A DNA stretch of 42,511 bases from contig JAUIKF010000064.1 in assembly GCA_030430575.1 (NCBI GenBank), positions 1 through 42,511 of the forward strand, in the 5' to 3' direction. The notes under the pieces were generated by a model, which was not told the DNA's origin, did no database searches, and saw nothing but the letters and a program-made list of their open reading frames with translations. This DNA comes from Bacteroidia bacterium (lineage in GTDB: Bacteria; Bacteroidota; Bacteroidia; J057). This document shows positions 1-42,511 of the stretch, in pieces; position 1 is the first letter of the stretch, and the number at the start of each line of letters is the position of its first letter. The position numbers and the translations under genes are program-made.

Positions 1-139
1 CCGACTCCAAACCATCCTGCAACTTATGCGTGAACGGACAATTGCGCATCATGGGCCTCGCACCCATTGGACTTTCATAACTAAAAGCATTTGCTTTGTT
101 TTTGTAACACACGCCTCGTGGCGCACCAGATGACACAGA
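1..139 (-). other. Possible gene fragment at the left edge
   Basis: A minus-strand frame is open from a stop codon at 140-142 to the left edge, about 46 codons, with in-frame ATGs at 67, 52 and 49. Its translation has a protein-like mix of residues (for example PMMRNCPFTHKLQDGLES). The plus strand also has a short open frame, from 3 to a TAA at 78-80. I do not recognise either product and the fragment is too short to choose between strands, so it may not be coding at all. Confidence 0.2.
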
Positions 140-375
140 TTATCACAGATTTTGGAAATCAAATCCGTTGAAGCGATAGCCCCAATACACCAAGCCCAGC
201 TAATGACCTATTTAAAGTTATCAGGCGTCAAACTGGGTTTATTATTAAATTTCAATGTAAAGGACATGAAGAAAGGCATTACAAGAATAGCTATGTAAAT
301 AATCTGTGTTAATCTGTGCGAATCTGTGGTTTTTCTTCTTTACTCCACTAGAATCCTTGATGAACTGTAATTTTA
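131..375. repeat. ATCTGTG-family palindromic repeat, copy 1
   Basis: The left arm near 131-150 (ACACAGATTATCACAGATT) pairs imperfectly with the right arm at 300-329, which reads AATCTGTGTTAATCTGTG and continues to AATCTGTGG. About 150 bp of unrelated-looking DNA separate the arms. The right flank (TTTTTCTTCTTT, CTCCACTAGAAT, GATGAAC) resembles the right flank of the copy at 15012-15161. The element fills most of the 1-384 gap ahead of the first gene, where I see no other feature. Confidence 0.7.
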
Positions 376-384
376 TCACCCCCT

Positions 385-1071
385 ATGTTCACCCAAGACA
401 CCCTAGAAAAAGCCATTCGCATCCAACAACTAGGCTACAAAATGCTGATGTGGTTTGCCGATGAAGTCGATCAACATCGAATTTCCCTTGCTGCTATTCA
501 TGACAATACTTCTCCTAGGGAGGCCATCCTCGATTGGCTAAAGACCTTCTATGACTATATGCCATCTTACCTGCTTCCCAGGCGAGCAGAGCTGACCGAA
601 TTCAGCAATTATTTTGCGTCTTACCTGACCAGTTCATTTGACCTGAAGGAAGAGCCAGGCATGCAGTTAGCAGGACAAGGAGGATGTTTTTGCAACTTGT
701 GCATTCGATTGACCAATGCTTCGCATTTGAAGGCCAAAAAGCCCCAAAAGCTTGACAAGCGAGAAGCAATGGATAAACGAATAGCAATTATAGGAGCGCT
801 TGCTCAGGAAATTTCTTCCCCTATATCTCATAAAACAGCAGAAGCCCTGGCCAATTCCTCTCAATACCTTCGCGATGTGGCATACCTCGCCTATGCCAAG
901 AGTCTGCTAGAGCGGATAAGCGGTTCGGAAGGCGGCGTCTACGCCTTGGTGTTATGGCGACAATTCGCATGGAAGCCGGAAGGGTCTCCGATCAGGGGCT
1001 TTGAACTCTCTGCGGCAGATATACTGGCGGCCGAGGAAAAAGTGAAAGCGGCCATTTTTCAATCTGAGTAA
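385..1071 (+). CDS. Hypothetical protein with a CxCxxC cysteine cluster
   Basis: This 228-residue protein is not recognised. It has no signal peptide or membrane segment, so it is probably cytoplasmic. The N-terminal half is helical-looking and rich in aromatic residues. A compact cysteine cluster, GGCFCNLC (C101, C103, C106), sits mid-protein and could bind a metal, although no second cysteine pair completes an ordinary zinc ribbon. The ATG at 385 follows an AT-rich leader with no Shine-Dalgarno sequence, as is usual in Bacteroidota. The next gene starts 124 bp downstream on the same strand, so a shared transcript is possible. Coding status rests on the uninterrupted frame and normal residue composition. 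Function is unknown. Confidence 0.7.
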   Translation: MFTQDTLEKAIRIQQLGYKMLMWFADEVDQHRISLAAIHDNTSPREAILDWLKTFYDYMPSYLLPRRAELTEFSNYFASYLTSSFDLKEEPGMQLAGQGGCFCNLCIRLTNASHLKAKKPQKLDKREAMDKRIAIIGALAQEISSPISHKTAEALANSSQYLRDVAYLAYAKSLLERISGSEGGVYALVLWRQFAWKPEGSPIRGFELSAADILAAEEKVKAAIFQSE

Positions 1072-1195
1072 TTTCTTTCAGCATGAATTTCAGAATCCAC
1101 TTTGAAAATAGTCAGTATCTATCACCCCATGGAACTCCTAGGCAGAATCAACCGCAGAAAAATCTATTTCCCCCAGACGATTAACCCCCACCATT

Positions 1196-2056
1196 ATGTC
1201 AGAACTGCGTACCTTCAATCCTTCCCTTGCGGGAAAAGAATCCTCCCTCCACCTCCGGCGGATGGAAGATTTGTATGCCGAGGCCAAAGGCCAGGTGGAT
1301 GCACCGCATCGGCATGACTATTACACCGTCATCTGGACGCAACGCGGCGAAGGCAGCCATATCATTGATTTTAACACCTATCCACTTACCCCCAATTCTG
1401 TATTTTTTGTCAGTCCTGGGCAGATTCACCAGGTCATCACCCCTACGGAGCCGCAGGGATGGGTCATCACCTTTTCCAAAGCCTTTTTGCAACACCACCA
1501 CATCAGCGAGGATTTCATCGCTCGCATCAATTTATTTAACTCTTTTGAAGAGCAACCACCGATCCGCCTGCCTGAAGCTACGGCGCAAAAGATGCAAGCC
1601 ATCTTCGAGATGATGGCAGCCGACTACACGACGCCAGGCGATCACCAAATCGCCCTGTTGAGTGCTTATCTCAAGATTTTCCTGATCCATTGTGTCAATG
1701 TCTGTGACTTGGGCGCACAGGACTGGCCGCAGAAGCAAGGCGGCAAGGCTGTATTACAAACCTTCAAGAACCTGGTCTCCCGCCATTTCCGCGAATTACA
1801 TAAGGTAGGAGACTATGCTGCAAAGATGAGCATTACGCCCAAGTACCTCAATCAGGTAGTCAAATCACTGTTGGGCCTGACAGCCAAAGAGGTCATTCAG
1901 GAAAAAATCATCCTCAACGCCAAGCGGGAATTGAAGTATTCTGATAAATCAGTCAAGGAAATTGCCTATGAACTAGGCTTCGAAGAGCCGCTTTATTTCA
2001 GCCAGTTTTTCAAAAAATGCACGGGGAAGTCCCCTTCTACTTTCCGCGAATCATAA
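1196..2056 (+). CDS. AraC-family transcriptional regulator
   Basis: A 286-residue one-component regulator. The N-terminal half is an AraC-type cupin sensing domain: His-rich HRHDYYTVIW at about residues 38-47, then a beta-rich stretch ending in SPGQIHQV. The C-terminal ~100 residues are the double helix-turn-helix DNA-binding domain. Its second-helix signature, VKEIAYELGFEEPLYFSQFFKK, is followed by GKSPSTFR, both classical for the family. The ATG at 1196 gives the usual family length of 280-300 residues. The pirin gene begins about 350 bp downstream on the same strand, and AraC regulators often sit beside the gene they control, so pirin is the natural candidate target (inference). The ligand is unknown. 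Confidence 0.93.
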   Translation: MSELRTFNPSLAGKESSLHLRRMEDLYAEAKGQVDAPHRHDYYTVIWTQRGEGSHIIDFNTYPLTPNSVFFVSPGQIHQVITPTEPQGWVITFSKAFLQHHHISEDFIARINLFNSFEEQPPIRLPEATAQKMQAIFEMMAADYTTPGDHQIALLSAYLKIFLIHCVNVCDLGAQDWPQKQGGKAVLQTFKNLVSRHFRELHKVGDYAAKMSITPKYLNQVVKSLLGLTAKEVIQEKIILNAKRELKYSDKSVKEIAYELGFEEPLYFSQFFKKCTGKSPSTFRES

Positions 2057-2403
2057 GCCAGTGTAACCAAGGTTTTCACCATAACAGCATTGCTGTCATT
2101 TCGACGACCGTAGGCTTTGCGAAGGGAGGAGAAATCCAACATCCTTTTTTGTCTTGGCTACCACGTGCTTCGAATAGGCTGCTAGACCGGCGTGTTGGAT
2201 TTCTCCTCGAAGACTCGTCGAAATGACAGCTAGGCTGTTTTGATTAGAAATTTAAGTTACAATTAAGCCTCCACCCTCCACTTTTTACAGCTTTCGTCAG
2301 ATTTTCATATATCTGTCCGCCATTTTCATATGGTATCACCTGTGTTTCTCCCTGATCTTTGTATGGTCAATGTATGTACAACTCTACTAATGAAATAAAA
2401 ACG
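2057..2403. other. Intergenic region with a palindromic repeat
   Basis: This 347-bp gap holds the 139-bp inverted-repeat element at 2092-2230. After it comes an AT-rich leader (about 2236-2403) before the pirin ATG. I see no small gene here. The short open frames that cross the repeat are by-products of the palindrome. Confidence 0.6.
2092..2230. repeat. GTCATTTCGA-type inverted-repeat element
   Basis: The ends are a perfect 16-bp inverted repeat: GCTGTCATTTCGACGA at 2092-2107 and its complement at 2215-2230. A second perfect pair lies inside, GGAGAAATCCAACA near 2128-2141 against TGTTGGATTTCTCC near 2193-2206. The arms enclose about 50 bp of unrelated sequence. The motif (GTCATTTCGA...GGAGAAATC) matches a kind of intergenic repeat common in Bacteroidota genomes. 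It begins about 35 bp after the AraC stop codon and could also end or stabilise that transcript. Confidence 0.8.
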
Positions 2404-3120
2404 ATGAAAACTGTATTGCATCCCGCCGCTACCCGTGGACATGCCAATCATGGTTGGCTCGACTCCCACCACACATTCAGCTTTGCCAATTACTACAACC
2501 CAGAGCGCATGAATTTTGGCGTATTGCGGGTGTTGAATGACGACGTGGTCGCCCCCAATATGGGCTTTAGTAGACACCCACACGACAACATGGAAATCAT
2601 TTCGATCCCCTTATCGGGCGACCTGGAGCACAAAGACAGCATGGGAAATACCGCTGTCATCAAGCAAGGCGATGTGCAGGTCATGAGTGCAGGCACGGGG
2701 GTATTTCACTCTGAAAAAAATAAGAATTCCGACAAGGAAGTGCGCTTTCTCCAGATTTGGGTATTCCCCAAACAAAAAGGGGTAACGCCTCGCTATGATC
2801 AGGTCGCGCTGAGCAGTATCATGGAACCCAACCAGTTCAACCAGGTGCTCTCTCCCAACCCCAACGATCAGGGGGTCTGGGTCCACCAGGATGCTTGGTT
2901 TCACATGGGCGATTTCGCCGCTGGCAAGTCGGCGAAGTACCACCTCAAGAAGCCCGGAAACGGCGTCTATGCCTTTGTATTGGAAGGGGAAGTCACGATG
3001 AACGGCCAATCCCTTGGCAAGCGCGATGGCTATGGCATGTGGGAGATGGAATCCTTTGACATGACGGCTACCACAGATGCGAAAGTATTGTTGATGGAAG
3101 TGCCTATGAACTTGGGGTAA
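2404..3120 (+). CDS. Pirin family protein (YhhW-like bicupin)
   Basis: A 238-residue bicupin of the pirin family. The N-terminal cupin keeps the four metal ligands of the family: H58 and H60 in RHPHDNMEI, H102 and E104 in GVFHSEKN. The opening segment HANHGWLDSHHTFSFANYY is the pirin signature. Characterised relatives such as E. coli YhhW bind a metal and show quercetin 2,3-dioxygenase activity in vitro, but the natural substrate is usually unknown. I chose the ATG at 2404 because homology begins there (MKTVLHPAATRGH). An in-frame start at 2359 would add 15 unrelated residues. There is no signal peptide, so it is cytoplasmic. A strong hairpin terminator follows at 3207. The AraC regulator upstream may control it. 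Confidence 0.93.
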   Translation: MKTVLHPAATRGHANHGWLDSHHTFSFANYYNPERMNFGVLRVLNDDVVAPNMGFSRHPHDNMEIISIPLSGDLEHKDSMGNTAVIKQGDVQVMSAGTGVFHSEKNKNSDKEVRFLQIWVFPKQKGVTPRYDQVALSSIMEPNQFNQVLSPNPNDQGVWVHQDAWFHMGDFAAGKSAKYHLKKPGNGVYAFVLEGEVTMNGQSLGKRDGYGMWEMESFDMTATTDAKVLLMEVPMNLG

Positions 3121-3206
3121 AGCTGTGACGCACAAGCATTAACACGCTGATTATCAGCACTTACAACTCATAACCTCAGAAGTTTATCACGCTTTACTTG
3201 AGGCTG

Positions 3207-3245
3207 AATACCCAACAGATTGAAGAAAATCTGTTGGGTATTTTT
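3207..3245 (+). terminator. Rho-independent terminator after pirin
   Basis: A perfect 15-bp stem (AATACCCAACAGATT at 3207-3221 and its complement at 3228-3242) has a 6-nt loop and runs into a T tract. It lies 87 bp after the pirin stop codon and ends that transcript. Confidence 0.85.
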
Positions 3246-3304
3246 GGGTCATCAATATCTAACAGACTTTCTTCATCCTGTTCATAAAAAATGTAAATTC
3301 CCCC

Positions 3305-3931
3305 ATGAAAAAAATAACCCCCTACCCATCCCTTCAAGAAGCCAAAGAAGCCCTTGACAACGGCGGTCGTTTCTACAATCTCCTCACCAAAGCAGATGAC
3401 GGTGTCATCTCCAAAGCCGAACTGGGAAAAGTGGCGGGCGTCTTCAACGATAAACAAAAGATGATGCTCTTCTTAACCCTTGCCATCTCTGACCTCCATG
3501 TGAATGACCAAAACGCCATTGTTCACACCTTATCAGAAGACTTGAGGGCACTTTATCATCAATATAAACCGCAGGAACTACTGCCTTCTGAAGTAGCTAC
3601 ACAAGGGGAACTTTCTTCCAATGTAATCCTTTCAGGCATTCCCAAACTCATCGAATCCAAATCCGATTTTAACGGGTTTATCATGATCCCCACCATGGCG
3701 GGGTCTGTCATGACCTTCATCATGGTGCCTATCATCGATGAATATGATGTCTATGAGCTAAAGGATGAGGCATCCGCAGCGTCGTTTACCATCGCTCATA
3801 CCAAGCGCTCCACCAAACTGCCCGAAAAAAAGATCAAGGTGGCTGGGGTACTCAAGGAATTGAAAGCGAAAGAGGACGAGGAAAAAGCTTCGAAGAAGTT
3901 TTTGGAGGCGGTGTATTATGTGGAGGGGTAA
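3305..3931 (+). CDS. Hypothetical protein
   Basis: A 208-residue protein that I do not recognise. It has no signal peptide. The N-terminal ~90 residues look helical, including an EF-hand-like but incomplete TKADDGVISKAEL. The middle (about residues 115-145) is a hydrophobic Met/Ile/Val-rich stretch, MIPTMAGSVMTFIMVPII, which could be a buried strand pair or a weak membrane-associated segment. The C-terminal ~40 residues are charged and Lys/Glu-rich, probably a helix. The ATG at 3305 lies about 60 bp after the preceding terminator, so the gene probably has its own promoter. It may be co-transcribed with the next gene 126 bp downstream, but composition changes sharply there. Confidence 0.65.
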   Translation: MKKITPYPSLQEAKEALDNGGRFYNLLTKADDGVISKAELGKVAGVFNDKQKMMLFLTLAISDLHVNDQNAIVHTLSEDLRALYHQYKPQELLPSEVATQGELSSNVILSGIPKLIESKSDFNGFIMIPTMAGSVMTFIMVPIIDEYDVYELKDEASAASFTIAHTKRSTKLPEKKIKVAGVLKELKAKEDEEKASKKFLEAVYYVEG

Positions 3932-4057
3932 GGAGCGAGTATTTTAGGTTTCAGCAAGAATTATACTTTTTGCCTCGAGTATTAACCCTCTTATAATTAA
4001 TTCAACAGCAAGCTGTTTTTAGATTTTTTTCTAGAGAAAGAGAAAAATAATTATTGT

Positions 4058-5011
4058 ATGTCAAATTACGAGAAGCTAGTTCATTTATTAGGCAGAAAAA
4101 TTGATGAGCATATGCTAAATCAATTGAAGAGAGAATTTGATTTTCTCCCTAAAAATGAAGCTACCAAACGTCATGTAGAAGGTGGATTTAAAACATATAG
4201 ACTAGCTAATAAAAAGGCAGGAATCTCCATAGAATTAATGGGGAGAAAAAGGTACCTAGCTGAATATTTAAACATTGCCAATGAAGAAAACACCCCTATT
4301 TTCAATGAGCATGACTTAATGCTTTCAGAATTAACTATTCATCCCCCAAAAACAAATAAAGACCTCCTATTTGGATTAAAAACAGGTTTTAGCTTTAAAC
4401 AAATTACTGAAGCCCTGGGGAAAACGTTGAAGTATTATGAATTTATGGAGGGCTTTAGAATTTCATATTTAGATGGCAATTATAGGGTAATATTAGCACT
4501 AGAGGAAAATTTAATATTAACCTGGATGAGGGTTAGGATTATTTCTCTCGAGAAGCATCGAGCAATTGAAAGAAGAAAAAATTTAGGTCCACAAAACCAG
4601 TTTTTAATTAAAGATAACGCACAAAAAATTTTAGATTTCACGCATAAGAAACCGACAATTATTTGGGATTCGATTTGGAAAGAAATGCTTGAAGAAAAGA
4701 CGGAAGAAGAGAAAGATGCGAGCACTTTAGCCTACTATCAAAATGAGTTTGAATTCATTGAGAAAGTTGATCCCGTGTTTGATAAGTTTCTCTTGTCGGT
4801 ATCCAAATTCTTGTCGCAAGCTGATGCAAAAGGAATTTATGAATCTACCCAAAGGTTTATCGAGGAATTAAATGCCTTAAATGAAATTTATGGTTCTATT
4901 CAGACTACAGAACGAGAAGATATATGTGACTTTATTGATAATGTGGTAAGAACTACAGGCTTCAAAGTTCACCCTGATGCTGATATTACTTATGAATGGC
5001 GAGAGTGGTAA
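4058..5011 (+). CDS. Hypothetical protein, AT-rich gene
   Basis: A 317-residue cytoplasmic protein with no recognised domain. The first third alternates helix and strand, the middle has a basic stretch (SLEKHRAIERRKN), and the C-terminal third looks helical (FDKFLLSVSKFLSQADAKG, then TTEREDICDFIDNVV) and ends in the aromatic tail DITYEWREW. That ending resembles small bacterial proteins sometimes annotated as immunity-like or of unknown function, but I cannot place it with confidence. The gene is visibly richer in A and T than its neighbours (many AAA, TTA, ATT, GAA codons), which suggests a different origin. The cupin gene starts 54 bp downstream on the same strand. Confidence 0.75.
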   Translation: MSNYEKLVHLLGRKIDEHMLNQLKREFDFLPKNEATKRHVEGGFKTYRLANKKAGISIELMGRKRYLAEYLNIANEENTPIFNEHDLMLSELTIHPPKTNKDLLFGLKTGFSFKQITEALGKTLKYYEFMEGFRISYLDGNYRVILALEENLILTWMRVRIISLEKHRAIERRKNLGPQNQFLIKDNAQKILDFTHKKPTIIWDSIWKEMLEEKTEEEKDASTLAYYQNEFEFIEKVDPVFDKFLLSVSKFLSQADAKGIYESTQRFIEELNALNEIYGSIQTTEREDICDFIDNVVRTTGFKVHPDADITYEWREW

Positions 5012-5065
5012 GTTATTTTTTTTCATCATTGTAAATGAAAATTTAAATCTTTCAAAGCCCCAAAA

Positions 5066-5698
5066 ATGACCAACAACCTCTTCGGCGTACACTATTTCCC
5101 CACCGACGTCCCTGCCACCTTTGAAAGTCGCCCAGGCGAGCTGTACCATTACAAAGCCTATATCGGCTCTCATCGCCTGGAAGTCGCACAAGGAGACTGC
5201 GTCTATTTTTTTAATGAAAGCCTGGATACGGCATTCGTAAAACGAGGTCCTTGCACGATAGAAACGGCCCATCTGGCGACGGTCATCAGGGGCTATATGC
5301 CCCCAGATGCTTCCTGCTCCTTAAGCGGCGTCACGACGCTTCCCTATATCAACGGGTGCTCCACTCGCCAGCTATTTCCGCCCATCCGGTTGGGAGACCC
5401 CACCTTGCAGCTCCTCAAAATCCCGCCCTTTAGCAAGGAGCAAGACCACCATATTCATTCCACTTCAAGGGTTGTGCTGATATTGAGTGGAAAAGGTAAA
5501 AGCATCGTGGGCGTAGCGGACAAAAACATCACAACAGCGCTAACACCAGGCATGGCTTGTATATTTGAACCGATGGCGCCCCATCATTTTGAAACCCATA
5601 CAGAAGAGCCCCTAATCGCGCTGCCGCTTCATATATTTTCCTCTATCGGCGCGATAGAGAAGAATCACCCCATGTTTAATGGGACCGTGCAGGTGTGA
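5066..5698 (+). CDS. Cupin-domain protein, first gene of a three-gene cassette
   Basis: A 210-residue protein whose C-terminal half (about residues 110-195) has the cupin pattern. A His-rich first motif DHHIHSTSR (H128, H129, H131) is followed by ILSGKG and a turn GMACIFEPMAPHH that brings in H173 and H174. These histidines could hold a metal, but the exact ligand set needs a structural model. The N-terminal ~100 residues have no recognisable motif and may be a degenerate second barrel. There is no signal peptide. The next two genes follow closely (86-bp gap, then a 20-bp overlap), so it probably works with the PP-loop enzyme of the cassette, for instance as an oxygenase, isomerase or binding protein. 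No substrate can be read from the sequence. Confidence 0.75.
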   Translation: MTNNLFGVHYFPTDVPATFESRPGELYHYKAYIGSHRLEVAQGDCVYFFNESLDTAFVKRGPCTIETAHLATVIRGYMPPDASCSLSGVTTLPYINGCSTRQLFPPIRLGDPTLQLLKIPPFSKEQDHHIHSTSRVVLILSGKGKSIVGVADKNITTALTPGMACIFEPMAPHHFETHTEEPLIALPLHIFSSIGAIEKNHPMFNGTVQV

Positions 5699-5784
5699 GG
5701 AATTATTAATTGAAAAATGGTGATTTGCCTTTGTGTTCATTCAAAATTAATCATTCACTCATTCAACATTAAACCCCATCCAAC

Positions 5785-6174
5785 ATGACCCAAGAACAAA
5801 TAGACCAAATCATCCATGACTTTGGCAAAAAATTCAATACCATGTGCGCCAACGAGCGGCGTGACTTTCTGATCAGGGAATGGACTTCCACTGATTATGA
5901 AACCGGAATAACCAGCACATATAGGAAACCTGTGACCTATAAGGTAAAAAAGAAGCGCAACAAATGGCGTATCAGAGCCGAAACCAAGGGATTTTGGATC
6001 TTCAAAAGACGATTCCCCCTATTTGACATCATTCACTCAAATGGCACCATCGAATTCAAGGGTCTGTACACCCATACTATTCCCGTATTTGAAGAGGCAC
6101 TATTAGCAGAGAAATTGGACGAATATATAGCCATTTGCAAAAGACTCCCCCCAGATGCCTTTGTCCGCTCCTAA
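5785..6174 (+). CDS. Small unknown protein overlapping the PP-loop gene
   Basis: A 129-residue protein with no recognised domain, no signal peptide and no membrane segment. It is basic in the centre (YKVKKKRNKWRIRAETKG) and rich in aromatic residues. Its last 20 bp overlap the start of the next gene in another frame, so the two are probably translationally coupled. The leader at 5738-5754 contains a 17-bp sequence (CATTCAAAATTAATCAT) that recurs just before the start codon of the gene at 28861. Possible roles are a substrate or carrier protein for the downstream ATP-dependent enzyme, or a small enzyme subunit. The sequence does not decide between these. Confidence 0.7.
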   Translation: MTQEQIDQIIHDFGKKFNTMCANERRDFLIREWTSTDYETGITSTYRKPVTYKVKKKRNKWRIRAETKGFWIFKRRFPLFDIIHSNGTIEFKGLYTHTIPVFEEALLAEKLDEYIAICKRLPPDAFVRS

Positions 6175-7147
6175 CACCCCAATTTACTACCTTTCCAAAA
6201 AGCAACTGTTCAAACAGCGCAGATGGCGAAAGCGGGCGAACCCCATTTACCTGCACACCTGCAAATTCTTTGGGGCGACGCTGATCGACCGCACAGAAAC
6301 CCTCGAAACGGGCATCCCGTTTCAGGTGCTGGATCCTACTGATAGCCTATCAAAGACAGACTTAACCTTCGCTGCCATTTGCCAACAAAGGGCTATTGAG
6401 ATCATTCATGCCACAGCTACTCAAACCATCCGCGTCCTCTGGTCCGGCGGCATCGACTCCACCGTCGCCTTGATCGCTCTGATCAAAGAGCTACGCGCCC
6501 AAGACCAACTTCACAGACTGAAAGTCTTGCTTTCCCAAGAATCCATTCAGGAATTCCCCTCCTTTTTCCACCAAGAAATCGAGCATAAACTTCCCTTTGA
6601 CCTCATCACAACCACCATCTACGACCATATCCGCGACGATGAAGTCAGCGTGACGGGCGAGCACGGCGACCAATTGTTTGGTAGTGACAAGCTAAAATAC
6701 GCTGTGCAGACAGGGGAAGCATATCGGCCTTATGCGGACGTACTGCCCTATTTTATCTCCCGAAAACTAGGCACAGAAAAGCACACCCAGGCGATCATTG
6801 ACTATATCCAGCCCCAACTGGCGCATTCCCCCGTGAAGCTCAATACCTATTATGACTATCTGTGGTGGATGAATTTTTCGTTGAAATGGCAAAACGTCTC
6901 ACTCAGGTTGGTATATGGACTGGACAAGTCGCCAGACGTCCTTGGCAAGACCTTCTTCCACTTCTTCAGAAGCCCAGACTTCCAGAACTGGTCCATTTCC
7001 AACCACAACAAAAAGATCCAGAGGGAATGGAATTCCTATAAACACGTTGCCAAGCAGTATATCCATGATTTCCATCCCAATAAGGATTACCTTATCCATA
7101 AAGAGAAGGAGCCTTCATTGAAGGAGGTATTGGTGAGGAAACTGTAG
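6155..7147 (+). CDS. Asparagine-synthetase-like PP-loop protein without the glutaminase domain
   Basis: A 330-residue member of the PP-loop (N-type) ATP pyrophosphatase fold. The phosphate-binding loop SGGIDST is at residues 97-103. A second motif, TGEHGDQLFGSD at about 167-178, corresponds to the GDGGDELFGG motif of the synthetase domain of asparagine synthetase B. Such domains activate a carboxylate as an acyl-adenylate and pass it to an amine. The N-terminal class II glutaminase domain of AsnB is absent: residues 1-85 have no Cys2 nucleophile and look unrelated. The enzyme would therefore need free ammonia or another amine donor. It shares a cassette with the small protein (20-bp overlap) and the cupin. 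It is cytoplasmic, and the product is unknown. Confidence 0.82.
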   Translation: MPLSAPNTPIYYLSKKQLFKQRRWRKRANPIYLHTCKFFGATLIDRTETLETGIPFQVLDPTDSLSKTDLTFAAICQQRAIEIIHATATQTIRVLWSGGIDSTVALIALIKELRAQDQLHRLKVLLSQESIQEFPSFFHQEIEHKLPFDLITTTIYDHIRDDEVSVTGEHGDQLFGSDKLKYAVQTGEAYRPYADVLPYFISRKLGTEKHTQAIIDYIQPQLAHSPVKLNTYYDYLWWMNFSLKWQNVSLRLVYGLDKSPDVLGKTFFHFFRSPDFQNWSISNHNKKIQREWNSYKHVAKQYIHDFHPNKDYLIHKEKEPSLKEVLVRKL

Positions 7148-7207
7148 TACCTTTCAATTAAGAAATGTATAGTCAACTCACCATAGGACAATACCACAGC
7201 ATCAAGC

Positions 7208-8773
7208 TTACCACTTCACAACTCGTCTTGTTAGTGTTTGACCTTCAGCAGTTAACCTGATAAAGTAGATGCCCGTGGAAATATCATCAAAGTCCATTTG
7301 GAATTCTTGATTTCCACTGCCAAACCTATGATTTTCCGCCTTCAGGTTTCTTCCAAGGGGATCTATGATTACAATACTTATGTCTGTAGGGACAGCTAAG
7401 TTCATTTCCACATACAAATCTCCAGAAGTCGGATTAGGATAAAGGTTTAAAATTTTTCCAAACGTTACCTCTTCTAAAGCCGTAGGCAGATCCACCGTCT
7501 TTGAATTGACTTCAAAGTCTATCTCAGTGACCATCGGCTCACCGGCACTAATGGTCACGATCTGGTCTGTACTTGTCTTGCCGATCACCTCGACATGTAC
7601 CTTATAGGTGCCGTAGGCTAGGTTGGGGAAATTGTATTCGCCGTTGGCGTCGGTGAGGGTATGCGTGATGGGATTGTCCTGCATGTCATATATCAAAATG
7701 GAGACATTTTCGAGGGGGTCGCCTGGCCCTGTCTTACCCGCTCCTTGAGAGATCAGTCCGCCGATAAAGCCTGGGCCGCCAGGATTGTTTCCTTGGACAA
7801 AGTCAAAGTCTTTTCGAGCATGAGCAGTGCTGGTTACATTTATCGGGCTAGCATCTTGCCACCGAGTCACCTCTAGGCCTAATACATAGTAGGTAGGCAT
7901 TTTGGTTGCAAAATCGGGATCACTGGGAAGTGGTGCCGCCTTGAGGTAATAATTCCCGTCCGCCAAACCGGTAAACCCAAAATAACCCGTCGATACTGAA
8001 TAGGTCGTATCTATGGCTGTAAGTGTTCCTGCTACAGAATCATGAGTAATCAAATATAATATGGCGTTATCAACAGAGTCATACCGATCACCGTACTCCC
8101 AAAGTCCACAAATGGAACTTGGAAGGCTAGGCATAAAATCGACATCCATAAATTCATCATCTGTTTCATATATATTATCATGAGCATATAGCCATATTTC
8201 ATAAATGCCAGGATATCTATATTCATGTGTATAAGTGGAAGAATCAGGATACACAAGCACTTTTACACTGTCCTTGCCAGTATTAGGGCTTTGCTCTCCA
8301 GTATCCCAATCCCATTCAATAATGGGCCAATATTGGCCTGCGGGAATTGATTGATCAAAAAATGTAACTGAGAAACCATTAGGCGTAAAGCCATTAATGG
8401 TATAACTAAAATCGGCATGTAATCTTTGAGGTTGTTGCAAGCATTCATAAAGATTCATTGAATTTTGACTCTTTGACCTATTCGCAAACGCAGAGTCAAT
8501 TTGGAGATTTCCATTACAATCTATTAAAGAAGTTTTAATACCTGCTTGAGAAGAATTCCCCATTATCGTACCCTCAAAAGAACCCCAAACATCAGTATAT
8601 ATAGTATCGGAGTAAGTAAAGCCTCTTATACCAGTAACTAATACTGGATAATTCCCATAAAAATCCCAGCCATTCGGGGTAGTTACATTAACTACAAATG
8701 GAATTGTCTGGGCAGAAGCATACAAAAAACTCATTGTTAGGAGCAGTAATAGTCCAATTTTTTTCATCATCAT
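7208..8773 (-). CDS. Secreted PKD-domain protein with T9SS sorting tail
   Basis: A 521-residue exported protein. A signal peptide (residues 1-21, KKIGLLLLLTMSFLYASAQ) leads into an Ig-like region. A PKD-like domain lies at about residues 125-215 (EWDWDTGEQSP, then YTHEYRYPGIYEIWLYAHD). A carboxypeptidase-regulatory-like beta sandwich lies at about 340-425 (GGLISQGAGKTGPGDPLENV, DANGEYNFPNLAYGTYKV). The final ~80 residues are a type A T9SS sorting domain with LYPNPTSGDLYVEM, GIYFIRL and a basic end RRVVKW. It is predicted to be carried across the outer membrane and anchored to, or released from, the surface. Three consecutive ATGs occur at the start and I took the first. No enzyme motif is seen. 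Confidence 0.9.
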   Translation of the reverse strand: MMMKKIGLLLLLTMSFLYASAQTIPFVVNVTTPNGWDFYGNYPVLVTGIRGFTYSDTIYTDVWGSFEGTIMGNSSQAGIKTSLIDCNGNLQIDSAFANRSKSQNSMNLYECLQQPQRLHADFSYTINGFTPNGFSVTFFDQSIPAGQYWPIIEWDWDTGEQSPNTGKDSVKVLVYPDSSTYTHEYRYPGIYEIWLYAHDNIYETDDEFMDVDFMPSLPSSICGLWEYGDRYDSVDNAILYLITHDSVAGTLTAIDTTYSVSTGYFGFTGLADGNYYLKAAPLPSDPDFATKMPTYYVLGLEVTRWQDASPINVTSTAHARKDFDFVQGNNPGGPGFIGGLISQGAGKTGPGDPLENVSILIYDMQDNPITHTLTDANGEYNFPNLAYGTYKVHVEVIGKTSTDQIVTISAGEPMVTEIDFEVNSKTVDLPTALEEVTFGKILNLYPNPTSGDLYVEMNLAVPTDISIVIIDPLGRNLKAENHRFGSGNQEFQMDFDDISTGIYFIRLTAEGQTLTRRVVKW

Positions 8774-8845
8774 TAGTCTTGGTATTTAGGTTAAAAAATT
8801 ACTTAAAAATAAGCACCCAACTACCATTTTCCTAATCAAAAATTC

Positions 8846-8893
8846 TCGATTTTGAATTTGCGTTTGAACTTGACACTTGCACTTTTCTTCTTC
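8846..8893. repeat. TTCAAG-family repeat, stop-adjacent copy
   Basis: Read on the minus strand it is AAGTGCAAGTGTCAAGTTCAAACGC followed by an A/T-rich end. It begins two bases after the stop codon of the A2M-like gene. It matches the core of the longer elements at 24219-24370 and 32845-33051. Confidence 0.55.
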
Positions 8894-8895
8894 CC

Positions 8896-11800
8896 TCATT
8901 TCCCCACCTGCACCTTCCGTCCCTCATTTCTTCCATAAAACACCGGAAAATACATCTCCTCCGTCTTCGCGGGGTTGAGCGTATAGCTGCCGCCGTAGCG
9001 AGCGAGCAAGGGAATCGAGAACTCGTAGGTTCCTTCTTCCAGCCGTTGGCAGAAGATAGACGTGCGGTCGCGGAAGTACTCGCGGTGAACTTCCTTATTG
9101 TAGCGCTTGGCTTTGGGCTTGGAGGCGTAGGTGCAGCCTGCGGGGATGGGTACCTCGATCATGACATAATCGGAGGCCCGATGGACGACGACCTTGATCC
9201 GCAGCGTGGCTTTTTTGCCAGGTGCCAACGCCTGATTGCTTTCTCCTTTTTCATCCTCAAACCACGTTTTCACCTCAAAATCCTTCGTCACAGCTTCTGG
9301 GGTGTAATTGTGAAATTGCTGGGAAGCGGATAGGTAAACAGGCAGGCTGCCACCCTTGCTCACCCAGAGGGTGTCATCAGGCGAAATCTCCGCCTCAAAG
9401 GGAAAGTCCACCACCTTGGTGCTGAGCGCACCGCCAAACTGCAAAACGAGCAAGTCGTCCTTATCTCGACCTTCTAGCAAGGCCGGCAAGATCGCATTCA
9501 GAATCTGTGCAGATTCATAGGTATTGCGCCAGTGGCCGCTGTGGCGACGCTCCAAGAAATAAGCGTTGATACGCGTGAGCAGTGCTTCGTGGCTGCTGTC
9601 AGCCGTGAGGAGTTGATGTGCCAATAGGGTCGTCTGGATGGCGTTATTGCCGATCCAGGTTCGGGGATTGCCCCAATAGACATTGCCGAGCATCGTCTGT
9701 TTTTGGGTATTGAGGAGGGTGTCGAGGGAATAAGGCATGTCATACAACTGGCAGAGTTGGAGGATTTGAAGATGCTGGTAGAAACTGAAAGTTGTATCTG
9801 TAAGGAGTTGAGGCAAGGCTGTTTTTAGGGCAAAATCAGGCGAAAAATAATGCATCAGGCGAAAATTATTCAACAACTTTTTGCCAGATGGGCCTTCCAG
9901 TTTAAATAAAAGATGGGATTTCAATGCGTCTTTATCATAGATGACTTGATATCCCTCTTTTTCTGCCGCTATCAGCGCTGTCATCACATGCTCTGTGATC
10001 CACAATTGGCCATCTCCATCTGGCCACCAAGCCCAGAGGCCATTGTCGCCCTGAGCATGCACCAAGCTGCGGATCAGCTTTTTTACTTGCTTTTCATGGG
10101 CAAAAGGTTTGTCGAGGTGTTGGTAAATGCGTTTTTGGAGGAGCAAGGCGATCAGCTTGGACGCTGCCTGCTCATTGCAGTCGTAGGGATACTTGCGCAA
10201 CGATTCTATTTCCTCCAACATCACATCCAGCACATCTGCACGCGCATAGAGCTTCACGGGTCCTTTCTCTGGATCAAAGGTGAGGGCCATCATCGTGTCG
10301 CCATGTAATGCATGAAACTGCCCCGCCGTCTCTGATACCCCCTTGCGATAGACAGGGATCTTTCGTTCCTCTCCATCGAAATAGCCGTCGGCTTTTTCCA
10401 GTCGGTAGGTCAGCGTCAAGCTGTCCAAGGTGGTAGGCGACACCACAAAGGTGTCGATGACGGCGTCTTTCAGCCCTGCTTCTCGTGTCTCCACGAGTCT
10501 GTCTCCCACCTCAAAACTGAGGCTGACTGTCTGGCTGTCAGGCCCATAGTTAAGGGCCTTGGCGATGACATGGGCGGAGTCGCCCTCGATGAGGAAACGC
10601 GGCGTAGCCACCTGGGCCATGAGTTCTTTGTAGGAGCGGATAAAGCTCTCTGCTTGGCCGCTGCGCTTCTGGCCGTAGGCCAGGGCGAAGGTGCGCCACT
10701 TGGTGACGTCGTCGGGGAAGGTGACGGTGAAGCGGGCCTCGCCCCGTGCATCGGTGAGCAGATCGGGCTGCCAGAAGGCGTAGTCCTTGAAGTTGCGCCG
10801 CAGCGAGGAGGCGTCCGCGTTCGCGGCGCTTTCGTCAACGGCCGCGCTCTGCGCGGCGAGGCGGGAGAGTTCTGCGGCGCGCTTGGTGGTGATGATCACC
10901 GCACCATTGGCGGCTTCTTCGCCATAGAGGGCAACGGCTTCTTCACTGGAGAGGATCGTGACACTGTCAAAGTTGTCTCCTTCGAAGTCGCCAAATTCGG
11001 CGGGAGTTCCGCCAGTAAAAACTTTCTGCATCGAATAGATTGCAGCCTGAGGGAGATTGGCAGTTCCTCGGACTTTTTGTCCATCGATATAATATACAGT
11101 AGCATTTGAGCGTGCACCTCGGATATTGACACCTGCAACTTTTCCTGCCAACTGTTGCGACACACTATAACCCATAGTTTTCGAGTAAAGAGGCTTATTA
11201 TTGGCTACTATTTCAACTTCCGCCAAAAAGCTATTTCCTTCATCCATTTGAACCTGAATTGTACGTCTATTATTCACAAATACTTCCTGCGTTATCATTC
11301 CCAAATATTTAAACTGAAGGACAGCATTATTCGGTGCTTTAAGTCGAAATCTTCCATCTTCATCAGAATATGTTCCCGATGCTATTCCTTTTACCATGAT
11401 TTGCACACCTATTAATGGCCCATTACCTTGGGCATCTACCACCGTCCCTGTTATCGTGCCCCATGATTCTGACGCCGCATATGGAAATGTCAGGTGATAT
11501 GCTTCTTTGATAGCTTGCCCAGCCTTTAAAAGCGAATCTAATTCCCCTAAAGAAAGTTCAAATAACCGTTTTTCAATAGCCGTAGGTTGCTGGGCAATAA
11601 GGCTATCAAAACAATAATAATTCGTTCCATCTATCTGAATTTCAAGCTGTTGCAACAGATAAAAAGTAGTGTCTTTACAGAACATCAAGACCTCATATTC
11701 CCCCGCGTCCAGGTCATGAAAGGAGTTGAGGTGCCCCTCATAAATTCGCAAGAAATCAGGTTCGCTTTTTTTGAACAAAAGCTGGCGAAAAAGCGCTTGG

Positions 11801-14760
11801 CGCACCGTATCAGCAAAGTCTATTGCCAATTCGCCATGTCCATGGGTGGTGTATTCTGTATAATATGCCATCTGGCCAGCATATTTCATGTCAAAAGCGG
11901 TTTTTTCCCATTGAGCGAGAATCTCTGCTTCTTGGATGGCTTGGTCATAGAGCGGGACGTGCCTAGACTCGTCAGTTATCGAAAGGTATGTGGGCATATC
12001 CCGCTCATACATTTTTACCAGCCCTGGCGCAAAATCATATTCGAAATAGGGCTCATACTGAAAGGAGGCGCTGAAGGCATCTGGCATGACAAAATGCACC
12101 GAGTCATTGCGGAACGGGCCGATCATGAATTTCTTTATGCCATATCGTTGTCCATATGTCTTGGGCCAGAAGACTCGATTCCCCTGGCGTAGGTAGGTAA
12201 ACCTTGTGGCGGGGTCGTTGATAGTGGTTTTTTTCAGCCATATCATGCGCCTAGCTAGCGTCTTCACCTCGTGCATCTCCAAATAAGAAGGCTTCTTTTT
12301 TACCGTCTTCATCGGATGAGAACGCAGTAAATCCGCGCTCAAGATTAGTTTTTCTCCTGGGTGGAAATAGACTTTGCTCACAGAAATCCACTGATTTCTC
12401 GTCCGCAAAGCTATATGATGATAGCCCGTATCCACCCGCACGGCGTAAGGTTGTGGGATGTCAATATGGCGATAATAAACAGGTACTTGATCGATGTAAA
12501 TAATATGAACCGGCACGATGCGGCCACTGTCCACCACAAAAGGGGCCAACTGTGCCGAGCTATCTGGAAGCGGCATGGCGGTCATGTAAAGGCCATCTTT
12601 AGGATACAAAAACTGGAACCAGGCGATGCTGTCGAGCGTTTGGGTTTTGTCCCAATGGTGTTGTGTGAGGAGTTTGGAAAAAGAGGTTGGGGAAAGCTTT
12701 TTGTGGGTAAATCCGCGAAATGTGCGGGCATAGCGCGGTCTACGTTCAAAATCAGGCACAGTAGGCGGACTGTAGTCTTCAAACTTGGCCGTGAGGCCAT
12801 AAGCTGTCAAGCCGATCTTGGGCACAGGCTGCTCCTTGGCATCTGTGACGGCGACGGCGACTTCCACTTCCTGTCCAGGATATATCCGTTCTGGGTGATC
12901 CAGTGCTACCGTTAAGTTGCGTTTGGGGTAGGGTATGCCAAAATTCTCGGAATGGGCCTTGCCTCTCCAGACATATTGGAGGACCAGGAGGTAAGGCTTC
13001 TTGCCGTGTGCTTTGAAGGCTAGGTCTAGGCTATCTGTCTGGCCACTGGCGATTTTGCGGTTTTTGTAATACAGATGGTACCAAAGGGGCAGGCCTTTGT
13101 GGTTGTCGACCTGAATGAAGACGGAATCTTCCGTCCGCCAGCGGGCTGTAAGCGGATGGTTCATGACATCCGCTCGGATCGTCTCCTCATCAGTTGTGAG
13201 GCGATAGTAATTTACCAGCGGTTCTAGGGCTATTGTCAGTGGCAGGGCTACTGGCTTTTTCCACATCTGATAGCCATTGCCATCATGCGCCGTCAAGAAG
13301 CCTGCTTTTTCCCTTGATTTCCCCTTTACCAAATACTTCGCCTTCAAGGAATCTCCCTCCACTGTCAGACTAGGCCGCCTTGGCTGATAATCGTAAGTAA
13401 GGGTTTCCGTTTTTTCTTCCGCTTCATTGTCCGAAGTAAAAAAACGCACTTTCACTTCGTAGGTCATCTTCACGGGGGGAAATACACTGTCAGGCACCGT
13501 CAGAGCCGTTTCTCCCACTGCATCCAATTTCTGTTTATGCTGCCACAGGGTGTCGGGGATGAAGATTTTGTTCGCCCGGTAGTCTTGAATCTTTGGGGTC
13601 AAGAGATAGACTTCAACCCGTCCGTCAAGCAGATTAAGGTCATTATCGTCTTGCCCACGCAGGAAGAGGCGGAGAGATTCTCCTTCGGTATGTACTTCCT
13701 TGGGCGTGACACGCAGGCTGAAGGTGCTAGCTTGAAGTTCATAGTCTTCATAATAAAACCGCTTCTCCATCATTTCCTTTTCTTCTTTCTTTTCAAAGGA
13801 AAGCGCATAATTCTGGTCTAGCTTTAGCCCTAAGCTATCTGCCAATAAAAAGGCATGGTGATACACGCCAGGGCGGCGGGGCGTGACAGTGGCAAGCACT
13901 TTGTTAACGTAGTCACCTCCATATCGATTCTGTAAGCGTAATTCTAGCGATTGGGTTAAGGGTTTGCCTTTTTTGTTGAGCAACAAGGCTTTTACCTTCA
14001 CCGTATCGCCTGGGCGATATTTAGGTTGATTCGTGACGACATAACCTTTGAAGCGGTTTTGGTAGCGTATATCTCTATAATCACCCGAAAATAAGTTTCC
14101 GATCTTCCTCACCCAGCCTTGGGCATAGCCATTGGTAATCGACCGGATGCCCGTTCGTACAAAACGATAGGGCGTGTACCAGGCCCAGCGAATCGGCGGG
14201 GTATAGATGACTCGCCGCGTAAGTCGGCCTAAGCGTGTCCTACCCCATTCTTTCTCGATCAAGAAATAATCTGTGATGCCTTTATAGCTCACTGTGATCA
14301 GGCCCCCTCGATTGGTACTGGAGAGGCGGTAGCTTTCCATTTCCTGCCTGAAAGGAACCCGTTTCTTTTTTCGCTTGGCGCTCGCCTCCGTCACCAACTG
14401 ACCCGCTGGGTCATACAGCACAAAGGCGAGGTCGCGCTTATTGTCCAGGGGCATGAGGCGGAGCTGATTGACGGAGCGTAGGTTGAGGACCAGTTCGTGG
14501 TCTTCCGCGTGGACGTGCAAGTAGTGCCCGTAGGGCAGGTTGTCTTGATAGCCTGAGTCCGTTGGAAAGGAGTCCGTCAGGGTGTGGAAATAGCTTTCAT
14601 TGACTTCACCGAGGCCCTTGGTGTAGAGGGTTTTGGCCTCTGTAGCGGTGAGGGTGTAGGTGTAGGTGAAATAGCTGGTGCGGCGGCTGGTCAGGAGGTC
14701 TTGGCCTATGCTGAGGCTGGTCCAGCCTGCGAGGAGGAGAAATAGGGTGGCTCGGAGCAT
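8896..14760 (-). CDS. Alpha-2-macroglobulin-like protein with inserted TonB-plug-like domain
   Basis: A 1954-residue exported protein. A signal peptide (residues 1-20) is followed by macroglobulin-type beta domains, including an MG2-like YRPGDTVKVKALLLNKKGK near residue 247. A carboxypeptidase-regulatory-like domain begins near 1098 (WGTITGTVVDAQGNGPLIGV). A TonB-plug-like segment follows at about 1195-1290 (YYIDGQKV, NGAVIITTK). The A2M core near 1325 is DYAFWQPDLLTDARGEARF. The thioester-region motif is YPYDCNEQ with Cys1528, which keeps the CxEQ residues needed for an internal thioester. No beta barrel and no lipobox are present. A2M proteins trap proteases; the plug insert suggests a partner at the outer membrane. 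The start has an AT-rich leader carrying AATTAATCAT 6 bp upstream. Confidence 0.9.
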   Translation of the reverse strand: MLRATLFLLLAGWTSLSIGQDLLTSRRTSYFTYTYTLTATEAKTLYTKGLGEVNESYFHTLTDSFPTDSGYQDNLPYGHYLHVHAEDHELVLNLRSVNQLRLMPLDNKRDLAFVLYDPAGQLVTEASAKRKKKRVPFRQEMESYRLSSTNRGGLITVSYKGITDYFLIEKEWGRTRLGRLTRRVIYTPPIRWAWYTPYRFVRTGIRSITNGYAQGWVRKIGNLFSGDYRDIRYQNRFKGYVVTNQPKYRPGDTVKVKALLLNKKGKPLTQSLELRLQNRYGGDYVNKVLATVTPRRPGVYHHAFLLADSLGLKLDQNYALSFEKKEEKEMMEKRFYYEDYELQASTFSLRVTPKEVHTEGESLRLFLRGQDDNDLNLLDGRVEVYLLTPKIQDYRANKIFIPDTLWQHKQKLDAVGETALTVPDSVFPPVKMTYEVKVRFFTSDNEAEEKTETLTYDYQPRRPSLTVEGDSLKAKYLVKGKSREKAGFLTAHDGNGYQMWKKPVALPLTIALEPLVNYYRLTTDEETIRADVMNHPLTARWRTEDSVFIQVDNHKGLPLWYHLYYKNRKIASGQTDSLDLAFKAHGKKPYLLVLQYVWRGKAHSENFGIPYPKRNLTVALDHPERIYPGQEVEVAVAVTDAKEQPVPKIGLTAYGLTAKFEDYSPPTVPDFERRPRYARTFRGFTHKKLSPTSFSKLLTQHHWDKTQTLDSIAWFQFLYPKDGLYMTAMPLPDSSAQLAPFVVDSGRIVPVHIIYIDQVPVYYRHIDIPQPYAVRVDTGYHHIALRTRNQWISVSKVYFHPGEKLILSADLLRSHPMKTVKKKPSYLEMHEVKTLARRMIWLKKTTINDPATRFTYLRQGNRVFWPKTYGQRYGIKKFMIGPFRNDSVHFVMPDAFSASFQYEPYFEYDFAPGLVKMYERDMPTYLSITDESRHVPLYDQAIQEAEILAQWEKTAFDMKYAGQMAYYTEYTTHGHGELAIDFADTVRQALFRQLLFKKSEPDFLRIYEGHLNSFHDLDAGEYEVLMFCKDTTFYLLQQLEIQIDGTNYYCFDSLIAQQPTAIEKRLFELSLGELDSLLKAGQAIKEAYHLTFPYAASESWGTITGTVVDAQGNGPLIGVQIMVKGIASGTYSDEDGRFRLKAPNNAVLQFKYLGMITQEVFVNNRRTIQVQMDEGNSFLAEVEIVANNKPLYSKTMGYSVSQQLAGKVAGVNIRGARSNATVYYIDGQKVRGTANLPQAAIYSMQKVFTGGTPAEFGDFEGDNFDSVTILSSEEAVALYGEEAANGAVIITTKRAAELSRLAAQSAAVDESAANADASSLRRNFKDYAFWQPDLLTDARGEARFTVTFPDDVTKWRTFALAYGQKRSGQAESFIRSYKELMAQVATPRFLIEGDSAHVIAKALNYGPDSQTVSLSFEVGDRLVETREAGLKDAVIDTFVVSPTTLDSLTLTYRLEKADGYFDGEERKIPVYRKGVSETAGQFHALHGDTMMALTFDPEKGPVKLYARADVLDVMLEEIESLRKYPYDCNEQAASKLIALLLQKRIYQHLDKPFAHEKQVKKLIRSLVHAQGDNGLWAWWPDGDGQLWITEHVMTALIAAEKEGYQVIYDKDALKSHLLFKLEGPSGKKLLNNFRLMHYFSPDFALKTALPQLLTDTTFSFYQHLQILQLCQLYDMPYSLDTLLNTQKQTMLGNVYWGNPRTWIGNNAIQTTLLAHQLLTADSSHEALLTRINAYFLERRHSGHWRNTYESAQILNAILPALLEGRDKDDLLVLQFGGALSTKVVDFPFEAEISPDDTLWVSKGGSLPVYLSASQQFHNYTPEAVTKDFEVKTWFEDEKGESNQALAPGKKATLRIKVVVHRASDYVMIEVPIPAGCTYASKPKAKRYNKEVHREYFRDRTSIFCQRLEEGTYEFSIPLLARYGGSYTLNPAKTEEMYFPVFYGRNEGRKVQVGK

Positions 14761-14866
14761 GGAAGAATGATTAATTATTGATTGAGTGATTATTGATTTG
14801 GGGGAATTGATAATCAGTCAATTAATAATGGGTTGTTATGGGTGCCCGGGATTGAGGAAAGTTCAA

Positions 14867-14905
14867 ATTCAAGTTCAAGCTCAAATTCAAGTCTTTCTCT
14901 AAGAT
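14867..14905. repeat. Short TTCAAG-family tract
   Basis: A degenerate hexamer-like run (GTTCAAATTCAAGTTCAAG, then CTCAAATTCAAG) that belongs with the TTCAAG/CTCAAG repeats at 8846, 24256, 28683 and 32906. It lies about 110 bp upstream of the A2M-like start codon. Confidence 0.5.
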
Positions 14906-15011
14906 TGAAGATAGGGGAAAGGTGGGATATGGGCAAATGAAGAAATGCGGGTGGGTTACATGGGTTGGAGGGATTTTAGCTTAATTTTAAAATTTTCTGA
15001 TGAAGCTATTT

Positions 15012-15161
15012 TGGTTCATCAAGACATTTAGGGGAAGGACTACTTTACCTGTAACATTCACCACGGATTACACAGATTTACACGGATTAAAGAAGAATAT
15101 CTGTGGGAATCTGGGTAATCTGTGGTTTTTCCCTTCCTCCACTAAAATTCTCGATGAACCG
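15012..15161. repeat. ATCTGTG-family palindromic repeat, copy 2
   Basis: The most complete copy of the family. The outer arms are TGGTTCATCAAGACATTTAG near 15012 and its imperfect complement ending in TCGATGAACC near 15160. The inner arms are CCACGGATTACACAGATT at 15061-15078 and an imperfect complement ending in AATCTGTGG near 15126. The two halves form a long imperfect hairpin. It ends a few bases from the stop codon of the ATPase/nuclease-like gene. Confidence 0.75.
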
Positions 15162-15166
15162 CTTTA

Positions 15167-16729
15167 TTATACCCACACGGCAAAAATCCTTTTTCCCTGA
15201 AAATCAATCCATTCCTGCTTCCATTCCCTATTTTTTCGATCATCGAAAATCAGCAGAAAGCCTTCATTCAGGCTATGACTTTCGAGGTAATGGGCAAGCT
15301 GAACCAGGCCGCGCTCATGGTATTCAGGTCCATACCAGCGCTTCAGTTCGATGATGTAGCGATGCTGAAAATAAGTCACCACTACGTCCAGTCGCTTTTC
15401 TTCTGAAGCCTGGACTTCCTTGAAGGTATGCCCTCTTCCGTTGAGGATGGGGGAGAGGAAAGAGAGGAAGACCAGTCTTCCATGGGTTTCGAGAAAACTT
15501 GCCTGTTTGGTGCTGAAATTTTCCTTCATGAATTGCTGGAATTTCAGGAGGAGCGATGAGATGTCCAGTTCATTATTGGGAAGCAGAAAGTGCCCACTGT
15601 AAACGTGTTTTGAATCTAAATGGGTCAATTGCCTGGAAATCATATAATCGTACATCAATTGCTCGAAAATACGGTTATGAATCTTGAGCTGACCATTATA
15701 CCTGAACACCCCATACATCAGTCCTATGCTGATCACGGGGTCATACTGATTGAAAGGGATCACATCACCCTGGATGATCATCCGATACACCAATTTGTAC
15801 AACGCTTCATTATTTTCCAGATTTTTGATCAGGCTGTCAAAATTCGTATTCTGCTCTTTGAGCAGTAATTGAATAGCCTCATCAACCTCAGCCTTTTCCC
15901 AGCGTTTTTCTGTCTTTTTGGGCAGCAGTTTTTCGGCGATGGTTTTGCAGAGTTTGCTTACCAAAAAGGGGTAGCCCGAGGTATGATAATACAATTGTTC
16001 TGCGATTTCCATTTGATCCATTGCTACCCCTTCAGCCTCCTGATATTGCTTGAGCATGGTCGTGATTTCAGCAGGATCGAAGCTCATGCGCACGTCAAAG
16101 TCTGTAGCGATGTTCCAAGGAGAATTGTACTGAGCCGCATGGGGGTCACGGAGCTTATATTTGAGGGACTTGATGTCGTGCACGCCTGCTAGGACAATGC
16201 TGTGAAAGGTAGCGTGCCGGGGCTGGCTTCGGGCCAGGTATTTGGTGCGAAGCATGCCCAAGAAGCTTAAAAAAGGTTCATAATTGCTACTGGCATCAAC
16301 TTCGTCAATTAGCAGTACCAGTTTCTTTTTATTTTCATGCGCCAATTCTGTGATCACATCCGATAGCGAACTCATATCCTGTACCAATGGCAATCGTTTT
16401 TGCAACAGTTCAGTTAGCGGTTTATCAATGAATTTTAACGCACGAATCAACTCTTGAATAAACATCTGGGCAAAAGCCTGATCCGACTCATGCCATTGCC
16501 TATCTATCCCCTGAAAGTTAAGCGCAATCGGGAAGTATTCCTCAGACTGGCTCAGATGAGTCTGGATATTGGCTAGCATGGTCGTTTTCCCGTATTGACG
16601 GGGGCGATTGATGACAAAGTATTCCCCAAACTCCACCAGATCTAGTATCTGACGAAGCTTATTAGTAGTATCTACCATATAGTGGTGACCAGGAAGGCAG
16701 ATACCCGTGATGTTGAATCTTTTTTTCAT
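15167..16729 (-). CDS. P-loop ATPase with C-terminal PD-(D/E)XK-like domain
   Basis: A 520-residue cytoplasmic protein. Residues 42-50 (RPRQYGKTT) are a Walker A loop and 137-145 (LVLLIDEVD) a Walker B strand with the catalytic acidic pair, as in STAND/AAA-type ATPases. A winged-helix-like middle follows (about 250-330). The C-terminal ~75 residues carry a PD-(D/E)XK-like core: D448 in KRLDVVV, then the E-x-K motif IIELK with E461 and K463. This arrangement matches the large family annotated as AAA-ATPase-like/DUF1703 proteins, which is abundant in Bacteroidota and has no firm role. I chose the ATG at 16729; a GTG at 16768 would extend the N-terminus to within 5 bp of the divergent gene. The role could lie in DNA metabolism or defence, which is unproven. 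Confidence 0.85.
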   Translation of the reverse strand: MKKRFNITGICLPGHHYMVDTTNKLRQILDLVEFGEYFVINRPRQYGKTTMLANIQTHLSQSEEYFPIALNFQGIDRQWHESDQAFAQMFIQELIRALKFIDKPLTELLQKRLPLVQDMSSLSDVITELAHENKKKLVLLIDEVDASSNYEPFLSFLGMLRTKYLARSQPRHATFHSIVLAGVHDIKSLKYKLRDPHAAQYNSPWNIATDFDVRMSFDPAEITTMLKQYQEAEGVAMDQMEIAEQLYYHTSGYPFLVSKLCKTIAEKLLPKKTEKRWEKAEVDEAIQLLLKEQNTNFDSLIKNLENNEALYKLVYRMIIQGDVIPFNQYDPVISIGLMYGVFRYNGQLKIHNRIFEQLMYDYMISRQLTHLDSKHVYSGHFLLPNNELDISSLLLKFQQFMKENFSTKQASFLETHGRLVFLSFLSPILNGRGHTFKEVQASEEKRLDVVVTYFQHRYIIELKRWYGPEYHERGLVQLAHYLESHSLNEGFLLIFDDRKNREWKQEWIDFQGKRIFAVWV

Positions 16730-16773
16730 ATCTTGGATATAAAAGTAACGATTAACCCTCAAACTCACTCACT

Positions 16774-17730
16774 ATGGGAAAAGTATTTCAGCGCGTCGTC
16801 ATCGTCATGCTCGAAAACACGATGCGCAGCACGGCCTTGGCCAATGATTACCTCAATTCACTTCGCAAGAAGGGCGTTTTTCTCTCCAACGCACAAGGCG
16901 TCACACACCCCTCTCAACCCAATTACATCGCCATGGTCGCTGGCGACACCATGCAAATCATTGATGATGACCTACACTATATGGATTGGTACTGGGTACC
17001 GCCCGATAAGGAAAAAGGCACCCGAGGCTTTTACAATTATGGAAAAGAAGGCTATAGCCTGCCTACCATTGTAGACCTGCTCGAAAACCAAAACCTGAGC
17101 TGGAAATGCTATGCGGAATCAATGCCTGAAGGCTATAAGGAGCAATTGCGATACAATATGCGCTCCTCCCCCAAAACCAACCTCAAGCGCGTGCCTAGCG
17201 ATGATGGGCTGTTTCCTTTTGCCCGAAAACACGTGCCCTTTCTCTCTTTTCCCAGCATCGTAGGCAATCCTGATCGCCTGGCAAAAATTGTGAATGCGGA
17301 CGCGTTTGAGGAAGATCTGGAATCAGATGCTTTGCCACATTTCTGTTTCTATGTGCCCAATTTGCTGAATGATGGGCATAATGTCACCGAAGATATTTTC
17401 AGACCCGCAGCCAATGATATTGACTTGGGGCCAGATACAGCCAATATGGACAATATCGAAAAGTTTCTGAAGGTATTTCTGGGGCCAGATCCGGTTGGGA
17501 AATTTCCACCGGAAACCCTGGTTGTCCTTACATTTGACGAAGCCTATCCGTATGCGTTCGATTATGGGATTTACACCCTGCTGCTAGGCGATTTTTTGCA
17601 GGCAGGCACGATCAACTCAGAACCCGTCAACCATTACAATCTACTTCGTTCGATTGAAGACAACTTTGGGTTGGGCACGCTGAAACGCAAAGATGCCATT
17701 GCAAGGCCGTATTGGTTTTTGCGGGAATGA
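16774..17730 (+). CDS. Phosphoesterase-family protein (acid phosphatase/phospholipase C-like)
   Basis: A 318-residue protein that fits the alkaline-phosphatase-superfamily phosphoesterases (the AcpA/phospholipase C-like group). The N-terminal strand VVIVMLENTMRS supplies the usual Glu-Asn metal-site pair (E14, N15). GVTHPSQPNYIAMVAGD at about residues 42-58 is the family signature and supplies the nucleophile region. Near the C-terminus LVVLTFDEAYPYAFDYGIY gives the Asp/Glu ligands, and NHYNLLRSIEDNFGL contains the conserved His segment. These enzymes cleave phosphate esters. Relatives are normally exported, but no signal peptide is visible and homology starts at the first residues, so this one may be cytoplasmic. 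It is divergent from the ATPase gene (44 bp between starts). Confidence 0.8.
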   Translation: MGKVFQRVVIVMLENTMRSTALANDYLNSLRKKGVFLSNAQGVTHPSQPNYIAMVAGDTMQIIDDDLHYMDWYWVPPDKEKGTRGFYNYGKEGYSLPTIVDLLENQNLSWKCYAESMPEGYKEQLRYNMRSSPKTNLKRVPSDDGLFPFARKHVPFLSFPSIVGNPDRLAKIVNADAFEEDLESDALPHFCFYVPNLLNDGHNVTEDIFRPAANDIDLGPDTANMDNIEKFLKVFLGPDPVGKFPPETLVVLTFDEAYPYAFDYGIYTLLLGDFLQAGTINSEPVNHYNLLRSIEDNFGLGTLKRKDAIARPYWFLRE

Positions 17731-17765
17731 TAGGTCTAATATACTTTAGGCTGCGTAAAAAGCCG

Positions 17766-17858
17766 TTTTGATTCAACCATATAAGGCATATAAGAACATA
17801 GAAGGAAACCACCTTTTCTGACCTTATATGCCCTTAAATGTCTTATATGGTTCAAAAT
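17766..17858. repeat. ATATAAG-type palindromic repeat
   Basis: AACCATATAAG at 17775-17785 pairs exactly with CTTATATGGTT at 17842-17852. The pairing continues imperfectly inward (GGCATATAAG against CTTATATGCC) and outward (TTTTG against CAAAA). It lies between the convergent 3' ends of the phosphoesterase and permease genes and could serve as a two-way terminator. Confidence 0.65.
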
Positions 17859-17884
17859 ATGGACAGAAGTATAAAAGCATTTTT

Positions 17885-17932
17885 ACTTCTTCAATCTCCA
17901 ATCCTTGTTCGATATTTTGCAATCACATCCTC
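17885..17932. repeat. GAACAAGGA-family end fragment, stop-adjacent
   Basis: CTTCTTCAATCTCCAATCCT followed by TGTTCGATATT matches the right end of the element at 24219-24370. It begins within a few bases of the permease stop codon. It is a partial copy without the TTCAAG core. Confidence 0.65.
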
Positions 17933-17933
17933 C

Positions 17934-20546
17934 CTACTCATACCGCAAGCTCTCCACAGGATTGGCCCTGGCGGTCCGGAGGGCTTGTAGGGTGATCGTC
18001 CCCAAAGCGATGACCATGGCCATGATGCCTCCTGCCAGGAACAGGTACCAATACGCCCCCAGAGCGATCCGATAGGCAAATGCTTCCAACCAATTGGCCA
18101 TGAAGAACCACGTCAGGGGAATGGCTACGAGGCAGGCAATGCCGATCATCAAGAGGAATTCTTGAGAGATGAGGTGTAGGATCTGGCCAGGACGCGCGCC
18201 AAGCACTTTGCGGATGCCAAATTCTTTTTTGCGGTTGAGGGCTGCGTGAAAGACCAAGCCAAATATGCCCAGACAGGCCAGGAAGATGGACATGCCTGCA
18301 AATACGCTGAATACACGCCGCTGCTTCTGCTCTTGCGCATAGAGGTGATTCATGGTGTCATCCATGAATTCGTAGGCAAAGGGGTTGTTGGGAGCGAGGG
18401 TTTCCCAAATGCCTTGGACGGCGGCCAAGCCTTCCTGAAGATTGCCACCTTGCAGCTTGATGCCATACATCCAACTGCTTTCGCTAAGCGCAATGACGAG
18501 GGGTTCAATTTGGTCCTTGAGGGAGGCGAAATGGTAGTCTTTGACGACGCCGATTACCCGCCGGTCCGTCGAGTCAAACATAGGCAGGCGCAGTACCTTG
18601 CCGATGGCGTTCTCCGTCGTCCAGCCCAGTTCGCGTACTGCGGTTTCGTTGAGAATAGCAGTCTGATTCAGGTCGGTAGAAAAGTCTTTGGAGAAATTCC
18701 GTCCATTCACCATTTCCATCCCAAAGGTTTCCACATAGCCTTCATCTACAAAGGCCGTTCGCAAGCGAAACTCATCCTCCCGTCCTGTTATTTTGACACT
18801 CGTTGCGTCATGAAATCCACCAGGAGGGCCGGTCATACTCGCCATTGCCTGAACCAGAGGATTTGCCCGAAGTTGCTCCTTGAACAGGGCTTCATTCTCA
18901 GCGATTTCACTGTTATTAGCATCCACCAACACAACTGCTTCCTGGTCAAACCCTAAATCTTTTTCAAAGACAAACCTTAATTGCTGGCTGATCAGCAGGG
19001 TGGAAATGATCATGAAAATGGAAATCACAAACTGGATGACTACCAACCCTTTTCGCAGCCACAAATGCCTGCCAAAGCTAAATATCTTGCCGCGAAGTGC
19101 CTGAACGGGTTTGAAGGAAGAGAGGAGATAAGCGGGGTAAAGGCCAGAAAGCATTACCACTCCTGCCATTACCATGGCAAAAAACATCCAGATGGTAGGA
19201 TCTCCCCAATCCAATTGCACTTCCAATCCAAAGAATTCATTGAAATATGGCAAGGCGATTTCACTGCCTATAATGGCCAGGGAAACCGCAATGGCAATTA
19301 CAGTCAGCGATTCTCCCAAAAATTGCAAGACCAACCTGGAAGGGCGACTCCCCATGACTTTGCGAATGCCCACTTCTTTGGCGCGCTGATAAGAAGCGGC
19401 GATGGCGAGGTTGAGGTAATTGAAGCAAGCAATGAGCAAAATGGCGATAGCTACGATTCCGAGGATATAGGTGCTTTTTCTGTTGCCATGGAGGACGGGA
19501 TCATAACGCGTGGCATCGTTAAAATAGGTCTCAGCTAATGGTTCTAGTTTGAGGTGAATTAGATTCCCACTTTGCTTAAAGTGATCCCCAAAATATTTTT
19601 CCATAAACTGTGGGAATAAAGCCTCAACTCGCTCAGCCTCATCTAAAGAGGGAATTCTGACATAGGTGACTAGGCTATTCCACCACCATCCTGCCATCCA
19701 ATCCGACTGTGCATATACCTCCAGGGAAGCGACAAAATCCATCTCCAAGTGGCTTTTATCAGGCCATTCATCCATTACCCCAGTCACCGTAAAAGACCGG
19801 CTATTCCCTACTTCCAGAACTTTCCCAATGGGATCATCCGCCCCAAAATATTTCCGAGCCATGGCCTGGGTGATCACCACCGAATGAGGTTGTTCCAGGA
19901 CCGTTGCAGGGTCTCCTCTCATTAAGGGGAAGGAGAAGAATTCAAAAAAATGAGGATCGACAAAGGTAAAATGCGCTTCATTGAAGATCTTTTCCTCGTA
20001 AGCAACTAACCGTTCCCTGAGCGCTACACGCATAGCACTCTTTATCTGCCCAGGGTAGTCTTGCTCCAAAGCTGGCGCAAAGGGCCCTGACGTAACGCCA
20101 ATATCATACGGGTCGCCATTGATATCTGAAGCGCGTAACACACGGTAGATCTCTTCCCCATCAGCGTGAAAGCTGTCATAGCGCATCTCTCCACGAATGT
20201 GGAAGTAGAGCAAAATGGCGCATAAGATGCCCAAAGAAAACCCTGTGATATGCAGCACCGTATGGGTTTTGTTTTTCCAGAGGTTGCGGAAGGTAATGAG
20301 GAGGTTAAATCGGAACATGATGCTAAAGGGTGAGAATGATGATAGATTTTTGAGGGTGCTGATTCTCAGGTACATAAGCACTTGGAACCAGTACTTTATG
20401 ACAGGAAATTGAGACTTATCTGTTTGAAGGAGATAATGATATTCATACAAATTGCCCAGAATTTCCTCCACTAGTTCCTCCTTGCAGAGCCACTCGATGA
20501 GGCGCTCCGACAAGCGAGGCGGATTATGTGGATTGGAATTAGGCAT
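17934..20546 (-). CDS. FtsX/MacB-like ABC transporter permease with N-terminal prefix domain
   Basis: An 870-residue inner-membrane permease. Residues 1-85 form the short cytoplasmic prefix domain found in PadR-linked Bacteroidota permeases (RLIEWLCKEELVEEILGNLYEYHY). The first membrane helix (about 97-117) precedes a MacB-like periplasmic domain. Two FtsX-type membrane modules follow, each marked by a cytoplasmic loop: AKEVGIRKVMGSRPSRLV near residue 390 and KKEFGIRKVLGARPGQILHL near 777. Such proteins work with a MacB-type ATPase to move peptides or lipids or to respond to envelope stress, but no ATPase gene lies nearby. The start overlaps the PadR stop by 8 bp (ATGCCTAA), so the two are translationally coupled and under PadR control. 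Confidence 0.93.
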   Translation of the reverse strand: MPNSNPHNPPRLSERLIEWLCKEELVEEILGNLYEYHYLLQTDKSQFPVIKYWFQVLMYLRISTLKNLSSFSPFSIMFRFNLLITFRNLWKNKTHTVLHITGFSLGILCAILLYFHIRGEMRYDSFHADGEEIYRVLRASDINGDPYDIGVTSGPFAPALEQDYPGQIKSAMRVALRERLVAYEEKIFNEAHFTFVDPHFFEFFSFPLMRGDPATVLEQPHSVVITQAMARKYFGADDPIGKVLEVGNSRSFTVTGVMDEWPDKSHLEMDFVASLEVYAQSDWMAGWWWNSLVTYVRIPSLDEAERVEALFPQFMEKYFGDHFKQSGNLIHLKLEPLAETYFNDATRYDPVLHGNRKSTYILGIVAIAILLIACFNYLNLAIAASYQRAKEVGIRKVMGSRPSRLVLQFLGESLTVIAIAVSLAIIGSEIALPYFNEFFGLEVQLDWGDPTIWMFFAMVMAGVVMLSGLYPAYLLSSFKPVQALRGKIFSFGRHLWLRKGLVVIQFVISIFMIISTLLISQQLRFVFEKDLGFDQEAVVLVDANNSEIAENEALFKEQLRANPLVQAMASMTGPPGGFHDATSVKITGREDEFRLRTAFVDEGYVETFGMEMVNGRNFSKDFSTDLNQTAILNETAVRELGWTTENAIGKVLRLPMFDSTDRRVIGVVKDYHFASLKDQIEPLVIALSESSWMYGIKLQGGNLQEGLAAVQGIWETLAPNNPFAYEFMDDTMNHLYAQEQKQRRVFSVFAGMSIFLACLGIFGLVFHAALNRKKEFGIRKVLGARPGQILHLISQEFLLMIGIACLVAIPLTWFFMANWLEAFAYRIALGAYWYLFLAGGIMAMVIALGTITLQALRTARANPVESLRYE

Positions 20547-20877
20547 AGCGAATTTCGAGGGAAAGGGGCGGAATCTGGTTCCAAAGCTGCTCGCGTACTT
20601 CGCGTGCTTTGGTGATAGCGGCTTTGCCCGCAGCCGTCAATCGGTAGACACGCTTGCGTCTTCCACCACGTTCCTGAGTCGCCCCTTTCATCTCCGATTC
20701 CAGATAGGATTTTTTCTCAAGTCGACTCAGCGTCGCATGGAGGGCACCCATCGCTACGGATCGACCGATCTGCTCATGGATTTCGTCCTTGAGCTTCATC
20801 ACATAGGCGTCTTCTTCCAAGACAAGGACCATTAGCAACACCAATTCTTCAAATTCTCCCAGGTGGGTTCTTTTCAT
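20539..20877 (-). CDS. PadR-family transcriptional repressor
   Basis: A 112-residue PadR-type winged-helix regulator. The start KRTHLGEFEELVLLMVLVLEEDAYVMKL and SVAMGALHATLSRLEKKSYLES form the DNA-binding wing helix. The turn GGRRKRVYRLTAAGKAAI is the PadR signature and leads into a short dimerisation helix. I took the ATG at 20875-20877 (MKRTHLGE); an in-frame TTG farther upstream adds residues without homology and would lie inside the operator. The stop overlaps the permease ATG. A promoter flanked by two palindromic boxes lies directly upstream (20882-20934), which suggests autorepression of the PadR/permease operon. The ligand is unknown. Confidence 0.93.
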   Translation of the reverse strand: MKRTHLGEFEELVLLMVLVLEEDAYVMKLKDEIHEQIGRSVAMGALHATLSRLEKKSYLESEMKGATQERGGRRKRVYRLTAAGKAAITKAREVREQLWNQIPPLSLEIRYA

Positions 20878-20881
20878 GTTT

Positions 20882-20934
20882 GTTTCTACTTTGTAGATCA
20901 AATATATTATTTATTCTACAAAATAGAAACAAAA
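20882..20934 (-). promoter_or_regulatory. Probable PadR operator and promoter
   Basis: Two 13-bp palindromes, TCTACTTTGTAGA (20885-20897) and TCTACAAAATAGA (20915-20927), have centres 30 bp apart. They form the ends of a larger inverted repeat whose 16-bp arms (20882-20897 and 20915-20930) match at 15 positions. On the minus strand a Bacteroidota-type -7 box TATATTTG (20899-20906) lies between them, and a TTTTG (20930-20934) lies 23 bp farther upstream as a possible -33 box. Repressor bound to either box would cover the promoter. Binding by PadR is inferred from position. Confidence 0.65.
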
Positions 20935-21047
20935 TACCTAAAGAATACGCTGATTTTGTTGGGATTTTGTCGGGTTTTAGGCAAATTCGACAAAATTGGT
21001 ACAAAATGGGAGTGATGGAAATTCTGATTATCAGCCAGTTATGGAGT

Positions 21048-21097
21048 TAACCGTTTACTAACCGTTATAAACGTTTATAACGGTTAGTAAACGGTTA
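21048..21097. promoter_or_regulatory. 50-bp perfect palindrome with four TAACCGTT boxes
   Basis: Positions 21048-21072 are the exact reverse complement of 21073-21097, with no spacer. Each arm holds two TAACCGTT boxes, 21048-21055 and 21059-21066 on the plus strand and 21079-21086 and 21090-21097 on the minus strand. The box repeat distance is 11 bp, about one helical turn. No T tract follows, so it is unlike a terminator. It resembles a multi-site operator or a recombination/replication-type site. The protein that would bind it is unknown. Confidence 0.6.
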
Positions 21098-21208
21098 GCC
21101 CCTCCCCCATCCTCTTATTCACCGACGTTTTCCCCCTGTTCACCGACTTTTTTTCGGGATATAAAAAGGAAGCCTTTCCTTTGAGTCATCAATTATAGCC
21201 CCAGAAAG

Positions 21209-21429
21209 CTAGTGTTCTTTCAAGACTGAAATGTGGAGGAGACAGAGGCGCGGATTACACACAAATCAACCCCTCGAATCCGGAAATCCACGCCAGCTTG
21301 CATAGCAAGCAATTTGAATTGCTGGGGCGGATTTCCGGACGCGCTGCCCTGAGTTTATCGAAGGGGTGAGTTGGCTCCAGGCGTAATCCGACCCGTTAAC
21401 TCCACAATGCTAAATTGAAAGAACACTAG
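21209..21429. mobile_element. 221-bp MITE-like inverted-repeat element
   Basis: A perfect 15-bp terminal inverted repeat, CTAGTGTTCTTTCAA at 21209-21223, is mirrored at 21415-21429. Homology between the two ends continues inward in blocks (ATGTGGAG and CGGATTAC on each side). In the centre CCGGAAATCC pairs with GGATTTCCGG, and AGCAATTTGAATTGCT forms its own small palindrome. A CCCTGAGTTTATCGAAGGG module sits at 21347-21365. No coding capacity is seen, so it could only move with help from elsewhere. No clear target-site duplication is visible. Confidence 0.6.
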
Positions 21430-21465
21430 ACACTTTTCTCACAAACAAACTCAAAACTCAAAACC

Positions 21466-22155
21466 ATGAATCTCAGAACCTTCTTCCTCACCTCCCTGAT
21501 CGCCCTCAGTATGAGCAGTTGTTTAGTAGTATCCCTACATCCATTGGGAACTGCTGATCAGCAAATTTTTGACTCTAAACTACTAGGAGAATGGAATACG
21601 CCTGATATGGGGAGTCGCTATGTATTTGAGCCCTTAGGAGATGAGACCTTTTATTTGCTCAAAATTCATCAATTGGCGTCCACAGACACAAACCAAATGG
21701 CTTCGCCCATTTTCACTGGTAATCAATCTGTGAACATGACCGTCTATGATGGCAATGACACCATTCAAAAGACATTGACCAATCGCAGTCATCAAGTAGA
21801 CACTACCTTGCTTTTTGAAGCGCGCCTGTTTCAGTTGGGTAAGCATTATTTCCTTGACCTATACCCTGGCGGGAAAGACCGTCGCGAGCGCCTGATGCTA
21901 GAAGGAAATTACCTGGCCGTTCATACGTTTGTAAAAATTATCTTTGAGGAGGATAAACTGCAACTTCAAAGCTTTGACAATGAAATGATGCGGGATCTCT
22001 TTAAGCAAAATCGCATTCGCTTAGCCAATGAAGAAGTAGATAAAGCTACGGTCATCACCGCACCTACAGAAGACATCCAACGCTTTATCGAAAAGTATGC
22101 CGACGAGCACGATGTATTTGAAGAACCTACTATCTTGACAAAAAACCTGGAATAG
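21466..22155 (+). CDS. Hypothetical lipoprotein
   Basis: A 229-residue exported protein with a lipoprotein-type signal: a basic start, a hydrophobic core and a Cys in SMSSC at about residue 19, which would be lipidated and anchored in a membrane facing the periplasm. The mature part is beta-rich (GEWNTPDMGSRYVFEPLGDETFYLL), resembling small lipocalin-like or stress-reporter lipoproteins but without a diagnostic motif, and ends in an acidic helical tail. It starts 36 bp after a MITE-like element. The sensor kinase follows 60 bp downstream on the same strand, so they are probably co-transcribed. It may be an accessory sensor or a target of that system. Confidence 0.75.
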   Translation: MNLRTFFLTSLIALSMSSCLVVSLHPLGTADQQIFDSKLLGEWNTPDMGSRYVFEPLGDETFYLLKIHQLASTDTNQMASPIFTGNQSVNMTVYDGNDTIQKTLTNRSHQVDTTLLFEARLFQLGKHYFLDLYPGGKDRRERLMLEGNYLAVHTFVKIIFEEDKLQLQSFDNEMMRDLFKQNRIRLANEEVDKATVITAPTEDIQRFIEKYADEHDVFEEPTILTKNLE

Positions 22156-22215
22156 TAAACCCAAGTTCAAGCTATCTGCCCAGACAATCAGACGTTCAAA
22201 CGCTCAGACATTCTT

Positions 22216-23241
22216 ATGAAACGGATCCTTCAAAATCGTCCGCTACAGCACATCATTTTTTGGATCACCTCCTATATATTCCTGCTGTTTCACTTCTCTG
22301 TGAGCAACTCGATCCTCGAAATAGACTTTATCTATGCCCTGCTATTTCACTTGTCATTGGTACCCATTGTGTACTTGAACCTATTGGTGCTTATTCCTTC
22401 ATTCCTCAGCAGAAAACGCTTTTGGATGTATGGGCCAAGTGTATTGGCAGCCGCAGCACTAGGGATCCTGCTACATATAGGTACCTTTGACTACCTGACA
22501 GATTGGCTATTCTCAGACTATTACGTCATCTCTTTTTACAACTACTTTACCTTAAGCCAATACTTTTTCACCTACATCATCCTCACTACGCTCATCCACC
22601 TTTCCAGAGGCTGGTTTCGCCTCCGAGAGTCGCAAAATCGTCTGGCTCGCTTGGAACGCGAACAATTCCACACCGAGCTCCAAGCCCTCAAAGCACAGAT
22701 CAATCCACACTTCTTATTCAACAGCCTCAACAACCTCTATGCCCTCTCCTTGAAACAAGCATCGGAGACCCCCGCTGTCATCCTCAAGCTTTCAGAAGCC
22801 TTGCGTTACATGATCTATGAGGCAAAAGAGACCAAGGTATTGCTCAAAAAAGAGGTGGAATACCTTCACAATTATATAGAGCTGCAGCGGTTGCGGCTGA
22901 GTGCAGGGACGGAAGTGCGCTTTGAGGTTTCGGGCGAAATAAAGGACCAGAAGATTGCGCCATTATTGTATATTGTGTTGGTGGAAAATGCTTTTAAACA
23001 CGGGGCAAAAGCGGCCTCCGCGAACCCCTATGTACATATCAAATTACAAGTAGAAGCCAATTCGATTTCCTTCTCTATTGAGAACAGCAAGGGAAAAATA
23101 GACCGCATAGCGGGCACAGAAGCAGGAGGAATTGGGTTACAAAATCTGAGAAGGCGATTGAGCCTGTTGTATCCTGATAAGCACACACTTCAAATCACAG
23201 ATCTTTCAAACCGCTTTCGAGTAGAACTGGAGATTCACTAG
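22216..23241 (+). CDS. LytS-type sensor histidine kinase
   Basis: A 341-residue inner-membrane kinase. The N-terminal ~130 residues form four hydrophobic helices (about 12-30, 38-61, 73-89 and 110-129) with almost no external loops, so the signal is probably sensed in the membrane. A coiled-coil-like linker (LRESQNRLARLEREQFH) leads to the His-kinase box QINPHFLFNSLNNLYAL with phospho-accepting His165. The ATPase domain has the N box VENAFKHG and a glycine-rich GGIGLQNLRRRLSLLY. This is the LytS/YehU class, paired with LytTR regulators. Its partner lies 246 bp downstream, and the lipoprotein gene 60 bp upstream probably shares the transcript. Confidence 0.94.
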   Translation: MKRILQNRPLQHIIFWITSYIFLLFHFSVSNSILEIDFIYALLFHLSLVPIVYLNLLVLIPSFLSRKRFWMYGPSVLAAAALGILLHIGTFDYLTDWLFSDYYVISFYNYFTLSQYFFTYIILTTLIHLSRGWFRLRESQNRLARLEREQFHTELQALKAQINPHFLFNSLNNLYALSLKQASETPAVILKLSEALRYMIYEAKETKVLLKKEVEYLHNYIELQRLRLSAGTEVRFEVSGEIKDQKIAPLLYIVLVENAFKHGAKAASANPYVHIKLQVEANSISFSIENSKGKIDRIAGTEAGGIGLQNLRRRLSLLYPDKHTLQITDLSNRFRVELEIH

Positions 23242-23242
23242 A

Positions 23243-23444
23243 TTTTATACCTTAGACCTGATGAATAACAGTCTTTCAGATAGAACACTGAAGGTGTCAT
23301 TCCGAATGAAATGAGGAATCTTACTTTCGTTAATTAGCTGATTATGAACCTGGTAAGATCCTTCGCAAGCTCAGGATGACAACTTTGTTGTGGGTATTTG
23401 TAGGCTTCTTAAAACAGGTTATCTATGCGGTCTAAGGTATAAAA
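23243..23444. repeat. Nested inverted-repeat element between kinase and regulator genes
   Basis: An outer perfect 16-bp inverted repeat, TTTTATACCTTAGACC at 23243-23258 and its complement at 23429-23444, encloses an inner element at 23296-23380. In the inner element GTCATTCCGA...GGAATCTTAC pairs with GTAAGATCC...AGGATGAC. The inner part is of the GTCATCCTGAGC type common in bacterial gene gaps. The RNA would fold into a long two-part hairpin and could set the ratio of kinase to regulator. Confidence 0.7.
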
Positions 23445-23487
23445 CCCTGAACTCTGAACCCTAAACCTAAAACTCAAAACCCTCCCC

Positions 23488-24168
23488 ATGATTCGCTGCC
23501 TAATCGTAGATGACGAACCCCTCTCACTGGAAGTCCTTGAAGACTACCTCGGCAGGCTTCCAATGACAAAAATCGTACAAGCCTGTCCCGATGCCTTCAC
23601 AGCCATGCAGGTACTGCAAGATGAAGCGGTGGACTTGATGTTCCTAGACATCAATATGCCAGGGCTTTCAGGCCTGAGTCTACTTCGCTCCTTGACGCAG
23701 CCGCCGCTGGTCGTATTCACGACCGCCTATCCCGAATATGCCGTGGAAGGCTTCGAATTGGACGTGCTAGACTACCTGGTGAAACCTTTCTCCTTTGAGC
23801 GATTTCTCAAAGCGGTGAATAAAGCCCAGCGTCAGCTGGGGCAGAGTTCCGAGACGCAGGAGGTACTGCTGGTCAAAGCGGACAAAAAGCTCTACCGCGT
23901 GCCTTTCAGCGATATTCGCTACCTGGAATCCTTGGGCGACTACGTCAAAGTCCACACCCCTGACAAGGTCCTCGTCACCAAGGAACGCCTCAAAAACATC
24001 GAAAGTAAACTTCCTGAAGGTGATTTTGTCCGAATCCACAAATCCTATATCTGCCCCCTGGCTGCCATCAACTACCTCGAAGGGAATCGCCTTCGGGTGG
24101 GAGAAAACTACCTGCCCATCGGCCAGACCTATAAGGAAGGTGTGCTGGCACGGCTGGGGAAGGGGTGA
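23488..24168 (+). CDS. LytTR-family response regulator
   Basis: A 226-residue two-domain regulator. Residues 1-120 are a receiver domain: acidic pocket D8/D9, phospho-acceptor D54 in FLDINMPG, the Thr pair in VVFTTAY (T78/T79), and K99 in YLVKPF. Residues about 125-226 are a LytTR DNA-binding domain (YLESLGDYVKVHT, then FVRIHKSYICPLAAI and LPIGQTYKEG). LytTR proteins contact two spaced repeats with loops rather than a helix. It should be phosphorylated by the LytS-type kinase just upstream. Its targets are not evident, and no obvious LytTR repeat pair was picked out in the nearby leaders. Confidence 0.95.
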   Translation: MIRCLIVDDEPLSLEVLEDYLGRLPMTKIVQACPDAFTAMQVLQDEAVDLMFLDINMPGLSGLSLLRSLTQPPLVVFTTAYPEYAVEGFELDVLDYLVKPFSFERFLKAVNKAQRQLGQSSETQEVLLVKADKKLYRVPFSDIRYLESLGDYVKVHTPDKVLVTKERLKNIESKLPEGDFVRIHKSYICPLAAINYLEGNRLRVGENYLPIGQTYKEGVLARLGKG

Positions 24169-24198
24169 AGGTTTTGATTGCAGATTAATGATTGCTTG

Positions 24199-24370
24199 CC
24201 CTGAGCTTAGCCGAAGGGATGAACAAGGATTTTTGATGGAATAATCCGCTGAAAAAGATCAAGTGTCAAGTGCAAACTCAAGTTCAAAAAGAAGAAAAAT
24301 TGAATTTGACACTTGAGCTTGAGTTTGAACTTTCATGCTTCTTCAATCATCAATCCTTGTTCGATATTCA
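24199..24370. repeat. GAACAAGGA/TTCAAG composite repeat, copy A
   Basis: A CCCTGAGCTTAGCCGAAGGG module (24199-24218) is followed by GAACAAGGATTTTTGATG (24221-24238). Next comes a TTCAAG/CTCAAG core with internal inverted symmetry (24256-24334), then CATCAATCCTTGTTCGATATT near 24350-24370, which mirrors the left end. The whole is nearly identical, in opposite orientation, to 32845-33051. It ends on the stop codon of the minus-strand gene at 24371 and fills the gap between two convergent genes. Confidence 0.75.
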
Positions 24371-25819
24371 TCAATCCACTTCTTCCCCCACACACGCCGT
24401 CTCCAGCAGCCAGCTGCGATACAGCACAGCCTTAGCCTCCGCAATTGCCTGCCTCAGTTTTTCCTGACGCTGAAGCAAGACAGGCTCTTCTACATAGAAG
24501 GCTTGATCCCTAATGCGGGTAGCCTTTTTGAGAAAGCGCAAAAATTGCTGGTAAGGTTCGCGGCGACTAGGCGTGAGGTCTTTCGTACGACTCAGGTGGC
24601 GCTGAAAGGCATCGATGAGGTAATTCAGTGCCTCATATTCCCCTACTTCAAAATAAATCCTACACAGCAATAGCTTCGCACTCAGCGCGTAGAACCCATC
24701 GGTAAATTGGATGGATTGGAGGAGAGGCTGGGCAGGCCGAAAATCTTTCATATTATAATGATACAGGGCCAGGTTATAGTGATAAACCGCTTCGCGAAAT
24801 TTCGGAATAAGCTTGCTTTTCTGGCTTTGCATAAAATCATAGACCCACTCCGTCTCCCCTAGACGCAAGCCCGTCGCAATGATATTGCTATAACTCGCAT
24901 GGCTGAGGTCTTCTAAGAGTCCGTTTTCTAGCTGAAAACGGTAGAGATCAAAGAGTACTGTCAAGAAATGCCCTTCGCCCGTATTGATGCGTGCCACGCA
25001 GTAGTTTTGCCCATATTTGAAAAAAGCACTTGCCTCTTCCCTTGTGAGCTGCTCAATATCAGCTTTTAAGCCTGCTGTCAATTCATGGAAAGCCTGATCC
25101 TTATCTTCAGAAATGAAGGTTTTTACTAATAATTGATACAAATTAATGCCTGGCGTGTCCTGGAAATGCTGGGGATGCTGCTCCAAAAAGCTGATGAGGT
25201 GCAGGGCTAATGGAATATCGGCATCCGTGCCTAGGATTTTTTGACGATTGAGGAGTTCCGCGCTGCCTCTTATTTTTTTCAATAAATAATAGCGATCAAA
25301 CGCAGCTAAGGCCTCCGAAAGGCTATTATCGGCGACGCGCACTTCTTGCAGGCCATAGGCATCATTGCCTTCCTCATGCAGGCGATACAACTGAAAATAA
25401 GTTTCCTCATCTTTGACAGGAATTGCCGCTAACTTTCGTTCCAACGCCCGCCATTGGGATTGAAAAACCCCTTTTACGGTGCGCCTGCGTAGTTCTCGCA
25501 AGGCCAGCAGGTCTTGTGCTATCGGGTCTTTCTGGATGGCGGAATGCGCAAGAAACTGCCGAAGTAAGGCAAAAAGGTGTTTGCTTTCGTCTTTGATTTT
25601 CTGAAGGTCAAAGGGATTTTCGGGATAAAGCAAGGAGAAGACTCGTTGTTTTTCGATTTCTTTAGCTTCAAAAGCTGGTGCATGAGGCATCAAAATCGCC
25701 AATAAACGAATGCTCGCCTCCCGTTTATTGAAAAAGGGCGAAGCCACAAATAATTGAAAGGCCGTTATTTCATCTGAATCTAACCGACGGAGGGTCCTGA
25801 TTAATTTAGTTTTATACAC
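24371..25819 (-). CDS. Hypothetical helical-repeat-like protein
   Basis: A 482-residue protein, almost entirely alpha-helical by composition (Leu, Ala, Glu, Arg, Gln-rich), with no signal peptide and no membrane helix. The N-terminus (TAFQLFVASPFFNKREASI, then LLYPENPFDLQKIKDESKHL) resembles a family of long helical hypothetical proteins I have seen in Saprospiraceae-type genomes. The C-terminal half has TPR-like spacing (YHYNLALYHYNMKDFRPAQPLL, ALSAKLLLCRIYFEVGEYEAL), which suggests a protein-binding scaffold. No catalytic motif is seen. The start is a GTG at 25817-25819. It is divergent from the large T9SS gene across a 146-bp AT-rich gap. Confidence 0.8.
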   Translation of the reverse strand: MYKTKLIRTLRRLDSDEITAFQLFVASPFFNKREASIRLLAILMPHAPAFEAKEIEKQRVFSLLYPENPFDLQKIKDESKHLFALLRQFLAHSAIQKDPIAQDLLALRELRRRTVKGVFQSQWRALERKLAAIPVKDEETYFQLYRLHEEGNDAYGLQEVRVADNSLSEALAAFDRYYLLKKIRGSAELLNRQKILGTDADIPLALHLISFLEQHPQHFQDTPGINLYQLLVKTFISEDKDQAFHELTAGLKADIEQLTREEASAFFKYGQNYCVARINTGEGHFLTVLFDLYRFQLENGLLEDLSHASYSNIIATGLRLGETEWVYDFMQSQKSKLIPKFREAVYHYNLALYHYNMKDFRPAQPLLQSIQFTDGFYALSAKLLLCRIYFEVGEYEALNYLIDAFQRHLSRTKDLTPSRREPYQQFLRFLKKATRIRDQAFYVEEPVLLQRQEKLRQAIAEAKAVLYRSWLLETACVGEEVD

Positions 25820-25965
25820 CTTTTTTCTAAAAAATTATACTTATCAACTGATAATCAATTATTTATAATACATTCTCAATTTATATAATTACACCTTTTC
25901 ATCCAACTGTCATTGTTCTCTCCTCTTTATATTTTTAATATTACTCTTACTAATTACTATAAAGA
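25820..25965. promoter_or_regulatory. AT-rich divergent promoter region
   Basis: This 146-bp, very AT-rich gap lies between the GTG of the minus-strand helical protein and the ATG of the plus-strand T9SS protein. Both promoters must lie here or overlap the genes. I find no exact TAnnTTTG box on either strand, so no boxes are assigned. Confidence 0.45.
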
Positions 25966-28677
25966 ATGAGACGCTTTATACTTATCATATTGGGGGTATG
26001 CACCTTGTTTTTGTTCCAAAAACTCGCTGCGCAAAACTGTATTCCGATCAATTCTTACTATTCCCAGACATTTGAGCTTGGCTTAAATGGCTGGCAAGTG
26101 GACTCGCTGACCAGTCCTATTCATACTTGGGTGGTAGGTGACCCTGCCAACAAAAACATCCTCAATTCGGCACATCAAGGGACAAACTGTGTGATGACAG
26201 GCGGATTGACAGGAGGGTATGCGAATGGAGAAAAGTCTTACCTAAAAAGCCCTTGTTTTGATTTTACCAATTTATCTACGCCTTACCTCTCCTTTTACAT
26301 CCGTGCCCACCTACCGCCAGATACGGTAGCAGGGCTCAATGTCTGGGTGTCACTAGACTCTAGCGCCACCTGGTCACTTATTGGGAGCACGGCGGATACA
26401 GGCTGGTATAATACCGCTGACATTCAGGCAGAGCCAGGTCATATCAACCCCGCTACGGGGCCAGTTCCTGGCTTTTCAGCCAATCCAAGAAATGGGCGAT
26501 TGGGCAATACAGTTACCCCTTGGTCGCTGATGGGCATCGCCCTCCCTCACCTCGCAGGTGAGGAAGATGTCACCTTTCGCTTTCAATTCGCAGGCATGAC
26601 CAATCCTGTAGGGAATACGGTCTATGAAGGCATTGCCATCGATGATATATTTATCGGACATTCCCCGAATATCACAGAAGCCGATACCCTCCGGATGTGC
26701 CAAGGGATGCAGATGCAGTTGGAAGTGCCTTTCCTCCCCAATGCCACCTACCGATGGACATTGCCCAACAACACAACGCTCTCCCAACGCGTCATAAACG
26801 CCGATATGCCAGGCACTTATCATTGCCTGATCGTAGGACTACAGGGCAGTAGGGACTCTGCAGATATTCACCTCCTCGTTGAAAATCCCTTGCAACAAGG
26901 TTCCCTGGGCAATTTCTTGCCCAATGACACCATTTGCCAGGGAGACACGGCCTATTTCTCTACGCCCCAAGACCATGTCTATTATGCTTGGTATGGACCC
27001 AATAATAACTTCATCGAAAATCGCCGATATGAAGCTGGCGTACCCGATCCTAGCGCCTACAAAAGTGTCGTTCCTGGGCTTCAGACTGTATATGTGTCGG
27101 ATGGAAATAGTTGTTCAATTGCCTACACAGGGACCATTTATTCTATTGCCTTCAATCCTACGGTCTCTACGACCCCTGACTTTGGTTTTGCGGATGGCCA
27201 GGTCTTTTCTGATGGGGCTATGGGAAATGGTCCCTTGTTATTTGACTGGGATAGTACAGGATCTTTTACGGCCATAGACACCCTTACAGGGCTGTCTGCG
27301 GGCAGCTACCATGTCATGGTCCAGAATCCACAGCTCTGCACGCGGCGCGTGAATTATTCTATCCTTCACCAGGTAGTAGTCTTTCCTGGAGATGCCAACC
27401 ACGATCAACTCGTGGACATGAAAGATCTGCTGCCGCTAGGCATTCACTATAGCGTGATAGGGCCTCAACGCCCCAATAGCTCCATTTCCTGGACACCGCA
27501 GCCTGCACCTCTCTGGAACATCCCTCAGGCCAATGGGCGAGACCTGCGTCATGTAGATACGGACGGTAGCGGCCTCATTAGTCAACCTGATACCCAAGCC
27601 ATCTTACAAAACTTTGCCATTACAGGGCATTCCACTTATAATCCGCCACAGCTAGGACCACTCCTTTCCCTGCAAATGCCGACAGGCACGCACCAAGCAG
27701 GAGATACCCTCACCATTCCTGTCCATATAGGCGATGCAGCTACGCCTATCCTCAATCTCTATGGCCTAGCCCTTGCGATACAATATGACAGCACCCTGGT
27801 GAAAAAGGGCTCCCTCAAGGTCGATTTCGCCAATTCATGGTTTGGACAAAAAAATACGGATATGCTCTCACTGGGTCATGATGCCTACCTGGAAGAACAA
27901 CTTGATGTAGGCGTGGTAGGTACCGATAGTCTTCCACGCAGTGGTTTTGGGCGTTTGTTTGATATCATCGTCGTGGTAGAGGATCATATTGCCAAACAGG
28001 AGATTCCTTTTGAATTGTCATTTATTGGCGGATATGCGATAGATCTTGCAGGGACTGAAATTCCGATTTCATTAGGGGCTATAGATACGACTATGTTGGA
28101 GGTGACGATGCCGCTCGCGCTGGCAGTGGAGTACTTCACTGGAGAAGTGAATGGTGAGCAAATCCGACTGGATTGGGCCACTCGGATAGAAGATGAAGTA
28201 GCTTATTATGAAATTGAGAAATATGAAGTGGGTAAAGGAACCTTCATTCAAATAGGAAAGGTAGGGGCAAATGGGAACATTTATCCTTACCAACCCTATC
28301 ACTTTATTGATCCAAACCCTCATCTCGGAACCAATCTGTACCGTCTGGTAAAAGTAGCAGCAAACGGGCAAGCCGACATCATCGGGAATTACCTCCCTAT
28401 TTTGTATCAAAAGGGCCCTAACAGCCTGGAATTGCTGAATATATTCCCCAACCCTACGGACCATTCGACCGAAATGAAGTTCTATTCCAAAACCTCGGGC
28501 ACGATCCAGTTAGATCTTTTTGATTTATCAGGGAAGTGTATGACGGAGCAAATGGTCTTCGTTCAAGCGGGCGAAAATCGCGTTTCTATTTCTCTACATA
28601 ACCTCAAGCGAGGTGTCTACTTATATCGCCTGGAACTCGAAGGATATGCTATTCGTGGCAAGCTGATAAAGCAGTAG
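25966..28677 (+). CDS. T9SS-exported protein with dockerin-like and cohesin-like segments
   Basis: A 903-residue exported protein. A signal peptide (residues 1-22) is followed by a jelly-roll/MAM-like region (about 30-230: YSQTFELGLNGWQ, YLSFYIRAH, EGIAIDDIFIG) and two Ig-like segments. Residues about 475-553 carry two calcium-loop motifs, GDANHDQLVDMKDL and VDTDGSGLISQPD, of dockerin type. A cohesin-like sandwich follows at about 565-690 (AGDTLTIPVHIGD, LYGLALAIQYDSTLV). An FN3-like module (about 700-800) and a type A T9SS tail (IFPNPTDHSTEMKF, GVYLYRLELEGYAIRGKLIKQ) end the protein. It is probably surface-located and involved in adhesion or assembly. No enzyme motif is seen. The next gene is a similar cargo protein. 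Confidence 0.88.
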   Translation: MRRFILIILGVCTLFLFQKLAAQNCIPINSYYSQTFELGLNGWQVDSLTSPIHTWVVGDPANKNILNSAHQGTNCVMTGGLTGGYANGEKSYLKSPCFDFTNLSTPYLSFYIRAHLPPDTVAGLNVWVSLDSSATWSLIGSTADTGWYNTADIQAEPGHINPATGPVPGFSANPRNGRLGNTVTPWSLMGIALPHLAGEEDVTFRFQFAGMTNPVGNTVYEGIAIDDIFIGHSPNITEADTLRMCQGMQMQLEVPFLPNATYRWTLPNNTTLSQRVINADMPGTYHCLIVGLQGSRDSADIHLLVENPLQQGSLGNFLPNDTICQGDTAYFSTPQDHVYYAWYGPNNNFIENRRYEAGVPDPSAYKSVVPGLQTVYVSDGNSCSIAYTGTIYSIAFNPTVSTTPDFGFADGQVFSDGAMGNGPLLFDWDSTGSFTAIDTLTGLSAGSYHVMVQNPQLCTRRVNYSILHQVVVFPGDANHDQLVDMKDLLPLGIHYSVIGPQRPNSSISWTPQPAPLWNIPQANGRDLRHVDTDGSGLISQPDTQAILQNFAITGHSTYNPPQLGPLLSLQMPTGTHQAGDTLTIPVHIGDAATPILNLYGLALAIQYDSTLVKKGSLKVDFANSWFGQKNTDMLSLGHDAYLEEQLDVGVVGTDSLPRSGFGRLFDIIVVVEDHIAKQEIPFELSFIGGYAIDLAGTEIPISLGAIDTTMLEVTMPLALAVEYFTGEVNGEQIRLDWATRIEDEVAYYEIEKYEVGKGTFIQIGKVGANGNIYPYQPYHFIDPNPHLGTNLYRLVKVAANGQADIIGNYLPILYQKGPNSLELLNIFPNPTDHSTEMKFYSKTSGTIQLDLFDLSGKCMTEQMVFVQAGENRVSISLHNLKRGVYLYRLELEGYAIRGKLIKQ

Positions 28678-28682
28678 AAAGA

Positions 28683-28740
28683 AAGCAAGTTCAAGTCCTG
28701 CCCTGAGTCTATCGAAGGGTCAAGTTCAAGTTCAAAAATA
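28683..28740. repeat. TTCAAG tract split by a CCCTGAG module
   Basis: AGCAAGTTCAAGTCCTG, then CCCTGAGTCTATCGAAGGG (28701-28719), then TCAAGTTCAAGTTC. The 19-bp module interrupts an otherwise simple TTCAAG tract. The tract begins 6 bp after the stop codon of the preceding gene. Confidence 0.6.
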
Positions 28741-28796
28741 CACTACAGAGTGGATTCCCTCCTCTCTACAAGAAACTACTGTCTTCCCCATTCAAA

Positions 28797-28848
28797 ATTC
28801 ACTCATTCACTCATTCACTCATTCACTCATTCACTCATTCACTCATTC
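28797..28848. repeat. ACTCATTC octamer tandem repeat
   Basis: Six exact copies of ACTCATTC (28801-28848), preceded by ATTC. The array ends 12 bp before the ATG of the T9SS protein at 28861. Copy-number change by slippage would shift promoter or leader spacing in 8-bp steps. A frame open from a GTG at 28750 runs through it into the gene. Confidence 0.9.
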
Positions 28849-28860
28849 AAAATTAATCAT

Positions 28861-31221
28861 ATGAAACCCCTACATTTTACCCTTTACTTCCTAGCAGTAT
28901 TTCTCACCGCGAGTTTAGGCAGCCTTTACGGGCAACAATTTCCCAACATCAACTTCACATACTCCCCCGCCCAACCTTGCGCAGGTCAACCCATTACCTT
29001 TTTGGACTCTAGCACCAATTTGGGGCCTAACCCTCATTTTCAATACATTTTTGGAGATGGCAACTCAACCTCCTCCTATTCCACATTTACCACTCATACC
29101 TATGCGTTGCCGGATACCTATACGGTGTATTATTATGTATTTGATTCGCTGCAATCCAATAATGGTGGCTACGCCTCCAAGACAATCATTGTCAGGCCAG
29201 GGCCATGTAATGGGGCAGATTTGCTAGAAGGATATGTCTTTCAAGATACCAATCTCAATGGGACATTCGATCCCCTAGAAGTACCCGTAAGGGGAAAGAT
29301 CGTGAATATAGGACCCTATAAAGTCCAGACTGATTCAAGTGGGCATTATCAAATTTATTTGTCCGCTGGTACGTATTCCGTTTCCCTGGCCAACCCGAGT
29401 CCCTACACAGTAAGTACCCCAAGTGGCGGAAGCTATTCCTTCACCATGCCTGGCAATACGAGCCAATTTACAGCCAATTTTGGGCTGACCACCCCACATC
29501 CTATTCAGGATTTGTGCGTGACGATGGGACAGCATGTTCCCTTCCGCCCTGGGCGATGGAGTTCGTTTTTGATCACAGTAAATAATAATGGGACCGTACC
29601 CACTTCGGGGAACGTGACCTTCACCTATGACGACAGCTTGAATTTCAATGGGACCAATCCGCCTATAGCGACTCACGACCCGGCCGCCAGGGCAGTCAGT
29701 TTTTCCTTTACCCAATTACCTCCTTCTCAACTGCTACAATACTGGGTAAATGTGACGATCCCCCAAACCGTGCCTTTGGGCACCCCCATCACCAATGTGG
29801 CGACAGTCACGCCTATTATCACAGATTCCTTCCCAGGCAATAATATTTTTTCTATCACGGACACGGTTATTGCCAGCTATGACCCCAATGACAAGGCGGT
29901 TTTTCCTGCAGGTTTTATTGCGCCAGATCAAGAATTGACCTATCGCGTTCGCTTTCAAAATACGGGAACCGACACAGCTTTCAACATTTACCTCTTAGAC
30001 ACCCTTGACCCCAATCTGGACCTCAATACTTTCACCATGCTATCAGCAAGTCACGACTATACGCTCGAAATCAACCAAGATGTGGTCCGGTGGCAGTTTG
30101 ACAATATTTTGCTCCCAGACTCGGGAACCAATGAACCTGAAAGTCACGGCTTTGTGCTGTTTTCGATCCAGCCTATTGGGGGCCTAGTTGACCATACGGA
30201 GATCAACAATTATGCTGACATCTATTTTGACTTCAACGCCCCCGTAGCCACCAATACGGTCACCAGCACGATCTTAGACCTCGACTCTGCTGCTTTCAGC
30301 GTCACGAATACCATGATCCAAGGTCTCCCAGGCACCCCTGATTTCGAAACCATTTACCCACAAGTGTCCGTCATTGCCAAAAATGTAGGGATCAAAGCCA
30401 ATACCCAAACCCTCAAATATTTCCTCCAGTTAGATGCCCATCCTCCTCAAGAAATCGCCAGCAGCCCCCAAAACGTCCTTCCAGAACAGCATGCCCAAGC
30501 CGACCTTACCAATTTTTGCATTCGCACCTATTATCCCGGAATTCCCATAACTTCAGCCTTCATATTAGCCAGTCATACCCTGACGATCTATGCAGAAGAG
30601 CTAGGCAAGGCCAATCGAGTGGCGATCGCTACCTTTCCGATGACTGTTAGCACGCCTTTGGCTGTTACCCTGATTTCTTTTGAAGGGCATGCGGAAGGAG
30701 AAATGGTTCAGTTGAATTGGGCGACGCGTGAAGAGGAAGATGCAGGATATTTTTCAGTAGAGAAATATGAGGAAGAATTGGGGGAGTATAAGTCTATTGG
30801 GCAGGTAAATGCTAAAGGTTCTTCTCAAACCCTCCAACAGTATACCCTCAATGATGAAACGCCTCTTGTTGGGAGCAATCAATATCGATTGATGGAAGTA
30901 GGCGTAGACGGTTCTCGCTCAATGATCGGAGACTATGTGGAGGTCAATTATCGGCCTACTCTTTCAAGGTTAGCAGTTGCTCGTATTTTCCCCAATCCTG
31001 CGCAGACATCCACTACACTCACCCTCATGGTACCGCAGGCGGGAGATTTGCACATAACCTTATTTGACCTCCAAGGGCAAGAAGTGCTAAATGAAACCGT
31101 CGCAGTTGATCAGGGAAAAGTAGCAATTGAGCTGGCTTCAGACAAGCTGGCGCAAGGGACTTATCTTTTCCGATTGCAATTAGGGGAGCAAGTCGCTTCT
31201 GGGAAGCTTGTGAAGCAATAG
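28861..31221 (+). CDS. T9SS-exported protein with PKD, SdrD-B-like and DUF11-like domains
   Basis: A 786-residue exported protein. I chose the ATG at 28861 because the signal peptide begins there (MKPLHFTLYFLAVFLTASLG). A GTG at 28750 would add a Ser/His-rich run encoded by the octamer array. A PKD-like domain (about residues 28-115, FGDGNSTSSYSTFTTHTY) is followed by an SdrD-B-like module (GYVFQDTNLNGTFDPLEVPV) and DUF11-like repeats (about 215-460: SYDPNDKAVFPAGF, LTYRVRFQNTGTDTAFNIYL). An FN3-like module (about 600-700) precedes a T9SS type A tail (IFPNPAQTSTTLTL, GTYLFRLQLGEQVASGKLVKQ). The domain set suggests a surface adhesin or stalk. It is probably co-regulated with the upstream cargo protein. 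A terminator follows at 31267. Confidence 0.9.
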   Translation: MKPLHFTLYFLAVFLTASLGSLYGQQFPNINFTYSPAQPCAGQPITFLDSSTNLGPNPHFQYIFGDGNSTSSYSTFTTHTYALPDTYTVYYYVFDSLQSNNGGYASKTIIVRPGPCNGADLLEGYVFQDTNLNGTFDPLEVPVRGKIVNIGPYKVQTDSSGHYQIYLSAGTYSVSLANPSPYTVSTPSGGSYSFTMPGNTSQFTANFGLTTPHPIQDLCVTMGQHVPFRPGRWSSFLITVNNNGTVPTSGNVTFTYDDSLNFNGTNPPIATHDPAARAVSFSFTQLPPSQLLQYWVNVTIPQTVPLGTPITNVATVTPIITDSFPGNNIFSITDTVIASYDPNDKAVFPAGFIAPDQELTYRVRFQNTGTDTAFNIYLLDTLDPNLDLNTFTMLSASHDYTLEINQDVVRWQFDNILLPDSGTNEPESHGFVLFSIQPIGGLVDHTEINNYADIYFDFNAPVATNTVTSTILDLDSAAFSVTNTMIQGLPGTPDFETIYPQVSVIAKNVGIKANTQTLKYFLQLDAHPPQEIASSPQNVLPEQHAQADLTNFCIRTYYPGIPITSAFILASHTLTIYAEELGKANRVAIATFPMTVSTPLAVTLISFEGHAEGEMVQLNWATREEEDAGYFSVEKYEEELGEYKSIGQVNAKGSSQTLQQYTLNDETPLVGSNQYRLMEVGVDGSRSMIGDYVEVNYRPTLSRLAVARIFPNPAQTSTTLTLMVPQAGDLHITLFDLQGQEVLNETVAVDQGKVAIELASDKLAQGTYLFRLQLGEQVASGKLVKQ

Positions 31222-31266
31222 GCATTCATTGCTCTTACATTCCTCGCAATTATCATTTAAATTAGC

Positions 31267-31304
31267 AGCAGGCTTTGGGAATACCTCCCATCGCCTGTTT
31301 TTTT
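31267..31304 (+). terminator. Probable rho-independent terminator
   Basis: GCAGGC at 31268-31273 pairs with GCCTGT at 31293-31298. An inner GGGA/TCCC pair lies within, and seven T follow. It lies 46 bp after the T9SS gene and 20 bp before the dioxygenase gene, so it separates the two transcripts. Confidence 0.65.
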
Positions 31305-31323
31305 ACGCTTAACCATTTCCCTT

Positions 31324-31836
31324 ATGAAATTCCCTGTACTCAATTTCCAACAATGGATCGAAGATCATCGCCACCTCCTGAAGCCCCCCGTAGGCAACAA
31401 AGTTGTATATGAAGAAACTGATGACTTCATCGTGATGGTTGTTGGCGGTCCCAATCAGCGCACAGATTACCATTACAATGAAACTGAAGAGTTTTTCTAT
31501 ATGATTGAAGGGGACATGGTCCTTCGCATTCAGGAAGACGGTCAGGCTGTCGATGTGCCCATCAAGGAAGGGGAGATCTTCTTGCTACCCCCCAAAGTCC
31601 CTCATTCGCCCCAGCGCGGTGCAGGCAGCATCGGCATGGTGATCGAGCGCAAGCGGGACGACTCCCATACGGATGGCTTGCTGTGGTTTTGTACCAATTG
31701 CAATCACAAAATCTACGAGGAGTATTTTCCAATGAAAAATATCATGACGCAGATGCAGGGCGTATTTGAAAAATTCTATGCGTCGGAAAGCGATCGCACC
31801 TGTGACAATTGTGGGACGGTCATGCCGAAGCCGTAA
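31324..31836 (+). CDS. nbaC: 3-hydroxyanthranilate 3,4-dioxygenase
   Basis: A 170-residue cytoplasmic cupin enzyme that opens the ring of 3-hydroxyanthranilate with O2, giving the precursor of quinolinate, in the kynurenine route of tryptophan breakdown and NAD synthesis. The iron ligands are present at the family spacing: H50 (DYHYNETEE), E56 and H94 (KVPHSPQR). The substrate-binding residues R46, R98 and E108 are also kept. Two CxxC pairs (C123/C126 and C160/C163) form the rubredoxin-like second iron site of the bacterial form. Length matches the family. It stands alone: no other kynurenine gene lies in the window. It has its own transcript start after the terminator. Confidence 0.96.
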
Positions 31837-31848
31837 GGGAATTTGACT

Positions 31849-31974
31849 CATCGAGAAATCTAGTGTAACGAGGATTTTTACCGATAAAATTCACCACGGA
31901 TTACACGGATTCACACAGATTAAAGAAGAAAATCCGTGAGAATCTGTGTAATCTGTGGTTTTTCTTCTTTCCTC
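31849..31974. repeat. ATCTGTG-family palindromic repeat, copy 3
   Basis: CCACGGATTACACGGATT near 31892-31909 pairs with AATCTGTGTAATCTGTGG near 31941-31958, with one arm mismatch. The left outer arm (CATCGAGAAATCTAGTG) resembles the complement of the outer right arm of copy 2. It fills the gap between the dioxygenase and hydrolase genes, starting 12 bp after the dioxygenase stop codon. Confidence 0.75.
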
Positions 31975-31994
31975 AATTAATCATCCTATAACCC

Positions 31995-32837
31995 GTGAAT
32001 CGAAGAATGATCACTTTTTTCCTCGTCCTATTTACACTTTACTTGGTGCTGACAGTCTTGATTGCCGTTTTTCAGGAGAAATTGATTTTCCATCCTGTCC
32101 GCTTGGCGGATGATCACGTTTTCCACTTTCAATCGGAAGCAGCATTTCGCCAATACCACCCCGATCTTCATATCGAAGAACTCAGCTTCCGGGAATCGCC
32201 AGATGCAGTAGCGCATGGACTCCATTTTCAACTACCTGATCCGCAGGGAGTTATCTTATATTTCCATGGCAATGCGGGTTCCCTTCAGGATTGGGGAGAG
32301 GTGGCGTTTGACTTTTTGGCAAAGGGCTATGAGGTCGTCATGGTTGACTATCGACGGTATGGAAAAAGTCGGGGGAAGTTAAGTCAAAAGGCGCTTTTGA
32401 CGGATGCGGAACGATTTTATGACCATGTCAAGGCCTTATATCCGGAATCGAAGATTCATCTCTATGGGCGGTCGTTGGGGACGGGCATTGCCGCCTATCT
32501 CGCATCGAATCATGCGCCAGCACAATTGGTCCTGGAATCGCCTTATTTTAGCCTCAAAAGCCTTTCAGCGCAGAAATTCCCTTGGCTGCCCGTGAGGTTT
32601 TTGCACCGCTATCCGTTGCTTACTCATCAATATTTATCTCACGTAAAATGCCCGATTACGCTTTTCCATGGGACGCTTGATCAGCTCATCTCATGCTCTC
32701 ATAGCGAACGGTTGCTGAATTCCTTACCTGAGGGAAAAGCCGTTTATCACGAAATCCCAAGGAAAGGACACAATGACATTTGGGGTTCTCCTGAATATCA
32801 TCAGGTGATCGAGCGGATTTTCCCTGCTTCCGACTAA
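31995..32837 (+). CDS. Membrane-anchored alpha/beta hydrolase (BEM46/ABHD17-like)
   Basis: A 280-residue serine hydrolase. One N-terminal hydrophobic helix (about residues 6-26, ITFFLVLFTLYLVLTVLIAV) anchors it in the inner membrane, with the basic MNRR in the cytoplasm. The catalytic domain has the oxyanion motif YFHGNAGS (89-96), the nucleophile elbow GRSLG with S160, the acid D229 in TLDQLIS and H259 in KGHND. This is the BEM46/YqkD-like group, whose members are esterases or thioesterases with mostly unknown substrates. The GTG at 31995 is used because it supplies the positive residues; an ATG at 32007 is equally possible. AATTAATCAT lies 10 bp upstream of the start. Confidence 0.9.
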   Translation: MNRRMITFFLVLFTLYLVLTVLIAVFQEKLIFHPVRLADDHVFHFQSEAAFRQYHPDLHIEELSFRESPDAVAHGLHFQLPDPQGVILYFHGNAGSLQDWGEVAFDFLAKGYEVVMVDYRRYGKSRGKLSQKALLTDAERFYDHVKALYPESKIHLYGRSLGTGIAAYLASNHAPAQLVLESPYFSLKSLSAQKFPWLPVRFLHRYPLLTHQYLSHVKCPITLFHGTLDQLISCSHSERLLNSLPEGKAVYHEIPRKGHNDIWGSPEYHQVIERIFPASD

Positions 32838-32844
32838 ATGAAGA

Positions 32845-33051
32845 GATTGACGAATATCGAACAAGGCATGCCCTGAGCCTCGCCGAAGGGATTGATGATT
32901 GGGGAAGTATGAAAGTTCAAACTCAAGCTCAAGTGTCAAATTCAATTTTTCTTCTTTTTGAACTTGAGTTTGCGCTTGACACTTGATCTTTTTCAGTGGA
33001 TTATCCATCAAAAATCCTTGTTCTGCAATCGATATTCTGAAATCCTTCCCC
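32845..33051. repeat. GAACAAGGA/TTCAAG composite repeat, copy B
   Basis: The reverse-orientation twin of 24199-24370. GAATATCGAACAAGG (near 32853-32866) is followed by an inserted CCCTGAGCCTCGCCGAAGGG (32871-32890), GATTGATGATT, the TTCAAG/CTCAAG core (32913-32985) and a mirrored right end with AAAAATCCTTGTTC. The core is almost letter-for-letter the same as copy A over about 110 bp. It spans the gap between the hydrolase stop codon and the stop codon of the minus-strand gene at 33052. Confidence 0.8.
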
Positions 33052-35385
33052 CTACTCCACCCGCATCAGCTTGCCTTTCGCCTCTTGCAGGCCATTTTCC
33101 AAATGGTAAAAATACATGCCTGCTGGCAAGGAAAGTGGCAATTCTTGGGATTGGCCGTCTGTCCACTGTTGGTCTAGCACAATGCGCCCTGCGACGTCAT
33201 ACAGACGTAGGCGCACTTGGCCTTCAACTTTTCCATATTGGATGGAAAGACTTGAAGTAAAGGGATTTGGAGCAACCGTCAAGGTTCTGGGAGCAAATAG
33301 GGTGAGCTGAATCACCTGTGAGCGGCTGTAAGCGCCATCAATATCCAGTTGTTGGAGACGATAGTAATTGGCCCCTACTTGAGGATTCTCATCTACAAAT
33401 TCATACACCGTAGGCAGGTCTGCCTTTCCTATAGCACTGACTTCTCCTATTTTATGATAAGATATCCCATCAAATGAGCGCTCTATTTCAAATCTGTCAC
33501 TGTTCACTTCGCTACCGGTAGTCCAATGCAGGACATTACCTTCGGGCCTTATTTCTCCGTCAAATTCTACCAAGTCCACAGGGAAAAGGGCATTTTCCGA
33601 AATCAACAATTTGAAGTCACATTGTGCCCCTGCAAACCCATCAAATACCAGGTAGTACGTTACGTTTGCATGACCTTGGAAGGTGTAGGAATAATCCATT
33701 GTATCTGTGGTATTATTGCAATTATTCCCAAAAATATCAGGTTTAATATTCGCCCGCCCCACACTGGGATCTTCGCAGTCTATATCTGTAAAAAACATCA
33801 TCTGCACCCCTGTACCGCCGTTTACTGCATTGGGATTGGTACGGCAAGATTGGTTAAATACATTGATGGTGTAAAATCGTGTTTGAGGGGCAGTCCATTC
33901 AAACCAGATGGTATTCTCAAAGGAGAAACCGCAAGGAGCAACACCAGGGTCTAGGGAAGTAGAAGCATTGTCATCGGATGCATCGGTCGTTGCGCAATCA
34001 GTTGAATCCTCATGACAATCAGCAAGGGAGTTGGTGGTACTGAAGCCATTTCCATTGGTGATGACAAAGGGACTCACACACTGGTCATTCGTGGGAGTCG
34101 GACCAGTATTCAGCAAATTATATGATACTGTAAGGGAGCCAGCCACACCAGAAGGTTCTATATATAATATATAGTCCCCTGGAGCAGAAAAGCTACTGGC
34201 CTGAGGTGGCAATAAACCCGAAGCGGGGTTAGACGTCCAGTTGGCAACATCCCTAAATGTAAATGATCCAGTAGCACACCCTGAGCTGGCAGCAGCACTT
34301 GATGTATTAATAGCTAATCCACTACAATCAGCCGATAGCATAAACCAATTAAAGTCTGAACTTAAGTGCGACATATCTATCTCTATATCCCCACATTGAG
34401 GTACATTAAATCGGAAGAAAATGCCATTATTGCTACCTCCAGAACTACATTGCTGATCATTGGTGGTATAACTCCCCGAAAAAGTTCCCAGGTTGATCGT
34501 CTGCGGGACTCCATCTAATAAGACCAAGGCATCAGAACAAAGCTGCCCTGTAGGGACCGTTGGGTCTACGACATTGAGTGTTCCTGTCCCTGGGGTCCCT
34601 GCCATTCTGATGTAATACGTCGTTCCGCTCTGTACAAGCATCTGAATGACAGACTCATTCGCACCTGAACAAGTTACTCCGCCAATAGCAGCAGTCCCAC
34701 GGAAGTTGTCACTACAAGCCAATTCACGGCCGCCATTAGCGGGACAATCAGCATATATTTGCAAAGTTGTATTAAAGCCGCTCCCACAAGTAGTGAAGGT
34801 AGCTGTTCCTGTACTAGGAGCTGTATAGGTAGCCCATACATCGGTATCATCAAAAAAGCCGCAAGTGGACACATCATTGCCTGTCGACCCGATGGTGCTA
34901 AAGGCATGTGAGCCTGCCGATAAGGACATCGCATTGGCACAGGTGTCAGTACTGACAGGTCCTGGGCAAGTCGTACAGGTCACAGTAGCCGTCTCACATC
35001 CTGCGGTGAACATGAAGGGGCAGGTATTATTGGCATAAAAAACAATATCATACGTCCCAGATGTCAGTGCGGTAAACGAAATTGTCAAATTGGCAACCCC
35101 TGAGGTGACAAGGTTGGCGGGAACTGCATTGGGGCCTGAATAAATAGAAACAAAAGTCGCAGTAGTAACCGTAATCACATAGGTCTCTCCTGCTTGGACG
35201 CCTGTCAGTTGGGCATAATCTGTCCATACAAAACAACTCGTCAATGTCACAGGGACATTGGAGAGGTTAGGAGCGGCAGCTGAACCAAAAAGGGTGCCTG
35301 AGGTACATTGGGCTTGCAAGGAAGTAGGAGAAAAAAATAGCATGGCTAACGCAATGCTAGCAAGAATCCATTTCATGGTTTTCAT
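33052..35385 (-). CDS. T9SS-exported protein with PPC-like beta domains
   Basis: A 777-residue exported protein. A signal peptide (residues 1-25, ending LQAQ) leads into repeated beta domains rich in Cys, Thr and Gly. Two resemble bacterial pre-peptidase C-terminal (PPC-like) domains: TDTCANAMSLSAGSHAFSTI with ATYTAPSTGTATFTTCGSG, and a later CVSPFVITNGNGFSTTNSL with TIWFEWTAPQTRFYTINVF. An FN3-like module (about 610-700) precedes a T9SS type A tail (VAPNPFTSSLSIQY, GMYFYHLENGLQEAKGKLMRVE). There are two in-frame ATGs at the start and I took the first. The small protein gene 84 bp upstream on the same strand may share the transcript. The role is probably surface adhesion or matrix. Confidence 0.88.
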   Translation of the reverse strand: MKTMKWILASIALAMLFFSPTSLQAQCTSGTLFGSAAAPNLSNVPVTLTSCFVWTDYAQLTGVQAGETYVITVTTATFVSIYSGPNAVPANLVTSGVANLTISFTALTSGTYDIVFYANNTCPFMFTAGCETATVTCTTCPGPVSTDTCANAMSLSAGSHAFSTIGSTGNDVSTCGFFDDTDVWATYTAPSTGTATFTTCGSGFNTTLQIYADCPANGGRELACSDNFRGTAAIGGVTCSGANESVIQMLVQSGTTYYIRMAGTPGTGTLNVVDPTVPTGQLCSDALVLLDGVPQTINLGTFSGSYTTNDQQCSSGGSNNGIFFRFNVPQCGDIEIDMSHLSSDFNWFMLSADCSGLAINTSSAAASSGCATGSFTFRDVANWTSNPASGLLPPQASSFSAPGDYILYIEPSGVAGSLTVSYNLLNTGPTPTNDQCVSPFVITNGNGFSTTNSLADCHEDSTDCATTDASDDNASTSLDPGVAPCGFSFENTIWFEWTAPQTRFYTINVFNQSCRTNPNAVNGGTGVQMMFFTDIDCEDPSVGRANIKPDIFGNNCNNTTDTMDYSYTFQGHANVTYYLVFDGFAGAQCDFKLLISENALFPVDLVEFDGEIRPEGNVLHWTTGSEVNSDRFEIERSFDGISYHKIGEVSAIGKADLPTVYEFVDENPQVGANYYRLQQLDIDGAYSRSQVIQLTLFAPRTLTVAPNPFTSSLSIQYGKVEGQVRLRLYDVAGRIVLDQQWTDGQSQELPLSLPAGMYFYHLENGLQEAKGKLMRVE

Positions 35386-35469
35386 AGCTTACAGGTGTTG
35401 TTATAAGTAATGTTATCTCTTATCGACAAATCATAAACACTCCTTAGGAACAATGAAATTATTCATTAA

Positions 35470-35823
35470 TTATTCCTTAAGTGCTTGGACTCGTTTGAGT
35501 TCTGCTTCGAGTTTCTCAACGCTTTTCTGATCGCCTTTTTCTCGAAACATCTTCATTCTTTCAAGGATTGCCTGGGCGTATGCCTCACTGGTCAAATAAG
35601 CCCTTGTGGCCTCTTCTGCTTCAGTTAATTGAGGGGGAGTAGACTGGGCAGCAGGATCAGGCTCGGTACCAGCGAGCCGGGTTGGGGATTGAGAGACCAC
35701 ATCATTTTTCATGATAATTTGCTGGTTATCAGCAGGTTGGTCTCCCGTATTTTCAGGGACCTGTGCATACATACACATCCCTACCAATAGTAGGTTGGCT
35801 AGGAGCAAAATCGTCTTTTTCAT
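35470..35823 (-). CDS. Small exported protein with charged helical tail
   Basis: A 117-residue protein with a clear signal peptide (KKTILLLANLLLVGMCMYAQ). The mature part starts with a disordered Gln/Pro/Ser-rich linker (about residues 22-65) and ends in a charged helix (LTEAEEATRAYLTSEAY, then EKGDQKSVEKLEAELKRVQAL) likely to form a coiled coil. A Cys occurs inside the hydrophobic core but without a proper lipobox. It is probably periplasmic. No family is recognised. It lies between the MBL-fold enzyme gene (72 bp upstream) and the PPC-like cargo gene (84 bp downstream), all on the minus strand. Confidence 0.75.
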   Translation of the reverse strand: MKKTILLLANLLLVGMCMYAQVPENTGDQPADNQQIIMKNDVVSQSPTRLAGTEPDPAAQSTPPQLTEAEEATRAYLTSEAYAQAILERMKMFREKGDQKSVEKLEAELKRVQALKE

Positions 35824-35895
35824 GTTGTTATTAAAATTGGAGAACTCGTACTTATATAAACGATAGGAAGGGCTTGTACGAGGCGTATGGCAAAA

Positions 35896-36549
35896 TCACG
35901 CATTGAGGTATGATAATATAAACGGATTACTTGCCCTTTCCTTGCCAATTGTGGTAGAAGGGCCATGCCCACTATAAACCCTTACCGCATCTGGCAAAGG
36001 CATCAATTTTTTAGTGATACTTTCCATCAACACTTCATAGGATCCACCAGGAAGATCTGTGCGTCCAATACTCCCATCAAACAACACATCTCCTGATATC
36101 AATTGTTTGCTTTCTCTGTGGTAAAAACTGATATGTCCTGGGGAATGGCCTGGGGTAAAAAATACTTCTAAAGATATATCTCCAAATGTGACCTTATCTC
36201 CTTCATCGACTAACTGGTCAGGCATAGGAGATGGCTCTGCCGATAGTCCCATAAGTGCTCCATACGCAGATACAGCTTCCAATTCTCCTATCACTTTTTG
36301 GTGGGTTATAAACGGGACCTGGAAATGAGATTTCACAAAGGCATTCCCCAGCATATGATCTATGTGCCCATGGGTATTGAGCAAAAACTTAACATTTAAG
36401 TGGTTTTTTTCAACAAAGTCTACGAGGGCCTCTTGCTCCTGAGATGTGTAGCAACCTGGATCCACAATCACTGCCTCTCCCCTACTATCTGACAATATAT
36501 AGGTGTTTTCTTGGTATAAATTAAAAATAAAAGCTTGAACATTTAGCAT
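35896..36549 (-). CDS. MBL-fold metallo-hydrolase, glyoxalase II-like
   Basis: A 217-residue cytoplasmic metallo-beta-lactamase-fold enzyme. The zinc motif THGHIDH is at residues 59-65 (H60, H62, D64, H65). The remaining ligands are H135 in TPGHSPGH, D154 in ISGDVLF and H195 in YSGHGP. Length and motif order match the YcbL-like short glyoxalase II group, which hydrolyses thioesters such as S-lactoylglutathione or related bacterial thiol esters. The exact substrate in this organism is not evident. The ATG at 36547-36549 has a possible Bacteroidota -7 box TAGTTTTG upstream (36571-36578), without a well-spaced -33 box. It may be the first gene of the 36549-33052 transcript. Confidence 0.92.
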   Translation of the reverse strand: MLNVQAFIFNLYQENTYILSDSRGEAVIVDPGCYTSQEQEALVDFVEKNHLNVKFLLNTHGHIDHMLGNAFVKSHFQVPFITHQKVIGELEAVSAYGALMGLSAEPSPMPDQLVDEGDKVTFGDISLEVFFTPGHSPGHISFYHRESKQLISGDVLFDGSIGRTDLPGGSYEVLMESITKKLMPLPDAVRVYSGHGPSTTIGKERASNPFILSYLNA

Positions 36550-36570
36550 ACCTAGTCTTCTTCAGTTTCC

Positions 36571-36578
36571 CAAAACTA
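36571..36578 (-). promoter_or_regulatory. Possible -7 promoter box for the MBL-fold gene
   Basis: Minus-strand TAGTTTTG fits the Bacteroidota TAnnTTTG -7 consensus and lies 21 bp upstream of the ATG. A convincing -33 box at normal spacing is not seen, so the call is weak. Confidence 0.3.
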
Positions 36579-36625
36579 GGGTACATCTGCCAAAATCCCT
36601 AGCAGAGAAGCCATCAATTATAACA

Positions 36626-36652
36626 CAAAAAAGCTCGTGCCATGCACGAGCT
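36626..36652 (-). terminator. Rho-independent terminator
   Basis: A 9-bp perfect stem (AGCTCGTGC at 36632-36640 and its complement at 36644-36652) with a 3-nt loop is followed on the minus strand by six T. It lies 30 bp after the stop codon of the T9SS gene at 36682 and ends that transcript before the MBL-fold gene. Confidence 0.85.
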
Positions 36653-36681
36653 ACAAATGGAACTTCGGAAAAGTGATTTCT

Positions 36682-37785
36682 TTAATCGGCCTTGACAATG
36701 CGATTTAGGTATCGCTTACCATCTGGACTGGTCGTGATGACATAATAAGTCCCCTCGGCATAGTCTGTCAAATCGATTTTTATAGCACTGTTAGGCGCAT
36801 TTTGATCTAAAAACCCATTAAATAGGGTACGTCCCGTAAGGTCACTGATAGAGAATCTATAGTCGGCATCTAAAGGGCCCGTGGCTTTCAAAGTGGTAGA
36901 GGTCCGAGCTGGCACAGGATAAACGACAAACTTATCATTTTCATAGAAGTCAAAGGAGATCTCTATTTCATTGGAATAAACCACGGTACCATCCGTATCG
37001 ACTTGCTTGATCCTAAAGGTATTGACATTCGCCATGCCTGAACGATCGGTGTATTCGTATTTTGTTCGTTCAATGGTATTTCCCACCGCATCCACTTTTG
37101 TGAGTGCTTCATAGGTGCCATTACCACGCTTTTTTTCTACCACATAATGGTCATTGTTCGCCTCAGCAGAAGTCTCCCACTTGAGCAATACATCATGCTC
37201 ATTGGCCTTGACAGCTGTAAAAGTCAATTTCTCTGTAATAGCGATCCCCACATCGTAAACATGTTCCTTATCGGCACCTGCCAGTGCATAGTACTGCTGC
37301 TTGTGCATCAGGCGATAATCTAGCGATAGATTAGGCGCTTGGGTCACATCTTCCATCAATACCTGCACATGGTACAAAGGGACCTGCTTGATAGGCACCA
37401 AAGTATGAGAGGCAGCTGTTGGCGCAAGGTTAAGGAATTTGGCTTGCCAGGTAATCACCAGGCGATTGCCATTGTCTGTGACATTCACTGTCTGGTATTT
37501 GGGTCCTCCGGTGAGTGCTTCCGTTTCTGTCAATAATTGAAGGGGGGTCACTGTCACCTTTTTGTTCAACACTACATCTGCCCCAAAGGCATTGAGGTTG
37601 TAGGTGACATAGACCATCCCGCGTGTGTGATAAGTATCCAATTCATCAGCGCCCATATAGACGTCAAATTCGTATGTGTCGCCTTTGAGTTGCTCATTTT
37701 TCAGCTGAAAATAAACCCCTTGTCCAAAGGCTGCTCCTGTCATGCTTACTAGCAAAAGAATGATTATGTATGTGATTCGATTCAT
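36682..37785 (-). CDS. Secreted protein with FN3-like module and T9SS sorting tail
   Basis: A 367-residue exported protein. A signal peptide (residues 1-21) is followed by a beta-rich N-terminal domain (about 25-180) that begins GVYFQLKNEQLKGDTYEFDV and looks like an Ig/cohesin-type sandwich. An FN3-like module (about 190-285: LLKWETSAEANNDHYVVEKK) precedes the T9SS tail with VYPVPARTSTTLKA in place of the more usual YPNP, then GTYYVITTSPDGKRYLNRIVKAD. The small size and location just after the giant adhesin gene suggest a partner or anchor for that protein (inference). A terminator follows at 36626, and another lies between it and the giant gene. Confidence 0.87.
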   Translation of the reverse strand: MNRITYIIILLLVSMTGAAFGQGVYFQLKNEQLKGDTYEFDVYMGADELDTYHTRGMVYVTYNLNAFGADVVLNKKVTVTPLQLLTETEALTGGPKYQTVNVTDNGNRLVITWQAKFLNLAPTAASHTLVPIKQVPLYHVQVLMEDVTQAPNLSLDYRLMHKQQYYALAGADKEHVYDVGIAITEKLTFTAVKANEHDVLLKWETSAEANNDHYVVEKKRGNGTYEALTKVDAVGNTIERTKYEYTDRSGMANVNTFRIKQVDTDGTVVYSNEIEISFDFYENDKFVVYPVPARTSTTLKATGPLDADYRFSISDLTGRTLFNGFLDQNAPNSAIKIDLTDYAEGTYYVITTSPDGKRYLNRIVKAD

Positions 37786-37820
37786 GATCTTGGTTTTCTG
37801 AATTCAATGGTTTTTGATAG

Positions 37821-37858
37821 TTAAAACCCTCCCATTACCCATAAGGGTATTGGGAGGG
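37821..37858 (-). terminator. Probable terminator after the giant adhesin gene
   Basis: A 14-bp stem with one mismatch (CCCTCCCATTACCC at 37827-37840 against GGGTATTGGGAGGG at 37845-37858), loop ATAA, is followed on the minus strand by TTTTAA. It lies 12 bp past the stop codon of the gene ending at 37871. Confidence 0.75.
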
Positions 37859-37870
37859 ATAGAATCATGG

Positions 37871-38060
37871 TTAAGGGACCTGCGATCCCCGTCCGACATT
37901 TTTCTGCCAGAGTTTGACCCGCTCATCATTCTGGACCTGTCCATCCATGTCGTAGTCAGCCTGGAAGTAGCCACCGCCACCGACCTGGCCTTGCCAGACA
38001 TCGGTATCATCATCATTCTGAACCTGCCCATTGGCATTGGCATCAGCCGCAAACAAGGCC
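37871..38060 (-). other. Dockerin-like double calcium-loop C-terminus
   Basis: The last ~60 codons encode two loops, DANANGQVQNDDDTDVW and DYDMDGQVQNDERVKLW, about 30 residues apart, and end GRGSQVP. The spacing of Asp/Asn residues fits EF-hand-type calcium loops as in dockerins. This replaces the T9SS sorting domain found in the neighbouring exported proteins. Confidence 0.65.
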
Positions 38061-41000
38061 ACCTGCGTAGAGGTCGCAAAAGTTCTTCGGCTACTGATGC
38101 CACCAGCCACTGGTACAAATGGACTTGTGAAGTCTATGATTGTGGTAGAAGAATCCAGGTACATCGGGATCGCAGTCATCACAGCCAAGTGACTTCTGTG
38201 GCCTGCAGCCAACAAGTAGTTGCCCGCAGGCACCTTGTTGAAACTCACCGGTGAGACTCCGTCCAAGTCGACCACCTGGCCATTGCGCAGCAAGAGGGCC
38301 GAACGGGTCGAGACCACAGAAGAATCCGCAGGGTTGCGCAATTCTAAGTAGACCCAATCTACTGGAGCAAAGAGTCCCGTAGTATTGAAGGTTGAGACGT
38401 TCGCCGCTTCATTGCCTCCCCCATTGACATGGCTGTAAGGCGTAAGGGTACCAGATGCCAGTCCCTGGGTCGATGAGCTAAAGTTGCCACTGCCATAAAT
38501 CTGACTATGTGGAATCAGGCCTTGACTTCTCAAGGAATCATGCATCACCAAGCCGCCTACACCAGTAGTATCTCCAGTGCCCACCAGCACCCCTTCGAGC
38601 AACATAAATACGGAAACTTTGGGCGCATTCACTGGCACCACATTGACCGTCACGGTAGCGAAGCTGGAGCTGTCCTGACAACCCACAGGGTTGGTCAAGG
38701 TGTAGGTATATACACCAGGCAGGAAGTACGATGGGTCAAATGTACCCATGCTGCCGTTGTAAGGAGGCGTAGGCCCAGCCCATACCCCACCAGAAAGAGG
38801 TGTACCCAATAACGAGTCGATCAAGTTGATCGGGCCTTGATTCGCTGGGACAAAGATCACATTGCTCAACCCTGGATCTGGCAAGGAATCAACATGGACA
38901 AAGACAGAATCAGTAGCAAAACAGCCCAGACCATCACCGACTGTCAAGTAGTAATAACCACTGTCGGAAAGCACAAGGTTTGCAACAAGGGTATTCTGCT
39001 GAGTCACAGTTCCTGGTAAGCCAGGACCAGTCCAGCTATAACTCGTACCACCTGCTCCTGATAGGAATAAGGTGTCATTTTCACAGATGGAGTTCGAGGT
39101 CAAATTCGCTGAGATCACAGGCGTCGGAGCAGCCTTCACTGTCACGATCACTCTTGTAGCAATGCTGCTTTCACAGCTGCCATCGGTCGCAGTAATGTAT
39201 AGCGTATCCTGACTATTCGCCGGAGTAGTCATTGGGTCGTAAGACGCTACGCCGCCAGCTACCAGATTCGTCAAGCCAGGATCGCTGTAGAAATTGAAGG
39301 TCAAACCTGCAATCGGCGTTGGGGTAATCAAGGTCGACTGGTTATCACACGTATTGATATCCGAGGCCATCGCCTGGGGTAAGTTTCCTACATTCAGGAT
39401 GATCAAGCAAAGATCCTGACAACCAAACTGGTTGACTTGAACACCAAAGACCGTGTCATTGGTACTCGTATAAGCCGTCGGTGATCCAACTATCGGATTG
39501 CTCAATCCGGCATCTAGGAAGTAAGGCCCGGCATTGCCAGAAGTCGTCAAGTCAAAGGTCGCAATACCTGGCGTGCCAGGATTATCACACTGGAACAATG
39601 GCTTATTGACCACATTGCCAAATGGCGTCACACGGATCGTCACCTGACTCACTTGACCACTACAGCCACCAGCAGTAGGTGTCACATCATAGATCACATC
39701 AATCGGCAAGGCCGTATTGTTCACCAGGTTATCCATGATCACCGTACCAGGTCCACTACTTGGGCTGCCAGTGATACCAGCAGGCAAGGTCGTGGTCCAG
39801 CTGAAGCTCGCTCCAGCAAGACCATTCGACAAGGTCAAGGCCAGACTAGAGGTCGTTCCACTACAGATCGTATCTGCCAAGTTCGCAGTAAGGACAGGCT
39901 CTGCCTTCACGGTAAGGATGGCTGTCACGGTATCTCCGACACAGCCTCCGCTTGTGCTACCAGCGATATCGTATTCCACTGTCAAGTCACTGCTAGTAGT
40001 ATTGGTAAAGATGTCCCCTGCCAAGGCATTGGCCGCTTGGCCAGGACCGGTAGTCGCATTACCTACATTCGCTGAAAGCCCAGCAGCTACGCGGATATCG
40101 ACAATGTCAAAGCTTGCAGCAGGTGTGCTGCCCATAGCCGTCGTAATCATCAATCCAGAAGCAGTACCACTACAAGTCATCCCTACAATGCCTGGGTTGA
40201 CCGAAGGCGCAGACTGGATCGTAATGGTAAAGGTTTCATTCGCAGAGACACAACCATTGACAATGGCACGGACAGAAATCGTCGCTACAATATCCGCACC
40301 TGTATTATTGACAGGGGCTGTATAAGCAGGAATATCTCCTAATCCATTGGCTCCCAGACCAATCGCAAGGTTGTTATTGTCCCATGCGAAGAAGGCATTT
40401 GCTGAATCTGCACTAAAGGCTGGAACAGTGATGAGGTCGCCAGGACATACCGTGATATTACTGATAGGATCTACGACTGGAAGCGCATTTACATCTATGG
40501 TCACACTTACCGTATCTCCACAGCTTGGTGGGCGGTTAAATACATTGGTTCCAACAACCCAGTAGGTATGGGTACCTACGCCTGGGAAGATGTTCAGGCT
40601 ATTGTCTGGCGTACCATTGGTAGCAGTTACACTGCCAATTGAGCTGCCACCCAAGGCTGGATCGGTATCATACAACTCATAGAGGTCGGCTGCATTGTTG
40701 TTATCCGTCAGATAGAAGGTGAAGTCAAATGGAGCGCCATCACAGAGACTGTTTGGCTGAGTCATGACCAAATCAGGGGTGTTGCGTACACGGACGCGAA
40801 CCTGGATGGCAGGACTTTCACAACCTGTAACAGGATCTACCTGAGTCACCCAGTAAAGCGTCGTTGAAGTAGCGTTCAAGTTTGGAATTGGAGGTTCTTC
40901 TCCCGTTCCATTGAACAAGCCAGCTGGCGCGTTTCCTACGTCATCATACCAGCGGAGCGTATCCGTAGCAGAATAGGTCGCATTCAAGTCAGCAGTACCA

Positions 41001-42511
41001 TCAATGAATTCACTCAATGCAAATGGGTTCTGATCGTTGCGGCAGTAGAAGATTCTGATCTGACCACAGTTGCCACAATTTTGCTGAGACAAGCCTGGAA
41101 CAGTTCCTTGTCCTTGAACCTCAACATTCGCTGTACAAGTCGAAACATTGCCATTCACATCAGTCACTGTCAGGGTCACTGTATTTGAGCCAGAAGTATT
41201 ACAATTGAATGTAGTTGAAGATACAGAGGTAGAAGCAATTCCACATGCATCACTTGACCCATTATTCACATCGCTGGCAACAATAGAAGTCGCCCCTGTT
41301 GGGTTTACATTTACTGTAACATCCTGACACAAGGCCGTTGGATCGGTATTGTCTTCAACTGTTACCCCTGCGGTACAAGTTGATTGGTTAGCATTGTTAT
41401 CCGTAACGGTCAAGGTCACCGTGTTTGGACTGCTAGCGATATCGTCGCAATCAAACGTATTCGGCGATACAGCTAGACTGGCAATGCCACAAGCATCACT
41501 TGAGCCATTGTCCACATCACCAGGAGTGATATTCGCATTACCACTTGCATCCAAGCTAATCGTAATATCTTGACAGATCGCTGTTGGGTTGGTGTTGTCT
41601 TCGACATTCACATCGGCTGTGCAGCTTGATTGGTTGCCGTTATTGTCCTCGACGATCAATAGGACGGTATTGCTACCCACATCATCACAATCAAAGGTCG
41701 TAACATCCGTGTCATAACTCGCAATGCCACAAGCATCACTAGAGCCATCATCTACTTGGCTGTCAGTGATAGAGGCATTGCCCGTAGGATCAAGCTGGAC
41801 GGTGATGTCCATACAAGATGCTGTTGGGTTCACATTGTCCTCAACATTCACATCGGCTGTGCAGCTCGACTGGTTACCGTTATTATCAGTAACCGTCAAG
41901 GTCACCGTATTGCTACCCACATCATTACAGTCAAAGTCCACTGGGGATGAACTATAGCTGGCAATGCCACAAGCGTCATTTGAGCCATTATCTACTTGGC
42001 TGTCAGTGATAGAGGCATTGCCCGTAGGATCAAGCTGGACGGTGATGTCCATACAAGATGCTGTTGGGTTCACATTGTCCTCAACCGCTACATCTGCGGT
42101 ACAACTTGATTGGTTGCCGTTATTGTCCTCGACGATCAATAGGACGGTATTGCTACCTACGTCATCACAATCAAACGTCGTAACATCCGTGTCATAGCTC
42201 GCAATGCCACAGGCATCACTAGAACCATCATCTACTTGGCTGTCAGTGATAGAGGCATTGCCCGTAGGATCAAGCTGGACGGTGATGTCCATACAAGATG
42301 CTGTTGGGTTCACATTGTCTTCAACATTCACATCGGCTGTGCAGCTTGATTGGTTGCCGTTATTGTCCTCGACGATCAATAGGACGGTATTGCTACCTAC
42401 GTCATCACAATCAAACGTCGTAACATCCGTGTCATAGCTCGCAATGCCACAAGCATCACTAGAGCCATCATCTACTTGGCTGTCAGTGATAGAGGCATTG
42501 CCCGTAGGATC
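37871..42511 (-). CDS. Giant Cys-rich HYR/Ig-repeat adhesin-like protein (5' end outside window)
   Basis: The frame is open from the right edge to a stop at 37871, at least 1546 residues, and the start lies beyond the window. The N-terminal part is a tandem array of ~80-residue HYR-like units, each with four Cys (SC, DACG, FDC, SSC/STC). A Cys-rich linker (NCGNCGQIRIFYC) and a series of Ig-like domains follow. A conserved-looking module (AAGHRSHLAVMTA) leads to the C-terminus, which has two calcium-loop motifs, DANANGQVQNDDD and DYDMDGQVQNDE, and ends VGRGSQVP. No YPNP-type T9SS tail is present, unlike its neighbours. It is predicted to be a surface adhesin. The CTD-bearing protein gene follows 85 bp downstream beyond a terminator. 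Confidence 0.9.
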   Translation of the reverse strand, partial: DPTGNASITDSQVDDGSSDACGIASYDTDVTTFDCDDVGSNTVLLIVEDNNGNQSSCTADVNVEDNVNPTASCMDITVQLDPTGNASITDSQVDDGSSDACGIASYDTDVTTFDCDDVGSNTVLLIVEDNNGNQSSCTADVAVEDNVNPTASCMDITVQLDPTGNASITDSQVDNGSNDACGIASYSSSPVDFDCNDVGSNTVTLTVTDNNGNQSSCTADVNVEDNVNPTASCMDITVQLDPTGNASITDSQVDDGSSDACGIASYDTDVTTFDCDDVGSNTVLLIVEDNNGNQSSCTADVNVEDNTNPTAICQDITISLDASGNANITPGDVDNGSSDACGIASLAVSPNTFDCDDIASSPNTVTLTVTDNNANQSTCTAGVTVEDNTDPTALCQDVTVNVNPTGATSIVASDVNNGSSDACGIASTSVSSTTFNCNTSGSNTVTLTVTDVNGNVSTCTANVEVQGQGTVPGLSQQNCGNCGQIRIFYCRNDQNPFALSEFIDGTADLNATYSATDTLRWYDDVGNAPAGLFNGTGEEPPIPNLNATSTTLYWVTQVDPVTGCESPAIQVRVRVRNTPDLVMTQPNSLCDGAPFDFTFYLTDNNNAADLYELYDTDPALGGSSIGSVTATNGTPDNSLNIFPGVGTHTYWVVGTNVFNRPPSCGDTVSVTIDVNALPVVDPISNITVCPGDLITVPAFSADSANAFFAWDNNNLAIGLGANGLGDIPAYTAPVNNTGADIVATISVRAIVNGCVSANETFTITIQSAPSVNPGIVGMTCSGTASGLMITTAMGSTPAASFDIVDIRVAAGLSANVGNATTGPGQAANALAGDIFTNTTSSDLTVEYDIAGSTSGGCVGDTVTAILTVKAEPVLTANLADTICSGTTSSLALTLSNGLAGASFSWTTTLPAGITGSPSSGPGTVIMDNLVNNTALPIDVIYDVTPTAGGCSGQVSQVTIRVTPFGNVVNKPLFQCDNPGTPGIATFDLTTSGNAGPYFLDAGLSNPIVGSPTAYTSTNDTVFGVQVNQFGCQDLCLIILNVGNLPQAMASDINTCDNQSTLITPTPIAGLTFNFYSDPGLTNLVAGGVASYDPMTTPANSQDTLYITATDGSCESSIATRVIVTVKAAPTPVISANLTSNSICENDTLFLSGAGGTSYSWTGPGLPGTVTQQNTLVANLVLSDSGYYYLTVGDGLGCFATDSVFVHVDSLPDPGLSNVIFVPANQGPINLIDSLLGTPLSGGVWAGPTPPYNGSMGTFDPSYFLPGVYTYTLTNPVGCQDSSSFATVTVNVVPVNAPKVSVFMLLEGVLVGTGDTTGVGGLVMHDSLRSQGLIPHSQIYGSGNFSSSTQGLASGTLTPYSHVNGGGNEAANVSTFNTTGLFAPVDWVYLELRNPADSSVVSTRSALLLRNGQVVDLDGVSPVSFNKVPAGNYLLAAGHRSHLAVMTAIPMYLDSSTTIIDFTSPFVPVAGGISSRRTFATSTQVALFAADANANGQVQNDDDTDVWQGQVGGGGYFQADYDMDGQVQNDERVKLWQKNVGRGSQVP
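41105..42511 (-). repeat. 240-bp tandem coding repeats (HYR-like units)
   Basis: Five complete units and one partial unit at the edge. Unit starts, reading the minus strand, are near 42310, 42070, 41830, 41590 and 41344. The first three spacings are exactly 240 bp; the next is 246 bp. The units starting at 42310, 42070 and 41830 and the edge unit are almost identical in DNA sequence. The last two toward the C-terminus are diverged. The array continues past the window edge. Confidence 0.92.

Follow-up and report, generated by a model that had tools for sequence, protein, structure and literature searches.

What do three adjacent genes for a cupin, a small basic protein and a PP-loop (PP) enzyme do together in a Bacteroidia bacterium, and do they form a system of their own? 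The genes lie on the forward strand of contig JAUIKF010000064.1, whose whole analysed stretch of 42,511 nucleotides is called the window here. All three are open reading frames in the sequence: the cupin gene at 5066-5698 (+, 210 aa), the small-protein gene at 5785-6174 (+, 129 aa) and the gene of a glutaminase-less, AsnB-type PP protein at 6155-7147 (+, 330 aa). The latter two share 20 nt (6155-6174, +), an overlap that an earlier sequence-only reading had noticed, calling the first protein a cupin and the second a small basic protein of no recognised family. Both assignments hold, as the 5066-5698 protein matches Cupin_2 (PF07883) with 41.1 bits against a gathering cut-off of 27.2 (E 1.5e-10), while the small protein has a pI of 9.5 and no match in Pfam, NCBIfam, PHROG or PADLOC.

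If the trio were a functional unit, its members should be neighbours elsewhere, and this is the case. The order cupin, small protein, PP protein is identical in the same-family genome G003 and in Flavilitoribacter nigricans, with 64-65% identity to the window proteins for the cupin, 39-44% for the small protein and 56-58% for the PP protein. The overlap between the last two genes has the same length of 20 nt in the three genomes (L003, 6854-6873; L004, 8001-8020, in the two further ones), and the gap between the cupin and small-protein genes measures 86 nt in the window versus 1-2 nt in the two further genomes. Chance neighbourhood was rejected because the trio is conserved in three genomes at 39-65% identity with the overlap kept. 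The PP protein was matched in 2 of 100 related genomes, the own genome counted, and both the PP protein and the cupin were found in the own genome only among 395 genomes of the phylum; the small protein occurs in 2 of 13 family genomes, again counting its own, and has so far been located only in this operon. Scanning a genome-contig collection with the single PP sequence, which detects close relatives only, returned one record, Flavilitoribacter nigricans, and a single-sequence search of plasmids with the window PP protein gave no match. These results establish the trio as genuine and diverged, and as uncommon in the genomes searched. A prophage remnant was also considered and rejected: none was seen among the eight window ORFs scanned with Pfam, and the GC contents of the cupin gene (51.8%) and the PP gene (48.8%) are near that of the window (46.6%). 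Upstream of the trio, the ORF at 4058-5011 (317 aa) has a GC content of 33.5% against the 46.6% of the window and no relative in the 12 other family genomes, and is possibly foreign in origin. The protein encoded downstream at 7208-8773 has 90 matches within its own genome.

The window PP protein matched no Pfam family at E 1, PF00733 and QueC included, while NCBIfam and PHROGs returned faint PP-loop matches only; a well-known single-gene family with an assigned role did not emerge. Asn_synthase was matched by 5 of 52 PP relatives (best E 3.4e-4), hhalign aligned the PP family with E. coli AsnB over 42 columns only at a probability of 42%, and the top PDB row by profile was ArtA (E 0.0017), with only 33 PP-loop residues covered. 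The tie to AsnB is thus weak at the sequence level, and possession of a PP-loop by itself is also compatible with roles in thiolation, tRNA and sulfate chemistry. The predicted structure (pLDDT 88.4, from a 49-row alignment) matched human asparagine synthetase with Z 15.0 over 202 residues at 3.0 A, and other AsnB-type enzymes followed with Z 14.8 (beta-lactam synthetase), 14.7 (TsnB9, at 5.0 A), 13.6 (AsnB) and 12.5 (carbapenam synthetase). GMP synthetase, NAD synthetase, LarE and ArtA scored between 8.4 and 10.0, ArtA itself 8.8. With Foldseek, the first nine rows were likewise of the AsnB type (E 1.2e-4 to 1.4e-3, TM-scores 0.36-0.47). In the partner chains the match began at residue 174-189 in 9 of the 11 best AsnB-family entries excluding TsnB9, at 160 in TsnB9 and at 139 in two carbapenam synthetase entries. 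Because of this late start, the N-terminal glutaminase half of AsnB is without a counterpart in the PP protein; the structural matches cover the synthetase half of the AsnB family only, as the sequence-only reading had supposed.

Both motifs named in that reading are in place. SGGIDST, the PP-loop at residues 97-103 (codons 6443-6463, +), is near-invariant in the family, its positions S, G, G, D, S and T each being kept in 70-75 of 75 rows. GEHGDQLFGSD at residues 168-178 (codons 6656-6688, +) is, paired by motif, the likely counterpart of GEGSDEVFGG in AsnB. In the same 75 family rows R46 is kept in 74, S97 in 74, G98 in 75, G99 in 74, D101 in 74, K316 in 69 and K318 in 70, and S102, T103 and E133 in 69-75. 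The lysines belong to a K316-E317-K318 stretch (codons 7100-7108, +). Taken from the end points of the structural alignments, residue 318 of the PP protein pairs with 443 of 1mb9 and residue 317 with 448 of 1ct9, adjoining K449, so that K318 superposes on residue 443 of beta-lactam synthetase and reaches K449 of AsnB (E. coli AsnB numbering, K at 449) by extending the alignment by one residue. We take AsnB K449 and beta-lactam synthetase K443 to have a catalytic role; no paper naming Lys443 or Lys449 was found in the literature searched. The counterpart of AsnB Glu348 is Glu in 30 of the 75 rows, Asp in 25 (acidic in 55) and Met in 10, and Asp172 of the PP protein is Asp in 59 and Asn in 12; given this variation, some viral PP copies may be altered or inactive.

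For the cupin, nine residues are invariant across 25 bacterial and viral rows (Y94, C98, Q126, H129, H131, R135, H173, H189 and H201). H129, H131 and H173 fall at cupin metal-ligand positions, which suggests a three-histidine metal site, and Arg135 stands where classic cupins hold Glu. The only solved relative at E 0.01 by profile was acireductone dioxygenase (E 5e-4), a match that says cupin and little more.

Relatives of both enzymes were found in viral contigs. A single-sequence search of these contigs with the window PP protein had no match, and profile searches of IMG/VR confirmed 126 PP stretches, with a profile built with relatives from Pseudomonas phage Cygsa01, and 432 cupin stretches, with a profile made from cupins beside viral PP genes. 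The best 80 of the 126 and the best 80 of the 432 were analysed; since many are near-identical, they are also counted as groups at 90% identity. A PP-family gene lies within 6 kb in 65 of the 80 cupin loci (best 80 of 432) and, at a threshold of 25 bits, in 42 of the 54 cupin groups formed from these, a few of the hits being low-scoring or truncated (L127, L139 and L150, with 32-53 bits). Conversely, a cupin is present in 16 of the 80 PP loci (best 80 of 126). Pooling both sides (best 80 of 126 and best 80 of 432) gave 100 groups, of which 46 have both genes, 42 the PP gene alone and 12 the cupin alone, as judged within the fetched flanks. Where both occur they share a strand in 42 of 46 groups, with the PP gene ahead of the cupin in 36 of these, and 21 of the 36 have no ORF of at least 60 aa in between. 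As a control, PhoH loci from like phages and of like total length (810 vs 833 kb) had a PP gene in 7 of 80 cases; this control is redundant and its query came from a pair-holding locus, 4 of its hits fall on contigs that also belong to the cupin set, and in three more of its contigs, L204, L213 and L219, the PP search places a PP gene elsewhere on the contig.

The cupin family extends beyond the AsnB-type partner. A profile of the trio cupin confirmed 20 viral loci with 41-59% identity to the window cupin, and the latter forms one family with the cupins beside viral PP genes (hhalign E 8.9e-19). None of these 20 loci has an AsnB-type PP gene; 17 have genes for an IbrA/DUF3440 PP-loop protein and ParB-like proteins, and of the other three, contigs L022 and L023 start within the cupin gene, and L025 holds a ParB-like gene and a partial cupin. 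Contig L041, found from the PP side, has a cupin 42% identical to that of the window adjoining an AsnB-type PP gene. Taken together, the IbrA loci, the AsnB-type loci and L041 indicate that one cupin family accompanies two kinds of PP-loop enzyme. In four of the 20 loci (L008-L011, 4643-5970), all of the same layout, the cupin is directly preceded by a gene for a stand-alone protein like class II glutaminases (with a weak match to GATase_6) and by a second PP-loop gene of the PAPS type; a glutaminase partner gene is not in the bacterial trio.

The neighbours of the viral pairs are mixed and include DNA metabolism, PhoH, deformylase and oxygenases, with no pathway named among the matches listed; the scan covered 126 of 178 proteins, picked by hand without a fixed rule and mostly omitting opposite-strand and short ORFs. 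PP loci without a cupin are often near a TRAP solute-binding protein family (23 of 100 groups) and a radical SAM protein (17 of 100); the TRAP member at the L075 locus (3073-5709) matches DctP (E 8.6e-44) and, by its start, seems to be without a signal peptide. One viral contig with PP and cupin genes carries a beta-ketoacyl synthase (PF00109, PF02801; L028, 2431-3651), and another locus has four PP-family paralogues with one cupin (L039, 1803-8257). Many of the contigs carry terminase, baseplate or other phage genes, and their viral label rests on IMG/VR. The PP and cupin families are mainly found in such uncultured viral contigs. A tblastn search of 50,697 phage records with five family members located the PP protein in a single record and no cupin, and the near-absence of the pair from these GenBank records may explain why it is missing from PHROGs. 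The sole record, Pseudomonas phage Cygsa01, has two distant PP relatives annotated as mnmA; these two genes (PP179332.1, 11421-13570) fall in the AsnB-type PP family, and the name mnmA is probably wrong for them.

In a tree built quickly from 91 rows, one of which (L106) is the window's own gene again, mislabelled as having no cupin, the bacterial PP proteins form one branch, and the nearest row is the viral contig L026 (SH-aLRT 95), in which the cupin gene directly precedes the PP gene with an overlap of about 20 nt. The label for a nearby cupin changes 12 times on the tree compared to 29.3 times in shuffles, none of 500 being as low, a result that near-copies favour. This arrangement fits an exchange between viruses and these bacteria; the tree is unrooted and gives no direction for it, and where branches are long a single support value carries limited weight.

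The small protein is predicted to consist of a long helix followed by six strands and a further, final helix. Two of five models from a three-row alignment reached pLDDT 81.6-81.7, the others 71.7, 55.0 and 54.2. Foldseek with the model gave no clear match, its top hits having E 0.47 (PDB) and 0.046 (BFVD), and the best hit by structural comparison with VIA was actin-capping protein with Z 6.9, in the middling range for this tool. No relatives were found in the viral-contig scan, and no likeness to the genes between viral PP and cupin genes was seen. For this reason the trio looks specific to these bacteria, with the small protein as a bacterial addition and the enzyme pair as the conserved core. 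The best reading of the locus is a dedicated operon in a few Bacteroidota around an enzyme pair otherwise seen in uncultured viral contigs. The sequence-only reading, which had seen here a candidate for an undescribed biosynthetic or modification system, was right in that the three genes are linked and that no named pathway or family for them was found in the libraries or literature searched; it missed that the trio is not isolated, being a small branch of an enzyme pair frequent in viral contigs.

What the pair does may be judged from the fold of the PP protein and its partner. We give about even chances to an enzyme that uses ATP to form amides and has a metal cupin as its partner, the two being common to viruses and a few Bacteroidota, which add the small protein; within this reading we are surer of the enzyme class than of the cupin step. 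As fold and residues suggest, the PP protein would bind ATP at SGGIDST and adenylate a carboxylate, K318 may assist as K449 does in AsnB and K443 in beta-lactam synthetase, and an amine or free ammonia would then attack to yield an amide. Since the PP protein has no glutaminase of its own, the nucleophile would be free ammonia or an amine substrate. The well-studied relatives with the AsnB fold usually spend ATP to activate a carboxylate that ammonia or an amine then attacks. A peptide case of this chemistry is described in the available part of one report (PMC13060819). How frequently the cupin is the partner suggests a further reaction of the same compound: the cupin may precede or follow the PP protein in acting on one small molecule or peptide, for example as an oxygenase or isomerase. 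As the weakest part of the scheme, the small protein might act in bacteria as an adaptor of the PP protein or hold its substrate. It is also conceivable, at somewhat less than even chances, that a two-gene pathway in hundreds of viral contigs leads to a novel amide or nitrile compound or modification, and that a few Bacteroidota keep a chromosomal operon of it with an adaptor.

A role of the small protein as the substrate would make the locus RiPP-like: the protein or its conserved C-terminus, LPxxAF[VI]xS, would be the substrate or a recognition protein, and the PP enzyme would amidate or cyclise it. We hold this to be unlikely. The 20-nt overlap couples the two genes in three genomes and the end of the small protein is conserved; this end lies inside the overlap, however, where the start of the PP gene partly dictates its sequence, so that conservation there is an ambiguous guide to function. 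AsnB-like enzymes do amidate or nitrilate peptide C-termini, according to the part of the source available (PMC13060819), and at some viral PP genes the neighbours are tail or baseplate genes together with a small ORF (as read from the ORFs in L026 and from the annotation in Cygsa01), but the named families around viral pairs are mostly not tail genes among the matches listed. Moreover, structure prediction for the small protein gives a folded domain and not a leader-core peptide, and relatives of this protein were not found with the viral pairs, neither in the contig scan nor among the genes between the partners.

Modification of nucleic acids or nucleotides, as by the PP-loop enzymes QueC, MnmA, TilS and DndC, is a still less probable account. 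It could draw on the mnmA annotation of the Cygsa01 copies, a weak PHROG likeness of the PP protein to a QueC-like family, the ParB-IbrA genes that are the other partners of the cupin, and an IbrA-type protein of L007 that matches DndC models in part (E 9.8e-10). The fold nevertheless favours the AsnB branch, with Z 14-15 versus values under 10 for MesJ (TilS) and LarE. QueC has a zinc cysteine set and MnmA a cysteine pair, whereas the window PP protein has two cysteines only, at positions 36 and 76, with neither a QueC-type set nor an MnmA-type pair apparent.

The mostly viral core pair and its rare, scattered occurrence in the bacteria searched could also suit defence or counter-defence, in which the pair shared with viruses would target an infection signal or stop phages; we find this improbable, as PADLOC matched none of the three proteins and Pfam revealed no defence or prophage family among the eight window ORFs. 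We give equally little credence to a cupin that is a ligand sensor only, beside a PP protein acting alone, since its weak likeness to AraC_binding (E 0.015) and the lack of a cupin in the flanks of 42 of the 100 viral groups are set against a Pfam scan that matched no DNA-binding domain in the cupin, the three conserved histidines at metal positions and the invariance of Cys98, Arg135, His189 and His201.

Several known systems resemble the putative amide-forming pair in part. With asparagine synthetase B (PF00733) the PP protein shares the fold of the synthetase half, the SGGxDS loop and the position of the late lysine. It differs in that the class II glutaminase (Cys1) half is missing, the protein starting at the overlap with the small-protein gene, in a C-terminal half of its own with WW..F..KW and KxK..S signatures, and in that the window protein has no Pfam match. 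Beta-lactam and carbapenam synthetases have the fold in common with it (Z 14.8 and 12.5, with residue 443 on K318), but keep an N-terminal Ntn-type domain and reside in beta-lactam clusters. The nitrile synthetases ArtA and PesC are alike in ATP-dependent activation of a carboxylate or amide by a PP-loop; their partner genes differ, and the profile match to ArtA comprises 33 residues with a structural score of 8.8. Lasso-peptide cyclases would call for a precursor, an RRE and a protease, none of which was matched by Pfam among the eight window ORFs, although short ORFs could escape. The window cupin has the HxH and later H of a classic metal cupin, with Arg135 in place of Glu. In the viral ParB-IbrA (DUF3440)-ParB loci the same cupin family adjoins a PP-loop enzyme (17 of 20 loci), which is of the PAPS-reductase type, unlike the AsnB-type protein of the trio. 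Finally, in the peptide operons named cupin-MtRS-AsnSyn a metal cupin lies close to ligases that form peptides, and some of these operons include a PP-loop protein related to AsnB; at their centre, in the part of the source available, are a paralogue of methionyl-tRNA synthetase and a lysine N6-monooxygenase (PMC2922099); neither was matched by Pfam among the eight window ORFs.

In the literature searched, nothing was found on a pairing of a cupin with an AsnB-type PP-loop protein. The PP branch is new relative to the named families, and it might belong to a pathway not yet described. Known products of AsnB-type enzymes are asparagine, beta-lactams, lasso knots, peptide amides and nitriles. 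That a glutaminase-less branch of them travels with one cupin family in many uncultured viral contigs points to a chemical step that viruses often carry, unnamed in the libraries used and scarce in phage records, and the bacterial operon is a compact version of this pair.
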